Origin: Gammaproteobacteria bacterium
Lineage (GTDB): Bacteria; Pseudomonadota; Gammaproteobacteria; Ga0077536
Assembly (NCBI GenBank): GCA_016191285.1
Contig: JACPPA010000014.1
Span: forward strand, 62,001 to 126,000
Length of the DNA: 64,000 bases
Reading direction: 5' to 3'
The notes under the pieces were generated by a model, which was given only the letters and a program-made list of their open reading frames with translations, did not search any database and was not told the origin of the DNA. Shown here one piece after another: positions 1 through 64,000 of the stretch (position 1 is the stretch's first letter; each line of letters opens with the position of its first letter). The translations under genes and the position numbers were made by a program.

Positions 1-1737
1 CGCGCCCTTGATGGCGCCACCATGCGCGGGCACATTGTTGACCGTGGTGAAATCGCGCTTCGTATCAAAATCCCAAATTACTTTACCGCTTGCCGGATCA
101 TAGGCGCGCATATGACCATCCATCGAACCGGAAAATAACACCCCGGGGATCAACGTCGCCGCCGCGGGCTGGCCGGCATTGCAGCCGGGTAGTCCGGTGC
201 AATCTGGCGCGGCCGCCGGCGTGTTCCACACGTCGGCGCCGTCCGCGATTTTGATCGCATACAAACCGCCGCCCGCGCCCACCGTGGCCTTGCTCTCCCA
301 TACATCGGAAATCGGCACGTAGACCGTGTCGGCGTCCGCCGCATAGCCCCATTCAATCCCGCCCAGCACACCGCCGGGTGACAATCGTTTGCGCCACAGC
401 ACTTTGCCGCGGCGATCGGGATCGAGCGCGTGCATCACGCCTGATTTCTGCCCGGCCAGCAACACTCGCCGCCCATGCGGAAGCTGGCGGAGAATCGCCG
501 ACGAACCGAAGTCAAGATCGGGCCCGCATTTTTTGACGACGACCGGATCGGGATTCGGTGCAATACACGCCGTCGAAAATGCGTCGTCCGCAGTCGCCTG
601 CATATACCAGCGTTGCCGGCCGGTCTTAAGGTCCAACGCCACCACGGCGTCACTGGTCGCGGCGGCAGGCGGCGAATAACTATCTCCGGTAGTCACGTAG
701 AGCGCGCCTGCCTTGGGGTCAACGGTCGGTTGCGACCACACGGCCGCGCCCGAGGGCCCCCAGAGCTGCGTTCCCACGCGATTCTTACGTGTTTTCCGCG
801 GCGGCGTTGGGATGAGATAGCTTTTCCACCGTTGTTTGCCGGTCTTGGCATCGAGCGCCACCACGCTGCCACGGAATTTACAGCACTCATATTTCGGCGA
901 GCTGCCACCAAGTTCCTCGAATGACGCCACGGGCACATAGAGCATACCGCGATAGAGCGCGGCCGAACCGGTCACTACCGCCCATGGGTGGTCATCGACA
1001 TGCCGTTCCCACAGCACCTTGCCGGTCTCGGCATCGAGCGCGTAGTAATGCGCGCTTCGATCGCCCGCATACAACACCAGACGGCCATTCGCTTGCTTGT
1101 CGAGCAAAATGGCCCCGCGCACCGCCGCCGGAGTTGGGAACTTCCAATACGCGCAGCCAGTTTTCGCATCGAGCGCGTAAATTCCGCCTTCTTGTGAGCC
1201 CAAGAAGATCCGCCCGCCAGCCACTGCTGGTTGAGTGGAAACCGTGGTGCCGCCGGCAAAGCCAAACGCCCATTTGAGTTCGATCTGCGGTAGCGCCGCG
1301 GCGGTCAAACCGGCGTGGGCGGCCGGTTGGAAATGACTGTTATCGAGATCGAGACCCCACCCCGACCAATGCGGTTCAACCAATGCGTTTGCCGGTAGCG
1401 GTGAAGCGGCTGCACATTGGACCAACGCCTCGGGCTCGGCGGTCGTTGGCACGCTGCCCCACGGGATCTCCGAGGCGTACACGGCGACCGCACGGCGTTC
1501 GATTTCGCTTAAGGCCGAACCTTGAATCACCATCAATCCGCTGCTCAAGGCTTGAAAGATTTTTTCGGGCGGTAAGCCGGCCAATTGGGCCGGGGTTAGG
1601 GCACGCGGCACGGGTGTTGCGCTATGACAAGCCGCGCAGGTCGTTTGAAATAATTTCTCGCCCAGCGCCTTCTCGTCCGCCCAACTCGGGACCACACCGA
1701 GCAAACTGAGTAGCACCACGAATGTAGTACGCGCCAT
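1..1737 (-). CDS. PQQ-dependent quinohaemoprotein dehydrogenase, PVA-dehydrogenase-like (3' end outside window)
   Basis: The reading frame starts at 1737 and runs off the left edge. It opens with a signal peptide (ends about residue 20, VVPSWA) and then a haem c site CAACH at residues 34-38. After this short cytochrome domain come repeated beta-propeller blades with the recurrent ALDAxTGKxxW pattern of PQQ enzymes. A vicinal cysteine pair (YECCKFRG) resembles the disulfide that sits next to PQQ in quinoprotein alcohol dehydrogenases. An N-terminal cytochrome before the propeller is the order known in polyvinyl alcohol dehydrogenase; in most quinohaemoprotein alcohol dehydrogenases the cytochrome is C-terminal. 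It probably oxidises an alcohol in the periplasm. The substrate cannot be read from the sequence, and the C-terminus is not visible. Confidence 0.85.
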   Translation of the reverse strand, partial: MARTTFVVLLSLLGVVPSWADEKALGEKLFQTTCAACHSATPVPRALTPAQLAGLPPEKIFQALSSGLMVIQGSALSEIERRAVAVYASEIPWGSVPTTAEPEALVQCAAASPLPANALVEPHWSGWGLDLDNSHFQPAAHAGLTAAALPQIELKWAFGFAGGTTVSTQPAVAGGRIFLGSQEGGIYALDAKTGCAYWKFPTPAAVRGAILLDKQANGRLVLYAGDRSAHYYALDAETGKVLWERHVDDHPWAVVTGSAALYRGMLYVPVASFEELGGSSPKYECCKFRGSVVALDAKTGKQRWKSYLIPTPPRKTRKNRVGTQLWGPSGAAVWSQPTVDPKAGALYVTTGDSYSPPAAATSDAVVALDLKTGRQRWYMQATADDAFSTACIAPNPDPVVVKKCGPDLDFGSSAILRQLPHGRRVLLAGQKSGVMHALDPDRRGKVLWRKRLSPGGVLGGIEWGYAADADTVYVPISDVWESKATVGAGGGLYAIKIADGADVWNTPAAAPDCTGLPGCNAGQPAAATLIPGVLFSGSMDGHMRAYDPASGKVIWDFDTKRDFTTVNNVPAHGGAIKGA

Positions 1738-2187
1738 GACGGCTCCTTTAATCTTTATTGCGCTGGAGTGTACTGAGCAAACACCCGATGTTCCAAGTAT
1801 GCCGGATCGAAATATAAGAGCTCGAATAGCGACTCGGTAGCGGACCATCAAAATTGCTCTACCTGTCCCGGTGAACCAGGCCGTGTGAAAACTCGATAGG
1901 AGTTGTCGTCGTAACGTCCGACCCTGCACCCATCATTCCGGCGCACGCCGGAATCCAGTGAAGATAATAATACTGTCCGCGCCGTGCGCGGACACCTGTT
2001 CTGACAGGATCCCGGCGTTTCGCTACGCGAATTCCGGGGTGACGGCGTGAGAGCAGCGCCGCGCTCGGGACACCCAACACCAGCGCGACAACTCCATCGA
2101 GTGTTTCCCCGGCCTGGAACGCCGGCATGACGTGCGTAATGGCCGACGTTCAGTACACTCGTTCTTTTCAATCTTTGAGTTCAAACC
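1738..2187. other. 450-bp intergenic region between divergent genes
   Basis: This gap separates the quinohaemoprotein gene (leftward) from the MFS transporter gene (rightward). It must hold both promoters. Most of its right half is the dispersed repeat described separately. I see no convincing additional gene: the leftward reading frames here are translations of the repeat, for example a WIPACAGM segment. Confidence 0.6.
1928..2135. repeat. Dispersed proteobacterial repeat of the WIPACAGMT type
   Basis: A palindrome ATTCCGGCGCACGCCGGAAT lies at about 1935-1954. A second arm, CCGGCG...GAATTCCGGGGTGACGG, lies at about 2012-2043, and a further degenerate arm (ACGCCGGCATGACG) at about 2119-2132. 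Read leftward, the unit gives peptides such as LHWIPACAGM, a frequent false translation of this repeat class in proteobacterial genomes. It is best seen as a non-coding interspersed palindromic element. Confidence 0.65.
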
Positions 2188-3447
2188 ATGTCTGTGTCCC
2201 ACCGTAAGCAAGTCGCCGCCGCCGTCATCGGGAATGCGCTCGAATGGTACGACTTCGTGGTGTTCGGCTTTCTGACGACGATCATCGCGCGCCTGTTCTT
2301 TCCCGCCGAAAACGAATACGCCGGCGTGTTACTGACCACGGCGACTTTCGGCGTGGGCTTTTTCATGCGCCCGGTGGGTGGCGTGATCCTCGGCATCTAC
2401 GCTGATCGGCGCGGGCGCAAAGCCGCCATGCAGCTCATCATCGCGCTGATGACCGTGGCCTTGTTGTTGATCGCGACCGCGCCGCCCTACACCGCCATCG
2501 GGATCGCGGCCCCGGCGCTGATCGTCCTTGCCCGCTTGCTCCAAGGCTTCGCCACCGGCGGCGAGTTTGCGATTGCGACTTCGTTCTTAGTCGAAGTCGC
2601 GCCGCCTAATCGACGCGGCTTCTACGGATCCTTGCAACAGGTCGGGCTGGCACTGGCCGCCCTTGGTGGCGCGCTCGCCGGCGCTTTCGTTACGCTCGCG
2701 CTCACCCCGGCCGAGCTCGACAGTTGGGGTTGGCGTGTGCCGTTTCTGCTCGGACTTTTGATCGCACCGGTGGGTCTGTACATCAGTCGCCACATGGAAG
2801 AAACCGACGAGTTCGTCGCGGCTCAAAAAAGCCCGCTCGCGCGCTTGCCCCTGACGACCCTGCTGGTCGGCAACCTGCGTGGCATCCTGGTGACCTTCGG
2901 GCTCATCGTATGCGGCACGATTACGTACTACGTGGTATTGATTTACATGCCAACCTTCGCGCAAAAGCAATTACACCTGCCGCTGGGCGCGGCGTTCGAG
3001 GTCCAAGTCATCGCCTTGACGTGCCTGATCGCGGTGATTCCACCCATGGGCATGTTCTCCGATCGCGTGGGACGCAAGCCCGTGCTACTCGCTGGCACTG
3101 TGTTATTGCTCGCGGTGTTATTTCCGCTGTTTGAACGGGTACAGGCCACCCCGACCTTCGCCAATTTGCTACTAATGCAAGTGGTGTTGTGCAGTCTGCT
3201 CGGCGTGTATTACGGTCCGTTGTCGACCGCGGTGGCCGAACAATTTCCGCCTGGCGTGCGTTCCACTGGCTTGTCGCTGGCCTACAACCTCGCGGTCATG
3301 ATCTTTGGCGGCTTCGCGCAATTCAGCGTGACCTGGTTGATCGGCGCCACCGGTAACCCGTTGGCGGCAGCCTATTATGTGATGTTCGGCTGCGTGGCGG
3401 GTTTTGTCGCCGCATGTTTTATTCGCACCCAGCCGGCGGTTAACTAA
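2188..3447 (+). CDS. MFS transporter, metabolite:H+ symporter (MHS) type
   Basis: This 419-residue protein has about twelve hydrophobic segments. It begins with the typical MHS opening AAVIGNALEWYDFVVFGF (residues about 10-27) and has a loop 2-3 signature GIYADRRGRK near residues 68-78. A second DRVGRK copy lies after the sixth or seventh helix, near residue 290. These features place it with proton-coupled uptake carriers for organic acids or osmolytes (ProP, citrate and alpha-ketoglutarate permeases). The substrate is not predictable. The stop codon overlaps the convergent histidine kinase gene by 8 bp, so no terminator separates the two ends. Confidence 0.85.
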   Translation: MSVSHRKQVAAAVIGNALEWYDFVVFGFLTTIIARLFFPAENEYAGVLLTTATFGVGFFMRPVGGVILGIYADRRGRKAAMQLIIALMTVALLLIATAPPYTAIGIAAPALIVLARLLQGFATGGEFAIATSFLVEVAPPNRRGFYGSLQQVGLALAALGGALAGAFVTLALTPAELDSWGWRVPFLLGLLIAPVGLYISRHMEETDEFVAAQKSPLARLPLTTLLVGNLRGILVTFGLIVCGTITYYVVLIYMPTFAQKQLHLPLGAAFEVQVIALTCLIAVIPPMGMFSDRVGRKPVLLAGTVLLLAVLFPLFERVQATPTFANLLLMQVVLCSLLGVYYGPLSTAVAEQFPPGVRSTGLSLAYNLAVMIFGGFAQFSVTWLIGATGNPLAAAYYVMFGCVAGFVAACFIRTQPAVN

Positions 3448-4810
3448 GGTCGCGTAGGGTCTGCCGCAGGTTACCTACTGGAAGTTCGAGGGTGGCTTCG
3501 AGACCACCCTCGGGAAGATTCCGCAGGCGCAAGGCGCCGCCGTTTTGTTCGATCAGATTGCGCGCGATGGTTAACCCTAAGCCCGTGCCGCCAGTGTCGC
3601 GCGAGCGTGAGGTCTCGACCCGATAAAACGGCGCAAACACCGCTTCCAGTTGCGCGGCGGGAATGCCCGCGCCGCCATCGGTAATCGTGATCACGGCGGT
3701 GTCCGCGCGCCGCGTGACGGTGACCCGTGCATAACCGCCGTATTTCACCGCGTTATCGAGCAAGTTCGTCAGGCAGCGGCGGATGGCGTTAGGTCGCGCC
3801 TTCAACACAATCCCCAACGCGCCGCTCAATGTCACATCGGCGCCGGTATCGCCGGCATCGCTACACACACTGTCGAGCAGCGAATCGAGGTCGACCGACT
3901 GCAAGGATTCTGGTGCGGCCATGCTCCGCACGAATTCAAGCCCATCGGTAATCGTCGTTTGCATGTGTGCAAGATCGGCGACTAGTTTCTCGCGCAATTG
4001 TGCATCGGGGACTTTTTCCAAGCGTAGCCGCAGACGGGTCAGTGGCGTTTGTAAATCATGCGCGATCGCGGCCAACATGTAGATGCGCTCATCAACATGA
4101 TGCCGGATTCGCGCGACCATGGCGTTAAACGCAATGGTCGCGCGCTGTACCTCGGTGGGACCCGAGACCGGCAACGGCGGCTGCTCGAGATCGTGTCCGA
4201 GCGCATCGGCGGCCGTGGCGAGCGCGCGTAGCGGCCGCGTCGCTATGCGCGATATCACGTAAGCCAGGAGCCCAAGCAAGCCAAGAAAGCCAGCGCGAAA
4301 AATCAGCTTGGGACGTGGCGGCGGACGCCGCAGATAGCCGCGAAACCGGATCTGCACCGGCGTACCGTCGGTCAACGCAAAATACGCCACCCGGCAACTG
4401 GGGACTTGGCGACGGCGTGACTCACGATGACGATCGCCCGGCGACGGCGCACACGCGTAGGGCACAGTCACGCGTCCGCGCAATTTCGCTGTGCCCGCGA
4501 TTCGCTTGTTCAAGACGGTTTCGAACGCCGGATCCGGATCGCCAGCAATCGCCGCGTCGGAGGCAAACGAGATCGCGACACCGAACGGCCTTATTTGATC
4601 GGCAAAGGTGTTGCGATCCCCCGGTCCAAGACGGTCCAGTTGTAACACGGCGTCGCTAATCCTTTCCGCGCCACGTTCGAGCATCAATTGCTCGAGCAAC
4701 GCATGCTCTTGGCGTTGCGCCAGGAAATGCATGATCAGCGCCGAGCTCACGACTCCGGCGACCAACAGCACGAACACCCGGCCCGTCATCGAGCGCAGGA
4801 ATCCCCGCAT
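3440..4810 (-). CDS. Sensor histidine kinase, CpxA/EnvZ type
   Basis: This 456-residue membrane kinase has a first transmembrane helix at about residues 10-30, a periplasmic domain with a cysteine pair (C120, C139), and a second helix at about 168-186. A HAMP linker follows (RPLRALATAADALG). The H-box IAHDLQTPLTRLR carries the phosphorylated His251. The catalytic domain shows an N-box (LLDNAVKYGG), DGGAGIP and GTGLGLTIARNLIEQ. It starts 2 bp after the stop of the response regulator gene, so the two form an operon. The divergent CpxP/Spy-like gene suggests a signal of envelope protein misfolding or metal stress. Confidence 0.9.
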   Translation of the reverse strand: MRGFLRSMTGRVFVLLVAGVVSSALIMHFLAQRQEHALLEQLMLERGAERISDAVLQLDRLGPGDRNTFADQIRPFGVAISFASDAAIAGDPDPAFETVLNKRIAGTAKLRGRVTVPYACAPSPGDRHRESRRRQVPSCRVAYFALTDGTPVQIRFRGYLRRPPPRPKLIFRAGFLGLLGLLAYVISRIATRPLRALATAADALGHDLEQPPLPVSGPTEVQRATIAFNAMVARIRHHVDERIYMLAAIAHDLQTPLTRLRLRLEKVPDAQLREKLVADLAHMQTTITDGLEFVRSMAAPESLQSVDLDSLLDSVCSDAGDTGADVTLSGALGIVLKARPNAIRRCLTNLLDNAVKYGGYARVTVTRRADTAVITITDGGAGIPAAQLEAVFAPFYRVETSRSRDTGGTGLGLTIARNLIEQNGGALRLRNLPEGGLEATLELPVGNLRQTLRDLS

Positions 4811-4812
4811 GC

Positions 4813-5535
4813 CTAAGACTCGACCTGCACTGGTACCGCTAATAAATAGCCCTCGTTGCGCACGGTCTTGATCAGTTGCGGGGCGCGCGCATCGTCACCC
4901 AGTTTCTGGCGTAGCCGGCTTACCTGAAGATCGATCGAGCGATCGAAGGGATCGCTTTCACGGCCTCGGATCAAGGCAATGATTTGATCGCGCGATAAGG
5001 GCCGGTGGGGATGTTCGACAAACAATTTCAGCAATCGAAACTCGGCGCTAGATAACGAAATGACCACCCCCGCGCGATCCACCAAGTGGCGCGCCGCGAG
5101 ATCGAGCGTCCACTCCGCGAAGCGATAGACGCGTGCGGTTGGCGGGACGAGATTAGGTGGGAGGGCTTCGGTCCGGCGCAGAACGCTACGAATGCGCGCC
5201 AGTAACTCACGCGGCTCGAACGGTTTGGCGAGATAATCATCGGCGCCCATCTCGAGACCGACGATACGATCGATCGGGGCGCTACGCGCGGTTAGCATGA
5301 TGACGGGTAGACGCGAATTCGCCCGCAGTTCGCGGCACAAGGCGAGACCATCGTCACCCGGCAGATTAAGATCAAGCACGATCAAATCGGGCCGGGCCGT
5401 GATCAACGTCTTGCGCATGGATGCGCCATCCGCCGCGCTTAGCGTGCGCAGCCCGTTGCTTTCGAGATATTCCGCCAACAGCGAACGGATCTCGCGATCG
5501 TCATCAACAATCAGGATTTGCGGCGCTAATTCCAT
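4813..5535 (-). CDS. OmpR/PhoB-family response regulator, CpxR-like
   Basis: I choose the ATG at 5535 (protein MELAPQILIVDDDRE, 240 residues). This matches the usual OmpR length of about 240, although the frame is open to 5622. The receiver domain has the acidic cluster DDD at residues 11-13, the phospho-acceptor Asp55 in LIVLDLNLPG, and the conserved Lys in YLAKPFEPREL. The C-terminal winged helix has LSSAEFRLLKLFVEHP and VSRLRQKLGDD, ending ...TVRNEGYLLAVP. It is the first gene of a two-gene operon with the kinase and lies divergent to the CpxP/Spy-like gene, the arrangement seen for cpxRA and cpxP in enterics. Confidence 0.9.
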   Translation of the reverse strand: MELAPQILIVDDDREIRSLLAEYLESNGLRTLSAADGASMRKTLITARPDLIVLDLNLPGDDGLALCRELRANSRLPVIMLTARSAPIDRIVGLEMGADDYLAKPFEPRELLARIRSVLRRTEALPPNLVPPTARVYRFAEWTLDLAARHLVDRAGVVISLSSAEFRLLKLFVEHPHRPLSRDQIIALIRGRESDPFDRSIDLQVSRLRQKLGDDARAPQLIKTVRNEGYLLAVPVQVES

Positions 5536-5738
5536 GCGTTCATTATCGGTTAAGGGACGTTTACGGCACGATCTGATTTGTAACGCGATATCACCCGCGA
5601 CTCGCGCGACAAACCCTGACACAAATCAAGCGGCCGTCGATACAACGCGATACAAAATTGCGGTGTTAAGTCATTTCCTGTTCACAACGCTCGTGTTTAT
5701 AGTGTCATCACACTAATTAGCACCTACCGAGACACGCC
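5536..5738. promoter_or_regulatory. Divergent promoter region with a phased direct repeat
   Basis: Between the response regulator and the CpxP/Spy-like gene lies a direct repeat GATACAA-N3-GATACAA (5639-5655, period 10 bp). This is the phased half-site layout typical of OmpR-family regulators. A perfect inverted repeat TAGTGT-N4-ACACTA follows at 5700-5715, 24 bp before the rightward start codon. I infer autoregulation plus control of the exported stress protein. The consensus differs from the enteric CpxR box, so the assignment rests on position and periodicity. Confidence 0.45.
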
Positions 5739-6260
5739 ATGACCAAGACCCACGATAAAACCACGCGCCTCTTCCGCGCACTCGCGTTCAGTCTACTCTG
5801 TTGCAGCGGCCTCGCCGCCGCCGCCGAACACGCGAGCGGCAAACGCTGCGATCACGAGATGCATCAAGGCCATCATGGGCCGATGACCGCGGAGAAAATG
5901 CGCGAAATGATGGAGCATCGCATGCAGCGTCTGCACGAGCACTTGGCGTTGACGGCGCCACAGGAGCCGGCGTGGACCGAGTTTCATACGCAAATGAAGC
6001 CAGCCGACGAAGCCCCGTTACCCGACTTCGAAGCCTTGGAAAAATTGCCGGCTCCCGAACGCATGACGCGTAAACTCGCGCTGATGAAAACCCATCAAGC
6101 CTGGATGGAAAGCCGCATACCGGTAGTCACGGCTTTTTATCGGCAACTGACCGCGGCTCAACAGAAAACGTTTGATAATGAATTCATGCACTTTGGGCAT
6201 GCGCACCCTCCGCATGGCGGAATGCGGTGCAAGCAGCACCCCGATCACACCGCGCAATGA
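5739..6260 (+). CDS. Periplasmic CpxP/Spy-like LTXXQ protein
   Basis: This 173-residue protein has a signal peptide (FRALAFSLLCCSGLAAAA) and is predicted to be periplasmic. The mature part has two LTxxQ motifs, LTAPQ near residue 71 and LTAAQ near residue 138, the hallmark of the CpxP/Spy/CnrX group. These proteins are helical chaperones or metal-stress sensors that act on the cognate kinase. The His/Met-rich N-terminus (HEMHQGHHGPM) and C-terminus (HFGHAHPPHGGM) could bind metal ions such as copper or nickel. Divergence from the CpxRA-like operon supports a feedback role. Confidence 0.85.
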   Translation: MTKTHDKTTRLFRALAFSLLCCSGLAAAAEHASGKRCDHEMHQGHHGPMTAEKMREMMEHRMQRLHEHLALTAPQEPAWTEFHTQMKPADEAPLPDFEALEKLPAPERMTRKLALMKTHQAWMESRIPVVTAFYRQLTAAQQKTFDNEFMHFGHAHPPHGGMRCKQHPDHTAQ

Positions 6261-6265
6261 CATGG

Positions 6266-6324
6266 CGACGCAACCGCGAAACTTCATAGGCCTCCCCCTA
6301 AGCTAGTCCCACGCGGTTGCGTCG
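6266..6324 (+). terminator. Strong 13-bp inverted repeat after the CpxP/Spy-like gene
   Basis: CGACGCAACCGCG (6266-6278) pairs perfectly with CGCGGTTGCGTCG (6312-6324) across a 33-nt loop. It starts 6 bp after the stop codon. No run of U residues follows, so it may be a 3' stabilising hairpin or a Rho-aided terminator. Confidence 0.4.
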
Positions 6325-6484
6325 TCTGTCACCCGGAACTGATGGCAGCCTATGAAGTCCAACTTCCCGCTATCACCAAAATTCCAATCTCAACTGAAAT
6401 CCACGGGTCCTGCTGGGCGGAATGAGGATACGGCGGTTAATTTGCCGTCGACGAAATGTTGAACGATTGGAGAAAGGAAACTCG

Positions 6485-6895
6485 ATGAGATCATCTATCC
6501 GTAAACAGATCGCGATGGCGCTCGCGATTGCGGTAACTTTGCCCGTTGGCGTCACCCCTGCATCCGCCGACGACCATGACGACGAGCATGGGGGATTCCA
6601 TGGCGGCCATGATGGATTCCATGGTCATGGTCATGGCCATAGCGATTTCAATCTTGGCTTCTCCTTGGGTGGGCCGTTGTTTTGGGGGCGCGACCCCTTT
6701 TATGACCCTTATTACTACCGCCGGCCGATCTACGTTGAACCGCCGGTTTATATCGAACAACGCCCACCGGTGTACACGCAACAACCCACAACGGTTTGGT
6801 ATTACTGCCAAGCGCCCGCCGGTTACTACCCCTATGTGCAGCAATGTACCCAGGCCTGGATTCCGGTGGATCCCAGAACGGCACCACCACGTTAA
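6485..6895 (+). CDS. Small exported His- and Tyr/Pro-rich protein of unknown function
   Basis: The ATG at 6485 is chosen because GGAGAAAGGA lies just upstream and a clear signal peptide follows (IAMALAIAVTLPVGVTPASA). The mature protein of about 110 residues begins with a His/Gly/Asp-rich stretch (DDHDDEHGGFHGGHDGFHGH) that could bind metal. It continues with a Tyr/Pro-rich region (YIEQRPPVYTQQP). It ends with a conserved-looking core YYCQAPAGYYPYVQQC, whose two cysteines may form a disulfide. Proteins with this YYC...YYPYV...C ending are common in proteobacteria without assigned function. It lies 27 bp before a lipoprotein gene and is probably co-transcribed with it. Confidence 0.75.
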   Translation: MRSSIRKQIAMALAIAVTLPVGVTPASADDHDDEHGGFHGGHDGFHGHGHGHSDFNLGFSLGGPLFWGRDPFYDPYYYRRPIYVEPPVYIEQRPPVYTQQPTTVWYYCQAPAGYYPYVQQCTQAWIPVDPRTAPPR

Positions 6896-6922
6896 CGGTC
6901 GCGAAGCCAAGGAATGTTATCC

Positions 6923-7477
6923 ATGAATCGAATCCCTCAGGTGTGCACGCTTGCTCTTGCCCTCGGCGTTGCCGGCTGTGTGAACATCCCCACGGGGCCC
7001 GGCGTGATGGTGCTACCGAGCCAAGGTAAACCGTTTGAAATATTCCGGGCGGAACAGGCCGACTGCCAAGGCTATGCGCAACAAACCATTGGCGTTCCGG
7101 CCGGCGTAAGTGCACAAAACAGCGCAACGCAAAGTGCCACGGTCGGGACCGTGGTCGGCGCGGCTGCCGGCGCTTTATTGGGTTCAGCGTCAGGGAACGC
7201 TGGAGCGGGCGCTGCGATCGGCGCCGGCACCGGCCTCCTCTTTGGCAGTGCCGCGGGAGCTTCGGCTTACGACCAGTCCGGAATGACCATGCAGGATCGT
7301 TACGACGCGGCCTACCTGCAATGCATGTATGCCAAGGGCAATCAGATCCCGATGTCCGCCGGATTCCAAACTCCGGCGCCAAGCGCCTCGAGTGCGTATC
7401 CGCCGCCCAACGCGCCGCCACCGCCCGGCGCGTATGGTGCGCCACCGCCCGGCACGTACCCGCCGCCACCGCGCTAA
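6923..7477 (+). CDS. Glycine-zipper lipoprotein
   Basis: I choose the ATG at 6923 (AAGGA is 9 nt upstream) over the in-frame ATG at 6914. The product is about 184 residues, with a lipobox LGVAGC and lipidated Cys at residue 19. A glycine zipper (GTVVGAAAGALLGSASGNAGAGAAIGAG in pieces, about residues 76-110) suggests a membrane-inserting helical hairpin, as in the YMGG/OmpA-like glycine-zipper families. The C-terminus is low-complexity Pro/Ala/Gly (PPPNAPPPPGAYGAPPPG). It pairs with the preceding exported protein, and both look like envelope proteins. The function is unknown. Confidence 0.75.
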   Translation: MNRIPQVCTLALALGVAGCVNIPTGPGVMVLPSQGKPFEIFRAEQADCQGYAQQTIGVPAGVSAQNSATQSATVGTVVGAAAGALLGSASGNAGAGAAIGAGTGLLFGSAAGASAYDQSGMTMQDRYDAAYLQCMYAKGNQIPMSAGFQTPAPSASSAYPPPNAPPPPGAYGAPPPGTYPPPPR

Positions 7478-7512
7478 CAGCGAACGCTCGATAATTCAAG
7501 ATTCGTCAGCTC

Positions 7513-7932
7513 ATGGATAAAGTGCGGTGGTTTAGTCGTTCTTTACCCAAGCGACGTTCAGCGAACCTTGAAATCTCTCACGAACAATCGTTTGAGCGAT
7601 CGGATCAAGATTCCAGACGGGAACTAGAAGAAGATCTCTGTAAGCACATTTTCACCGTGTCCGCGGGAATGGTGGGCGTGTGTCTTACGGTGATTGGGAT
7701 GGTTCGCATCGTGATCTCCATCCGCAAAGTGGATACTCTTGCCGACGATTTTATCGCGGTCAATGCCATCCTATTTCTGACCTCATGTCTTGCCTCCTAC
7801 TTTGCACTTCGCACGCGCAATGTAACCAGGATGCATCGAATGGAGCGCTTCGCCGATTTGGTATTTATTCTCGCGATGGTCGTCATGACTTGCATTTGCG
7901 TCTTTATTCCCTACGCAGTCTCGGCCTATTGA
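7513..7932 (+). CDS. Small membrane protein, three predicted helices
   Basis: This 139-residue protein has a charged, mostly hydrophilic N-terminal 45 residues. Three hydrophobic segments follow, at about residues 48-70 (FTVSAGMVGVCLTVIGMVRIVI), 82-98 (AVNAILFLTSCLASYFA) and 115-137 (VFILAMVVMTCICVFIPYAV). I do not recognise a named family. It follows the glycine-zipper lipoprotein gene by 35 bp on the same strand. Its lower GC content is in keeping with a membrane protein. Confidence 0.6.
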   Translation: MDKVRWFSRSLPKRRSANLEISHEQSFERSDQDSRRELEEDLCKHIFTVSAGMVGVCLTVIGMVRIVISIRKVDTLADDFIAVNAILFLTSCLASYFALRTRNVTRMHRMERFADLVFILAMVVMTCICVFIPYAVSAY

Positions 7933-7965
7933 GACTTTAATCGCTCGCCAGGCGGCGCCGTTACT

Positions 7966-8742
7966 TCAATTCATGCACCAGCCGTGACTGACCACCAGCG
8001 ATTGGCCAGTCAACGCATTGCTTGGAAAGGTCGCGAACGTGAGCGCAACTTCGGCGACGTCTTCAACGGTCGTGAATTCGCCGTCGACGGTATTGGCGAG
8101 CATTATTTTCTTCACCACGTCTTGTTCGGAGATGCCGAGAGTTTTAGCTTGTTCCGGGATTTGTTTTTCGACCAGCGCGGTCTTCACGAACCCGGGACAG
8201 ATTACGTTCGCGCGCACACCGTGCGCCGCGCCTTCCTTTGCCACGACACGAGCGAGGCCAAGCAAACCGTGTTTGGCGGTGACATAGGCTGCTTTGAGGG
8301 GCGACGCCTCCTTGGAATGCACCGAGCCCATATAGAGGATGGCGCCGCGGCCTTGTCGATACATATGCGGCAGGCAGGCGCGTGTGGTTAGAAAGGCGCC
8401 GTCGAGATGGATCGCGAGCATGCGTTTCCACTCCGCAAATGGAAATTCCTCCACGGGATGAACGATCTGAATCCCCGCGTTCGAAACAAGAATATCGATC
8501 GCGCCGAAATGCGCCACGACTTTTGCGACGCCATCGTCGACCGCAGCCTCTTCGGCGACGTTCATGGCAATGCCCAACGCACGGGTCGCGTCGCCGAGCG
8601 TTGCCGCCGCGGCCGCGGCTTCCTTGGCCTCGAGATCAGCGACGGCGATGCGGCCACCGGCAGCAGCGAAACGTTGTGCGATACCAAAGCCGATGCCGCG
8701 CGCGGCGCCGGTAATGAGACATACTTTGTTTTCGAGCTGCAT
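7966..8742 (-). CDS. 3-hydroxybutyrate dehydrogenase (SDR family)
   Basis: The start at 8742 ([18 protein letters not shown], 258 residues) is preceded by GAGGAT. The longer upstream frame has no family support. Visible SDR features are the cofactor motif TGAARGIG (residues 10-17), NAGIQ, the catalytic Ser in MGSVHSKE and the YVTAKHG motif. The segments [19 protein letters not shown] and [18 protein letters not shown] match the D-3-hydroxybutyrate dehydrogenase subgroup. The reaction is (R)-3-hydroxybutyrate + NAD+ to acetoacetate + NADH, used in polyhydroxybutyrate and ketone-body turnover. It lies downstream of kup on the same strand, with a 192-bp gap. Confidence 0.88.
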
Positions 8743-8934
8743 GACAAGATCCTCGTCGCGGAGAGTTCGAATTCGTGACGTCACCCACCCGACGCGTCCA
8801 TGGAACTTCGGTGGTTGCCGCTCGAGCGTTTCATTCGCGCGTGGAAGGAGTGACCGGAAAGACAATAGCACAGTAAGCGGCTGCCGGATGGCGCGCCATG
8901 GAATCAATCTCCGGCCCTCGCGCGAACCTAATGA

Positions 8935-10848
8935 TCAGATCGCTAATTGCCGGCCACTCTCGACGACGTTGTCACTTGGGAGCTTGAAGAAGTCAGTAAC
9001 GTGGTGCGCATTTCTCTCCATCGCGGAGAATAGGGCGGTTTCCCACGCCGGTAGTCCCGTACCGTCCTCTCTATGCACAACGATTGCATGGCCTATGTAA
9101 TAAGTGACGTCGTCGAGCGGAATCGAGCAACCTCGTTGATGCGCCATATCGAGCATGGCGGGAACATCTGGCCGCTCCATAAAGCCATAACGCACCCTTG
9201 CACGCCAGCAATTCGGCGCAACCGTCGCTAGCGATAAGCGGTCTGCGTCCCCCACCCACGGCACAGCCGCTATTTCGACGTTCAGCACGAGCAGATAGGC
9301 ATGCAACGCTCGATTGTGATTGACGTGCCAGACCATCACCGGTGGCGTGTCGCGCAGCGTTCGCGTCAAGAATACCGCCGCCCCAGGTACTCTCGGGATG
9401 TTCCGTGACGCAACGGAGGCGAGGAATTCGTCGATTGGGATCAGTCGTTCGCCGAGAGTTTTCGAAACAACCGTCGAGCCGTGATGCCAAATCAACATTG
9501 TTCCGTAAACAACGCTCGCGAGCAGCAGGGGCACGTAACCGCCCTCGACAATCTTGACTATATTCGCCAAAAAGAACGCACTATCGATGCACAGGAAGAG
9601 CCCAGCAATCGTTCCTGCCGCGAACAAACCCCAGCCCCACACCTCGCGCATCGCGATATACAACAGCACGGAAGTCAGCAGCATTGTCGCGGAAACGGCA
9701 ATGCCGAAAGCGGAAGCTAGATTGCTGGACTGCCCGAAGAATAGCGTCAGACCGATGGTGACGATCATCAGCAACCAGTTAACAACTCCAACATAGATCT
9801 GGCCATAACCGGCTTCGGAGGTTTGGGTGATCCGCAAACGCGGTAGCCAGCCAAGTTGAATTGCTTGCCGGGTCATCGAAAATGCTCCGGTGATGATCGA
9901 TTGGCTGGCGATGATCGTTGCAAGCGTAGCCAGGATAACGAAAGGAATGAGGAAGGGTCCCGGACACAGGCGGTAGAAAATGTTATCGGCTACCGGCGCG
10001 CCTTCCATCACGATAGCAGTCTGACCTGCGTAACTTAGTACAAGGCTCGGCAGAACGATGGCCGACCACGCGAGGCGAATGGGTCCGCGGCCGAATTGGC
10101 CCATGTCCGCGTACAGTGCTTCCGCTCCGGTCACGCACAGGAACACCCCGCCGAGGACGAGAAAACTCGAATAACCGTTCGAAAATAAGTAATGCAGTCC
10201 ACGGAGCGGATTTATCGCAATCAAGACCGACGGATGTTGGACAATTCCCCAGGCGCCGAGCACTGCAATGGTAAAAAACCAAAGGCCCATAATCGGACCA
10301 AACGCCTTGCCGATTCTCGACGTCCCGAGTGGTTGGATGCCAAACAGCGCAACCAGGATCGCGATCGATATCGGTAAGATATAGGGTTTCAAAGTCGGCG
10401 CCGCGAGGTTGAGTCCCTCGATTGCGGATAGCACTGATATCGCGGGAGTAATGGCGCCGTCGCCGTAGATTAACGCCGCCCCAAACAGCCCGGCCGCGAC
10501 AATCATGGGCCTCCGATGCTGCTTGGTACCGAGCAGCGCCATCAAAGCGAGAATCCCTCCTTCACCATCGTTGTCGATCCGCATCGCGACGATCACATAT
10601 TTTACCGACGTGACCATGATAAGCGTCCACAGAATCAGTGAAAGGGAACCAAGCGCGGTGTCGGCCTGAGGATTTCCACCGCTCATATCGAGGACCGTCT
10701 TCAGCGTATACAGCGGGCTCGTGCCGATGTCACCGAAGACTATGCCGAGAGCAGAGACCGCGATGCCAGCGCGATCTGAAAGATTGGACGCGTCGCTTGC
10801 CCCTCGTTTCGATCCTTTCGGCATGGCTTGCATGCTCCGCATGACCAC
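8935..10848 (-). CDS. kup: Kup-type potassium:proton symporter
   Basis: This 637-residue protein is close to E. coli Kup in length (622). The N-terminus shows the family signature ALGIVFGDIGTSPLYTLKTV (about residues 34-53), followed by about twelve membrane helices including FGAALIYGDGAITPAISVLS. A hydrophilic cytoplasmic C-terminal domain of about 170 residues follows (from about 465; RIPGAAVFLT-like region and NVVESG end). It imports K+ with protons, mainly in acid or hyperosmotic conditions. The gene stands alone on the minus strand. Confidence 0.93.
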   Translation of the reverse strand: MVMRSMQAMPKGSKRGASDASNLSDRAGIAVSALGIVFGDIGTSPLYTLKTVLDMSGGNPQADTALGSLSLILWTLIMVTSVKYVIVAMRIDNDGEGGILALMALLGTKQHRRPMIVAAGLFGAALIYGDGAITPAISVLSAIEGLNLAAPTLKPYILPISIAILVALFGIQPLGTSRIGKAFGPIMGLWFFTIAVLGAWGIVQHPSVLIAINPLRGLHYLFSNGYSSFLVLGGVFLCVTGAEALYADMGQFGRGPIRLAWSAIVLPSLVLSYAGQTAIVMEGAPVADNIFYRLCPGPFLIPFVILATLATIIASQSIITGAFSMTRQAIQLGWLPRLRITQTSEAGYGQIYVGVVNWLLMIVTIGLTLFFGQSSNLASAFGIAVSATMLLTSVLLYIAMREVWGWGLFAAGTIAGLFLCIDSAFFLANIVKIVEGGYVPLLLASVVYGTMLIWHHGSTVVSKTLGERLIPIDEFLASVASRNIPRVPGAAVFLTRTLRDTPPVMVWHVNHNRALHAYLLVLNVEIAAVPWVGDADRLSLATVAPNCWRARVRYGFMERPDVPAMLDMAHQRGCSIPLDDVTYYIGHAIVVHREDGTGLPAWETALFSAMERNAHHVTDFFKLPSDNVVESGRQLAI

Positions 10849-11002
10849 GATTCTACCCTCCGCTGATTGTCACGGCTGTGCCGTCCACTTTTACGACAAT
10901 GAAGGTCCGCGCCTGAGAAATATCAAGTGATCGATTGGCTTCCCGGCAATCGTTGATCGCGCATTTCCAGGCGGATCTCGGTGAAGTTTTGCGGATAATC
11001 GT

Positions 11003-11572
11003 TCAAACGAACGCCGTCGTCGCGACGATTATCCCCGCCGCCGCGGACGTAACCGAACCCCAAAACAACCAACGCCGCCGGGTCAGCGCGGTAATTGCGG
11101 CCAACGCGATTGCAATCTGAATCAATGTCAAGGCCAGGGCAAGCCGTTCATGCGGTTTCAGCCTCGCCTCGGATTCTTCGCCGAGCTTTTTCGATTCCGC
11201 CTGCAGCTTTCGGGCATCTATCAAAATAGTTGCCTTCTCTTCGTCTTCGGTCTTCTTGATCGCGAGATAGTGTGTTTTTGTTTCTCGTTCGGTTGAAAGT
11301 GAAGCAATCGCTTCGTCAAGGTGCGCCTTCACCGATTTTGCTTGATAGAAGGCAAATTGGTCGCTCGCCTCGGCCTGCTTCAGGATGCTTTGATTCTTGA
11401 GAAACATCGCCTCGTTCTGAGCGCTGCCGCTTTGGTAACTGATCAAGGCGCCAATCGTGGCGAGCATGGCGGTCATCAGGGCGACCTTCTGAACTAGACC
11501 ATCAGTCCTCTTGTCGTCGACCTCCTCCAGCGCATGTTCGTGCGGACCTGCCACTTCATATTCGTCGTCCAT
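11003..11572 (-). CDS. DUF4337-type membrane protein
   Basis: I choose the ATG at 11572 (MDDEYEVAGPHEHALEEVDD, 189 residues) because GAGGAG lies 6 nt upstream. The pattern of an acidic His-containing N-terminus, then a helix VALMTAMLATIGALISYQSG followed by QNEAMFLKN, matches the DUF4337 family as I know it. A long charged, probably coiled-coil segment (about residues 60-135) separates it from two C-terminal hydrophobic helices. The biochemical role is unknown. It stands alone, divergent from the next small gene. Confidence 0.75.
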   Translation of the reverse strand: MDDEYEVAGPHEHALEEVDDKRTDGLVQKVALMTAMLATIGALISYQSGSAQNEAMFLKNQSILKQAEASDQFAFYQAKSVKAHLDEAIASLSTERETKTHYLAIKKTEDEEKATILIDARKLQAESKKLGEESEARLKPHERLALALTLIQIAIALAAITALTRRRWLFWGSVTSAAAGIIVATTAFV

Positions 11573-11893
11573 TGATTTCTCCTCGCGGTGCGCGCGCAGA
11601 TCCGAGCCATCGTTCGTGCTTATCGTACACCGCAACAATAAATTTGTGCGCGCTGACGAAAGCCAATTGGCCGAAACTCTCCGACACCGCGTCTTCGCGA
11701 GCACTCAATCGCACTCGGCGAATGATTCCATGAATGGTTTGACTCACCAACGTCTTAAGCAAACCTTAAAATCCGCCTTGAGAGGCGAAAATAAATATCG
11801 AACTGATCACGCGGAATTCAGGAACGCCAATACGCGTCGTCAGTCCTATCTCCATGGCGGTAATTGTCCGCCAAATCGCGAAGTGGAGCTTGG
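11573..11893. other. 321-bp divergent intergenic region
   Basis: This gap lies between the DUF4337 gene and the small gene at 11894. I find no convincing gene or clear -35/-10 pair. The right half is somewhat AT-richer (about 11760-11820) and presumably holds promoters. Confidence 0.4.
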
Positions 11894-12289
11894 ATGAATA
11901 CTCCCGATCAACTTCAACAACGGTCACGATTACGCCGACGGCTTTTAACCGCGCAGTCGATGCCGAATGCTGCTGATGCACAAGATTTGGTCGAGCAGAC
12001 CGCCGCACGGCAACGCGATCCGGGTTATCTACTCGCCTTGCGCATTAGGTCGCTGGAACGCGCGGTCGAAGAGGCAACGTACGAAATCGCGGATCTTAGA
12101 CGGGATTATAAAGCGCGGCGGGCAGCGCCCAGCGCACGGCACCGCAGGGAAACGCCAGCCGCATCGTTAGATCCAAAGCGGGTGACCTTGCGAATTCAGG
12201 ACCACCGTACGCGCGGTTTTTATCGCCCTGATGGAGATGCCTGGATCGGGGTTACAGGTCAAACACCTCGCAACAAGGACGTGTCCTGA
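11894..12289 (+). CDS. Hypothetical charged protein, probable coiled coil
   Basis: The frame from the ATG at 11894 has a weak GTGGAG upstream and encodes 131 residues. The sequence is Arg/Gln/Glu-rich (QQRSRLRRRLLTAQSM, IRSLERAVEEATYEIADLRR), which suggests an alpha-helical or coiled-coil fold. The end is basic and unstructured. I recognise no family. No longer frame competes on the other strand, but codon evidence is limited and this may not be a real gene. Confidence 0.4.
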   Translation: MNTPDQLQQRSRLRRRLLTAQSMPNAADAQDLVEQTAARQRDPGYLLALRIRSLERAVEEATYEIADLRRDYKARRAAPSARHRRETPAASLDPKRVTLRIQDHRTRGFYRPDGDAWIGVTGQTPRNKDVS

Positions 12290-12464
12290 ACACCAAGCTC
12301 GATCTTCAAAGGCTGCTTCCGACCACTACGTGCGCTTCGATCGGTTGGAGCTTATCTGACTCATCGCGACTTTATCGGCGACGCGTTGCCCAACGGTAAG
12401 TTCGGTTTCGCCGCGAGTTGTGAGCGATCGAAAAATTAGGATCCGAGCGTAACCGTGGGCAGCC

Positions 12465-13886
12465 TTACTGGCTTGGTTCTGCCTGCCAACCACCGCCCAA
12501 CGCACTCACCAGGCCCGCGCTCGCGACCAGCCGGCGCGCGGTGAGGTCGAGACCGGAACGCTTGGTATTCAACGCATTCGCCTGGGCGGTAACCACGCTC
12601 AAATAGTCCACCGTCCCAGCTAGATATTGGTTCATTGATAATTGGGCCGCTTGATCCGCGGTGCGCTCGGCGGCTTGCTGCGCGACGCTTTCGTCAGCCA
12701 ACACGCGCAGCGCCACCAGGTTGTCTTCTACTTCCTGCAATCCGATCAGCACGGTCTGACGATACTGCGCGACAGTCTGGTCATAAACCGCGATCGCCTG
12801 CTCCTTTTGCGCGGAACGCAGGCCCCCGTCAAATAAAACTTCGGCGAATGCCGGCCCTAACGACCAGAAACTATTCGGCAACGCGAGTAGCCGGCCGAAA
12901 CTCGAGGCCTGGAATCCCGCCGCGGCGTTCAACGTCAGCGACGGGAAATACGCGGCTTGGGCGACACCGATCTTCGCATTCGCCGCGGCGACTCGACGCT
13001 CGCTGGCGGCGATGTCGGGGCGCCGCTCCAGCAGTGCCGACGGCACTTCTACCGGCATGTCCGACAACACTGGCAACGTGCTGGTGGGCGCGAGCGAGAA
13101 TTCAGCCGGGGCCTTGCCGACCAACAGCGCGATTGCATGTTCCAATTTCGCCCGTTGCACGCCGAGATCTATTGCCTGGGCGCGAGTGGTGGTGAGCAAG
13201 GTCTCGGCCTGTGCGATATCGAGCCGCGCCGCGACGCCAGCTTTATAGCGATTGCGCGTGATCTGTAACGAGCGTGCGTAGCCGGCGACGGTGTCGTCGA
13301 GCAACCGACGCACGGCGTCGTTGACCCGCAATTGCGCATAAGACTGCACCAGGGTGCTCTGCGCGCTCAGCAACGCGGCCGCCAAATCCGCCTTACTTGC
13401 GGCCGCCGCCGCTTGATTGGACTCGACTGTCCGCCGAATGCCGCCCCACAGATCCGGCTGCCAGCTCGCGGTACCGGAGAGCTTGGTGGTGTTAACCGCC
13501 GTGCTTCTCGCCGGGACACCCAACTCGGCGCTGGCGCCACCCGGACCCTTGCTGCGGCTACCGCTTAAGCCCGTACTTATCGTCGGGAAGTAACTCGAGT
13601 GGGCGGCCGCCAACAGCGCGACGGCTTGCCGGTATTGGGCTTCAATCGCACGTAGATTCTGGTTCGACACGGCGACCTGGGCGACCAACGCATTTAGCTC
13701 CGGATCGTTGTACACCGTCCACCAGTCGGCGCGCGGCGCCTCATCGCTGGGATGCGCGATCTTCCAGCCTGCCGCTTCTTTATAAATCGGCGGCGCCGTC
13801 ATTTCAGGCCGATGATAATCGGGCCCCAGGGTGCAGGCAGCGAGCAGCACCACGCAGACAATTAATGCGGGCGCGCGGATTGTCAT
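12465..13886 (-). CDS. Outer membrane efflux lipoprotein, NodT/OprM family
   Basis: The start is the ATG at 13886, which overlaps the stop of the upstream RND gene in an ATGA. The protein then starts [18 protein letters not shown] (473 residues), with a lipobox LLAAC at about residue 18 and the classic [11 protein letters not shown] after it. Two repeated helical outer-membrane-efflux domains follow. It forms the outer membrane exit duct for the MdtABC-like pump encoded directly upstream and is the last gene of that operon. Lipid anchoring and the RP/DYxRP motif distinguish it from TolC itself. Confidence 0.9.
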
Positions 13887-16800
13887 CCCGCAAATCCTGC
13901 GTTCGACGCGACGCCACGCCCGGACCGCGGCCTCCGCCACCCTTGCGCCACCCGATCCAGGTAGAGATAAACCACCGGCGTGGTATACAAGGTCAGCAAT
14001 TGGCTCAAGGCCAGTCCGCCGACAATGGCAATCCCCAAGGGCTGCCGCAGTTCAGCGCCCTGGCCGGCGGCAACGGCGAGCGGAACGGCGCCGAATAACG
14101 CGGCGAAGGTGGTCATCACAATCGGCCGGAAGCGCATCAAGCACGCCTGAAAGATCGCGTCCTCGGCACTCACCAATGATTCGCGGCGCAGTTGTTGCGC
14201 GAAGTCGATCATCATGATCGCGTTCTTTTTGACGATTCCAACCAGCAGCAGCACACCGATCAACGCGAGCAGACTGAAATCCAGGTGTCGTGCCTGCAGC
14301 GCCAGCAGCGCACCGACCCCGGCCGAGGGCAAGGTCGAAAGAATCGTCAACGGATGGATGTAGCTCTCATAGAGAATGCCGAGCACGATGTACACGGCCG
14401 CCAAGGCGCCGACGATCAACAACACCTGATTTGCCAGCGCTTCCTGAAACACTTTCGCCGTACCCTGGAATTCGCCGGTCAGGGTGCTCGGTCCACCGAG
14501 CTTCTTCATGGCGGCTTCGATGTCTTGGGTAGCCACCGACAACGGCACGCTGGGCGGTAGATTGAACGAAATGGTCGTGGCGGCGAATTGCCCTTGATGG
14601 TTGACGGACAAGGCGGTATTTCGCGATTCGATGCGGCTGAACGCCGAGAACGGCACGCTCGCGCCAGCGGGCGAGACGATGTAAATCCGGTTCAGCGCTT
14701 CGGGGCTCCGCAGATAATCGGGTGCGGCTTCGAGCACCACTCGATATTGATTCAACGGCGTGTAAATGGTCGAGATCAGCCGTTGCCCGAATAGATCGTT
14801 CAGGGTGGTGTCGATCAGCCGCTGCGTCAGGCCAAGGCGCGCCACCGCGTCACGGTCGACGGTAAGCATGGTTTCAACGCCCTTGTCCTGCTGATCGGTG
14901 TTGACATCGACCAGCTTCGGCAAGCGGCGGAGCGCGGCTAGTACGCGTGGCGACCAGATCCGTAGCTCATCGCTGGTCGCGCCGCGCAGCGTGTATTGGT
15001 ACTGGGCGTTGGACGCTCGCCCTCCCGCGCGCAAGTCCTGGACTGGTTGCATGAACAAAATCGCCCCGGCGATGTGGGCGAGGCGCGGTCGTAGCCGCGC
15101 GATGACGACATGCGACGAAACCTTGCGTTCGGTAAGTGGTTTCAGCGAGACGAAAACGAAGCCGCCGCCACGCTGCCCGCCGACCGACCCAACGGCGACA
15201 TCGACCGCGGGGTCGCGTTTGATGACATCGAGGATCGCAATCAATTTCGTGCGCAGATCCTGAAATGAAATATCTTGGTCGGCCTGGATCCCGCCCATGA
15301 TTTTGCCCGTGTCCTGCAGCGGAAAGAATCCTTTCGGCACGGTGACATACAGGTAGACATTGAAAGCCACCGTCGCCAGCAAAATCAACAACACACTCAA
15401 CCGATGGCGCAGCGCCCAGTCCAAACTCCGTTGATAAGCGGCAACGCAAGCGTTGAACGCGCGTTCAGCGCCACGCGTCAACGCGTTAGTCGAGATGTCG
15501 CGATGCGGTTTTAAAAGCTTCGCGCACATCATCGGCGTGGTGGTTAGCGAGACCAACAGCGAGACCACGATGGCGGCCGACAAAGTCACGGCGAACTCGC
15601 GAAATAAGCGCCCGACCAATCCCCCCATGAACAAGATCGGAACAAATACCGCGATCAAGGACAGGCTCATCGACACCACCGTGAAACTCACCTCGCGCAC
15701 CCCCTGCCGCGCGGCGGCTTCCGGCGACATCCCCGCGTCGAGGTGACGCGACACGTTTTCGAGCACCACCACCGCATCGTCGACGACGAAGCCGGTGGCG
15801 ATGGTCAAGGCCATCAACGACATCGTGTTCAGACTGAAGCCAGCGAAATACATCGCACCGAAAGTCCCGAGCAACGAGACCGGTACCGCCACGGCGGGGA
15901 TCAACGTCGCGCGGCCATTGCGCAGGAATAGAAACACCGTCATCACCACTAACGCCGTTGAGATCGCCAACGCGAACTCGACATCGTGCAGCGAAGCCAA
16001 GATCCCAGGCGTGCGATCCATGACGACTGACAGTTCCAGAGCGCCTGGGATCGCGCTACGCAGCGGCGGCAGCAAGGCCTTTACGTGATCGACGGTGTCG
16101 ATAATGTTGGCGCCGGGCTGGCGATTGAGGACCAATAGCACCGCCGGCTTGCCGTTGGCAAACCCGGCGTTACGCACGTCTTGCACCGAATCCGTGACGT
16201 CGGCGACGTCGGCGAGCCTAATCGGCGCGCCGTTACGATAGGCGATGATCAGCGGCCGATAAGCGGCGGCAGTGTTTGCCTGGTCGTTGGCTTCGATCTG
16301 CCAACGCCGGCGACCATCCTCGATCACCCCCTTGGGTTGATTAACATTGGCGGCGGTAATCGCCGTGCGCACGGTTTCCATCCCAATCGCGTACCGGCTC
16401 AGCAGGGGTGGCTGCACAGCGACGCGAACCGCCGGCAGTGCGCTGCCACCGATCGTGACTTGACCGACACCCGGCACCTGCGAAAGCCGCTGCGCAAGCA
16501 CGGTCGACGCGGTGTCATAGAGCTGGCCCTGGGTCATGACGTCCGAGGTCAACGCCAGGATCAGAATCGGGGAATCCGCCGGGTTGACCTTGCGATAGGT
16601 TGGATTGGTCGGTAGCCCGCTCGGGAGCAACGCGCGCGCCGCATTGATTGCCCCCTGTACGTCGCGTGCGGCGCCGTCGATGTCGCGATTCAGCTCGAAT
16701 TGCAGAATGATATTGGTGGTGCCGAGCGAACTCGACGAAGTCATCTCGGTGACGCCTGCGATCTGACCTAAGGTGCGTTCCAGGGGCGCCGCGAGCGTCG

Positions 16801-16981
16801 TCGCGATAGTGTCCGGGCTCGCGCCGGGTAGCGCCGCCTGCACCGCGATCGTCGGAAAATCGACCTGCGGTAATGGCGCCACCGGCAGCAACGTGAACGA
16901 CAGGATCCCACCCAGTGCAACCGCGAGCGTTAGCAAGGTCGTCGCGACGGGTCTCGCGATAAACACCGCCGAGATACTCAT
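13883..16981 (-). CDS. mdtC: RND efflux permease, MdtC-like
   Basis: I choose the ATG at 16981 ([20 protein letters not shown], 1032 residues). It overlaps the preceding gene's TGA by four bases (ATGA); the longer frame to 17227 is not family-like. The layout is that of HAE1/RND pumps: helix 1, a large periplasmic porter loop with [20 protein letters not shown], helices 2-6 with the proton relay pair in [15 protein letters not shown], a second large loop, then helices 8-12 with [14 protein letters not shown]. Heteromeric MdtBC pumps export bile salts, novobiocin and similar compounds in enterics. The substrate here is unknown. Confidence 0.92.
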
Positions 16982-19900
16982 TGGGGCGCGACCATCGCGT
17001 GTTCGCGCCGACGGGCCGGCCGCCAGCGCGACCAACGATCGAATGTCAGATAGATCACCGGCGTGGTGAAGAGCGTGAGCACCTGACTCACGAGCAAGCC
17101 GCCCACCATCGTCAGTCCCAAGGGATGCCGCAACTCGGAACCGACCCCGGTGCCCAGCATCAGCGGCAGCGCGGCGAGCAACGCCGCCGAGGTCGTCATC
17201 AGTATCGGTCGTAGCCGCAGCAGACAAGCTTCATGGATCGCATCGCGCGGCGATTTACCGTGGTGGCGAACGGCCTCGAGTGCAAAATCGATCATCATGA
17301 TCGCGTTTTTCTTGACGATGCCGATTAGCAACACGATCCCAATAATGCCGATGACGCCGAGATCTTGGTGCGCCAGCATCAGCGCCAACAGCGCGCCGAT
17401 GCCGGCCGAGGGCAGCGTCGATAGAATCGTGATCGGATGGATATAGCTCTCATACAGCACGCCGAGCACGATATACATCGTCACGATCGCGGCAATGATC
17501 AATAGCAGTGTACTGTTGAGCGAAGCCTGGAACGCGAGCGTGGCGCCTTGGAAGTGAGTTTCCATGCTGGCGGGGAGATGCAAGTCACTAGCGATGACGT
17601 GAATCGCCTCGACCGCGTCGCCGAGCGACACCGCCGGCGGTAAATTGAAGGAGATCGTCGCCGCCGGAAATTGCCCGAGGTGGTTGATCGAAAGCGTTCC
17701 GGTGCGTTCGGACACGGTGACTAATGAACGCAAGGGGACCTGCGTGCCGGTTGGAGAGATGAGGTAGATGCCGCCCAGCGCCTCGAGCCCCGGGTTCAGA
17801 CTCCGATCAATCTCGAGCACCACGCGATAGAGGTTCGATTGCGTGTAGACGGTCGACACCAGCCGCTGGCCAAATGCGTTATACAGCGCGGTGTCGATCG
17901 CCGCCACGGTGATGCCGACGCGGCTGGCCGCCTCACGATCGATATCGAGATAGGCGATCAGTCCCTGATCCTGATAATCGGTCGTGACATCGGCGAGCGA
18001 CGGCGAGGCGCGGAGCGCGCCGACGAGTTTCGGCACCCACAGGCTAAGTTCATTCGGGTTGGTGGTCTGGACAGTGAACTGAAATTGCGTCCCGCTCGCG
18101 CGATCTTCGATCGTCAGATCCTGTACCGGCTGCAGGAACAGCGCGATCCCGGATACCGCGGCGGCCCGCTGCCGTAGCCTGCGCACCATCGCACTGGCAT
18201 CCAGGTCGCGCTCCGCGCGGGGCTTCAGATTGATCAGCATGCGGCCATTGTTCAAGGTGGCATTCGTGCCATCGACTCCGATGAAAGACGATAGGCTCTC
18301 GACTGCGGGATCTTCGAGCAATACGCTTGCGAGAGCTTCGGTGCGTTCGGCCATCGCACCAAACGAAATGCGCTGAGGCGCTTCAGTCAGGCCCTGAATG
18401 ACGCCGGTGTCCTGAAGCGGGAAAAAGCCCTTGGGAATGATAATGTACAGCGCCACGGTCAACACTAGAGTGGCGAGCACGACGAGTAGCGTGCCGCGTT
18501 GACGGTCGAGCACCCAATTTAGCAGTACGCCATAGCGCGCCGTGACGCGCTCGATCACCGCGCCGCTGGCGCGATAAAACGCGCCTTCCTCGGCGGCGCT
18601 CCGCGGCTTGAGGACCTTGGCGCATAGCGCCGGCACAAACGTCAGCGAGACCATCGCGGAAATCAGGATCGCGATCGCGAGCGACACGGCAAACTCGCGA
18701 AACAAGCGGCCGACCACATCGCCCATGAACAGCAGTGGGATCAGGACGGCGACCAACGAGAAGGTCAGCGAAATGATCGTGAACGCAATCTCCCGCGAAC
18801 CCTTCAGCGCCGCCTGCGACCCGGATTCGCCGGCCTGCACATGGCGCGCGATGTTTTCGATCATCACGATCGAATCGTCGACGACAAAACCGGTCGCGAT
18901 CGTGAGCGCCATCAGGGTCAGGTTATTGATACTGAAGCCGCACAGATACATCGCGCCGAAGGTGCCAATAAGCGATAACGGCACCGCGATGCTCGGAATG
19001 ATGGTCGCCGGTAGATTGCGTAGAAACAAAAAAATTACCAGCACGACCAACACAATCGAAATCAGCAGTTCAATTTCTACATCTCGCACCGAGGCGCGAA
19101 TCGTGCGCGTGCGATCGGTTAGCGTGGTCACTTCGACCGCCGCGGGCAGTCCCGAGGTGAGTTGTGGTAGCAACGCCTTGACCCGGTCCACCGTTTCGAT
19201 TGCATTCGCGCCAGGCTGGCGCTGCACGTTCAGAATTATCGCGGGCGTGATATTCGCCCACGCCGCCAAATAGACGTTCTCCGCCGAGTCTTCGGCCATT
19301 GCGATATCGCCGATCCTGAGCGCCGCGCCGTTCCGGTAACCGAGGATCAGCTGCGCATATTCCGCGGCAGAGTGCAGTTGGTCGTTGGCGGTGAGCGTCG
19401 AGGCATGCGCCGGTCCGTCAAAACTACCCTTCGGCAGATTGACGTTGGCGTTACCGATGGCGGTGCGCACATCGTCGAGATTGAGTCCGTGTGCAGCCAG
19501 CGCCCGTGGGTTTACCTTAATGCGGACGGCGGGTCGCTGACCGCCGCTGACCGAAACGAGACCAACCCCCGAGATCTCGGAGAGCTTTTGCACCAACCGG
19601 GTGTCGATCAAGTCTTCGACCTTGGGCAGCGGCAGCGTCTTCGACGTCACCGCCAAGGTCACCAGCGGCGCGTCGGCGGGATTAACTTTGTTATAGACAG
19701 GGGGCATCGGGAGATCGGTCGGCAGGACGCTGGTTGCCGCATTGACCGCGGCCTGGACCTCTTGCACGGCGACGTCCAAGGGCAAATCCAGCGCAAACTG
19801 CAAGGCGATGACCGAGGCGCCACCCGAACTCGTCGACAACATCTGCTTCAGACCCGGCATCTGCCCGAATTGCCGTTCCAGCGGCGCGGTGACCGAGGAG

Positions 19901-20079
19901 GTCATCACTTCGGGACCGGCTCCGGGATAGAGCGTCGATACTTGAATCGTCGGGTAGTCGAGTTGGGGTAACGCCGCCACCGGTAGCAGCCGATAAGCCA
20001 TCGCGCCAGCGAGCACGATCGCGATCATCAGCAGCGACGTCGCGACCGGACGTTCAATGAACCACTGCGAGGGATTCAT
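16978..20079 (-). CDS. mdtB: RND efflux permease, MdtB-like
   Basis: This 1033-residue RND permease begins [20 protein letters not shown], as MdtB proteins do. The porter entrance is [20 protein letters not shown]. The proton relay Asp-Asp lies in [15 protein letters not shown], and the C-terminal half has [17 protein letters not shown]. Its start codon overlaps the mdtA stop by one base (TGATG) and its stop overlaps mdtC by four, so the proteins are probably translated in fixed ratio as subunits of one heterotrimer. Two paralogous permeases in one operon are the defining mark of MdtBC-type systems. Confidence 0.93.
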
Positions 20080-21338
20080 CAGCTGCCCGGTGGCGACGCC
20101 GTCTCGCGCTGGCGCGGACCGCGTGTCGCGTCCCGGCGGGTGGTATCCGGCAATGGATCAGCGCCGCGGTCTTCGACCTTGACGCCTTCGCGCAGTTTAT
20201 CGACACCGTCGACCACGACTCGCTCGCCGGGTTCGACGCCGGAAGCGACGGCGACTTGGTCCTGATTTTGGGTCGCGATCCGCAGGTGGCGGAACGTCAC
20301 CGTGTGCTCGGGTGTCAACACATAGACGTACTCGCCGTCCGCGCCCTGCTGGACTGCTGCGCTGGGAATCAAGGTCGCGTCGCGCAAGGTGGCGACATGC
20401 AGCACGACATTGATGAACTGATTCGGAAACAGCGCGTCGTCTTGGTTGTCAAATTCAGCTTTAAGCTTAAGCGTGCCGGTCGCGGTGTCGATCTGATTGT
20501 CGAGCGTCACGACTCGTCCGCTCGCGAGCCGGCGGCTGCCCTGACGGTCAAGCGCGTCGACCGTCAGCGTCGTACCCGCTCCGAGGCGTTGCGCCACGTC
20601 CGGCAGCTTGTCGGCCGGGATCGAGAACACCGCGGAGATCGGCTGGGTTTCGGTGATGACCACCAATCCATTCGTATCATTGGCATGGACGATATTGCCC
20701 TGATCGACTTGACGCAGACCCAGGCGGCCGGAGATCGGGGCGACGATGTGCGCGTAGATGAGCTGCAACTTCGCGTTGGCTATTTGTGCCTGGTCGGCGA
20801 GCACGATGCCGCGATTCTGACGCACCAACGCTTCCTGGGTATCGACGAGTTGCTGCGCGATCGAATCCTCTTTCAGTAGCTGCCGGTAACGGGCCTGGTC
20901 GCGTTCCGAGTTCTCGAGTTGTGCCTGATCACGGGCGAGCTGGCCGACGGCCTGGTCGAGCTGGACGTGGAATGGCCGGCTGTCGATGTCAGCGAGCGAA
21001 TCGCCGGCTTTGACCCGCTGCCCCTCGCGAAAATGGATGCGGGTAAGCTCGCCGTCGACCCGGCTATGGACGGTGACGGTATTGCGCGCCGTCACCGTAC
21101 CCAAGGCGGCGAGCGTGATATCCATATCACCGCGGGTGGCGGGCGCCGTTTGTACCGGCGCGGGACGCTGTCGTTCGTCACCCGTACGGAGGTCCGCGGC
21201 ACGCGAACGGGCAGCGGCCTGCCACGGCGGCAATGAACCGCGGCCGGCGATCAAAATCAGAACCGCTATCAGGGCTACGGCAATCGCGATTTTTTTCAGG
21301 TGTTTCAAGGTAGGCGGTTCGCTTTTCGTTAAGACCAC
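20079..21338 (-). CDS. mdtA: RND membrane fusion protein, MdtA-like
   Basis: This 419-residue periplasmic adaptor has an N-terminal membrane anchor ([17 protein letters not shown], about residues 16-32). The lipoyl half ([20 protein letters not shown]), a helical hairpin (about 130-190) and a beta-barrel domain follow. The C-terminus is a Pro/Arg/Asp-rich tail, as in MdtA. It bridges the inner-membrane MdtBC-like permeases and the NodT-like channel. It is first in the four-gene operon, and the leader at 21339-21443 should hold the promoter. No linked regulator is visible: baeSR, which controls mdtABC in E. coli, is not adjacent. Confidence 0.92.
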
Positions 21339-21443
21339 GCTATCGATACCCGAGTTCGAAGCGGGTTTGTATCCGCACGTATCAATGGTTACGGCAGACG
21401 GGTGGTCGCGATGTCGGCCGCGGTTTCATCATCGGGTAGCACG

Positions 21444-23018
21444 CTAAACTTTTTGTTCCGCTAGCGGTGGTGGCGAATACTGATAAAACCAGGTCTCGGT
21501 CAGCGGCGCACCGTCTAATGCGAGAGTGAGTTTTAGATTAATTGGTTCCACGCGATCATCAGGTCGCAAGTCAAAGATCACACGGTAGCCACGCAGCGGC
21601 GACAGCGGCCGCGCGGAGGGAATTTCGATTTTGCCGCGCGCGGTCTCGAGGTTTATTTCGACTTTGGCCTCGGCGGCGAGTAGCGGCAAACTGCCACCGA
21701 CGAAATCAACGGCGAAACGCCACGAGAAATAGTCGCGTTTATGTCCCACCACGCCACCCAATCCGGTGCGGGTCGCGACGACCATCGCTAACGGCGGCGT
21801 CACCGGTGGCGACCGTCCCCAATGCAACCGATACGCGAATAGCAATTCATCGCCGGCCCGCGGCTGGCGTTCGGGATACCAAAACGCCACGATGTTGTCG
21901 AAAGTCTCGTTCGGCGCTGCTAGTTCAACCAGCGTCACGGCGCCGCGACCCCAGTTACCTTTGGTCTCGACCCACACACTGGGCCGCTTCTCATAAAACA
22001 CCGCATCGTCTTGATAGTGATCGAAATTACGGTCGCGCTGTAGAAGGCCAAACCCGCGCGGGTTCTCGTCATTGTATTGGTTGAAACGCAGACCCCGTGG
22101 ATTCTCCAACGGCCGCCAAATCCATTCACCGTGCCCGGTCCACATCGCGAGTCCATCCGAGTCGTGAATTTCGGGACGAATATCGTTGGCGAGACGGCGA
22201 TCGTTTTCGCCGGTTTGATACATGCTGGTCAGCGGCGCGACGCCAAGACGCTCGATGGTTTGGCGCGGATAGAGTGCGGCATCGACTTCCATCATCAGCG
22301 TTGCGCCAGGCGTCACAAGGAATCGATACGCGCCAGCGCAACTCGGAGAATCCAGTAACGCATGGATCGCAACCGTCGTCGCGCCGGGCACGGGTCGCTC
22401 GAACCAGAAATGCGTAAATACCGGAAATTCTTCGGGCCGCTCCATGCCAGTATCGATCGCGAGGCCGCGCGCGGACATGCCGTATTGTTTATCCGCACCC
22501 ACCGCGCGGAAGTAACTCGCACCGAGAAAGGCCGCGACATCGATGCTTGGATTGAGGTGATCGACTATTCTAAAACCGGCGAATCCCAGATCCGTGTCGG
22601 TGTTTATATGGGTGAGGCCGCTCGCGCGCAGATCAAAATACTCGGGATGGTAGGTGATCGGTTGCGCGCGCCCGTCCACTACTTCGAATAAATGGACCGC
22701 GCGATTGAACAAGAATCCGAGATGAAAAAAACGCATTTCCACACCGCGTTGTTCGCCATGCCAGAGCGCGTGCTGATCGCGAAAGCGAATGGATTGATAA
22801 TGGTTGTAATCGAGCGCGGCCAGTGACGGCGGTAACGTGGTTGGCGTCGCGACGTAGGGTTGCGCGGCGAGTGTATGCGCATAGCCTTTAAGCCAGGCGT
22901 AGTCGAAAGGTTCTGTAGCGCCCACCGTGGCGCCGTGCCGCGAGTCCGCGCTTACCGTGCGTTCCACGGCGCTCGTGGCGAGCGCCAAGATGAATTTCAA
23001 TAGTTCACGACGTAGCAT
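21444..23018 (-). CDS. Periplasmic glucan biosynthesis protein, OpgD/OpgG family
   Basis: I choose the ATG at 23018 (MLRRELLKFILALATSAVE, 524 residues). The twin-arginine stretch RRELLK points to Tat export, as known for OpgD rather than Sec-exported OpgG. The mature protein has OpgG-family segments FDYAWLKGYAHTLA, LDYNHYQSIRFR, FFHLGFLF, GASYFRAVGADKQYGMSARG, GEWIWRPLENP and RDRNFDHYQDDAVFYEKRPS. The family shapes osmoregulated periplasmic glucans. The gene stands alone between the mdt operon and a divergent DUF2237 gene, with no opgH in the window. Confidence 0.88.
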   Translation of the reverse strand: MLRRELLKFILALATSAVERTVSADSRHGATVGATEPFDYAWLKGYAHTLAAQPYVATPTTLPPSLAALDYNHYQSIRFRDQHALWHGEQRGVEMRFFHLGFLFNRAVHLFEVVDGRAQPITYHPEYFDLRASGLTHINTDTDLGFAGFRIVDHLNPSIDVAAFLGASYFRAVGADKQYGMSARGLAIDTGMERPEEFPVFTHFWFERPVPGATTVAIHALLDSPSCAGAYRFLVTPGATLMMEVDAALYPRQTIERLGVAPLTSMYQTGENDRRLANDIRPEIHDSDGLAMWTGHGEWIWRPLENPRGLRFNQYNDENPRGFGLLQRDRNFDHYQDDAVFYEKRPSVWVETKGNWGRGAVTLVELAAPNETFDNIVAFWYPERQPRAGDELLFAYRLHWGRSPPVTPPLAMVVATRTGLGGVVGHKRDYFSWRFAVDFVGGSLPLLAAEAKVEINLETARGKIEIPSARPLSPLRGYRVIFDLRPDDRVEPINLKLTLALDGAPLTETWFYQYSPPPLAEQKV

Positions 23019-23242
23019 GATTCCGGATCCCGCTGGCGTTTCTAAAGTCCGAGGCGCGCGTGATTCTCGATGCTCGCCCGGCAATTGTCGATGGCCGTTC
23101 GCGATCGGCACAGGCGCATTGCTTGACAGTACCCGGGCCGCGGTGGAAAGTCCGCGCTCGCGACAAATGGCCAAGGCCTGGGCATTGCTCGCGCGCCTTC
23201 GCTACTATCAGGCAAGTTGCAGGTAACCAGGAAACGCGCGTT

Positions 23243-23629
23243 ATGACTGAACAGCAAGAACAGCCGGAATTAAATGTATTGGGCGAGCCTTTGGTGCCTT
23301 GCGCATTGGATCCCATCACCGGCTTTTATCGCGACGGCTCCTGTCGCACGTGTGAAGAAGATACCGGCAGTCACACGGTGTGCGTGGAACTTACCGCGGA
23401 ATTCCTGTCCTTCTCGCGCGCCGCCGGTAACGATCTCTCGACCCCGCACCCCGAATTCGGCTTTCCTGGATTACGACCGGGCGATCGCTGGTGCCTGTGC
23501 GCGCCGCGCTGGCAGGAGGCGTATGAGGCCGGCGCCGCGCCACGCGTCTTTTTGTTGGGCACGCATGCCGGCGCCTTGGCGCATGTCGATCTCGCGAGCT
23601 TGAAAGAATTTGCGCGGGATTTATCTTGA
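23243..23629 (+). CDS. DUF2237 family protein
   Basis: This 128-residue cytoplasmic protein starts at 23243 (MTEQQEQPELNVLGEPLVPC). The pattern LNVLGEPLxPCxxDPxTGFYRDGxCxT, then EDxGxHTVCVxLTxEFLxFSRxxGNDLSTPxPE..FPGLxPGDRWCLCAxRW, is that of DUF2237. Conserved cysteines and an Asp-Arg-Trp motif are visible, but no biochemical role is established as far as I know. It is convergent with the toxin remnant to its right. Confidence 0.88.
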   Translation: MTEQQEQPELNVLGEPLVPCALDPITGFYRDGSCRTCEEDTGSHTVCVELTAEFLSFSRAAGNDLSTPHPEFGFPGLRPGDRWCLCAPRWQEAYEAGAAPRVFLLGTHAGALAHVDLASLKEFARDLS

Positions 23630-23643
23630 CGCGCGACTGTCCG

Positions 23644-24110
23644 TTAAAAACGAAACGACCAGGTTTCGCGATCGAGATACCGCTGCCAGACCACCCGATC
23701 CGGCGGCACCAGCAACAAACTCCACGTCTGTTGTTGATTGCGATACGCGTCGCCTGGTTTAAACACGTTCGGCGTTAATAGCGCCAGACAAATCCCGCCA
23801 CCGCGGCGTGCGGATTCATAACGGATAACCTCGATTTCGGCGATGCGCGCCGTCGAAAGCGCGAGCCACCGGCCGGCGGCGGATACCGAAACGGCGTCGA
23901 TAACAACCAGTGAAGTCCGGCGGTCGCTTTGGGGGCTGGTGGTTTGGCGGCGTCTAGCATTTCTTCCAATAATGCTTGGTCGGCCAGTCGGCCCTGCACC
24001 AGCGCCATGGTCGCGATTTGGTGCTGCGCCTCCACAGCGCGCCAACCACGCCCCGCCCAGGCGCGCTTCTCAGACGCGAGCGCGGTAGGCGTCCAGGTAT
24101 TCGCAGACAT
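23644..24110 (-). pseudogene. RES-domain toxin remnant (internal deletion and frameshift)
   Basis: The N-terminal half reads in one frame to about 23850: GRGWRAVEAQHQIATM, then LHWLLSTPFRYPPPAGGSRF, the typical RES opening. The C-terminal half is in a different frame: EIEVIRYESARRGGGICLAL, then QTWSLLLVPPDRVVWQR and ETWSF, the typical RES ending. In intact members of this subfamily about 70-80 residues lie between these segments, including the catalytic Tyr/Glu/Arg region that begins near a xYGA motif. That core is missing here. The gene overlaps the end of the antitoxin gene upstream, as in functional operons. The product would be an inactive NAD+-degrading toxin. Confidence 0.75.
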
Positions 24111-24444
24111 GGATCAGTCCATCGATCCGTTTGATGATTTCGAGGGGTGCGCGATTATCAAAATCGCGGTTAGCCGACCCTAACCACACGCGGGCTAGCG
24201 CATCGTCGCCGCCGACCATCGACGCCAATGAGCGATAAAGCCGCACCAGGTGCGCACCGAGTTCCCAGGTTTTGCCCGGCTCCGGCAGTGCGTAATGGCC
24301 CCGCATCAGGCGCGACACGGTGGGTTGGCTGGTGCCGATAATTTCTTTTAAATCCGACGCCTTAAGCGCCAAACGGCGCGCGGCCTCGGCCACCGCCTGG
24401 GTTAATACCCGCGAACGATCTGACGTATTAAGCGTTTGCGGCAT
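24070..24444 (-). CDS. Xre/MbcA/ParS-type antitoxin (DUF2384)
   Basis: This 124-residue protein has an N-terminal helix-turn-helix (LALKASDLKEIIGTSQPTVSR, about residues 25-46). The C-terminal DUF2384 domain shows VWLGSANRDFDNRAPLEIIK and VCEYLDAY, a pattern that normally occludes the RES toxin's active site. The partner toxin gene directly downstream is broken, so the antitoxin is an orphan. An IS1182-like element begins 36 bp upstream of the start codon and probably separates the gene from its original promoter and operator. Confidence 0.85.
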   Translation of the reverse strand: MPQTLNTSDRSRVLTQAVAEAARRLALKASDLKEIIGTSQPTVSRLMRGHYALPEPGKTWELGAHLVRLYRSLASMVGGDDALARVWLGSANRDFDNRAPLEIIKRIDGLIHVCEYLDAYRARV

Positions 24445-24480
24445 TATCGTTAGTCCTGGTCATCGGGCGATGAATTCATT

Positions 24481-26051
24481 CTAGCAGTCCGTCGGACTTA
24501 GGTTGAGATTCGAGCCTGTAACGCGTGTTCTGAGCTTATAGATCACAGATAGAGTGTTCATGCTCGGGATCGCTGCGTGCAAATGCCGGTGAAAAAATGT
24601 CGCGCAGCGGTTTAGCCGCTCCGCAGCACCGCCATCCGGCGGATGTTCCATGCCATCGTGACCAACGACCACTCCCCGCGCACCGCCGCCAACCCACGCA
24701 GCAGAAATTGCCGGAACCGCATCACCGCTTTGATGATGCCGAACACCGGCTCCACGGTCTGTTTGCGCAGCCCATACCGTGCACGCCCGGCACGGGTCTT
24801 CAGTTCGTGCTGCATCCGCTGCACCGCGTCGGCCTCATCGGCCAACGGCGCGGGCGCGGTAAATCGTTCTTGCCACGGCAGGTGATGGGACTCACGCCCG
24901 GCCGCCAACAGCGGCGTGATATCCGCTTCGATACAGGTCGTGACGTTGGCGGCGCTGAAATAGCCGTTGGCGGCGAGCACGGTGTCGACCACACCGATGT
25001 CCGCGGGCAACGCCGCGAGCACCTTGACCATCGGCGCGACCTGCTGCTTATCGTTCGCGGCCTGCGTCAAGGTGGTGGCCAACACCAGCATCGTATTCAC
25101 ATCCACGGCGGCTTGCGCATTGTAGCTCTGCGCAAAAGCGCCGCCCGCAGCGGGCATGATGCGCGAGTCCGGATCGGTGAGGTTGAGTTGGTCGTCGGCG
25201 CGCGGACCGGCGTTGGGCGGTGCCGGAGGTTTGCCCCGCGGTTTCTTGCCGGTGTCTTTCTCCTGGTCGGCGCGCGCCTTCAGCTTCGCCGCATACTCGG
25301 CCTGCTCGACGGCAAAGCGCGCCGCCGCTCGCGCCTCAAGCTCGGCCTTCGCTTCTTGGATCGCTTGCCGCCGGACTTCGCGCCGCACCAACTCCTCGGG
25401 AAGGTTCAACCCCTCGGGCAACGGCTCGAGATCGGCGCGCTCGGCGTGCGCCAGCAGCTCTTTCACCTCCGCCTGCAACTGCGCCTCGATCTTCTGCGCA
25501 TGCGCGTAGGATAGTGCGCTGTGGCGCGAGGCATTGGCGTGGAGCTTGGTCCCGTCCAACGCGATCGTCCCGAGCTTCAGCAGCTTCATCTGCTTGGCGA
25601 TGCTCAGAACCTCGACGAACAGGCGCTCGACTTCCGCCACGAACCGCTTACGGAACGCGCACAGCGTGTCGTGATCGGGATGGGTATTGGCGGCGATGAA
25701 ACGGAATGCCAGCGAGTCATGGGTCGCTTGCTCGAGGCGCCGACTGCCGAAGGTGCCGGTGGCGTAGCCGTAGCTCAGCAGCGCCAGCAACACCGCCGGG
25801 TGATACGCCGCCGAGCCGGCACCGCGATACTGGCGGGTCAGCGCCGACAGGTCCAACTGTTCAACGGTGTCCACGACAAAGCGCGCCAGATGCTCCTTGG
25901 GCAGCCAATCAGCTACCGACGGTGGCAGCAGATACGGCGTATCGCGATCACATTGACGGAAGTGGCTCATCAGTTTGCGCTCTTCAAGACGTTTGTCGAT
26001 CTGATCGGCTCACGCATGAAAAGTTCCGCTTTAAGTCCGACAGGCTCCTAG
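24481..26051 (-). mobile_element. IS1182-like insertion sequence, about 1.57 kb
   Basis: Imperfect terminal inverted repeats share GTCGGACTTA: left end about 24485-24500, right end (reverse complement) about 26032-26047. CTAG occurs at both outer boundaries (24481-24484 and 26048-26051), either as a 4-bp target duplication or as part of the ends. With CTAG included, 17 of 20 terminal bases match. One transposase gene fills the element. The insertion splits a palindrome immediately upstream of the antitoxin gene. Confidence 0.8.
24612..25970 (-). CDS. IS1182-family DDE transposase, second catalytic Asp apparently lost
   Basis: This 452-residue protein opens MSHFRQCDRDTPYLLPPSVA and DWLPKEHLARFVVD, typical of IS1182-family transposases. 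A DUF772-like N-terminal domain is followed by a DDE domain: first Asp at 139 (IALDGTKLHANAS), Glu at 407 (QTVEPVFGIIK), and an Ala/Glu/Arg-rich coiled insertion at about 155-255. The family motif LxDxGYFS, which carries the second Asp, reads VLAANGYFS here, with Ala334 at the Asp position. One GAC-to-GCC change would explain it. The frame is otherwise full length, so loss of activity would be recent. Confidence 0.9.
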   Translation of the reverse strand: MSHFRQCDRDTPYLLPPSVADWLPKEHLARFVVDTVEQLDLSALTRQYRGAGSAAYHPAVLLALLSYGYATGTFGSRRLEQATHDSLAFRFIAANTHPDHDTLCAFRKRFVAEVERLFVEVLSIAKQMKLLKLGTIALDGTKLHANASRHSALSYAHAQKIEAQLQAEVKELLAHAERADLEPLPEGLNLPEELVRREVRRQAIQEAKAELEARAAARFAVEQAEYAAKLKARADQEKDTGKKPRGKPPAPPNAGPRADDQLNLTDPDSRIMPAAGGAFAQSYNAQAAVDVNTMLVLATTLTQAANDKQQVAPMVKVLAALPADIGVVDTVLAANGYFSAANVTTCIEADITPLLAAGRESHHLPWQERFTAPAPLADEADAVQRMQHELKTRAGRARYGLRKQTVEPVFGIIKAVMRFRQFLLRGLAAVRGEWSLVTMAWNIRRMAVLRSG

Positions 26052-26089
26052 TGACTTAATTCATCGATATATACCTTCAGGAATTATTT

Positions 26090-26974
26090 TTAATGTGCCG
26101 GACCGCTGGCTGAGCTGTCCATGAGCGCCATTCGAATTTTTCGTAGCCAAGCCTTCAACGCTCGCGCGTTATCTGGCCCAATCCGGAGCAACACTTTCCG
26201 ACCGGGCGACAAGCTTTCGAGCGCCGGATCGGCGTAAACATAAAGCACCTTCGGCTGCTCGAGCTTAATCGGCATTGCCGCGTCGTCCGTGGCTAATAAG
26301 TGGTCGAGCACCGCAATCAAGCGCGGGTTAAAGCGTTTACCCGGATAACCTAGTTCGACATAGGCCTGCTGAAATAACGGATAGAACCGGCGATAAATCT
26401 GCACGGCGCGCGCCGGCTCAATCCGCGTGACAAATTCGACGAACGCGTGATAGCGCACGTAATTTGCAACATCGAGCAGCGGCGCCTCAGCGTCGGCGGT
26501 GGTCGCAAATGCGCCGGCAATGGGTTTTACGAGTCGATTGCGCACGGCCACTTTCCCGCCGGGCAAATTGTCGAGCGTCACCACCAGTTTGCGAATGACA
26601 TGATCGAGTTCGACGAACTGTGCGACGCCGGTGGCTCCCGCCGCCACCACTATCGCCGCGGAAATCGCCTCGTCGCTGCCATCGAGCGACGGCAACGGTT
26701 CGGTGGGTGGGGTTGGTTCGGATGGCTCTAATGGCCCTGCCTCGAGCGCCGATTCGGCCTCAGACGCCGGGTTTGCAGTGGGCGCTCCGCCGTCTGGGTT
26801 CGCGACGGTCGGGGCTTGCTCTGGCGTTACCGCCTGTGTCACCTCGTGCGGAGTGGTCTGCGGCTGATCATGTCCGAGCCACAGAGAAGTGAGATATCCG
26901 CCAACACCGAGGAGTGCCATCACCGTGAAGATTTTGAAAAGGTCACGCATCGTAAGCGGATCGGCATTCGTCAA
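26090..26974 (-). CDS. DUF3014 protein, membrane-anchored
   Basis: This 294-residue protein has one N-terminal membrane helix (FKIFTVMALLGVGGYLTSLWL, about residues 13-33). A Pro/Glu/Ala-rich linker runs to about residue 95. The C-terminal domain is DUF3014-like: FVELDHVIRKLVVTLDNLPGG, IYRRFYPLFQQAYVELGYPG, LIAVLDHLLATDD, and LEQPKVLYVYADPALESLSP. I know no function for the family; topology suggests a periplasmic domain. An alternative start is the Met at 26950. It follows the next gene (26995-27549) with a 20-bp gap on the same strand, so the two are probably one transcript. Confidence 0.8.
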   Translation of the reverse strand: MTNADPLTMRDLFKIFTVMALLGVGGYLTSLWLGHDQPQTTPHEVTQAVTPEQAPTVANPDGGAPTANPASEAESALEAGPLEPSEPTPPTEPLPSLDGSDEAISAAIVVAAGATGVAQFVELDHVIRKLVVTLDNLPGGKVAVRNRLVKPIAGAFATTADAEAPLLDVANYVRYHAFVEFVTRIEPARAVQIYRRFYPLFQQAYVELGYPGKRFNPRLIAVLDHLLATDDAAMPIKLEQPKVLYVYADPALESLSPGRKVLLRIGPDNARALKAWLRKIRMALMDSSASGPAH

Positions 26975-26994
26975 TTAGCGGCGCGAAGGTCGGC

Positions 26995-27549
26995 TTATCG
27001 CTCGGCCAAGGCCAGGGTACCGGTATCGATTTTCGCTGGGACCACCAGCGCTGGCTCGGTGAGTAAGGTCCCCGGCGGCGCGAGATTTAAGTGCGACAAA
27101 TCAAATTTCGGCGGCGTAATGACGGGCGGCTCAACTAACGCCACGCCAACCTCGGCAAGACTTAAATTCGCGGTATCAAATTCCCGTGCGCGCACGACGA
27201 CGGGTTCCACTAACAACACGCCCGGCGCGGCAATGGTCAGCGGTGGCGCCACTGGTGGTGGCCGGGATGGTTCCGCCACGCTGCGCGGCGCGGTGACGGG
27301 TTCGGGCGCTAGCGGTTGCTGTGGCGCCAACTCGGTTTCAGCGCCGGCCTTGGCGAGCGCCGCTTGGTAATTTCGACCGGCGGCCGCATCGACGCCTTTC
27401 TTAAGGACCACGCGGTGGCCGCCGAATAGCCCTTCGATACGCGCGGCATCGATTTTAAAAAGTTGCGCCAGGTTTGCGCGGACCTCCGCCGGATCCCTGC
27501 CTGCTCCGATCCGGCCTTGAAACACGACATCGAAAAGCGGCTCGGCCAT
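26995..27549 (-). CDS. Uncharacterised protein with C-terminal repeats
   Basis: This protein has 184 residues. The first 75 (FDVVFQGRIGAGRDPAEVRA, LFKIDAARIEGLFGG, VVLKKGVDAAAGRNYQAALA, KAGAE) look like the small domain often found at the N-terminus of proteobacterial membrane proteins of unknown function. A Pro-rich linker follows. Three imperfect repeats of about 25-28 residues then end the protein, each of the form (L/V)xEPxVVxxxxFDTxxLxLA. Cotranscription with the DUF3014 gene suggests a shared envelope role. No signal peptide is visible. Confidence 0.65.
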   Translation of the reverse strand: MAEPLFDVVFQGRIGAGRDPAEVRANLAQLFKIDAARIEGLFGGHRVVLKKGVDAAAGRNYQAALAKAGAETELAPQQPLAPEPVTAPRSVAEPSRPPPVAPPLTIAAPGVLLVEPVVVRAREFDTANLSLAEVGVALVEPPVITPPKFDLSHLNLAPPGTLLTEPALVVPAKIDTGTLALAER

Positions 27550-27666
27550 GGTGGCACCTGCTAGAGATTAATTGTCTTGCCGTCGATCGTAACGAAAAAC
27601 ACGCGCAAAATAGAGCGCGGCGTGCGTCGCGCCCAGCAACCTTTGACTTTAGATTGAGGCAATCCA

Positions 27667-28209
27667 GTGATTCGAGAAATTCTACGCATGGGCGATCCAC
27701 GCCTCCTTCAGATCGCTAAACCGGTGCTCAAGTTCAATACCCCTGAGCTGCGCGCCCTACTCGTGGATCTGTTCGACACCATGCATGCCGCCGATGGCGC
27801 CGGCCTCGCCGCGCCGCAGATCGGCGTGTCGTTGCGCGTGGTGATCTTTGGTTATGCGGATCTCAACGCACGCAATCCGCGATTTCCAGACGCCCCCGCG
27901 GTACCGGAGACCGTACTGATCAACCCTGTGCTGGAACCTTTGGGCGACGAACTCGAAGACGGCTGGGAGGGTTGCCTATCGGTCCCCGGTTTACGCGGCA
28001 TGGTGCCGCGCGATGCGCGCCTGCGCTACACCGGCTTCGATGCCGAAGGCGAACCGATCGACCGCACTGTCGACGGCTTTCACGCGCGCGTGGTCCAACA
28101 CGAATGCGATCATCTAGACGGCGTGCTGTATCCGATGCGCATTCGCGACTTCACGCGCTTTGGCTACACCGATGTATTGTTCCCCGGGATCCTCGCGACT
28201 GACGACTAA
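27667..28209 (+). CDS. def: Peptide deformylase
   Basis: This 180-residue enzyme starts with GTG at 27667 ([20 protein letters not shown]). All three active-site motifs are present: [10 protein letters not shown] (about residues 45-54), EGCLSVPG (about 101-108) with the metal-binding Cys, and HECDHLDG (about 144-151) with two metal-binding His and the catalytic Glu. It removes the N-formyl group from nascent proteins in the cytosol. It is divergent from the 26995-27549 gene. No fmt gene is adjacent, so this may be a secondary copy. Confidence 0.95.
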
Positions 28210-28229
28210 AAGCTTTGTTGAAATCTGTG

Positions 28230-28312
28230 GGAGCCGCTTTGAGCTTCGAATCTTTGTTGAAATCCATTCGCGGCTAAAGCCGCTCCCACAAAAGCCGCTC
28301 CCACAAAAGCTG
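28230..28312. repeat. REP-like palindromic units, degenerate
   Basis: Between def and the YaiI gene, a degraded unit (GTGGGAGCCGCTTTGAGC) is followed by a well-kept inverted unit (TTCGCGGCTAAAGCCGCTCC, about 28267-28286). A short tandem duplication of its end (AAAGCCGCTCCCAC) follows. The unit matches the REP cluster at 36.0-36.2 kb. Confidence 0.7.
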
Positions 28313-28320
28313 TGCCCTAC

Positions 28321-28812
28321 CTAAGGCGCGCGCCGCGCGAGCCAGCGGTCGAGTTGGGTAGCGAAGGCATGCCGATCGGCGTTGTTAAACGCGCGTGGGC
28401 CGCCGGTATCGACGCCGCCGCCGCGCAAGGTGTCCATGAAGTCGCGCATGGCGAGCAGACTCTGCACATTCGCGCGCGTGTAATGTTCACCACGTGGATT
28501 AAGCGCTTCCGCACCTTTATCGACCACCGCCGCGGCGAGTGGGATATCCGCGGTCACCACGATATCGCCCACCGCTACCGCATCCGCGATGTATTTATCC
28601 GCAGCATCGAATCCGCGTGCGACTTGCACCGTGCGGATCCACGGTGACTGTGGGACTTGCAGGGGAAGGTGCGCCACCAGAATTAATGCAACGCCGGCGC
28701 GTTCGGCCGCCCGATATAGAATTTGTTTGACGGCAACTGGGCAGGCGTCCGCATCCACCCACAGGCGTGAGGCATTAGCGCCGGGCGCGGCGCCCGGCGT
28801 TTCCTCTAACAC
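28321..28812 (-). CDS. YaiI/YqxD family protein (UPF0178, DUF188)
   Basis: This 163-residue protein has a core opening LWVDADACPVAVKQILYRAA (about residues 17-36) and later VARGFDAADKYIADAV and DIVVTADIPLAA, all characteristic of the family. The Asp cluster suggests a PIN-like metal-dependent nuclease fold, but the role is not established. It starts 6 bp after the stop of the ring-cleavage dioxygenase gene and is probably on the same transcript. Confidence 0.9.
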   Translation of the reverse strand: MLEETPGAAPGANASRLWVDADACPVAVKQILYRAAERAGVALILVAHLPLQVPQSPWIRTVQVARGFDAADKYIADAVAVGDIVVTADIPLAAAVVDKGAEALNPRGEHYTRANVQSLLAMRDFMDTLRGGGVDTGGPRAFNNADRHAFATQLDRWLARRAP

Positions 28813-28818
28813 GCGAGA

Positions 28819-29784
28819 TTAATCGCGCAACACACCAAGTTGCGCGACCAGCTCGGCTCTATTGGCCCTAAATTGCGGCGAGACAATGACTTCATGGCCA
28901 AGGCTCTCGAGGGGTTCATCGCAGGCAAAACTCGGTTTATGCGAGACGGTGGCTTCGAACAGCGCGCCGCTTGGGGTACGCACATAGATCGAATCGAAGT
29001 AACCGCGATCTTTCACATCCGACGTATCGGTAAACCCCATGCCTTCCAAAAATCCCTTGATGGCCGTTTGTTCAGCGTGGGTGTCGACCTGAAACGCCAT
29101 GTGATGCACGGCGCCTTCGCCCAGGGTCCAGCTGCCGGGTTTTAGCTCTGGCTCGACGACAAAATCGATGTACGACCCGCTACCGCCTGCGCCTTGCGCA
29201 TAGCGCAGGTAATTACGGTCCTCGGCAATGCGCCGCGCACCCCAGCCGCGCTGCATGAACTCATCCATGGCCTCCATGTCGCGGACCGACACACAGATGG
29301 CATGCGTGCCGCGCAGCATCAAATCCGCCGGCACCGGTCCCTTGGAGTGCGGCGCGCGCGTGTCGTCGGCGACACCGGCGATGGAGTAATCGATCCCGCA
29401 GGGATGTTTGAAATCGAGACAGCGTTCGCCCAGGCGCTCGTCTTCGTTGACCGCAATACCCAATTTTTCCAGGCGTGCTTTCCAAAACGGCAGCGCGGAA
29501 ATCGGCGCGGACAGGCTGAAATACGTGATCTGTCCCGAGCCGCGCTTGGCCTTGGCGCCGGTGTGTTTAACCGGAAAGCTGGTCACCAGCGAACTCTCAT
29601 GGCCTACGTCGTTGCCATAATACAGATGATAAATCGGCACCTGACCGTCATACAGCAAGGTTTTTTTTACGCTCTTCAACCCGAGAATTTTGGTGTGGAA
29701 GTCGTAATCTTCCTGGGCGTCGCCAGTGCACAACGTAATGTGGTGGTGACGGCTTAGTGCAGCGCCGGGTAAAGCAGTGGCCAT
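28819..29784 (-). CDS. Extradiol ring-cleavage dioxygenase of the LinE/PcpA type (VOC fold)
   Basis: The ATG at 29784 has GGAGG 7 nt upstream, giving 321 residues, the length of LinE. The protein has tandem vicinal-oxygen-chelate modules. Fe(II) ligand candidates are the His in SRHHHITL (residues 13-15), a His in GAVHHMAF (227-228) and Glu277 in GALFEATV. PcpA is known to use His11, His227 and Glu276, so the spacing agrees. Enzymes of this type open hydroquinone or chlorohydroquinone rings (MhqO is related). It stands head to head with an unrelated hydroquinone dioxygenase, which supports a para-diphenol substrate. Confidence 0.85.
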   Translation of the reverse strand: MATALPGAALSRHHHITLCTGDAQEDYDFHTKILGLKSVKKTLLYDGQVPIYHLYYGNDVGHESSLVTSFPVKHTGAKAKRGSGQITYFSLSAPISALPFWKARLEKLGIAVNEDERLGERCLDFKHPCGIDYSIAGVADDTRAPHSKGPVPADLMLRGTHAICVSVRDMEAMDEFMQRGWGARRIAEDRNYLRYAQGAGGSGSYIDFVVEPELKPGSWTLGEGAVHHMAFQVDTHAEQTAIKGFLEGMGFTDTSDVKDRGYFDSIYVRTPSGALFEATVSHKPSFACDEPLESLGHEVIVSPQFRANRAELVAQLGVLRD

Positions 29785-29877
29785 ACGAAACCTCCAGTGG
29801 ACATCACGAAAAGAACAGGGCCGTGACCGTACCACAGGCTGGCGCCATAGCCTACGGTTCGGCCACCGCCTGCATGC

Positions 29878-29896
29878 ACCCTGTGTAAGACAGGGT
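29878..29896. promoter_or_regulatory. Perfect dyad in the divergent dioxygenase promoter region
   Basis: ACCCTGT-N5-ACAGGGT lies between the two divergent ring-cleavage genes, 67 bp before the rightward start at 29963. The size and position suit an operator shared by both promoters. No regulator gene is adjacent, so the ligand and protein are unknown. Confidence 0.45.
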
Positions 29897-29962
29897 CCAG
29901 GTTGCAGCCATCCATGCCAATCTGTTAAAGCTATGGCAACGGGTGAACTTAAAGGGTTAACA

Positions 29963-30472
29963 ATGACCGCTCCCAAATACCACACCAAATTTGGCTCACT
30001 CGCCCACTTCGAGAAAGGCGGGGTGCAATCGATCACCGACGATGTTAAGCACTACGCGTTCTCGAATTGTTTCGATATTGCGTCCAGAGCACGACCCTTT
30101 GAGAAGATCGTCTTCGGGCAGAATCAGATTTACGTGCTGGAAACCATCCGTGCGGAAGGAAACTCGCCGTGGTATACCTGCGCGCATGACGAATTCGCGC
30201 TATGCATGGACGGCGAAGTTGAAATTCATCTGATACAACTCGATGCCGATCAACAAGTCCGCGACCAGACCAAGAATGGCGCTGTGCTCGTGATCGGGGA
30301 ACCGCGTGGCCAGCCGATGGGCTGGATGAAGATCCGCCGCGGGCATCAGGCAATGTTACCGCGGAACAGCGCTTATCAATTCCGTGCCGCCCAGCCCGCC
30401 GTGCTGATCCAGCAGACCTGCAAGGGCGAGCTTAGCATCGAGCGCTGGGCGGATATTTGTCAGACCGCGTGA
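29963..30472 (+). CDS. Hydroquinone 1,2-dioxygenase, small subunit (HapC/PnpC-like)
   Basis: This 169-residue protein starts at 29963 (MTAPKYHTKFGSLAHFEKGG), with AAAGGG upstream. Length and sequence (SNCFDIASRARPFEKIVFGQ, YVLETIRAEGNSPWYTCAHDEFALCMDGEVEIHL in parts) fit the roughly 19-kDa alpha subunit of two-component hydroquinone dioxygenases from 4-hydroxyacetophenone and 4-nitrophenol degraders. It has a cupin-like barrel pattern but is thought to be structural. The large subunit gene follows 22 bp downstream. The holoenzyme cleaves hydroquinone to 4-hydroxymuconic semialdehyde with Fe(II) and O2. Confidence 0.85.
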   Translation: MTAPKYHTKFGSLAHFEKGGVQSITDDVKHYAFSNCFDIASRARPFEKIVFGQNQIYVLETIRAEGNSPWYTCAHDEFALCMDGEVEIHLIQLDADQQVRDQTKNGAVLVIGEPRGQPMGWMKIRRGHQAMLPRNSAYQFRAAQPAVLIQQTCKGELSIERWADICQTA

Positions 30473-30494
30473 GAATAATGTCGAGGTATTATCG

Positions 30495-31502
30495 ATGAAC
30501 GCCGTCGTTGAATTCGTCAATGTCCTGGCTAGTAAACCAGACGCCGTGTCGGGCTATAAAAGTTTCACCTTGGGCAGCTTTACTTTTTGCCGCGACGAGT
30601 ATTTTGCGCACGTGTCGTGGACGACGCGCAGCGGAAAGCCGATGAGTCATACGCTCGACGCCGGCAATTTTTTGCGCGCGCTGATGCGCGACGTGGCGTG
30701 GGGCTTCTTCTATGGCTGGGTCAACTTCGACGCCGTGATTGGGACCGTTAATCGCTACGAATCGGTCGATCTCTACGCCGGCTCGTATAACGGCACGATG
30801 AAGGAAGCGGAGATCGATTTGCTCGAGAATTTTCCCACGGCGCAGATCCGCGCGACTTTCGAACAAATGCTCGACGATTGGACGAACGAGGGATTCGATC
30901 CGTTCGCCGCCCCGCAAGAAACCGGCTCGGCGCACGGCCGCAAACGGGGCAACAACACGGCCAAAGTCACGCGCGCACGCGAGCTCGCGAAACGCTGTGT
31001 GGGATTGAAGGGCGATTTGGCGATGCGCAGCGACACTAGCGGCGCGCCCATCAACCGCGCGTTTGCCGATGTGCCGCAAGAGGCACCGGAACTCCATCCT
31101 GAACCCGGCTTCGAAAACGACGTCCACGCCTTTAACTTGTTCGCCTTCTTAAGTCGCTCGCAGGTGACGTGGAATCCGAGCTTCACGTCCGTCGTCAAAT
31201 ACAGTTTCATGTGCCCGACCACCGAGGAACACATCCTGCCGATCATTCACGGCAACGATCGGGTGGAATGGTTCTTTCAAATGTGCGACGAAATCCATTG
31301 GGACTGTGGCGACAAGAACACCGGCAAGCCGCTCGCCCGCGTGATCATGAAAGCCGGCGACATGGCGGCGATGCCCGCCTACTGCCGTCATCAAGGCTTC
31401 AGTCCCAAACGCTCGATGTTGCTGGTGTGGGAAAACGGCTCGCCGACCTTGGCCTATGAAATTCAGAACGGCAAAAGCCCGGAAATACCTGTCCAATTCT
31501 GA
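30495..31502 (+). CDS. Hydroquinone 1,2-dioxygenase, large subunit (HapD/PnpD-like)
   Basis: This 335-residue catalytic subunit is close to the roughly 38-kDa HapD/PnpD. Candidate Fe ligands are Asn254 and Glu258 in IHGNDRVEWFF and His299 in AYCRHQGFSPKR. Their spacing (N+4 = E, N+45 = H) equals the Asn258/Glu262/His303 set that I recall from the PnpCD structure. GAGGT lies 8 nt before the start. No hapE/hapF-like genes (4-hydroxymuconic semialdehyde dehydrogenase, maleylacetate reductase) follow, so the lower pathway must be elsewhere. Confidence 0.88.
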   Translation: MNAVVEFVNVLASKPDAVSGYKSFTLGSFTFCRDEYFAHVSWTTRSGKPMSHTLDAGNFLRALMRDVAWGFFYGWVNFDAVIGTVNRYESVDLYAGSYNGTMKEAEIDLLENFPTAQIRATFEQMLDDWTNEGFDPFAAPQETGSAHGRKRGNNTAKVTRARELAKRCVGLKGDLAMRSDTSGAPINRAFADVPQEAPELHPEPGFENDVHAFNLFAFLSRSQVTWNPSFTSVVKYSFMCPTTEEHILPIIHGNDRVEWFFQMCDEIHWDCGDKNTGKPLARVIMKAGDMAAMPAYCRHQGFSPKRSMLLVWENGSPTLAYEIQNGKSPEIPVQF

Positions 31503-31645
31503 GGACGCGCGTCCGCTCTCCCCTCGCGCCAAGTTTGGAGCGCCGGAATGACGAGGAATGATTGAACGCGGCGACTATCCCCGAAGGAAAATTGTGAACA
31601 AGCGACAGTCTTGCGGTTAAGGGGAAAGTGCTGCATTAGCTGCCC

Positions 31646-32692
31646 TCATTGTCCCGCTGGGCTGGTGTAGCGCGTATGAACTGTTTCAATATCCGCGCGC
31701 ACTTCGGGCTTGAGGGTCAAGTCGAAATATTTCGCCAATTCATCCAACTGCGCGATTGACGTCGCGCCGAGAATTGTTGAAGCGACGAAAAATCGATTAA
31801 CGACGAAGGCGAGCGCGAGCGCGGTCGGCGCAAGTCCATGTTTATCGGCGACTGCGCAGTACGCTTCCGCGGCCGCGACTACATTCGGACGCTTATAACG
31901 CTCGCCGAAGTTCGGGAACTTCGCTAGCCGCGCATCCGTGGATTCTGCACCGTTGCGATATTTGCCGGATAGCAGGCCCATCGCGAGCGGTGAATAAGCG
32001 AGTAACGGCACCTGATGACGATAACTTGCTTCCGCCAAATCTCCATCGAAGGTACGGCACACCAAACTGTAGCCATTTTGGATGGAAGCCGGCTCCGGCA
32101 ACCCGTGTTCACGCGCGACGCGCACAAATTCACAAACGCCGTAACAAGTTTCGTTCGATAAGCCATAGGCGCGAATTTTTCCAGCCTTGATTGCGGCCGC
32201 GAGTGTCGTGATCTGATCGAGGATCGGTGTCGTGTGCTTCTCTTTGGTGACATCGAACTGCCACGTCCCGAACATCGGCACATTGCGCTCGGGCCAGTGA
32301 ATTTGATAGAGATCGAGATAGTCGGTTTGCAAGCGTCGGAGACTATCGTCGATGGCCCAGGGAATAGTTTTCGCCGACACGCTGGTGTCGCCGTCGCGGA
32401 TCCAATCGCGGCGACCCGGACCCGCGATCTTCGACGCCAGCACGAATTCACCGCGCCGCGCGCGGTGCTTCGCGTTCCACGCGCCAATATAATTTTCGGT
32501 GCGGCCCTGGGTTTCGCGCCCCGGTGGCACCGGATACATCTCTGCGGTATCGATGAAATTTATCTGGTTATCGAGTGCCCAATCGATCTGCGCGTGGGCT
32601 TGCGCCTCGGAATTTTGTTCACCCCAGGTCATCGTCCCCAGACAAATTTTGGTGACTTCAAGCGCGCTTTGGCCCAGACGATTTTTTTTCAT
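31646..32692 (-). CDS. Aldo/keto reductase, Tas-like
   Basis: This 348-residue NADPH-dependent (beta/alpha)8 barrel enzyme has the AKR tetrad Asp-Tyr in NFIDTAEMYPVP (about residues 45-56), Lys in VLASKIAGPG and His in YQIHWPERN. The long form with SIQNGYSLVCR and LLAYSPLAMGLLSGKYRNG matches the E. coli Tas subgroup. It reduces carbonyl compounds, but the substrate cannot be assigned. It is convergent with the HapD-like gene. Confidence 0.88.
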   Translation of the reverse strand: MKKNRLGQSALEVTKICLGTMTWGEQNSEAQAHAQIDWALDNQINFIDTAEMYPVPPGRETQGRTENYIGAWNAKHRARRGEFVLASKIAGPGRRDWIRDGDTSVSAKTIPWAIDDSLRRLQTDYLDLYQIHWPERNVPMFGTWQFDVTKEKHTTPILDQITTLAAAIKAGKIRAYGLSNETCYGVCEFVRVAREHGLPEPASIQNGYSLVCRTFDGDLAEASYRHQVPLLAYSPLAMGLLSGKYRNGAESTDARLAKFPNFGERYKRPNVVAAAEAYCAVADKHGLAPTALALAFVVNRFFVASTILGATSIAQLDELAKYFDLTLKPEVRADIETVHTRYTSPAGQ

Positions 32693-32810
32693 TGGTGTCC
32701 TCTGTCCCCGGGAATGCTGGGGATTTAAATACCGTGCTGTCCCACAAGATAACGCCCCGAATTATGCAGGTTCATTCAGCAATTTTGTGATCGGTTCGAC
32801 TTCACTGCGG

Positions 32811-33692
32811 CTACAACGGGCGCTGCTTGTACAACCACATCAAACCGCTTTGCCCCTTGTCGGCGTTGCCGTTCGCGATGAGCTGCCGATAAAGCTGTTG
32901 GACGCTGGCCGTGATCGGCATCGGCGAGCCAGTCTCGCGCCCAAGGTCAACGGCGATATCGAGATCTTTCGCCATGATTTTGGCGTTCACTTCAGCGCTG
33001 TAATCGGCCGCCGCCATGCGCCGTGCATGATGTTGCAACACGGCCGAATCCGCCCAGCCGTTGGCCAACGCATCCGGGAGCATGGGCGCTGAAACGCCGA
33101 AGTTCGCGCAATAATTCAACGCTTCGGCGACCACCGCGAGATTGCCACCGATGATCATTTGATTGGCGATCTTGGTCGCTTGACCCGCGCCGACGTCGCC
33201 CATCCGCGTGAGTCGCAGACTATAGGCGTCGAGCACGGGACGCACCGTTGCGATGCTGGCCTCGTCACCGCCCGCCATCACGACTAAGCGACCAGCCTCC
33301 GCGGCTACCACGCCACCGGTGACCGGCGCGTCGACCCAGGTCATGCCGGAGGCTTGCCACAGCCGCGCGGCGAACGCCCGCGTCGCCACCGGGTGAATAG
33401 TGGAGTGGTCGAGAAGCACGGTGCCGGTTCGCGCACCGTCGGCGATGCCATTCACGCCGAACACCACCTCCTCGATCGCGGCGGTATCGGTCACGCAGGT
33501 GATCACCAGATCGCAGCTCGCCGCGAGTTCAGCTGGGCTGGCCGCAACGGTCGTATTACCGTGCACCCAAGGCCTTAGTTTTGACGGAGTCCGACCCCAC
33601 ACCATGAGGCTATGCCCGGCTTGCTGCAGGCGAATCGCAATCGCGCCGCCCAGTGCACCCAATCCTACAAACCCGATCCGCAACTTCGCCAT
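32811..33692 (-). CDS. Beta-hydroxyacid dehydrogenase family oxidoreductase
   Basis: The ATG at 33692 has GGAGG upstream, giving 293 residues. It has an N-terminal Rossmann motif GFVGLGALGGAIA (residues 7-19), a substrate-binding DAPVTGGVVAAEAG segment, and the catalytic Lys in GQATKIANQM. These place it with 3-hydroxyisobutyrate, tartronate semialdehyde and glyoxylate/succinic semialdehyde reductases. It faces a divergent PhyH gene across 105 bp. The exact substrate is unknown. Confidence 0.87.
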   Translation of the reverse strand: MAKLRIGFVGLGALGGAIAIRLQQAGHSLMVWGRTPSKLRPWVHGNTTVAASPAELAASCDLVITCVTDTAAIEEVVFGVNGIADGARTGTVLLDHSTIHPVATRAFAARLWQASGMTWVDAPVTGGVVAAEAGRLVVMAGGDEASIATVRPVLDAYSLRLTRMGDVGAGQATKIANQMIIGGNLAVVAEALNYCANFGVSAPMLPDALANGWADSAVLQHHARRMAAADYSAEVNAKIMAKDLDIAVDLGRETGSPMPITASVQQLYRQLIANGNADKGQSGLMWLYKQRPL

Positions 33693-33797
33693 TACTCGTG
33701 CCTCCGATCCTTGCTTATCGTCCGCTAAATCGTTGTATGCTCCGTGCAACGATTGTCGGCATCCCAATCACGGGACGCAACCGCGCGGAGCGCTTGT

Positions 33798-34589
33798 ATG
33801 GAATTAACTCGTGCCCAACTCGCCCAGTTTGAAGACCTGGGTTACCTCTTTCTGCCGGACGTCTTCGACACTGCCGAAACCGGCGTCTTAAACCGCGAGG
33901 CGCACAAAATTTTTGCGATGCAGCGCCGGGAAGTGGTGCGCGAGAAGGACGAAAAAACCGCCCGCACCGCGTTCGCGGCCCATTACTACAATGAAGCCTA
34001 TCGGCGCCTGGGGCGCCATCCCCGACTGATCTTACCCATCATGCAGATCCTGGGCGGTGGCGTGTACATGCATCAGTACAAGATCAATGCCAAGGCCGCG
34101 TTCAACGGCGATGTCTGGCAATGGCATCAGGACTACGGCACCTGGGCGCGGGACGATCTAATGCCCGAGCCGCGCGCCATGAACATCGCGCTGTTTCTGG
34201 AAGAGGTCACCGAGTTCAACGGCGCGCTGATGTTCATTCCGCGCAGTCACCAACAAGGTACGCTCAAGGCCGGTCATGATCTCCAAACCACCAGTTATCC
34301 GTTATGGACGATCGATAACGACACCATTAGCCGGCTCGTCAAAGAAGGCGGTTTGGTCGCGCCGAAAGGCCGCGCGGGCTCGGTCATTTTGTTTCATGGC
34401 AATCTGGTGCATGGCAGCCCGTCGAATATGTCGCCATTCGATCGCACGATCGTCTACTTAAGTCTGTGTCATGTCGACAATCACATTCGTCAGTTCAAAC
34501 GTCCGGAATGGATCGCGCATCGCGACTTCGCACCGATTGAACCGCTCGCCGACGATTGCCTCCGCGAATTGGCGCGCGCCGCCGCTTAA
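33798..34589 (+). CDS. Phytanoyl-CoA dioxygenase (PhyH) family hydroxylase
   Basis: This 263-residue Fe(II)/2-oxoglutarate enzyme starts at 33798 (MELTRAQLAQFEDLGYLFLP), with CGGAG upstream. It has the HxD iron motif in WQWHQDYGTWARDD (about residues 112-125), a distal His in ILFHGNLVHGSPSN and a following Arg for 2-oxoglutarate. The layout resembles ectoine hydroxylase-type members, but no ectoine genes are near. An oxidoreductase gene follows after 11 bp on the same strand, so the hydroxylated product may be its substrate. The natural substrate is unknown. Confidence 0.87.
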   Translation: MELTRAQLAQFEDLGYLFLPDVFDTAETGVLNREAHKIFAMQRREVVREKDEKTARTAFAAHYYNEAYRRLGRHPRLILPIMQILGGGVYMHQYKINAKAAFNGDVWQWHQDYGTWARDDLMPEPRAMNIALFLEEVTEFNGALMFIPRSHQQGTLKAGHDLQTTSYPLWTIDNDTISRLVKEGGLVAPKGRAGSVILFHGNLVHGSPSNMSPFDRTIVYLSLCHVDNHIRQFKRPEWIAHRDFAPIEPLADDCLRELARAAA

Positions 34590-34600
34590 GGCCAGGGCAG

Positions 34601-35965
34601 ATGAATTTACACGCCCTGTTGCTGAAACGCGCCGCGGCGAATAAACCAATCCGCATTGGGCTCATTGGCGCCGGCAAATTCGGCACGATGTTTCTGGCGC
34701 AAGTGGCGCGCACCCCGGGCATGCACGTGGTGGCGGTGGCCGATCTCGCCCCCGGCCGAGTCATCGAAGCGTTGCAGCGAGTCGGCTGGCCGCCTGAAAA
34801 AGCCGCGGCGAGTAGTTATGCCCAAGCATTGGCCAATGGCACCACCTACCTCACCGACAACGCAGACGAATTACTCGCCGTTGACGAGATCGAAGTCGTG
34901 ATCGAAGCGACCGGCAATCCGGCGGCTGGCGTGCATCACGCGCTGAAAGCGAGTGCGCATGGCAAGCATGTGGTGATGGTAAACGTCGAGGCCGATGTGT
35001 TGGCCGGCCCCTTACTCGCGGCGCGGGCCAAGGCCGCGAACGTGATCTATTCCTTGGCTTACGGCGATCAACCGGCGCTAATCTGCGAAATCGTGGATTG
35101 GGCCCGCGCGGCAGGCTTTGACGTGGTAGCGGCTGGCAAGGGCACCAAGTATTTACCGATTTATCATGACTCGACGCCAGACACCGTGTGGCAGTACTAC
35201 GGTTTAACCGCGGAACAAGCCACACAGGGCGGCCTCAATGCGCAGATGTTCAACTCCTTTCTCGATGGCACCAAGTCCGGCATCGAGATGGCCGCGGTCG
35301 CGAATGCGACGGGTCTTGCGCCACCGCGCGACGGGCTCACGTTCCCGGCCTGCGATGTTGACGCGCTACCGACAGTGCTCCGCCCGCGTGCGGTCGGAGG
35401 GGTGTTGGACGACAAAGGCATGGTCGAAGTCGTGTCGAGTTTAGAACGTGACGGTAGCCGCCTCGCGCGCGACCTGCGCTGGGGGGTGTACACGGTGTTT
35501 GAAGCACCGACCGATTATGTCATGCGCTGTTTCGCGGAATACGGCCTTAAGACTGACGAGAGCGGTCGTTATGCAGCAATGTATAAGCCCTATCATTTGA
35601 TCGGACTCGAGCTCGGCATCTCCATCGCCAGTGTGGCATTACGCGGCGAACCGACCGGCGCGCCGCGGGCGTGGCACGGCGATGTAGTCGCCACCGCCAA
35701 ACGCGACCTCGCGGCCGGCGAAATCCTCGACGGTGAAGGCGGCCATCGCGTGTGGGGTAAATTAATGCCGGCCGCGGATTCGGTGGCGCGTGGGGCGTTG
35801 CCGATCGGGCTCGCGCATCATTGCCGCCTCATACGGCGGGTGGCGCGTGGCGCCCCGCTGACGTGGACCGATGTCGATATCGATGCGACGCAGGAAGCGG
35901 TGCGCGTGCGGCGCGAGATGGAAGCGGAGTTTGGGGATGCACTGCTGAAGGTCGTCCCGAGCTAA
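34601..35965 (+). CDS. NAD(P)-dependent oxidoreductase with C-terminal SAF domain
   Basis: This 454-residue protein has a Rossmann domain (IRIGLIGAGKFGTMFLAQVA, about residues 17-36), a homoserine-dehydrogenase-like middle (EATGNPAAGVHHALKASAHGK) and a SAF-like end (VATAKRDLAAGEILDGEGGH). Proteins of this design are often labelled SAF-domain or homoserine-dehydrogenase-like and usually sit in sugar-acid or small-molecule catabolic operons. It follows the PhyH gene by 11 bp. The reaction cannot be stated from sequence alone. Confidence 0.8.
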   Translation: MNLHALLLKRAAANKPIRIGLIGAGKFGTMFLAQVARTPGMHVVAVADLAPGRVIEALQRVGWPPEKAAASSYAQALANGTTYLTDNADELLAVDEIEVVIEATGNPAAGVHHALKASAHGKHVVMVNVEADVLAGPLLAARAKAANVIYSLAYGDQPALICEIVDWARAAGFDVVAAGKGTKYLPIYHDSTPDTVWQYYGLTAEQATQGGLNAQMFNSFLDGTKSGIEMAAVANATGLAPPRDGLTFPACDVDALPTVLRPRAVGGVLDDKGMVEVVSSLERDGSRLARDLRWGVYTVFEAPTDYVMRCFAEYGLKTDESGRYAAMYKPYHLIGLELGISIASVALRGEPTGAPRAWHGDVVATAKRDLAAGEILDGEGGHRVWGKLMPAADSVARGALPIGLAHHCRLIRRVARGAPLTWTDVDIDATQEAVRVRREMEAEFGDALLKVVPS

Positions 35966-36007
35966 CGTCGCGTCCCGCAACGAACTTTGATAATTCGCTA
36001 ATCGCGG

Positions 36008-36194
36008 TGTGGGAGCCGCTTTAGCGGCGAATCGTTCAAGCCTTCAATCCTCGTCCAGGCAACCAGGATTCGCGGCTAAAGCCGCTCCCACAGTACAGGC
36101 TCCACCACGCACACTGGATTTGTGGGAGCCGCTTTAGCGGCGAATTTTCGAGAGCCTTCCATTCGCGGCTAAAGCCGCTCCCACATTAGCAGCC
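36008..36194. repeat. REP cluster: four alternating palindromic units
   Basis: Four near-identical 24-bp units alternate in orientation at about 36008-36032, 36068-36092, 36120-36145 and 36170-36194. Each contains GTGGGAGCCGCTTTAGCGGC or its complement. The arrangement is that of bacterial interspersed mosaic elements. It fills the gap between the convergent SAF oxidoreductase and Mtd-like genes. No REP-associated transposase gene is in the window. Confidence 0.85.
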
Positions 36195-36229
36195 CACGCC
36201 CATGCCCCCACCTCCTGGAAGCCACTTGG

Positions 36230-37096
36230 CTATTCAGGCTTCGCGTCGAGACGAGTCTTCTGTCGCACGGCGCCGGTGCTGCCATGCGGCGTTCGGAGCA
36301 CACTGTCAGCGCCTTTTTCCAACTCTCGCGCTTCGTCGGCCAAGCGTGCGGCGCTGCGCATCATCTCGTGGCCCGCAGCGACCATGCGGATATAGCGCGC
36401 CGGATCTTGTTCCTTGAAGCAGCCATCGGCGGTGACCGCCGAGGTCGACTCGGCGATCGATAGTGCGGCATACGCTTTGGCCGCCGCGTACGGATTGCCG
36501 AAACCACCCGCGGCCACCGCCTTGTCGGGCGTAACGGTGATGCGCGGATACGTCGGTGCGGTACCGGCCCTGAGCGACTCAATCACGCGATCGAGTTCGG
36601 TTTGCACCAAACGCAATACGCCGGTCGCGGCCAACACCTTGATCAGATCGGCATTGAACAGCGCCATCTCGGTGGGATCGAGAAACTCGCGCCGCGCGCC
36701 GATCATCGAATCCGCCGGAAAAATCATGAAGCCCTGTCCGTCCGGCACGCTCATCACCTGTTTGCCCTCGTCGTTTTTCTTGAAGAAAGCTTTTTTCGAC
36801 GGGCCATCGGAGAGCGTGATCAGTGGGATCCCGGCCGCTGCCACCGCTTTGCGCGAATTCGCGGGGCCGCCGAGTGCGGCGTTGGGGCTGACCAGTAATA
36901 GGAGTTGTGGTTGATAGGCGAGGATTGCGGCGGTTGGTTCGGCGCAAGATTCCGGATCGAGTTTGGCCCCGCAGGTGAAAGCGCGAACTTCAAGATCTTC
37001 GCGATCGGCACGTTCGTCGAGCAGCAGATCGAGAAGGGGAGCCGCGCCGATGCAGCCTAGTTTTAGTACGCCGAGTTTGAATACGCCCGATGCCAT
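36230..37096 (-). CDS. mtd: Homologue of F420-dependent methylene-tetrahydromethanopterin dehydrogenase (Mtd)
   Basis: This 288-residue protein is close to archaeal Mtd in length (about 275-285) and collinear with it as I know the family: LGVLKLGCIGAAPLLDLLLD, then ERADREDLEVR (residues about 8-38). The best-kept block is DSMIGARREFLDPTEMALFN followed by ADLIKVLAATG (about 128-160). Next come GGFGNPYAAAKAYAALSIAE, ADGCFKEQ, and AAGHEMMRSAARLADEAREL near the end. GAGGAG precedes the ATG. In archaea Mtd interconverts methylene- and methenyl-tetrahydromethanopterin with coenzyme F420. Here the gene is last in line behind boxR-boxC-boxB, separated from boxB by a 166-bp gap with a hairpin repeat. 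BoxC releases formate, so a C1 role is conceivable, but cofactor use is unproven. Confidence 0.82.
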   Translation of the reverse strand: MASGVFKLGVLKLGCIGAAPLLDLLLDERADREDLEVRAFTCGAKLDPESCAEPTAAILAYQPQLLLLVSPNAALGGPANSRKAVAAAGIPLITLSDGPSKKAFFKKNDEGKQVMSVPDGQGFMIFPADSMIGARREFLDPTEMALFNADLIKVLAATGVLRLVQTELDRVIESLRAGTAPTYPRITVTPDKAVAAGGFGNPYAAAKAYAALSIAESTSAVTADGCFKEQDPARYIRMVAAGHEMMRSAARLADEARELEKGADSVLRTPHGSTGAVRQKTRLDAKPE

Positions 37097-37148
37097 CGGA
37101 GTCTCCTCAGGAATTAAAATTGTTGGTGCGAAAAGTTCTTCTTATTTT

Positions 37149-37260
37149 CCCCTCACCCCGGCCCTCTCCCGCAAGGGGAGAGGGAGTGTGTCGTTCGACG
37201 CTGCGTTGACCATTTCGTCCTGTCCCCTCTCCTCTTGAGGGAGAGGGCTAGGGTGAGGGG
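37149..37260. repeat. 112-bp inverted-repeat element, copy 1
   Basis: Its outer arms are CCCCTCACCCCGGCCCTCTC... on the left and ...GAGAGGGCTAGGGTGAGGGG on the right, enclosing a less conserved centre. It lies just past the boxB stop codon. It can form a long hairpin and may attenuate transcription into the Mtd-like gene. Its left 40 bp are identical to the reverse complement of the right 40 bp of copy 2 (41911-42024). Confidence 0.85.
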
Positions 37261-37262
37261 GA

Positions 37263-38681
37263 TCACAGCTGCACGTACTCGTACGCGATCGGCATATTGT
37301 TAATGCCGCGATCAGGGGGTGCGATCCATCCGGCCATTTTGCCCGGCGTGACGACTCTTTGCATCAAGCTTTTGACGTGCGCGCGATCGGGTTCGCTCGG
37401 CAACCAAAGCGTTAGCCCTTCGGCGTAGGCGGCCTCGGAAATTCGGCGGCCTTGCAGGTCAGTCGGAATGTTGGCCCACGACCCAATGCCGCGCCGAAAC
37501 TGTGTGGAGGGCAGGGTTAGGACGACGTTGACGCCGGCGCGTTTAATCATCATGTTCCAGCGCTTCATGCCCATCTCGCAGTCCTTCACGTAGGCACCGC
37601 GTGCGACTTCGTTCATCGCGTTACGCAAGGGAACTTGTTCGATTCTGGTTGAGTTCGCGTCGTCCGGGACGGTGAGTTCATAGCTCGCATCGAGGCACAC
37701 GTGCTCGGTATAGAGGCCTTCGTCGGGCCGGCCTTTAATCCCATTGGCGAACGTGGTGGCGGCGTTCGACGAAACTTCGGAGCCGAACAAATCGAGCGAC
37801 GACGTGAACCAAAAGTTGAGATACCGCTGCAGCAATGGGAAGTCGATACCGCCCGCGCATTGAATGCTCGCCGGATCGTCGGTGTTCTGTTCTTTCATCA
37901 ACTCCAAGGTGCGGCGGACCACGCGGCTTAAGCCGGTTTCGCCGACAAACATGTGATGCGCTTCTTCCGTCAACATGAAGCGGCAGGTGCGCGCCAGCGG
38001 ATCGAACGCCGATTCGGCGAGGCTCTTCAATTGATACTTGCCGTCGCGATCGGTGAAATACGTAAAGCAGAAAAACGATAACCAATCATCGATCGGCTCA
38101 TTAAAGGTGCCCAAGATGCGCGGTTTGTCGACATCACCTGAATGCCTCGACAGTAATTCTTCGGCTTCCTCGCGCCCATCGCGTCCGAAGTAGGCGTGTA
38201 ACAAATACACCATCGCCCACAGGTGCCGCCCTTCCTCGACATTGACCTGAAACAAATTGCGCAGATCGTAAAGCGACGGACAGGTGAGGCCCAACAGACG
38301 TTGTTGCTCGACCGAGGCCGGCTCGGTATCGCCTTGAGTAACGATTAAGCGGCGGAACTGCGCGCGAAATTCGCCCGGCACCTGTTGCCACACCGGTTGG
38401 CCCAACAGATCGCCAAAGCCAATCGTGCGTGCCGGATCCTGATCGGCTAAAAAAATGCCCCAGCGATAATCCGGCATCTTCACCCGGCCATAGCTCGCCC
38501 AGCCTTCGACGTCCACGCCAATGGCCGTGCGCAAATACACATCGTTGCCGCCGAATTGCGGACCCATCTCGTTCCACCATTCGATGAAACGCGGCTGCCA
38601 ATGTTCCAACGCGCGTTGCAAGGTGCGATCGCTCGCGAGATTGACGTTGTTCGGAATGCGTTCGCTGTAATTAATGCTCAT
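37263..38681 (-). CDS. boxB: Benzoyl-CoA 2,3-epoxidase, oxygenase subunit BoxB
   Basis: This 472-residue class I diiron protein matches BoxB throughout (MSINYSERIPNNVNLASDRT; PDYRWGIFLADQDPARTIGF). The six predicted iron ligands fall at E120, E150, H153 (NVEEGRHLW), D211, E240 and H243 (LTEEAHHMF), as in the characterised Azoarcus enzyme. BoxB epoxidises benzoyl-CoA at C2-C3 using O2 and electrons normally delivered by the reductase BoxA. It starts 21 bp after boxC. No boxA is present in the window. Confidence 0.95.
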   Translation of the reverse strand: MSINYSERIPNNVNLASDRTLQRALEHWQPRFIEWWNEMGPQFGGNDVYLRTAIGVDVEGWASYGRVKMPDYRWGIFLADQDPARTIGFGDLLGQPVWQQVPGEFRAQFRRLIVTQGDTEPASVEQQRLLGLTCPSLYDLRNLFQVNVEEGRHLWAMVYLLHAYFGRDGREEAEELLSRHSGDVDKPRILGTFNEPIDDWLSFFCFTYFTDRDGKYQLKSLAESAFDPLARTCRFMLTEEAHHMFVGETGLSRVVRRTLELMKEQNTDDPASIQCAGGIDFPLLQRYLNFWFTSSLDLFGSEVSSNAATTFANGIKGRPDEGLYTEHVCLDASYELTVPDDANSTRIEQVPLRNAMNEVARGAYVKDCEMGMKRWNMMIKRAGVNVVLTLPSTQFRRGIGSWANIPTDLQGRRISEAAYAEGLTLWLPSEPDRAHVKSLMQRVVTPGKMAGWIAPPDRGINNMPIAYEYVQL

Positions 38682-38702
38682 AGCTTGCCTCGCTGCCGCG
38701 GG

Positions 38703-40382
38703 TTAAACCCGTTCCCAATTAAATTGCGCCTTGCTACCGGTGCCAAAAACTTTGAGTGCGCCGTGTTCGCCGACCGCGTTGGGTCGAATGAAAATCCAGT
38801 TTTGCCAGGCGGACAAGCGACCGAAGACGCGCGTTTCCATGCTTTCTTGACCGCCAAAACGTAACGACGCCTCCATGCCGGTCAGCGCATCGGGTGACAA
38901 GCTCGCGCGTTCCTCCACGGCGATGCGAACTTCGCCGGCCCAATCGATATCGTCCGGCGCGAAGGTGATGAGTCCGAGCGCGAGCGCTGCTCCCGCATCG
39001 ACCGCCTCACCGACGCGCGCCTTGGCCGCAGCCACTGGCGCGGTCTCGCCACAGAAGCGAGTGAGCAACCGAGTCTGATGATTGACCATCGGATAACGAC
39101 CAAAATTCGCCGCTGATAATGTGATGTGAGGCGCTTCTTCCGGCGTATCCGGTAATTGGAGCATGTAGCTGCGATCGGCAGCCAGCAGCAGTTCGGCGAG
39201 GGTGCCGGCGAAACAGGAATCTTGATCCACAATCGCGAACAACGTGCGCGATGAAACATCGAGGCGCGCCAGCGTTCGCCGCAACATGCCGACCGTTTCG
39301 GCAACGAACCAGTCGCGCGCGTTGGCGGCAATAATCGCATCAATCTCGAGCACGACACTGGCCTTGCCGCGAGTCTTCAAGATCCACGTGCCGATCTCGA
39401 GTTCGTTCAAGCGTAGCAGCAGAATCGCGTCATCCAGTTCGCGCGCCATTGCAAGCGGCCACCACGCGGCGCCCGCGGCATGAATGCCGACGACATCAAC
39501 GGGGCCTGCCGTGTCAGGCGCCGTGATCGTGATGGTCGCGGTGCGTGCTGCGCGATCAAGGCTGACATCAACCTGTACGTAATGCAGCCCGCCGTCATCG
39601 ATCACGCGCGTCAACGGCGTCAGCGTGATGCCTTGACCGGCTGCACCGCGTGGCGCGGCGGCGCTCAGCGCTTGAATTCGCGCCGCCGTCGCGTCTTTGA
39701 ATTGTTGCGGCCTGGCGATATGGTCGACCAGACCCCATTGTTGTGCGCGATCGCCGCGCACGCCTTCGCTGGTGGTGCAAAACACATCCGCTAAATCACG
39801 GCGCACGCGGCGTTTGTCGATCAAGCGCGTTAACCCGCCGGTCCCGGGCAGCACGCCCAGCAGCGGCACCTCCGGCAAGCTCACGGTCGACGAACGATCA
39901 TCGATCATCAAAATTTCATCGCAGGCGAGTGCGAGTTCGTAACCACCACCGGCGACGGTGCCGTTAACGGCGGCGAGAAAACGCAAGCCTTGATGAAGAC
40001 TAGAATCCTCGATCCCGTTACGCGTTTCGTTGGTGAACTTGCAGAAATTCACCTTCCACGCGTGACTCGACAGTCCCAGCATGTAGATGTTGGCGCCCGA
40101 GCAAAACATGCGTTCCTTCATGCTGGTGAGCACCACCACGCTGACCTCGGGATGTTCGAAGCGAATGCGCTGCAAGACATCGTAGAGTTCCATGTCCACG
40201 CCGAGGTCGTACGAATTAAGCTTGAGCTTATAGCCGGGCTTAATACCCTTATCTTCGGCGACGTCCATCGCGAGCGTGGCGACGCTGCCTTCGTAACTCA
40301 CGCGCCAGTGCGCGTAAGAGTCTGGACTGCGGTCATACAGCACATAATTCGTCGGGGTCGATGCTTGTAGAACAGCATTCAT
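38703..40382 (-). CDS. boxC: 2,3-epoxybenzoyl-CoA dihydrolase BoxC
   Basis: This 559-residue protein belongs to the crotonase superfamily but is twice the usual length, as is normal for BoxC. Recognisable parts are DRSPDSYAHWRVSYEGSVAT (about 18-37), the oxyanion loop region MKERMFCSGANIYMLGLSSH (about 88-107) and AAVNGTVAGGGYELALACDE. It adds two waters to the ring epoxide and releases formate plus 3,4-dehydroadipyl-CoA semialdehyde. Its start lies 6 bp after the boxR stop. The semialdehyde dehydrogenase BoxD is not in the window. Confidence 0.95.
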   Translation of the reverse strand: MNAVLQASTPTNYVLYDRSPDSYAHWRVSYEGSVATLAMDVAEDKGIKPGYKLKLNSYDLGVDMELYDVLQRIRFEHPEVSVVVLTSMKERMFCSGANIYMLGLSSHAWKVNFCKFTNETRNGIEDSSLHQGLRFLAAVNGTVAGGGYELALACDEILMIDDRSSTVSLPEVPLLGVLPGTGGLTRLIDKRRVRRDLADVFCTTSEGVRGDRAQQWGLVDHIARPQQFKDATAARIQALSAAAPRGAAGQGITLTPLTRVIDDGGLHYVQVDVSLDRAARTATITITAPDTAGPVDVVGIHAAGAAWWPLAMARELDDAILLLRLNELEIGTWILKTRGKASVVLEIDAIIAANARDWFVAETVGMLRRTLARLDVSSRTLFAIVDQDSCFAGTLAELLLAADRSYMLQLPDTPEEAPHITLSAANFGRYPMVNHQTRLLTRFCGETAPVAAAKARVGEAVDAGAALALGLITFAPDDIDWAGEVRIAVEERASLSPDALTGMEASLRFGGQESMETRVFGRLSAWQNWIFIRPNAVGEHGALKVFGTGSKAQFNWERV

Positions 40383-40388
40383 GCTGTG

Positions 40389-41318
40389 TCACTCCTTGCC
40401 GTTAATGGGATGGGTGTTGAGCGCCGCCACCAGCGCCTCGAACACGGTCGAAAGATCTTTACCCGAGGTATCGAGGGTCACGTCGGCTTGCGCATAGCTT
40501 GGCCCGCGTTCGTTCAAAATGCCGCGCAGATCGTCCATGGCCTCGGCGTGCCCCGCCATCGGCCGCATATCGCCTTGCGCGATCACCCGCGACATATGTT
40601 CCTCGGGCGCCGCTTTGAGCCATACCGTGTGGCAGGCGCTCAGGAGCAGCGCGTAGGTGTCGGGTGCCGAGACAATACTGCCGCCAGTCGCGATCACGCA
40701 GCGCGGGTGGCTTTTCACCACTGTTTCCAGACACCGCCGTTCGAAGCGACGGTACGCGCTTTGCCCGTAGAGTAAAAACAATTCTTCGAGCGAGGTGCCA
40801 GCCGCGGACCCGATCTCGCGATCGAGTTCCACGAAGGGACATGCCAGACGAATCGCGAGCTTCGCGCCCAGTGTGGACTTTCCGGCGCCGCGTAAGCCCA
40901 GCAGCGCCACGCGCTCAGCACGTGGCGCGTGGTGTTCACCGAACTCGCGCTGCAACTGGCGACGAATTCGTCCGAGCGCCGGGGCGGGCAGACTCTTCAG
41001 TAATTCTTGGAGCAAGACGAGTTCAATCGGCGGTGGTGCTCGCTCGTCGACTAACTCCGCCAGACTAAGATCGAGCGCTCCGGCGATTCGTTGTAACACC
41101 AGGACCGACGCGTTGCCGCGGCCGGTTTCGAGATCAGCGAGGTAGCGTTCCGAGACCTGCGATTGCGTCGCGAGCAGGCGGCGACTGGTGCCACGCCTAG
41201 CCCGCGCTTGACGTACACGCGCGCCAAGATTGTCGAGGAGCGCGGTTCCGTCTGTCGCGGGCGTCGACTGCAGGGGCTCGGGTTCAATAGTTCTGGCGAT
41301 CTCTGAGGTTCGTCGCAT
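40389..41318 (-). CDS. boxR: Benzoyl-CoA-responsive repressor BoxR (HTH plus shikimate-kinase-like domain)
   Basis: This 309-residue protein has an N-terminal HTH_3 domain (VRQARARRGTSRRLLATQSQ ... ERYLADLETGRGNAS, about residues 35-70). The C-terminal domain resembles shikimate kinase, with a Walker A GLRGAGKSTLG (about 143-153). This fusion is the hallmark of BzdR/BoxR repressors, which release DNA when benzoyl-CoA binds. It is first in the leftward boxR-boxC-boxB set and divergent from the flavodoxin and benzoate-CoA ligase genes, so it can control both directions. Confidence 0.95.
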   Translation of the reverse strand: MRRTSEIARTIEPEPLQSTPATDGTALLDNLGARVRQARARRGTSRRLLATQSQVSERYLADLETGRGNASVLVLQRIAGALDLSLAELVDERAPPPIELVLLQELLKSLPAPALGRIRRQLQREFGEHHAPRAERVALLGLRGAGKSTLGAKLAIRLACPFVELDREIGSAAGTSLEELFLLYGQSAYRRFERRCLETVVKSHPRCVIATGGSIVSAPDTYALLLSACHTVWLKAAPEEHMSRVIAQGDMRPMAGHAEAMDDLRGILNERGPSYAQADVTLDTSGKDLSTVFEALVAALNTHPINGKE

Positions 41319-41428
41319 GAATGCAATATAATGCTTTGATTATTTGGAAACTGAAATATAATCCACTAAGCGTCCGGGCGGCAAGCGCGGACGTCGTGAA
41401 ATTTCGTCATCGTGCTTGGGAGAACGCC
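41319..41428. promoter_or_regulatory. boxR/flavodoxin divergent promoter with candidate BoxR site
   Basis: Two TATAAT hexamers lie at 41327-41332 and 41357-41362. The second has TTTGAT 16 bp upstream and suits a rightward promoter. The segment ATGCAATATAATGC (41321-41334) contains TGCA and an imperfect dyad. TGCA elements are, from memory, part of BzdR/BoxR operators. The site abuts the boxR start codon, so autoregulation is plausible. Confidence 0.5.
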
Positions 41429-41899
41429 ATGTCCGTCCGAATTCTTGTCGGCACCACTACCGGCAACACGCAGTACGTCGCTGAAGAGGCCTTATTCAAC
41501 CTGGAACAGCAGGGCGTTAAGGCCGCGATTTTGCAAATGGACGAACTCGATGCGACGGTCTTCGAAGCCGACGCGCTCTACCTTATATGCATGTCGACTT
41601 ACGGCTACGGCGATGTCCCGGCCAATTCCAAAAAGCTTTACGAGTCGTTGGTGAAAGATCGGCCAGATCTCTCGGCGGTGCGCTACGGCCTGATTTCCCT
41701 TGGGGATACGTCGCACGCCCAAACTTATTGCTTCGGCGGCCGCCGCTTTGATCAGATACTGACCAAGCTCGGCGCCACTCGCATTGGTGACGTGCTAACG
41801 CATGATGCTTCTTCTGGCGTGATGCCAGAAGAAGCTGCCGCGGCTTGGGTTGGGCCGTGGTTTGAGCAGGCGAAAACGTTGGGTGTTGTTAGTGCGTAA
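41429..41899 (+). CDS. Flavodoxin / MioC-like electron carrier
   Basis: The ATG at 41429 has GGGAGA upstream, giving 156 residues. The FMN phosphate loop GTTTGNTQYVAEE is at residues 8-20, and flavin-ring loops are STYGYGDVPANS and SLGDTSHAQTYCFGG. It is a short-chain flavodoxin fold without a reductase domain. It lies between boxR and the benzoate-CoA ligase under the presumed BoxR promoter. With no boxA present, it is a candidate electron donor for BoxB, but this is inference. The flavodoxin would still need a reductase from elsewhere. Confidence 0.85.
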   Translation: MSVRILVGTTTGNTQYVAEEALFNLEQQGVKAAILQMDELDATVFEADALYLICMSTYGYGDVPANSKKLYESLVKDRPDLSAVRYGLISLGDTSHAQTYCFGGRRFDQILTKLGATRIGDVLTHDASSGVMPEEAAAAWVGPWFEQAKTLGVVSA

Positions 41900-41910
41900 G
41901 GGTTTTTTGC

Positions 41911-42024
41911 CCCCTCACCCTAGCCCTCTCCCGCAAGGGGAGAGGGGATTGGACGGCGATGGTCGACGCGAGAGGGAAAGGCCACACTCCCTCTCCCCTT
42001 GCGGGAGAGGGCCGGGGTGAGGGG
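41911..42024. repeat. 114-bp inverted-repeat element, copy 2
   Basis: The left arm is CCCCTCACCCTAGCCCTCTC... and the right arm ...GAGAGGGCCGGGGTGAGGGG, with an imperfect centre. It lies between the flavodoxin and ligase genes. It is in the opposite orientation to copy 1 at 37149-37260; the shared 40-bp arm is identical. Confidence 0.85.
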
Positions 42025-42068
42025 ATTGATGGTGGGGATTATTGACGATTTACTCGAAAGGAGCTTTC

Positions 42069-43652
42069 GTGAGTGCTCTTTTATCCACCGCGGATCACAG
42101 TGTATCGCCGCCGCGCATTCACATTCCGCGCACTTACAACGCCGCTTTCGATCTAATTGAGCGGAATTTACTCGCGGGACGTACGAGCAAGCTCGCGTAT
42201 ATCGATGATGCTGGCAGCTACACCTACGGTGAATTAGCCGCGCGCGTAAATCAGACGGCCAATGCGCTGCGCGCGCTAGGACTTGGCCAGGAAGATCGCG
42301 TGATGGTGGCGCTGCTCGACACCATCGATTTCCCGGCGGTGTTTTTAGGCGCGATAAAAGCTGGCATCGTGCCCATCGCCGCCAACACGCTGCTCACCAC
42401 CAACGACTATCGATTCATGCTGAATGATAGTCGCGCAAAAGCGCTCGTCGTTTCGGCATCGTTGTACGCACGCTTTGAACCGGCGATCGCCGACGCGCCG
42501 CATCTGCGTCAAGTAATCGTGTCCGGCGACAGTACCCCGCCGCAAACTAATCTTAAGGCCTTAATGAGTAAGGAATCGACAGAGGCTTCGTCGGCGCCGA
42601 CCACGAATGATGAACCGTGCTTTTGGCTGTATTCGTCGGGTTCCACAGGTGTACCGAAGGGCACGGTGCATCACCATTCGAGCTTGATCCACACCGCCGA
42701 ACTTTACGCGCGGCCAATTTTGAAATTGTCCGAACACGACATCGTTTTCTCCGCCGCCAAACTCTTCTTCGCTTACGGTCTTGGCAATAGTTTGAGTTTT
42801 CCGTTGGCCGTGGGCGCCACGGCCATCTTGATGGCGGAGCGCCCGACACCGGACGCGGTCTTTAAGCGGCTAACGGAATTAAAACCGAGTGTGTTCTACG
42901 GCGTGCCGACACTCTACGCGGCGATGCTTGCCAGCGCCGACGCGCCACCGACACAGTCCTTAACGCTGCGCGTTTGCACTTCGGCCGGCGAAGCACTACC
43001 CGCGGAAGTGGGTCGTCGCTTCACCGCGCGCTACGGCGTCGACATTTTGGACGGCATTGGCTCAACCGAGATGTTGCACATCTTTCTATCGAATCGCGTG
43101 GGCGAAGTTCGCTACGGCACCACCGTCAAGCCGGTCCCGGGTTATCAGATTCGACTGTGCGCCGAAAACGGTGACGAAGTCGGCGCCGATGAACTTGGCG
43201 AATTGCAGATCAATGGCCCCACCGCGGCATTGATGTATTGGAACAATCGCGCGCAATCGCGCGACACCTTTATGGGTCCGTGGACTCGTGCTGGCGACAA
43301 GTACACTCGCGATGCCGCGGGCTACTACACCTATGGCGGGCGCACCGACGATATGTTGAAGGTCAGCGGGCAGTATGTATCGCCATTCGAAGTGGAAGCC
43401 GCGTTGATGACTCATCCCGCGGTGCTCGAGGCAGCCGTCGTCGGCCGCCAAGATGAAGATGGTCTGACCAAGCCGCAAGCCGTCGTCGTCTTAAACGAGG
43501 GTGAAACGCCGGATCCCGAGACTGAAGTCGCACTCAAAGCGCATGTGAAAGCCTTGCTCGCGCCGCATAAATATCCACGGTGGATCACCTTCACGCAGGA
43601 GTTGCCGAAAACCGCGACCGGTAAGATCCAACGGTTTAAACTACGGGGGTAA
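42069..43652 (+). CDS. Benzoate-CoA ligase
   Basis: The start is the GTG at 42069, 6 nt after AAGGAG, giving 527 residues; an upstream TTG in frame has no ribosome site. It is an ANL-superfamily enzyme with the phosphate loop YSSGSTGVPKGTVHHHSS, the adenylate motif GIGSTEMLHIFLSN, the hinge YGGRTDDMLKVSGQYVSP and the C-terminal Lys in PKTATGKIQRFKL. It matches bacterial benzoate-CoA ligases (BclA/BadA): ATP + benzoate + CoA to benzoyl-CoA, the substrate of BoxB. Its TAA overlaps the ATG of the next gene (TAATG). Confidence 0.92.
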   Translation: MSALLSTADHSVSPPRIHIPRTYNAAFDLIERNLLAGRTSKLAYIDDAGSYTYGELAARVNQTANALRALGLGQEDRVMVALLDTIDFPAVFLGAIKAGIVPIAANTLLTTNDYRFMLNDSRAKALVVSASLYARFEPAIADAPHLRQVIVSGDSTPPQTNLKALMSKESTEASSAPTTNDEPCFWLYSSGSTGVPKGTVHHHSSLIHTAELYARPILKLSEHDIVFSAAKLFFAYGLGNSLSFPLAVGATAILMAERPTPDAVFKRLTELKPSVFYGVPTLYAAMLASADAPPTQSLTLRVCTSAGEALPAEVGRRFTARYGVDILDGIGSTEMLHIFLSNRVGEVRYGTTVKPVPGYQIRLCAENGDEVGADELGELQINGPTAALMYWNNRAQSRDTFMGPWTRAGDKYTRDAAGYYTYGGRTDDMLKVSGQYVSPFEVEAALMTHPAVLEAAVVGRQDEDGLTKPQAVVVLNEGETPDPETEVALKAHVKALLAPHKYPRWITFTQELPKTATGKIQRFKLRG

Positions 43653-45229
43653 TGACCGATACCCACTCGAGTGTTCTGCGCGCCAACTTCGCAGTAAATC
43701 CGGTCTGCGTGATGCGAGTATTTATTCTCGCGCTCGGCGGGCAATTGTTGGCCAGCCCCCCGATCGCGGCGACGGAACGCCGGTTGGTGACGCCGCTCGC
43801 GCACGCCCATTACTCGCGCGCTAGCACGTCGAGTGAGATGTCGGCCTTTATGGACGCGCTAGCCGCGCGTTATCCGGCGCTTGTGAGCAAAGAGATCATC
43901 GGGCAATCCGTGCAAGGGCGCGACATCGAAGCGCTGCGTTTACGTGCGCGCGGGAAGGGCAGCACCGAGCGCCTTGAAGTGCTGGTGGTGGGTTCGCAGC
44001 ATGGCGCGGCAGAACCGGCGGGAGGCGAAGCACTGCTCGAAATCGCGCTTGATCTGGCCTCCGCGAAGCAGAATACATTGCTGCGCGATTTGGAACTCAT
44101 CCTGATTCCGAACGCGAATCCTGACGGCCGCGATCTGCGTCGCCGATCGAACGCCAATCACGTCAATCTCAACACGGATTTCGTGCTGCTGTCGCAGCCT
44201 GAGAGTCGCGTGCTGAAGACAGCGCTCGCGCGTTTCGCGCCCCAGGTAGTTCTCGATGCGCATGAATCCGCGGTGTTGAAGCGCCAATCCTTGGCGCGCG
44301 ATGGTTTTCTCACGGACTTTGATGCGCAGTTCGAAGTTGGCAATAACCCGGCCATTCCGGCCGCGGTACGCGATTTTTCGCGAACTGAACTGTTACCCAC
44401 GCTGCTTGCGCGCGTGACGCAGAGCGGACTGCCCGCGCAACGTTACATCGGCGAAATCACGAGCCTCAAACAACCGATTACGAACGGTGGGCTAACGCTG
44501 CGAAATTTTCGGAACACCGCGGCGTTGAGCGGCGCGGTGTCGTTTCTGGTCGAGACTAAACTCGATTCGCGCACCGACACTTTCAAGACTTATCGCAACA
44601 TCGCCGTGCGTGTGGACCGTCAGTTGAAATGCATTCATGCTTTTCTTGATCTCGTGCACGAGCGGCGTGCGGAAATCGCAGAACACGTACGCGCGGCGCG
44701 CGCGGTCTTGCATTCAGAACCCCTAACATTATTTGCCGCTTACGTCGAAGATGCCACACACCCGACTGTCGCCATTCCCTTACGGCGACTAGCGACCCGC
44801 AAATTAGAGAACCACGAATTTCGTGATCATAGAAAAGTAATCGCCGATCAAGTCATGCCCTATCCACCAATGCTGGTGATTGCCGCGCACACGGAGGTGC
44901 TGCGCGAGCTCCTCGAGCGTCACGACATCAATTTCTGGAGTGTGTCGCAACCGTTGACGGCTGAAGTGATCGCGAGCCGCTTTGGCCCGGTCAGCAATGC
45001 AGCGGCGCGTTGGGAGAACACGCAACAAACCAAAGCCAGCATCGATCTGTCGCCGCATAATCTACTGATTGATCTCGCGCAACCGAATGGCCGTTACGCG
45101 GCGCTGTTGCTCGATCCGCGCTCGACCAGCAGTGTGTTTCGCACGCCAGAATATGCGGCATTGTTAAAGCCCGATGAGGATTTCTTTATTTATCGCACCT
45201 TCAAAGGTGCGACTCGCTTAGCCCCGTGA
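43652..45229 (+). CDS. M14-type metallopeptidase, probably exported
   Basis: This 525-residue protein has a hydrophobic, possibly cleavable segment at residues 19-40 (CVMRVFILALGGQLLASPPI). Carboxypeptidase signatures are the zinc motif His117-x3-Glu121 in VGSQHGAAEPAGG, the NPDGRD motif, His204 in VVLDAHESAV and the catalytic Glu301 in FLVETKLD. It is coupled to the benzoate-CoA ligase by TAATG and to a paralogue downstream by GTGA. The substrate is unknown. Position suggests release of benzoate from an amide or peptide conjugate such as hippurate, but this is speculation. Confidence 0.82.
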   Translation: MTDTHSSVLRANFAVNPVCVMRVFILALGGQLLASPPIAATERRLVTPLAHAHYSRASTSSEMSAFMDALAARYPALVSKEIIGQSVQGRDIEALRLRARGKGSTERLEVLVVGSQHGAAEPAGGEALLEIALDLASAKQNTLLRDLELILIPNANPDGRDLRRRSNANHVNLNTDFVLLSQPESRVLKTALARFAPQVVLDAHESAVLKRQSLARDGFLTDFDAQFEVGNNPAIPAAVRDFSRTELLPTLLARVTQSGLPAQRYIGEITSLKQPITNGGLTLRNFRNTAALSGAVSFLVETKLDSRTDTFKTYRNIAVRVDRQLKCIHAFLDLVHERRAEIAEHVRAARAVLHSEPLTLFAAYVEDATHPTVAIPLRRLATRKLENHEFRDHRKVIADQVMPYPPMLVIAAHTEVLRELLERHDINFWSVSQPLTAEVIASRFGPVSNAAARWENTQQTKASIDLSPHNLLIDLAQPNGRYAALLLDPRSTSSVFRTPEYAALLKPDEDFFIYRTFKGATRLAP

Positions 45230-46689
45230 CGCGATTGGCGACCCCGCTTGAGCAGCATGGCTTTAGCCGTTATTCGCGCTCGGAAGAGATCGCTGAGTTT
45301 CTGCGGTGTCTGGTGACAGAGGGTTCCGGCGTACGCGTAGCTGCGCTTGGTCATTCCGCGCTGGGACATCCGCTGCTTGCGCTAAACCTTGCATCCACCC
45401 GGCCAGCCGCGCTTCACCCACGCGCCTTACGTGTACTCATGGTGGGCTCGCAACACGGCGCATCCGAGGCGGCGGGTGCCGAAGCGCTCCTCATGTTGGC
45501 GCGCGCGATCCTACTGGGCGATCTCGCGCCATTGCGCGAGGCTATCGAGTTCATGCTGATCCCCAACGCGAACCCCGATGGCCGCGAACTGGATTCAAGT
45601 AAAAATGCCAATGCGATAAACATTAATCGCGATTTTGTGTTGCTCTCGCAATCCGAGAGCGTGGCGTTGGATACAGTGGTCGCGAAGTTCGCGCCCGATG
45701 TGATCCTGGACGCGCACGAGTCGGCCATCCTGAAGCGCAAGACCCTCGGGCGTGAAGGCTATGTGACCGAGTTCGAGGCCCAGTTTGATGTGGGGAATTC
45801 GCCGGCGATCCCGGCTGCCTTGCGCGCTTACGCCGAAGACGAACTATTACCTGCGCTGATCGGTGCCGTGTCGGCGCGGGGCTTGCCGACGCAGCGCTAT
45901 ATCCGTGAGATAAGTTCGACCACCCAACCGATTACCAACGGTGGACTCAGCATTCGTCGCTTTCGAAACAAAGCCGCCCTACACGGCACGTTGTCGCTGC
46001 TGCTCGAAACGCCGATGGAACCGCAGGCGGATCCGCATCCCACCTATCGCAATATCGCGGTGCGAACCGACAAGCAATTGCTGTGCATGCGCGAGTTTTT
46101 ACAAGTGATCCACGCGCGGCACGCGGCCATCGTCCCGTTAATCGATACGCAGCGTGCGACAAACGCGCTCGAACCGTGGCCTTTACGCAGTGAATACGTG
46201 CTGGATACCGCCGATCCCGTGATCACGATTCCGCTCCGCCGCCGCGACAACGCGGAACGGGTCGCACTCACCTTTCGCAATCACCGCGCGGTGGCGACGC
46301 ACCACACCATTGAGTTGCCGGCGGAATATATCGTCACCGCCCACACTGCGCCGGTGGCCGCGCTGCTCGCGCGGCATCGGTCTCCGTTCACGGTGGTAAA
46401 CACCGCGATCCGATTGCGGGTTAAGGCACGTCGCTTTGGTCGCGGTCGCACGGTGCACGAAGGCTTTATGGTGCTCGACGAAACCGAGCGCGAGCGACAG
46501 GTTGAGCCCGGCGCCTTGCGGGTAACGCTGCGCCCCGGCGGACGCCTATTGCCGATGCTGCTGGATCCGCGATCGAGTAGCAGCATATTTCGCTACCCGC
46601 CGTTTGCACGGCTAATAGAGTCATCCTCGGAATTTTTTATACTGGAAGTGGACGGGAAGGAATCGATTATCCGCTCTGAATCTGGCTAG
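45226..46689 (+). CDS. M14-type metallopeptidase, cytoplasmic paralogue
   Basis: This 487-residue paralogue of the preceding gene starts with a GTG that overlaps its stop (GTGA). It keeps MVGSQHGASEAAG (zinc His and Glu), NANPDGREL, VILDAHESAILKRK and the catalytic Glu in LLLETPME. It also shares YIREISSTTQPITNGG and a C-terminal LLDPRSSSSIF with its neighbour. It lacks the N-terminal hydrophobic segment, so the two copies probably act in different compartments. No family member with this operon position is known to me. Confidence 0.82.
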   Translation: MTRLATPLEQHGFSRYSRSEEIAEFLRCLVTEGSGVRVAALGHSALGHPLLALNLASTRPAALHPRALRVLMVGSQHGASEAAGAEALLMLARAILLGDLAPLREAIEFMLIPNANPDGRELDSSKNANAININRDFVLLSQSESVALDTVVAKFAPDVILDAHESAILKRKTLGREGYVTEFEAQFDVGNSPAIPAALRAYAEDELLPALIGAVSARGLPTQRYIREISSTTQPITNGGLSIRRFRNKAALHGTLSLLLETPMEPQADPHPTYRNIAVRTDKQLLCMREFLQVIHARHAAIVPLIDTQRATNALEPWPLRSEYVLDTADPVITIPLRRRDNAERVALTFRNHRAVATHHTIELPAEYIVTAHTAPVAALLARHRSPFTVVNTAIRLRVKARRFGRGRTVHEGFMVLDETERERQVEPGALRVTLRPGGRLLPMLLDPRSSSSIFRYPPFARLIESSSEFFILEVDGKESIIRSESG

Positions 46690-46694
46690 TTCCC

Positions 46695-46745
46695 CCGCTA
46701 TTGGCGGCTCCGCAGCGTGTATTGTGGAAGCCGCTCCCACAAGTA
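46695..46745. repeat. Degenerate REP-like unit
   Basis: GGCGGCTCCGC...TGTGGAAGCCGCTCCCAC between convergent genes matches the outer part of the 24-bp REP unit seen at 36.0-36.2 kb. The second arm is better kept than the first. It may serve as a bidirectional end-of-transcript hairpin. Confidence 0.5.
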
Positions 46746-46761
46746 AGATCAAGCGTCCATA

Positions 46762-49575
46762 TCAATATCCAACCGCGCGAAGATGCGGTAGGTCTGGGTC
46801 ACCATTACGCCGCGCGAGATCTTGTATCAGATAAGTTTCGAAGACCTCGGCGGGGAGCGGGCGACTAAACAAATAGCCCTGAATCAGATCACAATCGTGA
46901 GCGCGCAAATAATCGCACTGTTCGCTGGTCTCGACGCCTTCCGCCACCGAGTGCATGCCGAGCCGGCGACACAGGGTCAGGATCGAATCGATTACTGCCT
47001 CGCCTTTCGAGCCTTTGCCGATTTCGATCACAAATGAGCGGTCGATCTTAATGACCTGAATGGGCATGCGCTGGAGATATTTCAAGGACGAATGCCCCGT
47101 TCCGAAGTCGTCCAATGCCAGTGACAGACCAATTGCGCGCAGCCGCTCCATGTATTCGATAGTTCGCGACATATCGGCGCAGGCAACCGTTTCAGTAATT
47201 TCCAATTCAATGGCGGCGGCGGGGATCGCTGTCGCCCGCAAACAGGCCGCGACTCGCGTGACCAGATCCGGGGCTTCGAACTGACGTGCCGCCAGATTGA
47301 CGTTCATCTTGAAGTTCTCGAGGCCATGACGATCGCGCCATTGACGCAGCTGACGGCAGGCTTGTTCGAGGACTAGCTGGCCCAACTCCACGATTAAGCC
47401 ACTCTGCTCGGCTTCGACGATGAATTCGCCCGGCATGACCAGTCCGCGTTCTGGATGTTGCCAGCGCACGAGGGCTTCGCAGCCGACGACGCGCGATGAT
47501 TTGGCATCCACTTTGGGCTGATAGTGCAGCACAAACGCACGCTCGTCGATGGCCTGCCGTAACGCATTGCGGAGCGCCAGCGAACGTAAGGTCCGCGTGT
47601 TCAATTCTTCCGAATAAAACCGGAAGCGCTGATTGACGACCGCCGTCTTGGCTTGTTCAACCGCGCTTTCGGCGCACTTCAGCAGCGCTTCACCATCGGC
47701 CGCATCGCGTGGATAGAGTGCGGCGCCGATACTTGCACTGAGCCGCAAGCACGCTTCATTGGTTATCAATGGCGCGGAAACCGCGGCATGCACGGTATCG
47801 GTCAATTCCCGGATCCGAGCGACCGCGGCGCCTTCATTCGGCGGCAGCGCGGGAACCAAGATCGCGAATTTATCGCCCCGCAAGCGCACTGCCTGACACG
47901 GTGGTATAGCCAGCGTGCGCAGTCGGTCGGCAATCTGGCACAGCATTGCATCACCTGCCGCATACCCCAGACTATCATTGAAAGCCTTGAAATCATCGAG
48001 ATCGATCACGAGCAATGCAGCGCTCGCCTGTTCATCCTGTGCAAGGGTCAAAGTCGATTTCAATCCGGCGAGGAGGTGTTCTCGATTCGGCAATTCTGTC
48101 AACGCATCGTGATAAGTCTGATACGCAACTTTCTGTTGAATCGCGCGGTTGGAGAGCGCCAGCGCAATTCGATCTGCGAAATCGTTTAGCGCGGTTTCAT
48201 TTTGTGAAGTGAGATGTCCGCCATTCACATCGGCGATGACTAACACCACCCCGTAATTCATTTCAACTTGGCGCGCGATCACCAGGGCGTTGGCGGCCCC
48301 GAGCGCGCGTAACGATCTCGCCCAGGCCCCTGCCGTTTCTAGTTCTAGCGGATGCGACGTGCGGCACAACGTGTCGAATCCACTGTCATCCAGTGCTTGG
48401 TCGAATTTCTCCACGGCGAGGGATTTCAAGCCATAAGTTATCTCGCCCTCGGATTTGAGTGCCACGGCTACCGCGTCGCCTAAGGCTTGAGCGAAGACAT
48501 GGCGCAGGATCAGCGCCACGATTTGATGGGCATCGAAGGACGCGAGGATGGCGTGATCGATGGCTGCGGAATCCTCGAGCGCCTTGAAGTGGCGCTCGAG
48601 TTGTGACGCCATTTGGTTAAAGGAGTTGCCCAGCCGCTCAATTTCGTCGCCCGTTTTAAGTTCTATGCGAGCGCGCAAATTGCCCTTGGTCATTTCTTCC
48701 GCAAAATCCGTGAGGCCGCGAATCGGCGCGAGTGAGCGCCTGAGCGCGATCAACGTTAGCAGCAGCACGATAATCACACTGAATCCGAAAATCGGCGCAT
48801 TCGTGCGCAGGAAGTACGCCGGTGAGAAGGATTCGTAGTCGCCGGTTTGCCAGGTCACGATTTGCCAATCGCCGACGCCGAAAGATTCATCCATGAACAA
48901 CCGCCAGGTCGCGACCTGTGTGTCGCCAGCAGCGGTGGCGACTCGTCCTTCCTGGTAGCCGGCGCTGCGCGGGGTGCTGGTGACAGATCGTTCCCAATCG
49001 GCAGGGGGCGGCGCCGAGCAGAATACGTACGCTTGCACTTCGTTGCGTAGGCAATAGCGATATTCCGGTGGTAACACGACGCCGAGGTCGGGTGTGCCGG
49101 TGAGTTCGAAGGCGAACAAGGTGGCGCGTGGCGTGCCAAGGGCTCGTTGAAATAGTTGTACGCGTGACATGTTCGCCGAGATCGCCTGGGTCGATACCAC
49201 AATTCGGCGCTCGGCGAGAAGATCACGCTGATACTTGCTTAAGCCAACCTCTGTCGCGATGCGTAATACGCCCGACGGGAGTCGACGTTCAGAATCAGTC
49301 GGCCGGCCGTCGGCGGCGTGACGTTCCCAATCTTCGATCGCGAGCGTAAGGGTGCGCGCCCGTTCGGTCATCCAGCCATGGAAGTAAAGTGCGCCGGCTT
49401 TGGTGAATTGAAAGCGATTTTTATGATTGAGCGCGCTGGTTTCGTCGGTGATTTCCCTAAACGACAATACGGCGAGCACGATCGCCGGGATCAAGGCGGC
49501 AACCGTAAAGAGTGCCGCGACGCGGCGGCCGAGTCGCGATCGCCAAGCCGGCGGGGGCGATTGCATGACGGGCAC
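46762..49575 (-). CDS. Membrane GGDEF-EAL protein, probable c-di-GMP phosphodiesterase
   Basis: This 937-residue protein has a helix at about 19-38, a periplasmic sensor domain (about 40-258), a helix at about 260-278, HAMP (about 279-332), a GAF-like domain (about 335-475), GGDEF (about 485-645) and EAL (about 665-915). The GGDEF signature reads RGDKF (566-570), so cyclase activity is unlikely. The EAL domain keeps EAL (700-702), NVNLAARQF, LDDFGTGHSSL, KIDRSF and EGVET, so c-di-GMP hydrolysis is likely, perhaps tuned by GTP binding to the degenerate domain. It lies 33 bp after the pseudopilin gene. Confidence 0.92.
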   Translation of the reverse strand: MPVMQSPPPAWRSRLGRRVAALFTVAALIPAIVLAVLSFREITDETSALNHKNRFQFTKAGALYFHGWMTERARTLTLAIEDWERHAADGRPTDSERRLPSGVLRIATEVGLSKYQRDLLAERRIVVSTQAISANMSRVQLFQRALGTPRATLFAFELTGTPDLGVVLPPEYRYCLRNEVQAYVFCSAPPPADWERSVTSTPRSAGYQEGRVATAAGDTQVATWRLFMDESFGVGDWQIVTWQTGDYESFSPAYFLRTNAPIFGFSVIIVLLLTLIALRRSLAPIRGLTDFAEEMTKGNLRARIELKTGDEIERLGNSFNQMASQLERHFKALEDSAAIDHAILASFDAHQIVALILRHVFAQALGDAVAVALKSEGEITYGLKSLAVEKFDQALDDSGFDTLCRTSHPLELETAGAWARSLRALGAANALVIARQVEMNYGVVLVIADVNGGHLTSQNETALNDFADRIALALSNRAIQQKVAYQTYHDALTELPNREHLLAGLKSTLTLAQDEQASAALLVIDLDDFKAFNDSLGYAAGDAMLCQIADRLRTLAIPPCQAVRLRGDKFAILVPALPPNEGAAVARIRELTDTVHAAVSAPLITNEACLRLSASIGAALYPRDAADGEALLKCAESAVEQAKTAVVNQRFRFYSEELNTRTLRSLALRNALRQAIDERAFVLHYQPKVDAKSSRVVGCEALVRWQHPERGLVMPGEFIVEAEQSGLIVELGQLVLEQACRQLRQWRDRHGLENFKMNVNLAARQFEAPDLVTRVAACLRATAIPAAAIELEITETVACADMSRTIEYMERLRAIGLSLALDDFGTGHSSLKYLQRMPIQVIKIDRSFVIEIGKGSKGEAVIDSILTLCRRLGMHSVAEGVETSEQCDYLRAHDCDLIQGYLFSRPLPAEVFETYLIQDLARRNGDPDLPHLRAVGY

Positions 49576-49608
49576 CGCGCGTTACGACACTGGCCGCTTT
49601 AAGCCAGG

Positions 49609-50076
49609 TCAGTACTCAGCGGCTGGTCCGACGTACGATCCATTATTCCCACGCACGATGTCATCACGGCTCGCTTTGGCGGTGAGCGGTCCAACTGATT
49701 GGCCATCCGGTCCACTGGAATACAGGTCGTAATCGGAATTGATGGGTACCAGGTTGTGGTCCTTGCGCGCCTTACCTTTAGAACCCTTAGACGACGGCCG
49801 TAAACGAAGATACTCGAACGGGCTGCCCCACGCGTCCTGGGGCAGCGGCTGGTAGATATCGCTTAAGGCAGCAGGGAGAATATTTTCATCGAAGACATAG
49901 CGTTCGATCGCCGCCTCAATGCTGGTCATTTCTAGCGTCGTCGACTTTATCTTCGCGTCCTCGATATAGTGGTTGTACGTATTCATCCCTATCGTTAACA
50001 AAAAACCCGCGACGATGATGCAGAGCATGAGCTCGATCAACGTCAAGCCGCGCGGAATTTTTCGATAAATGGACAT
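49609..50076 (-). CDS. Type II secretion-like pseudopilin (GspG-like), orphan
   Basis: The ATG at 50076 gives MSIYRKIPRG|LTLIELMLCI, a class III leader ending in Gly before the prepilin cleavage site, with Glu5 of the mature protein present. The product has 155 residues. The helix is followed by a globular part with a GspG-like calcium-loop ending (DAWGSPFEY, then INSDYDLYSSGPDGQ). GspG normally sits in a gsp operon. No other secretion gene is here, so it may serve a distant machine. An EAL-domain gene follows on the same strand. Confidence 0.87.
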   Translation of the reverse strand: MSIYRKIPRGLTLIELMLCIIVAGFLLTIGMNTYNHYIEDAKIKSTTLEMTSIEAAIERYVFDENILPAALSDIYQPLPQDAWGSPFEYLRLRPSSKGSKGKARKDHNLVPINSDYDLYSSGPDGQSVGPLTAKASRDDIVRGNNGSYVGPAAEY

Positions 50077-50226
50077 GATTAGGGTCGAATGCATTATCCA
50101 ATGCATGTGATCTCGGTAAGGCCGTTAACGGCGCCCACTCCGATTTACTTGAGGGCATAATGTGCCGCCTTATTCTTAGACGCCGACAACCCCGACCTAA
50201 CGCCTTATCGTGCGAGGACTAGCTGT

Positions 50227-51276
50227 ATGAATAAAGAGAAAATGAAGGACATGGCTGACCGCGTCTTTCGCGATATGGCCGGCGGCATGGCGGTGGGACT
50301 TGCCCATGTCGGAACCCAAACTGGCCTGTTCAAGGCGATGGCCGGCAACGGTGCAATGACCGTTGATGATGTCGTATCGGCAAGCGGCCTCCAGGCCCGC
50401 TACGTTGAAGAATGGTTAAAAGGCATGGTGACTGCCGGTTATCTCGATTATGACACGGCGGCCGGCACGTTCGCGCTGCCGGAAGAACATGCCTATCTAC
50501 TAGCTTCCGACGATACCGATCACTACATGGGCGGACTGTTCGGCATGTTGCCGCCGTTGCTAACCGTGGCGCCACGCGTGATCGACGCCTTCCGGCATGG
50601 CGGTGGCGTGCCGTTCGCCGATTTCGCACCCGAGTGCCGCGAAGCGATCGATCTGATGAATCGCGGCAACTATGAACATCGCCTCGTCGATTACTGGCTG
50701 GCGCAATTACCCGACGTGACCGCGCGATTGCGCGCCGGCGGTCGCGCGCTCGATGTGGGCTGCGGCAACGGTCATGTGGTGTTTGCGCTCGCCAAAGCGT
50801 TTCCGGTGAGTGAAATAGTGGGCGTTGATCCTGATGCGAAATCTATCGCGACCGCGAATGCCGCCAGCGCCGGGATCGCATTAGCTCCACGTTTCGTTAA
50901 CGCCACCCTCGACAAGGTTGAAGCCAAGTCCAAGTTCGATCTCATCACGCTGTGTGATGTGCTTCATGATCTGCCAGCGCCGATCCCCGTGCTAACCGAT
51001 ATCCGCACTCGCCTCGCGCCGGACGGCGTCTTGCTGGTCATCGAGCCGCGCGTTTCAGATCATCTTGAAGAAAACGTCAACTCGCTCGCCGCGATGTTCT
51101 ATGGCTTCAGCGTCTTTCACTGCATGACGCAGTCGATCGCGCACGATGGCGCGGGACTCGGTGCTTGCATGGGTCCTACGCGCACCGCCGCGCTGTTTCG
51201 CGAGGCGGGATTCGCGCGCGTCGAGCAATTGCCGATCAAGAGCTCAGTGAATCTTTTTTACGCGGTGCGCCATTGA
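50227..51276 (+). CDS. SAM-dependent methyltransferase with N-terminal winged helix
   Basis: This 349-residue protein has an N-terminal helical/winged-helix domain (about 1-95; GLFKAMAGNGAMTVDDVVSA and YVEEWLKGMVTAGYLDYD) that resembles Rv2258c-type methyltransferases. The Rossmann domain has the SAM loop ALDVGCGNGHVVFALA (about 174-189), GVDPDAKSI and LCDVLHDLPAP. The methyl acceptor is unknown. Its 3' end overlaps the convergent superoxide dismutase gene by 41 bp. Confidence 0.85.
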   Translation: MNKEKMKDMADRVFRDMAGGMAVGLAHVGTQTGLFKAMAGNGAMTVDDVVSASGLQARYVEEWLKGMVTAGYLDYDTAAGTFALPEEHAYLLASDDTDHYMGGLFGMLPPLLTVAPRVIDAFRHGGGVPFADFAPECREAIDLMNRGNYEHRLVDYWLAQLPDVTARLRAGGRALDVGCGNGHVVFALAKAFPVSEIVGVDPDAKSIATANAASAGIALAPRFVNATLDKVEAKSKFDLITLCDVLHDLPAPIPVLTDIRTRLAPDGVLLVIEPRVSDHLEENVNSLAAMFYGFSVFHCMTQSIAHDGAGLGACMGPTRTAALFREAGFARVEQLPIKSSVNLFYAVRH

Positions 51277-51997
51277 GCGCGGCGAGGCGATCCGCGACAG
51301 CGTCCCAGCGAATGTTCGCGAAGAAAGCGTCGATGTACTTGGCTGCGGCAGCACCGTAGTCCATTTGGTAGGCGTGTTCGTACATGTCCATCACCAGCAA
51401 CGGGAGGGTTGCCGCCGGGCCGTGCGCGTGATCGCCGAGCCAGTAGTTTTCGAGCTGGTTCAAATGGGTATTGAAGCCGAGTACGACCCAACCGGAGCCA
51501 CCCGCCAGGCCCAAACCGATCCGGCGGAACTCGGTTTCCCAGGCGTCGAAACTACCAAAGGACTCGGCGATGGTTTTGCGTTCGCGCGCGCCGATCTCCC
51601 CCCTACCCCCAAGATTCTTGAAATAGTAATCGTGGAGCACGACCGATCCCGTTCGCATCAAATGCTCGCGCTTTAGATCGTTATAGATGAAAGGGGGCAT
51701 GTCCGGTTTTACTAGGGCGGCCGCGAGTTGCTGCTTAACGGTGGCGAGCGCTTTGACGGCGCCGCCATAGTTATTCTCCCAATGCGAGCGGAGCAGTTTT
51801 TCCGACAGCCCTTTAAGCTGCGCCGGATCGAAGGGCAGCGGTTTCATTATCGAGTCGGTAGCAAATGCTGGCGGCACCGTCGTGACACCCGTTGGCGCGG
51901 CAGATTCCGCCATGACCGCACCGGTGCCAAGGGCGCCCATGCCAGCCACCGCCGTGCGCATCAATGCGCGTCGTTGTTCATCGATGAAGTCAGGCAT
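51236..51997 (-). CDS. Fe/Mn superoxide dismutase with Tat-like export signal
   Basis: This 253-residue protein has an N-terminal RRALMRTAVAGMGALGTGAV with a twin Arg and hydrophobic stretch, so it is probably exported by Tat, folded and metal-loaded. The SOD domain keeps all four metal ligands: His in LLRSHWENNYGG, His in VVLHDYYFKN, and Asp and His in VMDMYEHAYQMDYG. Further motifs are GSGWVVLGFN and NYWLGDHAHG. It converts superoxide to H2O2. It sits 34 bp after the enoyl-CoA hydratase gene. Confidence 0.88.
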   Translation of the reverse strand: MPDFIDEQRRALMRTAVAGMGALGTGAVMAESAAPTGVTTVPPAFATDSIMKPLPFDPAQLKGLSEKLLRSHWENNYGGAVKALATVKQQLAAALVKPDMPPFIYNDLKREHLMRTGSVVLHDYYFKNLGGRGEIGARERKTIAESFGSFDAWETEFRRIGLGLAGGSGWVVLGFNTHLNQLENYWLGDHAHGPAATLPLLVMDMYEHAYQMDYGAAAAKYIDAFFANIRWDAVADRLAALNGAPRKKDSLSS

Positions 51998-52031
51998 GAG
52001 AGTCTCCTGGTGGGAAAATTACGCTATTAAT

Positions 52032-52841
52032 TCACTCCTTGTCGGTCTCCGCGCGACTCGGAGGGTCGGTCCACTCGGGCGAGCGCTTTTCGACAAAAGC
52101 GCGCAGGCCTTCGCGGCCATCCGCCGTTTCGAACACATTGCACAGCGTCTCGATTTGATTCTCGACATTGCGGCGATAATCGAGATCGTTGGCGCGCAGA
52201 AAGGAGGCGCGGCCCAAGGCCATGATGGTCGGCGATTTGCGGGCTAAAACTTGTGCGAGTTCCAGCGCGCGTGGCATCAGTTCGGCGCGCGGGGCCGCGT
52301 GATTGATAAGGCCGAGGTCGGCCGCTTCCCGCGCCGCTATCGGTGTGCCGGTAAACAGCAACTCGAATGCTTTGTGCCGCGAGATCTGACGCGGCAGATG
52401 CACGTAATGGATGGCGGGAATCAATCCGATATCGACTTCGGGATACCCGAGGTCGATGTCATCCGCCGCCAAGATCATGTCGCAGGTGATAGAGAGCGTC
52501 ATCCCCGCGCCCCGCGCTGGTCCATTAACCACGGCGATCGTCGGTTTACGCATTCGGTACTGGATATCCATCGTTTCCATATAGAACTTGTACACGAACT
52601 CGCGGAGCGCGAGGCCATCGCCGCCCGCGACCATTTTAAGATCCATACCGCCGCAGAACATGCCGGGTAACGCACTCGTGAGTATCACTGCGCGTACGTC
52701 GGGGCTGCGATCGGCGCGGCGTAGTGTGGCGTGAATGGCATCGATCATCGGGTGATCGATGGCGTTCACCGGCGCACGATTCATGCGAATGAACGCAATT
52801 CCGCTTTCTTCGGTGTAATCGACTCGTTGTACTGTGATCAT
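52032..52841 (-). CDS. Enoyl-CoA hydratase/isomerase family protein
   Basis: This 269-residue crotonase-fold protein shows SALPGMFCGGMDLKMV as the first oxyanion segment and VNGPARGAGMTLSITCDMIL as the second. EVDIGLIPAIHYVHLPRQIS covers the region that carries the acid/base residues in hydratases. It probably acts on an acyl-CoA, but hydratase, isomerase or hydrolase activity cannot be separated. It is upstream of the SOD gene on the same strand. A role in lower benzoyl-CoA degradation is possible but not indicated by position. Confidence 0.85.
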   Translation of the reverse strand: MITVQRVDYTEESGIAFIRMNRAPVNAIDHPMIDAIHATLRRADRSPDVRAVILTSALPGMFCGGMDLKMVAGGDGLALREFVYKFYMETMDIQYRMRKPTIAVVNGPARGAGMTLSITCDMILAADDIDLGYPEVDIGLIPAIHYVHLPRQISRHKAFELLFTGTPIAAREAADLGLINHAAPRAELMPRALELAQVLARKSPTIMALGRASFLRANDLDYRRNVENQIETLCNVFETADGREGLRAFVEKRSPEWTDPPSRAETDKE

Positions 52842-52879
52842 CGTTGCCTCGTGGCGGAAATAAACAAGGGTTAAAACGC

Positions 52880-53026
52880 TTAATCGAGCGCGACGACGAG
52901 CTTGCCCGTCGCGAAATTACTTTCCATATATCGATGCGCTGCGACGATCTCATCGAAGCGGAATACGCGCACCGATATCCGTCCGGGTCGCACGCGGGGG
53001 ATGTCAATAACTGCGGTTCGGCGAAA
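52880..53026 (-). pseudogene. C-terminal remnant of a quinone oxidoreductase-like gene
   Basis: An open stretch of 48 codons reads FRRTAVIDIPRVRPGRISVR then VFRFDEIVAAHRYMESNFAT and GKLVVALD, followed by TAA at 52880. DEIVxAHRYMES..GKLVV is the typical end of NADPH:quinone oxidoreductases of the MDR family (about 325 residues). No upstream coding part remains: the DJ-1/PfpI gene ends at 53030. It is a truncated relic. Confidence 0.7.
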
Positions 53027-53029
53027 GTA

Positions 53030-53692
53030 CTAAGCGCGCCCAATCATCGCGAGATATTCCTGGAGATCGCCCTGATTTACAAATTGGCTGAACGGATCGC
53101 GCGCTGCATCGGACTGCCACTCATACTCGGTCATCACCGCGACCTTGTCTGCATGTACTCGACCGTAGAGTTTGGCAATAACGCCAAGCGCCATGTCAGT
53201 GCCGGCGGATACGCCGGATGAGGTGAAGAACTTGCCGTCTTCGACCCAGCGCGCCGTTTCAACCCACGTAACTTTGTCGCTTTGCGCGGTGGCCAGGCTG
53301 AAGAATAATTTGTTTGAGGTGGCGCGGCGTCCATCGAGCAGACCGGCTTTGGCTAAGAGCGCCGATCCGGAACAAACCGACATCACGATCTCCGCCTGCA
53401 TCGCTTGCCGACGTAGAAAACCGAGCAGCACCGTGTTACCCAGCTGTTCCATTGTGCCAAGCCCACCGGGTAGCAAAATCAGATCGAGCGCTGGAGCCTG
53501 CGCGAAGTTCACTTCGGCGAGCGTGCTCGGTCCCTGCGCCGAACGTACCGGCCCGACGTTCTCGGCAACGGTCACGATTTTCAGCCCATGACCGGCGGAG
53601 CCAAACATTTCCAACGGGCCGTAATAGTCGAGGAGTTCGAAATCAGGGTAGAGGACGGCGCCAAGCGTTCGCGGTTTGATTTGATTAGGCAT
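53030..53692 (-). CDS. DJ-1/PfpI family protein
   Basis: The ATG at 53692 (MPNQIKPRTLGAVLYPDFEL) has GAGGA upstream, giving 220 residues. The nucleophile elbow is VMSVCSGSALLAKAG with the conserved Cys. GLGTMEQLGN and SSGVSAGTDMALG fit the isonitrile hydratase/ThiJ-like branch rather than the protease branch. It lacks an AraC-type DNA-binding domain. The substrate is unknown. A quinone-oxidoreductase relic abuts its 3' end, marking a deletion junction. Confidence 0.87.
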   Translation of the reverse strand: MPNQIKPRTLGAVLYPDFELLDYYGPLEMFGSAGHGLKIVTVAENVGPVRSAQGPSTLAEVNFAQAPALDLILLPGGLGTMEQLGNTVLLGFLRRQAMQAEIVMSVCSGSALLAKAGLLDGRRATSNKLFFSLATAQSDKVTWVETARWVEDGKFFTSSGVSAGTDMALGVIAKLYGRVHADKVAVMTEYEWQSDAARDPFSQFVNQGDLQEYLAMIGRA

Positions 53693-53853
53693 CGTTAAAA
53701 TCCTCGGATTACTGGTGAGTGGTGGCGCGATGTTGTGGGTTCGGACAAAGGTATCATCCTTAATAACCGAATAGGCGGCAATGAATTGCGATCCGCGGCG
53801 CCGGCGCCCGCGGATGCCGGGACTGGCCCGACACTGAATCAAAGGAAGTTCAC

Positions 53854-54357
53854 ATGTCCATCATCGAAGAACTCGGCTATCTCGGCAGCTTCATCAACGC
53901 ACTCGCCATGGTGGGTTCGGTTATCTACTTGGCGCTGCAGGTCCGCCAATCGAATCGGCTGGCGAAACTCTCCGCAATTGATGCCCTGCGCGATGCAACC
54001 AATCAATTCCGCGAGGTGCTGCTGTCGTCCGACAACGTCGAGGTCTGGCTGAAGGGCATCCAACATTACAACGAACTATCCGATGCCGAGCGTTACCGCT
54101 GGGACGAACTCGCGCTCTATCTGTGGGATTCGACGCAAGCCACCTATCTACGCGCCGTGCATCTCGGCGAACGCTTCGCGGTTAGCCGCGTTGGCTATAC
54201 GGTGCGCTACGCCAGCCGCGGGGTGACGTTCAAGACTTGGTGGGCGCCGCGACGCGAACGCTTTCACCCGGATTTCGTGCGGTTTGTTGAGGATAATCTT
54301 GGTAAGCCGCTAAACCCGCTTGCAGCTGTCGAATCGTTGGTGCAGGAAGAGATCTGA
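53854..54357 (+). CDS. Membrane-anchored protein of unknown function
   Basis: This 167-residue protein starts at 53854 with AAGGAAG upstream. One N-terminal membrane helix (LGSFINALAMVGSVIYLALQ, about residues 10-29) is followed by a soluble helical domain (VRQSNRLAKLSAIDALRDAT; WDELALYLWDSTQATYLRAV). Small proteins with this helix plus QVRQSNR design are widespread in marine and soil proteobacteria, with no function assigned to my knowledge. It is divergent from the DJ-1/PfpI gene. Confidence 0.7.
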   Translation: MSIIEELGYLGSFINALAMVGSVIYLALQVRQSNRLAKLSAIDALRDATNQFREVLLSSDNVEVWLKGIQHYNELSDAERYRWDELALYLWDSTQATYLRAVHLGERFAVSRVGYTVRYASRGVTFKTWWAPRRERFHPDFVRFVEDNLGKPLNPLAAVESLVQEEI

Positions 54358-54597
54358 ACGCAGGTAGTGAACCACTAATTTCGTGGAGAAGAATGGCTGG
54401 TACGCATAACAATCGAACCTGGCGCTTGGCCCGATGGGGCGAAAATTGGTTTCCCTTGCCCGGCCCGCACCTCTCGTTTCCATCCGTGTCATGTCTCATT
54501 GGGTGTCCCGGATTGCGCGGATTGCGATTGCTGTCCCGGCTGCGGTCGAGATGGTTGGTATTTCCGTGCCATTTAGATCCCATTTACGAGCAGTTAT

Positions 54598-55002
54598 TTA
54601 AGCTAAACGCCGAAAGTAATCGGCGAATTGTCGATGTTCGATCTCAAGGTGATTCGTCCACCATTGCTTGAGAACTCGCAGCAGAATCTCGGGCTCTCTT
54701 TCATTGATGGCGTCATGGACCGCCGCGTTGGTATCCGTCAGAAATCGTTTGTACGTCAATACATGTCGTTGGATCTCGGGATACTCAGCTCTTGTCAAAA
54801 GCCCTTCTTCAGTTTTGGCGTGGAAGCCGCCATAGCGCTGGATGATATCGAGCGTCGGCTTGAGTGCTTGCAAGCCCCAGCCCTGACAGATGAAGTAGTA
54901 CAGAGTATTGATGGTGGCCAGCATGCCGCGATGTTGCTCATCGAGAATCGAAATGTCGATGAGCATGCGATCGTTCCAGACGATGTAGAGCGGAATGTGC
55001 AT
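54598..55002 (-). CDS. Bacteriohemerythrin-like protein with altered metal ligands
   Basis: The ATG at 55002 (MHIPLYIVWNDRMLIDISIL) has GAGAAG upstream, giving 134 residues. Four-helix hemerythrin motifs are VWND, ILDEQHRGML, GGFHAKTEEGLL and WWTNHLEIEHRQFADYF. Two of the usual seven diiron ligands look changed. In the fourth-fifth His pair the second position is Tyr (HVLTY), and the final Asp position, five residues after the last His, is His (HLEIEH). It may bind iron differently or not bind O2. Confidence 0.8.
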   Translation of the reverse strand: MHIPLYIVWNDRMLIDISILDEQHRGMLATINTLYYFICQGWGLQALKPTLDIIQRYGGFHAKTEEGLLTRAEYPEIQRHVLTYKRFLTDTNAAVHDAINEREPEILLRVLKQWWTNHLEIEHRQFADYFRRLA

Positions 55003-55457
55003 TTGTCTTCTCGCGTCGCTGTCGACGCATCGGCAGGCTGCAGCAGACATTTGATCGAAAAGGATCCTACAGGGATGGTGGCATCAATACCACGAGCGTC
55101 GTTAACGAACAGGACCGATTGTGGATTGTCGAGCGGGCGTACCGCTCGCCCAGTGCAGCGCGCAGGGCCCCGTAGCGTGCCGCCGCCGCGCGCTCCCGAT
55201 GTCGAGCATATAAACTGACTCGGGGGCGCCTCAAAGATTCGTAGACCGTACTTGGATAGCTCCCCCTTGGCGCGTCCTACAAAGTCCCGATGGACAACGA
55301 CGCGTGTGCCATCATTGAGTGCGAATCGAATGCTCCCGAATTTTTGCCACTCACGTTCTGCATAGTGGTAACGTGGGTCGCCCTCGTCGAGCGTCGAGTC
55401 GTATGCTTTGATAGACGCGAGCACGACCGCTCTCTTTCGCCTAAGCGAGCGGCGCGC
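55003..55457 (-). other. 455-bp stretch with a doubtful reading frame
   Basis: A leftward frame from 55424 encodes MLASIKAYDSTLDEGDPRYH, then FALNDGTRVVVHRDFVGRAK and VLFVNDARGIDATIPVGSF. It runs on into the hemerythrin gene in another frame to 54795. The first 130 residues have a protein-like composition but match no family I know. An overlap of about 200 bp with hemerythrin makes the full frame unlikely. It may be a short gene, a relic, or noncoding. Confidence 0.3.
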
Positions 55458-55904
55458 TCAGAGATTTTTGCGGTATTGCACGAAGCCAGGTTTGTCGGCT
55501 ACCTGGTCGTACAGAATCATCGCCTGTGTATTAGTCTCATGGGTTAGCCAGTGCACCTTGCCCGCGCCAAGCCGCGGCGCCTGCCCGTAGACATATTCGA
55601 TCAACGCACGGCCGACACCGCGACCGCGCACGTCGGCGGCGGTAAAGAGATCTTGCAGATAGAGCGAATTCAAGGGCGACCAGCAGCTACGGTGTTCGAT
55701 GAAATGCACCATGCCGACAATTCTGTGGTCAATCTCGGCGAGCGCCAGATGCATCGGCTCCGCCGGGTCGAGCAAACGGGTCCAGGTGATCTGCGTGGTG
55801 GCCTCGGGCAGATCCACTTTGTAGAACGTTTGGTAACCTCGCCACAGCGGCAACCAAGCGGCGTAGTCGCCAGCGATGGGGGGGCGAACGATGACATTGC
55901 TCAT
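55458..55904 (-). CDS. GNAT family N-acetyltransferase
   Basis: This 148-residue protein has acetyl-CoA-binding motif A in LYLQDLFTAADVRGRGVGRA (the RGRGVG loop is at about residues 92-97) and motif B near HETNTQAMILYDQVADKPGF. Together with FIEHRSCWSPLNSLYLQDLF it fits the GNAT subgroup related to spermidine/diamine acetyltransferases. The acceptor is unknown. It stands alone. Confidence 0.85.
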   Translation of the reverse strand: MSNVIVRPPIAGDYAAWLPLWRGYQTFYKVDLPEATTQITWTRLLDPAEPMHLALAEIDHRIVGMVHFIEHRSCWSPLNSLYLQDLFTAADVRGRGVGRALIEYVYGQAPRLGAGKVHWLTHETNTQAMILYDQVADKPGFVQYRKNL

Positions 55905-56129
55905 GCGGTATTACTTTCGGTTGTGAGGAGATGCTTAATCGTGGTCGATTCCACTTACAGATTGTTTCATTTAATTGGTCAGAGCGGGAGATACAGCGTC
56001 GTTGTGATATCGGTGCATCGTGATACGTATAATTAATACGTGGACATAAAAAATTCTTTTGAAATCAACCTCGAAATGATGGATGTCCCGGATCGGCGCC
56101 GGATCGGCGCGATAGTCGAATCCGGCGCC

Positions 56130-56564
56130 TCATGAGTTGCCGCCTGGCCTAGCCGGGGCGCTGCGATCGCGCGGCGCCTAGTAGCGGGCGGTTATGCGGT
56201 CGCGATGCTGGCGCGCAATGCCGAGCGGCTCGCCAAGCTGGCGGCCGAGATCCTCACTACCGGCAACACCTCGGCCTTGCGTGGCAAAGCGCAGTTCGCC
56301 GGTTTTGCACCGAACAAGCCCGCGCAACGCATTCTGGCCGAAGCAATCGCACGCGACGTCGGACCCAAGAGTGTGCACGTTGCCTACGTGGTGATCGATG
56401 CGGTCATCGATCTGGCCTGGACCCGCCAGCGTTTCGCCGGGCGGCCGGACGAATTCTTCATTAAGCCGGCTGCGATCGCAGACGAGATCTGGCACGTACT
56501 GCAGCAGGATCGTTCGGCGCGGTCGTTCAACGTCGAACTGCGACCCTACGGCGAAAGCTGGTGA
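56130..56564 (+). pseudogene. SDR-family remnant with lost N-terminus and internal deletion
   Basis: In frame with the stop at 56562, the sequence reads GAAIARRLVAGGYAVAMLAR and NAERLAKLAAEI, typical of the first part of an SDR after the glycine motif. It jumps directly to a C-terminal part (HVAYVVIDAVIDLAW; DEIWHVLQQDRSARSFNVEL; RPYGESW). A stop codon precedes the glycine motif, and about 100 middle residues (NAG and YxxxK regions) are absent. Its C-terminus is related to that of the SDR at 58399-59181. Confidence 0.7.
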
Positions 56565-56782
56565 GGCGCGAAAGCGCTCGTCGCCCGCAACTCAAACGCT
56601 GCGATCTTCTACACTGGAACTTGCAAGCGTCGCGGGTTCGGCCCGAGCTGCGGCGCGCCGGATGGCGGTAGGCGCGGCGTTGCTGATTGATAAAGATGCC
56701 CTCTGCACTCGGATAGCAGGACGAACACGGCACTCAATGGTTGTCAGCTGAGGACGGGCCTTGCTCTTCGCATCGGATTCTG

Positions 56783-56798
56783 TATGATATTCATCATA
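56783..56798. promoter_or_regulatory. Operator-like palindrome at the tetR start
   Basis: TATGATATTCATCATA overlaps the first base of the tetR start codon. It matches 14 of 16 positions of the perfect palindrome at 57427-57442. Binding here would block translation-proximal transcription and give autorepression. Confidence 0.6.
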
Positions 56799-57379
56799 TG
56801 AAGAGATCTCCAGGAACTACCAAAGAAGCCACGCACGAGCGAATCGTCGAGACTGCGGCCCGCGCCATCCGGCGCAGTGGTTATGACGGCACCAGCGTGG
56901 CAGACATTATGAAAGAGGCCGGCCTTACACACGGCGGCTTCTACGCGCATTTTGCCTCGCGGGACGCAATGCTGGCCGAGGCGGCTGACCGCGCCGGCGC
57001 GGATGCCGTTGCTTCGGTGGCGAGCATCGCGGCCGAGACGGCTCCGCAAAAAGCACTGCAAGCATTGGTGAGTGCGTATCTTTCTGAAGCGCACGTCAAG
57101 AATCCGGAGAGGGGTTGTCCGGTTGTCGCGCTCGGTTCCGAGATGCCGCGTCAAGCGCCGGCAGTGCGCCGTGTAGCCACCCGGCGCATCAAAGAAATGA
57201 TCGATCTGGTTGCCCGCCAGTTGCCCGAATGGGGGCAGAAGGGTGCCCACGATCAAGCACTTGTGACGGTGTCCACGATGGTCGGAGCATTGCTGCTGGC
57301 TCGCGCTGTCGATGACGCCAAACTGTCCAAGGCACTGTGCGACGCTGCACGGAAGCATCTTTCGTCCGTCGGCGCGTGA
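56798..57379 (+). CDS. TetR-family transcriptional regulator
   Basis: The ATG at 56798 gives MKRSPGTTKEATHERIVETA, 193 residues. The N-terminal HTH is AIRRSGYDGTSVADIMKEAG, then LTHGGFYAHFASRDAML (about residues 22-60), as in AcrR/TetR repressors. The ligand domain contains a Cys at about residue 106 in RGCPVVALGSEM, resembling regulators that sense electrophiles or quinones. Two copies of one operator, at its own start and before the SDR operon, point to repression of 57518 onward together with self-repression. Confidence 0.88.
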   Translation: MKRSPGTTKEATHERIVETAARAIRRSGYDGTSVADIMKEAGLTHGGFYAHFASRDAMLAEAADRAGADAVASVASIAAETAPQKALQALVSAYLSEAHVKNPERGCPVVALGSEMPRQAPAVRRVATRRIKEMIDLVARQLPEWGQKGAHDQALVTVSTMVGALLLARAVDDAKLSKALCDAARKHLSSVGA

Positions 57380-57426
57380 TTACTTCCACCAACGCGAAGT
57401 TTGGTTTTTTTTTGCGCAAGCACTAA

Positions 57427-57442
57427 TATGATGATCATCATA
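57427..57442. promoter_or_regulatory. Perfect 16-bp palindrome upstream of the SDR/RND operon
   Basis: TATGATGATCATCATA is fully symmetric and lies 76 bp before the start codon at 57518. It shares 14 of 16 bases with the site at the tetR start. It is the best candidate operator for the TetR regulator. Confidence 0.7.
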
Positions 57443-57517
57443 AAAAAGTTCGCATATCGATGAGCATAAACGGTGGTGTCACAACCCCGTTCATTTCTTC
57501 CCAATTGAGGAATTCGT

Positions 57518-58402
57518 ATGAAGACTGAAAGAAATAACGGATCGAAAAAAAGAGTCGCCCTCGTCACAGGCGCCTCGTCTGGGATCGGCGAGGCCACCGC
57601 TCAACGGCTCGCTAAAGCCGGCTACAAGGTCTACGGCACCAGCAGGCGGGGAGGACAAGCAGGACAGCAATCGTTCGAGATGCTTGCCCTTGACGTGACC
57701 AGTGACGCGTCAGTGGAAGCCGTCGTCAATGAACTATTGCGGTTGGAGGGCCGCATCGATCTGCTCGTCAACAACGCCGGCTTCGGCGTGGCTCCTGCTG
57801 GCGCGGAGGAGAGTTCGATCGAGCAGGCTCGTGCGATCTTCGAAACCAATTTCTTTGGCGTTGTTCGGATGACCCGCGCGGTCGTGCCACACATGCGACG
57901 CCAAGGAGGTGGTCGCATCATCAACATCGGCTCCGTGCTGGGCCTCCTGCCCATGCCGTACGGCGCACTCTATTCCGCAACTAAGCACGCGGTCGAAGGA
58001 TATTCGGAGTCTCTCGATCATGAACTCCGCACGAGAGGGGTGCGGGTCTCCGTCGTCGAACCTGCCTTTACTAAGACCAAGTTCGACGCGAACCTTCTCG
58101 AACCCGACTCCACGCTCGACGAGTATCGAGAAGCTCGTGCGGCTTTGAACGAGTTGCTGCCGAAGGCGATAGCGAACGGCGACGAGCCAAGCGTTGTGGC
58201 CGACGTCGTACTGAAAGCTGCGAACGCTGCTCGTCCAAGAATTCGATACACAGCAGGCGTCGTCGCGAGCCGACTCGGATTGCTTCGCAGGTTTGCACCG
58301 TCAGGATTGGTCGACATGGGGATTCGAAAGGATTTTGGACTCGACACGCCGAAATCGGTGCCGTCTGCTGCCGGGATTGTCGCCAGAGGAGATGCAACAT
58401 GA
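57518..58402 (+). CDS. SDR-family oxidoreductase
   Basis: This 294-residue classical SDR has the cofactor motif VTGASSGIGEATA (about residues 16-28), NNAG, the catalytic Ser in NIGSVLGLLP and YSATKHAVEG carrying the Tyr and Lys. A basic Arg pair after the second strand (GTSRRGG) favours NADP(H). The extended C-terminus resembles SDRs that act on lipophilic alcohols or ketones. It is first in a rightward operon: its TGA overlaps the next ATG by four bases. Confidence 0.87.
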   Translation: MKTERNNGSKKRVALVTGASSGIGEATAQRLAKAGYKVYGTSRRGGQAGQQSFEMLALDVTSDASVEAVVNELLRLEGRIDLLVNNAGFGVAPAGAEESSIEQARAIFETNFFGVVRMTRAVVPHMRRQGGGRIINIGSVLGLLPMPYGALYSATKHAVEGYSESLDHELRTRGVRVSVVEPAFTKTKFDANLLEPDSTLDEYREARAALNELLPKAIANGDEPSVVADVVLKAANAARPRIRYTAGVVASRLGLLRRFAPSGLVDMGIRKDFGLDTPKSVPSAAGIVARGDAT

Positions 58403-59181
58403 CTCAGTCTAAAAAGAGCGGAACTCAAACTAAGGCGCGCGACGTTGCGCTCATCGTCGGTGGCGGCCCCGGCATTAGCTCTAGTTGCGCGAGGCTGTTC
58501 GCGGAGAACGGTATGCGCGTCGCCGTCGCCGCCAGGGATCCCGATAAATCAGTACTACAGAAGCTGGAGAAGGCACACGGTGTGCGTCGATTTGCCTGCG
58601 ATGGGAGTGACCCAATGGCCGTAGAGTCGCTGTTTCAGACGGTCGCTCGGGATCTGGGAACTCCTACCCTGGTCGTTCACAACATCGACGGGCGAGGTCC
58701 CGACATTTTCCGCAAGTCGATCACGGAAGCCGAACCGAGCCTGGTCCTTGAGGCGCTACGAAACTCGGCGTTCAGCGCATTCCTCGTAGGCCAGCAGGCC
58801 GCTCGTCTGATGATTGAAAACGAGCTCAACGTCAACGGTGCACGAGGGACCATCATATTCACGAACGCGAGCGCTGCGCTAAAGGGCTTCCCTCTGAGTG
58901 GCGCCTTTGCGATGGCGTGTCACGCCAAGGCCGGACTCGCGCAGAGTATGGCCAGGGAACTCATGCCGCAGGGTATCCATGTCGCGAACGTACCGATCGA
59001 CGCCGCGATTGGCTGGACGCAGGAAGACGGCACCCGCGCGCACCGACTGGCTGGCACTTCGGTCGACGACAACCTGGCCGACCCCGACCGTATCGCGGAA
59101 ACGTATCTGCAGATCCATCAACAGCATCGGTCGACCTGGGCCTTCGAGATCGTGCTGCGGCCGTGGACCGAGCGATGGTGA
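58399..59181 (+). CDS. Atypical SDR-family protein lacking the YxxxK tyrosine
   Basis: This 260-residue protein has a Rossmann fold with VALIVGGGPGISSSCARLFA (about residues 16-35) in place of TGxxxGIG. In the active-site region AFAMACHAKAGLAQS, the Lys is kept but the Tyr four residues earlier is Ala, so classical dehydrogenase chemistry is doubtful. The C-terminus (HVANVPIDAAIG ... FEIVLRPWTERW) matches a wider SDR subgroup and also the relic at 56130-56564. It is translationally coupled to the SDR upstream. Confidence 0.82.
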   Translation: MTQSKKSGTQTKARDVALIVGGGPGISSSCARLFAENGMRVAVAARDPDKSVLQKLEKAHGVRRFACDGSDPMAVESLFQTVARDLGTPTLVVHNIDGRGPDIFRKSITEAEPSLVLEALRNSAFSAFLVGQQAARLMIENELNVNGARGTIIFTNASAALKGFPLSGAFAMACHAKAGLAQSMARELMPQGIHVANVPIDAAIGWTQEDGTRAHRLAGTSVDDNLADPDRIAETYLQIHQQHRSTWAFEIVLRPWTERW

Positions 59182-59186
59182 AACCC

Positions 59187-60188
59187 ATGAAAGCATTTAT
59201 TATCGAACGCTACGGAAAGAAGAACGGCAGGCGGATGGACGAAATGCCTGAGCCCGTTTTGCGCGAAGATGACGTGTTGGTCGAGATCCACGCCGCGAGC
59301 GTGAACCCGCTGGATTCCAAAATCAGCACCGGAGAGTTCAAGCTTATCCTGCCGTATCGGTTGCCGTTCATTCTCGGCAACGATTTTTCCGGTGTGGTCG
59401 TTCGCGTCGGATCGAGAGTCCAGAAGTTCAAGCCAGGCGACGAAGTCTATGCGCGGCCCGATGCCGATCGAATCGGTGCCTTCGCCGAGTTCATCGCGAT
59501 CAAAGAAGCTTCGCTCGCGATGAAGCCGAAAACACTCACCATGGAAGACGCCGCTTCCGTGCCGTTGGTGGGTCTGACCGCCTGGCAGGCGCTGGTCGAA
59601 AAGGGGAACTTGAAGAAGGGACAGAAGATACTGATCCATGCGGGATCCGGTGGGGTCGGAACCTTTGCGATCCAGTTGGCAAAGAACCTGGGTGCGACCG
59701 TTGCAACGACCACCAGTACGGCGAATGTCGACTGGGTGAAGCGCCTCGGGGCCGACGTAGTCGTCGACTACAAGCAGCAGCAATTCGAGAAGGTCCTGGG
59801 CGACTACGATTCCGTGCTGAACAGTCTGGGTGGTGATACGCTCGAGAAGTCCCTGCTAGTGCTGAAACCCGGCGGAAAGCTCATCTCGATCTCCGGCCCT
59901 CCGGATATCGAGTTCGCCCAGGAGTTTGGTTTGAACTGGATGCTGAAGCAGCTCATGCGCCTGCTCAGCTTTCAGATCAGAAAGAAAGCGGAGCGCCGTC
60001 AGATCCGCTATTCATTCCTCTTCATGCGAGCCAGCGGAGACCAGTTGGCGCGTATCGCCGCCCTCATTGACGCTGGGGTCATTCGACCGGTGGTCGATCG
60101 GATATTTCCTCTTGAGTCGACCCACGACGCCATGGCCTACGTCGAACAAGGTCGGGCGAAGGGTAAAGTGGTTGTAAAAGTGAGATGA
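59187..60188 (+). CDS. Zinc-independent MDR, quinone oxidoreductase-like
   Basis: This 333-residue protein starts at 59187 (MKAFIIERYGKKNGRRMDEM); an ATG at 59175 overlapping the previous stop is possible. The GroES-like domain has GNDFSGVVVRVGSRVQKFKPGDEV and the Rossmann motif is HAGSGGVGTFAIQLAKNLGA. Zinc-binding residues are missing, as in quinone oxidoreductases and RTN4IP1-like enzymes. It probably reduces enones or quinones with NADPH. Co-expression with an efflux system fits detoxification of an electrophilic compound. Confidence 0.88.
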   Translation: MKAFIIERYGKKNGRRMDEMPEPVLREDDVLVEIHAASVNPLDSKISTGEFKLILPYRLPFILGNDFSGVVVRVGSRVQKFKPGDEVYARPDADRIGAFAEFIAIKEASLAMKPKTLTMEDAASVPLVGLTAWQALVEKGNLKKGQKILIHAGSGGVGTFAIQLAKNLGATVATTTSTANVDWVKRLGADVVVDYKQQQFEKVLGDYDSVLNSLGGDTLEKSLLVLKPGGKLISISGPPDIEFAQEFGLNWMLKQLMRLLSFQIRKKAERRQIRYSFLFMRASGDQLARIAALIDAGVIRPVVDRIFPLESTHDAMAYVEQGRAKGKVVVKVR

Positions 60189-60237
60189 GAATGCCTCGTC
60201 AGCGCACCGGTGCCGCGTCTGTTCGTACGGGCGGATT

Positions 60238-61359
60238 GTGAACAACCCCTGCTCGAAGTTCTCGCTTGCTGCGGGGGCGTTCGCGATCTCGCTGGTGCTG
60301 AGCGGCTGTCACCCGCACGAGCCGGACGCCCGCCAGCTGCCACCCTTGGTGCGCATCGCGCAAGTGGCCGCGAACACCCAGCCGGAGCGGGGGTTTACCG
60401 GGGTGGTGTCGGCTCGCGTCCAGAGCGACCTCGGCTTTCGCGTCTCTGGGAAGGTTATGGAACGGCTGGTAGACAACGGGCAGAGCGTGCGGCGCGGCCA
60501 GTGCTTGATGCGGATCGATACAGCCGATCTGAAATTGGCCACGACCGCCCGCCAGAGCGCCGTGGAGGCGGCGCGCGCCCGCGCGACGCAGACGGCCTCG
60601 GACGAACAGCGGTATCGAGCCCTGGCCGCGCGCGGATTGGTGTCTGCAATCCTGTACGAGCAGTCGAAGACGGCAGCAGAGTCAGCTGCGGCCGAGTTGA
60701 GGGTAGCGGAAGCACAGGCGAATGTGGCCCGCAACGAGGCAAGCTACTCGGTGCTGCTGTCCGACGCCGACGGCGTGGTGGCCCAAACACTTGCCGAACC
60801 CGGCCAGGTTGTTGCCGCGGGACAAACCGTCATTCGCCTCGCGCACGCCGGTCCTCGCGAGGCGAGCGTGAATCTGCCAGAGACCTTCCGGCCAACCGTT
60901 GGATCGATGGCGAAAGCGCGGCTATACGCCGAGGAGAACTCACTGGTGTCGGCCAAGCTCCGACAGCTGTCGGAGTCTGCAGACGCTTCGACCCGTACCT
61001 ACGAGGCGCGGTACGTGCTCGATGGCGCTGCTGCAGAGGCCCCCTTGGGCTCCACGGTCACCGTCCTGATTCCGGGTACGCGCCAAATTACCGCGCTACA
61101 GATCCCCTTGAGTGCCTTGACTGACCGCGGCCGGGGCACCGGCGTCTGGGTTATCAAGCTGCAAGCCAATCGGGAGGCGACCGTGGCGTGGCGATCGGTG
61201 TCCGTCTCGGTGCTGGGCGACGAGATAGCAACGGTGGTCGGGGGTCTCAACGCTGGGGATCGCTTTGTCGCGATGGGCGCGCACCTGTTGCGACCCGGGG
61301 ATCGGGTGCGTCTTGCCGATCGCGATCGGGAGTCGGAGTCTCCGGGACTCGGACCGTGA
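60238..61359 (+). CDS. RND efflux membrane fusion lipoprotein
   Basis: This 373-residue adaptor starts with GTG at 60238. A lipoprotein signal ends in VLSGC (Cys about residue 24). The lipoyl part is VQSDLGFRVSGKVMERLVDN followed by GQSVRRGQ. The hairpin lies at about residues 95-170, and the second lipoyl half is DGVVAQTLAEPGQVVAAGQT. Its TGA overlaps the GTG of the permease gene. No outer membrane channel gene is visible before the window ends. Confidence 0.9.
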   Translation: MNNPCSKFSLAAGAFAISLVLSGCHPHEPDARQLPPLVRIAQVAANTQPERGFTGVVSARVQSDLGFRVSGKVMERLVDNGQSVRRGQCLMRIDTADLKLATTARQSAVEAARARATQTASDEQRYRALAARGLVSAILYEQSKTAAESAAAELRVAEAQANVARNEASYSVLLSDADGVVAQTLAEPGQVVAAGQTVIRLAHAGPREASVNLPETFRPTVGSMAKARLYAEENSLVSAKLRQLSESADASTRTYEARYVLDGAAAEAPLGSTVTVLIPGTRQITALQIPLSALTDRGRGTGVWVIKLQANREATVAWRSVSVSVLGDEIATVVGGLNAGDRFVAMGAHLLRPGDRVRLADRDRESESPGLGP

Positions 61360-64000
61360 GCGACTTCAATCTTTCCGCGTGGGCCGTACGTGAGCGCGGC
61401 GTCACGCTGTTCCTGATCGCGGCGATCGTCGTTGCCGGCACCTACGCGTTCTTCAATTTGGGCCGAGCGGAAGATCCCAGCTTCAGCGTGAAAATTATGA
61501 CCATCGCGACGGTCTGGCCGGGGGCCACCGCTGAGGAGATGCAGAACTTGGTCGCCGAACCGCTCGAAAAGCGGATGCAGGAACTGCGGTGGTACGACTG
61601 GACGGAGACTTTCACACGCCCCGGCCTGGCCTTCATGACGGTATCACTGAAGGATTCCACACCGCCTTCGGCAGTGGCCGGCGAGTTGTACCAGGCCCGC
61701 AAAAAACTGGGCGACGAAGCCGCCAAGCTACCTCGAGGGGTCGTCGGCCCGCTGATCGACGACGAGTACGGCGATGTTACATTCGTGCTCTACGCGCTCA
61801 AGGCCAAGGGCGTGCCGCATCGCGTGTTGGTGCGCGAGGCCGAGCAACTGCGCCAGCGTCTTCTGCACGTCGCCGGCGTCAAGAAGGTGAAGATCATCGG
61901 CGAACGCCCCGAACGGATTTACATCGATTTCTCGTACGAGCGCCTGGCGACGCTCGGCATCTCTCCGCGAGAAGTCTTCGGCGCCCTCAACAATCGCAAC
62001 GTTCTCACGCCGGCCGGATCGATCGACACCCGCAGCCCGCAGGTCTTCATGCGCCTGGACGGGGCGCTCGACGATATCGACAAGATTCGCGACACGCCCA
62101 TCGTGGCCAAAGGGCGCATCCTCAAGCTGTCTGACGTTGCTGAAGTGAAGCACGGCTACGAGGATCCGGCGACATTCCTGATCCGCAACGGGGGAGAGCA
62201 GACGCTGATGCTTGGCGTCGTGATGCAGGACCGGTACAACGGCCTGCTGTTGGGCGAGAATCTTGAAAAGGAACACGCCGCGATCACCGCTGAGATGCCG
62301 TTGGGTCTGTCACTGACCAAGGTGACCGATCAGTCCGTCAACATCGAGGAAGCCTATGGCGAATTCATGTTGAAGTTCCTCGTTGCGCTGTTGGTCGTGA
62401 TTGCGGTTAGCTTAGTAAGCATGGGTTGGCGCGTCGGATTGGTGGTGGCCGCTGCCGTGCCGCTGACCCTGGCCAGCGTCTTCGTGATCATGCTTGCCAC
62501 GGGACGCGACTTCGATCGCATCACACTTGGCGCATTGATTCTTTCGCTCGGCTTGCTGGTGGACGATGCGATCATCGTCATCGAGGCCATGGTCGTGCGG
62601 ATGGAGGAAGGCCTCGACCGGATCGCTGCGGTGACACACGCGTGGAGCCATACGGCGGCGCCCATGTTGTCCGGTACGCTGGTCACCGCCATTGGACTGA
62701 TGCCGGTAGCCTTCGCTAAGTCTGGGGCCGGTGAATACGCCGGCAACATCTTCTGGGTGGTGAGCTTCTCCCTTCTCGCATCGTGGGTGGTGGCAGTGGC
62801 CTTCACGCCGTACCTTGGAGTCAAACTCCTTCCCGCGATTCGCCGTGTCGAAGGGGGACACGAAGCCATCTACGGCACGCCGCGCTATCGCCGACTGCGC
62901 GCCTGGATCGTCAAGGCGGTCACGCACCGGAAAAAGGTCGCCCTGACGGTGCTCGCGACACTGGTAGTCTCCGTTCTGGGCATTGGCCTGGCGAAGCAGC
63001 AGTTCTTCCCCACATCCGACCGACCCGAAGTCCTGATCGAAGTGCAGATGCCGGAAGGATCGAGCATCGAGGCGACCAGCGCGGCAGTCGAAAAGGTCGA
63101 GGCCTGGCTCGACGAGCAGCCCGAGGCCCAGGTGGTGACCAGCTACATAGGGCAGGGCGCCCCGCGCTTCTATTTAGCCATTCATCCCGAACTGCCCGAC
63201 CCCTCATTCGCCAAGATCGTAGTCCTCACCCCCAATGCCGCTTCGCGCGAAGCGCTCTTGCACCGCGTCCGCCAGTCGGCCGCCGACGGACTCGTGCCGG
63301 AGGCACGGATCCGACCCACGCGGATCGTCTTTGGCCCTCCTTCACTCTTTCCGGTCGCGTTCCGCGTGATGGGTCCGGAAGAGGCCACCGTACGAGCCAT
63401 TGCCGAAGACGTGCTGGGCGTGATGAAGCAGATGCCCGCACTGCGCCAGGTGAACACGGACTGGGGCGAACGCGTGCCCACCGTTCATTTCGTGCTCGAT
63501 CAGGATCGACTGCGTGCCATCGGGCTGTCCTCGCGCGATGTGGGCGAGCAGATGCAGTTCCTCCTGAACGGAATCCCGGTGACCCAGATCCGCGAGAACA
63601 TCCGTTCGGTCGACGTGATCGCCCGGAGCGGTGGGCCGAACCGCCTCGATCCCGCGAAGCTGGCAGCGTTCACACTGATCGGCGTGGAGGGGCAGCGGGT
63701 TCCGTTCGACCAGATCGGCCGTACTGAAGTGCGGATGGAAAATCCGGTCATGCGCCGTCGGGATCGGTATCCGACCATCACGGTCAGAGGCGATGTCGGC
63801 GATGAATTCCAGCCACCCGAGGTCTCACTGCAGGTCCTCGAGAAGATCGCGCCGATCATCGAGAACCTTCCTGCGGGCTACAAGATCGAGACGGGCTCTG
63901 CGCTCGAAGAGGCCGGAAAGGCCAACACGGAACTCGCGAAGGTGGTCCCCGTCATGTTGATCCTCATGATGGTCGTGATCATTTTTCAGGTTCGCTCCCT
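61356..64000 (+). CDS. RND efflux permease (3' end outside window)
   Basis: The GTG at 61356 overlaps the adaptor stop (GTGA). The frame runs to the right edge (about 880 residues). It begins SDFNLSAWAVRERGVTLFLI and has the first porter loop VWPGATAEEMQNLVAEPLEK. The proton relay pair is in ILSLGLLVDDAIIVIEAMVV. A second porter half begins near KQQFFPTSDRPEVLIEVQMP, and helix 8 begins at the edge. The sequence fits the HAE1-like branch paired with short lipid-anchored adaptors, distinct from the mdtBC genes at 14-20 kb. The substrate is unknown. Confidence 0.9.
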   Translation, partial: MSDFNLSAWAVRERGVTLFLIAAIVVAGTYAFFNLGRAEDPSFSVKIMTIATVWPGATAEEMQNLVAEPLEKRMQELRWYDWTETFTRPGLAFMTVSLKDSTPPSAVAGELYQARKKLGDEAAKLPRGVVGPLIDDEYGDVTFVLYALKAKGVPHRVLVREAEQLRQRLLHVAGVKKVKIIGERPERIYIDFSYERLATLGISPREVFGALNNRNVLTPAGSIDTRSPQVFMRLDGALDDIDKIRDTPIVAKGRILKLSDVAEVKHGYEDPATFLIRNGGEQTLMLGVVMQDRYNGLLLGENLEKEHAAITAEMPLGLSLTKVTDQSVNIEEAYGEFMLKFLVALLVVIAVSLVSMGWRVGLVVAAAVPLTLASVFVIMLATGRDFDRITLGALILSLGLLVDDAIIVIEAMVVRMEEGLDRIAAVTHAWSHTAAPMLSGTLVTAIGLMPVAFAKSGAGEYAGNIFWVVSFSLLASWVVAVAFTPYLGVKLLPAIRRVEGGHEAIYGTPRYRRLRAWIVKAVTHRKKVALTVLATLVVSVLGIGLAKQQFFPTSDRPEVLIEVQMPEGSSIEATSAAVEKVEAWLDEQPEAQVVTSYIGQGAPRFYLAIHPELPDPSFAKIVVLTPNAASREALLHRVRQSAADGLVPEARIRPTRIVFGPPSLFPVAFRVMGPEEATVRAIAEDVLGVMKQMPALRQVNTDWGERVPTVHFVLDQDRLRAIGLSSRDVGEQMQFLLNGIPVTQIRENIRSVDVIARSGGPNRLDPAKLAAFTLIGVEGQRVPFDQIGRTEVRMENPVMRRRDRYPTITVRGDVGDEFQPPEVSLQVLEKIAPIIENLPAGYKIETGSALEEAGKANTELAKVVPVMLILMMVVIIFQVRS

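Follow-up and report, generated by a model that had tools for sequence, protein, structure and literature searches.

The locus described here raises a simple question: why should a gammaproteobacterium carry, at the end of its genes for the aerobic degradation of benzoyl-CoA, a relative of the archaeal gene mtd, which encodes the F420-dependent methylene-tetrahydromethanopterin (methylene-H4MPT) dehydrogenase? BoxC releases formate, and the preliminary description of the window (the whole stretch of 64,000 nucleotides that was analysed) proposed that Mtd, possibly with an F420-like cofactor, captures or oxidises this carbon. The substrate of Mtd is, however, methylene/methenyl-H4MPT and not formate, and the evidence assembled below indicates that Mtd probably helps to burn formaldehyde rather than the formate of benzoate.

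The mtd gene and its box neighbours

The mtd gene is an open reading frame that starts with ATG and spans exactly positions 36230-37096 on the minus strand of the window; it encodes 288 amino acids and is preceded, 6 bases 5' of the ATG, by a putative ribosome-binding site, GAGGAG, read from the sequence (37103-37108, minus strand). The protein matches the PF01993 (MTD) profile over positions 1-274 of 274 (E 9.8e-103; 343.7 bits for a cut-off of 25), exceeds the cut-off of the NCBIfam equivalog NF002162 (336.6 bits versus 297), contains the block DSMIGARREFLDPTEMALFN and matches the sequence of the Methanopyrus kandleri Mtd of solved structure (PDB 1qv9, E 1.6e-66). The AlphaFold2 model, built from a 24-row alignment, has a mean pLDDT of 90.2, and structure comparison returns 1qv9 as the best solved structure (TM 0.88/0.90; Z 33.6 with an rmsd of 1.9 Å across 276 residues), the next chain reaching a Z of 12.4. 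An alignment of 29 Mtds, of which 7 are bacterial and 22 archaeal, has 49 invariant columns out of 290, MIGARREFLDP included, and the dN/dS ratios of mtd, 0.04-0.21 over 8 usable pairs (the pair G377-G380, which shows a two-codon shift, was left out), indicate purifying selection. As judged from sequence and modelled fold, the window gene is thus confirmed to encode a genuine full-length Mtd: the archaeal-type homologue that the preliminary description had recognised is borne out, and the profile search that it recommended gives a significant match over the full length.

Several other views of the gene were considered and rejected. Its composition (GC 61.6%, GC3 69.6%) is no outlier among the neighbours measured and does not look foreign; a mobile element finds no match on plasmids and no confirmed match on viral contigs; and contamination does not fit a gene that lies here on a 164-kb contig and is present in 22 of the 36 genomes of the family.

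On the minus strand of the window, mtd comes after boxR, boxC and boxB in that order, as had been described. The gene of the BoxR-type regulator, with a helix-turn-helix and a shikimate-kinase-like domain, occupies 40389-41318 (NF006015, 381 bits for a cut-off of 204), boxC, for the 2,3-epoxybenzoyl-CoA dihydrolase, 38703-40382 (TIGR03222, 917 bits for 712.3), and boxB, for the benzoyl-CoA 2,3-epoxidase subunit, 37263-38681 (TIGR03225, 726 bits for 499.1), whilst a benzoate-CoA ligase family protein is encoded on the plus strand at 42042-43652 (TIGR02262, 804 bits for 375). The gap of 166 bp between boxB and mtd contains a strong pair of REP-like palindromes (37150-37260) for which one long stem is possible (-80.2 kcal/mol, z -6.7) and which recurs at 41924-41946 and 41989-42011; this stem makes read-through from boxB into mtd uncertain. 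Dispersed REP-like palindromic repeats of two families, GTGGGAGC... and CCCTCTCCC..., with zero expected by chance in shuffles, are found in the window at 28268-28289, 36009-36184, 37162-37247 and 41924-42011. At 30495-31502, a gene with the N-terminal domain of the large subunit of hydroquinone 1,2-dioxygenase (PF18191, E 5e-64) is a second aromatic ring-cleavage gene near the box genes.

Distribution and gene order of mtd among relatives

The order of the genes in the window would suit an operon with boxRCB in which Mtd serves the box pathway by capturing or oxidising the C1 unit released by BoxC. Such a role can be confronted with the distribution of the genes. PF01993 exceeds its cut-off in 3 of 369 genomes of the class, all from the window's family (1 further match is weak), and in 1 of 398 genomes of the phylum, the window's own (2 further matches are weak). 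Within the order, which was sampled as one family of 36 genomes, mtd is present in 22, mch in 22 over cut-off with a weak match in G213, boxB in 30 and cofE in 34. Both mtd and mch occur in 20 genomes, mtd only in 2, mch only in 2 and neither in 12 (Fisher 5.6e-6, the co-occurrence tests quoted here ignoring the relatedness of the genomes). The two genomes with mtd in which mch was not found, G378 and G393, are 81% and 57% complete, and those with mch only are G385 and G390. Among the 23 good genomes (completeness of 90% or more, contamination of 5% or less), the same counts become 17, 0, 1 and 5: mch accompanies mtd in 17 of 17 and is absent from 5 of the 6 without mtd. Wherever both genes are present (20 genomes), they lie on different contigs.

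The corresponding counts for mtd and boxB are 21, 1, 9 and 5 over the 36 genomes, a weak association (Fisher 0.024) that speaks for a box role, and 17, 0, 5 and 1 over the good genomes, where no association is seen (Fisher 0.26); mtd is missing from 9 of the 30 boxB genomes. Within genera, G213 (g1) and G392 (g277) keep boxB and have neither mtd nor an mch over cut-off. For mtd and cofE the counts are 22, 0, 12 and 2 (Fisher 0.14), a cofE-type ligase being present in 22 of 22 mtd genomes and F420 genes also in 12 genomes without mtd. Across the 36 genomes, mtd tracks mch and not boxB, and the survey of co-occurrence with box genes that the preliminary description had proposed gives no association among the good genomes.

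Gene order leads in the same direction. It is true that mtd and boxB share a contig, at most about 7 kb apart, in 12 of the 22 mtd genomes (G379 being entered among them through its two contig ends), and all 12 belong to the genera g1 and g273. The DNA between the two genes was read in 10 of the 12 (G376 and G381, with 7 kb, were left out). They are direct neighbours in six, G000 (the window's genome), G369, G374, G375, G378 and G379, at distances of 156-690 bp, which, with the strong palindrome in the window, make an operon uncertain; in G369 an ORF of the opposite strand lies between them. In G373, G377 and G380, boxB is separated from mtd by a block of DUF2126, ATP-grasp/Alpha-E and transglutaminase genes, and in G372 by DUF2126 alone. 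Beyond mtd comes an Alpha-E gene and, in several genomes, a gene without a Pfam match that we take to be Anbu-like. In G370, G371 and G091, mtd lies inside the block and boxB on another contig. This block of DUF2126, circularly permuted ATP-grasp, Alpha-E, transglutaminase and Anbu-like genes holds mtd in three genera (L031:8084-17387 and the matching stretches of L028, L029, L033, L034, L036, L037 and L137). In G213 the box genes are followed by the block, and mtd is missing between the transglutaminase and Alpha-E genes, which are 42 bases apart; near mtd in the window, no block gene was found. From G213 and from the mtd genes embedded in the block, it appears that mtd first adjoined the block and that the box adjacency in the window is secondary.

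In the other genera with mtd, boxB is on other contigs or, in G393, was not found, and the three BoxB proteins read there are 58-59% identical to that of the window. No sign of C1 metabolism came from 10 ORFs neighbouring the divergent mtd genes (six in g274/g277/g279, two in G091, another two in g3 and G393). Close to mtd in G369, L030:11459-12277 encodes a quinoprotein-dehydrogenase-associated SoxYZ-like carrier (TIGR04557, 241 bits for a cut-off of 140), which is followed by riboflavin genes and a serine hydroxymethyltransferase gene. Taken with the substrate of the enzyme, which is not formate, these distributions and gene orders render a role of Mtd in the box pathway extremely improbable, and the link to BoxC formate made in the preliminary description gives way to one with mch, the gene that mtd follows across the family.

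The F420 and H4MPT genes and the fate of mtdB

If Mtd works in H4MPT-bound C1 oxidation with F420, the host has to provide both cofactors. The F420 operon of the window's genome, on L077 (G000:C49:165500-185400), looks complete: cofGH (5176-7629; 1168 bits for a cut-off of 1018), cofC (7623-8294; 161.6 for 105), cofD (8362-9327; 274.7 for 257) and cofE (9499-10263; 256.6 for 181) all lie on the minus strand and all exceed their cut-offs. A 2-methylfumaryl-CoA isomerase-like gene (557 bits in G000, under the cut-off of 725) adjoins the operon (L077:2116-16286, L086-L089) in 5 of 5 genomes read, G000, G400, G387, G213 and G374, and a CaiB-type CoA-transferase gene flanks its other side in G000, G387 and G374; the two resemble parts of the 3-hydroxypropionate bicycle.

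The H4MPT locus, L076 (G000:C53:196000-215900), comprises fhcC, fhcD, fhcA, fhcB, the beta-RFAP synthase gene, mtdB, mch, a MptN-like ligase gene, fae and a TIGR03123 gene. The products of fhcC, fhcD, fhcA, mch and fae exceed their cut-offs, that of fhcB stays below the equivalog cut-off (237 bits versus 328) as does the MptN-like ligase, and the beta-RFAP synthase is over TIGR00144 and under NF040726; mtdB, missed by the NCBIfam scan, was detected with PF09176 and is uninterrupted. Beside this cluster are encoded a PQQ methanol/ethanol dehydrogenase (682 bits) with a DYDG stretch, presumably the mark of the lanthanide type, a MoxJ-like protein, a formate dehydrogenase alpha subunit (747 bits for a cut-off of 666) and a NuoE/NuoF-like protein that stays below its cut-off. 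PQQ-dependent alcohol dehydrogenases have 15 matches in the window's genome and as many as 28 in its relatives. By its gene content, the host is therefore equipped for both cofactors. The F420 and H4MPT genes whose presence the preliminary description had suggested verifying are there, and its guess of an F420-like cofactor for Mtd is upheld by gene content as a plausible one.

MtdB and MtdA use NAD(P). A second PF09176 protein of the window's genome, about 30% identical to MtdB, is encoded next to a PF04961 cyclodeaminase-type gene, and the pair is taken for MtdA and FchA. The uninterrupted mtdB and the MtdA-like gene would make Mtd dispensable for this step in the window's genome; with mtdB present in L076, a simple replacement of MtdB by Mtd was rejected there, Mtd being an addition.

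The strongest indication of a function of Mtd in the H4MPT pathway comes from the relatives in which mtdB has been lost or broken. The stretch around mch was read in all 22 genomes with an mch over cut-off; G375 and G377, whose contigs stop short of the mtdB position, drop out, which leaves 20 readable clusters. In 14 of these, mtdB is a single stop-free frame (cut by a contig end in G314). In the other 6 it is absent or broken: in G379, G390, G391 and G400 the beta-RFAP synthase gene directly adjoins the ATP-grasp gene, in G370 the frame is shifted (L125:5135-6045), and in G371 about half the length is left, without a PF09176 match (L123:3172-3657). In 5 of these 6 genomes mtd is present: in G370 and G371 it reads as a single 288-codon frame, with a dN/dS of 0.037 between the two; G391 and G400 each give a match without a break, and in G379 the gene is divided between two contig ends. 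In G391, which is 98% complete, the PF09176 profile search found no protein at all, so Mtd is the sole candidate found for the step. The exception is G390 (82% complete), where the H4MPT cluster is present and neither mtdB nor mtd was found; G385 is the reverse case, with mch and mtdB and without mtd. G390 apart, mtd thus fits an alternative to MtdB in the H4MPT pathway, co-occurring with mch and present where mtdB is lost.

The same genomes bear on the direction of the reaction. The archaeal Mtd reaction goes both ways, according to the part of a 2021 F420 review covered here (PMC8498797), and the window's genome carries both MtdB and Mtd, so that Mtd might run in reverse, F420H2 reducing methenyl-H4MPT for the use of formate-derived C1 units in biosynthesis while MtdB oxidises. 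We consider this unlikely: it needs a reverse Fhc, the MtdA-like and cyclodeaminase-type gene pair offers a folate route in the window's genome, and the genomes without a whole mtdB retain mch and fhc together with Mtd, which suggests the oxidative direction for Mtd.

An oxidative Mtd would produce F420H2, and a candidate outlet is found in the gene order. A gene of the F420H2-dependent quinone-reductase type (PF04075) lies head to head with mtd, on the opposite strand, in G369 of g1 (L030:9054-9710) and in G091 of g2 (L037:9062-9910), scoring 76.6 and 97.5 bits against TIGR00026, whose cut-off is 46; mtd is thereby tied to F420 by gene order too. No relative of this reductase was found in the searched parts of the window's genome. 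The cut-off of the Fno profile is exceeded in 0 of 36 family genomes (weak matches in 19), and the FrhB_FdhB_C domain, present in 29 of 36, has no match in the window's genome, a further point against the link with BoxC formate.

It may be argued, finally, that only the fold of Mtd has been kept, that its cofactor has changed to NAD(P) or its substrate has changed, and that the F420 link is a relic, since MtdB and MtdA already perform the same chemistry with NAD(P) and F420 genes also occur in relatives without Mtd. The equivalog-level score of the window Mtd, the invariant columns common to bacterial and archaeal Mtds, the purifying selection, the F420 ligase found with every mtd and the reductase gene that adjoins mtd in G369 and G091 make such a relic highly improbable.

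Origin, proposed model and known systems

In a scan of species genomes, 6 of the best 80 loci (231 were confirmed) come from this lineage, and 74 carry archaeal titles. The nearest archaeal Mtds among the matches listed are those of Thorarchaeota (L149, 64%; L146, 63%; L150, 61%), followed by Archaeoglobi with up to 56%. The Mtd tree, which the preliminary description had also proposed, contains 56 rows: 19 of the 22 bacterial sequences (G376, G379 and G381, being fragmentary, were left out) and 37 of the 74 archaeal loci listed, picked by hand. The 19 bacterial Mtds form one clade (support 100/99), which is joined by one Lokiarchaeota and six Thorarchaeota rows in a larger clade (100/98); once seven long branches are removed, the bacterial clade has 99/98 and its joint clade with four Thorarchaeota rows 100/99. 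An insert of 9 residues before MIGARREF is present in 19 of 19 bacterial rows and in the seven archaeal rows of the joint clade (8 residues in L210); of the remaining 30 archaeal rows, 27 lack it and 3 were unmeasured. Bacterial Mtd was probably gained once, from Asgard-like (Thorarchaeota-like) archaea; the donor we infer from the joint clade, and the direction of transfer is suggested by the wider archaeal spread of Mtd. A single in-frame stop lies close to the end of the Thorarchaeota mtd on chromosome CP070658.1 (L149:10001-10849). In two records titled Klebsiella pneumoniae, CAMATU01 and CAMCQE01 (L141, L144), the mtd is that of this lineage, and the titles look wrong.

The model that best explains the observed homology and fold of the enzyme, the gene content, the co-distribution, the pattern of loss and the phylogeny, and in which we have good though not full confidence, is that of a once-gained Mtd acting as an F420-linked branch of formaldehyde oxidation. 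The ancestor of the gammaproteobacterial lineage would have acquired mtd once from an Asgard (Thorarchaeota-like) donor. Formaldehyde, which may arise from methanol in a family rich in PQQ alcohol dehydrogenases or from aromatic demethylation, would be converted by Fae into methylene-H4MPT, which would be oxidised to methenyl-H4MPT either by Mtd, with F420 as the hydride acceptor, or by MtdB, with NAD(P). Mch and then Fhc would lead onward to formate, formate dehydrogenase carrying out the last step. Mtd would stand beside MtdB in most species and act as its replacement in several that lost mtdB; its F420H2 would be spent on F420H2-dependent reductases, for example of the PF04075 type, and the place of mtd beside boxB would be a by-product of gene order. 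We lean, by a small degree, towards the broader proposal that F420 is a working acceptor of aerobic C1 oxidation throughout the order, by way of the Asgard-derived Mtd, and the sole one for that step where mtdB is absent, as in G391; such species would then depend on F420 to oxidise formaldehyde.

In the parts of the literature covered, the F420 review (PMC8498797) gives Mtd for archaea only and treats the reason why Proteobacteria make F420 as an open question, PMC5020050 reports that H4MPT genes are widespread in bacteria and does not mention a bacterial F420-type Mtd, and titles and abstract openings of open-access papers name no bacterial Mtd. This lineage would offer a concrete answer for proteobacterial F420, namely that it accepts the hydride from formaldehyde bound to H4MPT. 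The lineage also suggests that an enzyme of C1 metabolism passed from Asgard-like archaea into bacteria and there, on several occasions, persisted after the native NAD(P)-type enzyme had been lost; the archaeal enzyme and the bacterial pathway would then be interchangeable.

Compared with known systems, the aerobic benzoyl-CoA pathway is the neighbour of mtd in the window, with BoxB, BoxC, the BoxR-type regulator and the ligase all over cut-off, but Mtd itself does not belong to the box enzymes, nor is it tied to boxB in the good genomes. With the MtdB and MtdA of methylotrophs (PF09176), which are NAD(P) enzymes, Mtd shares the presumed step from methylene- to methenyl-pterin, although it belongs to a different Pfam family. 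With archaeal Mtd (EC 1.5.98.1; M. kandleri, 1qv9), it shares homology over the whole length, the fold and the invariant core blocks, whereas its host is a bacterium whose bacterial-type H4MPT locus also holds mtdB, and its 9-residue insert is absent from most archaeal Mtds measured. The Thorarchaeota enzymes come closest: the nearest three listed (L146, L149, L150) are 61-64% identical, have the same insert and fall in the same clade, within which the bacterial rows form a separate clade (support of 100/99 in the first tree and 99/98 in the second).
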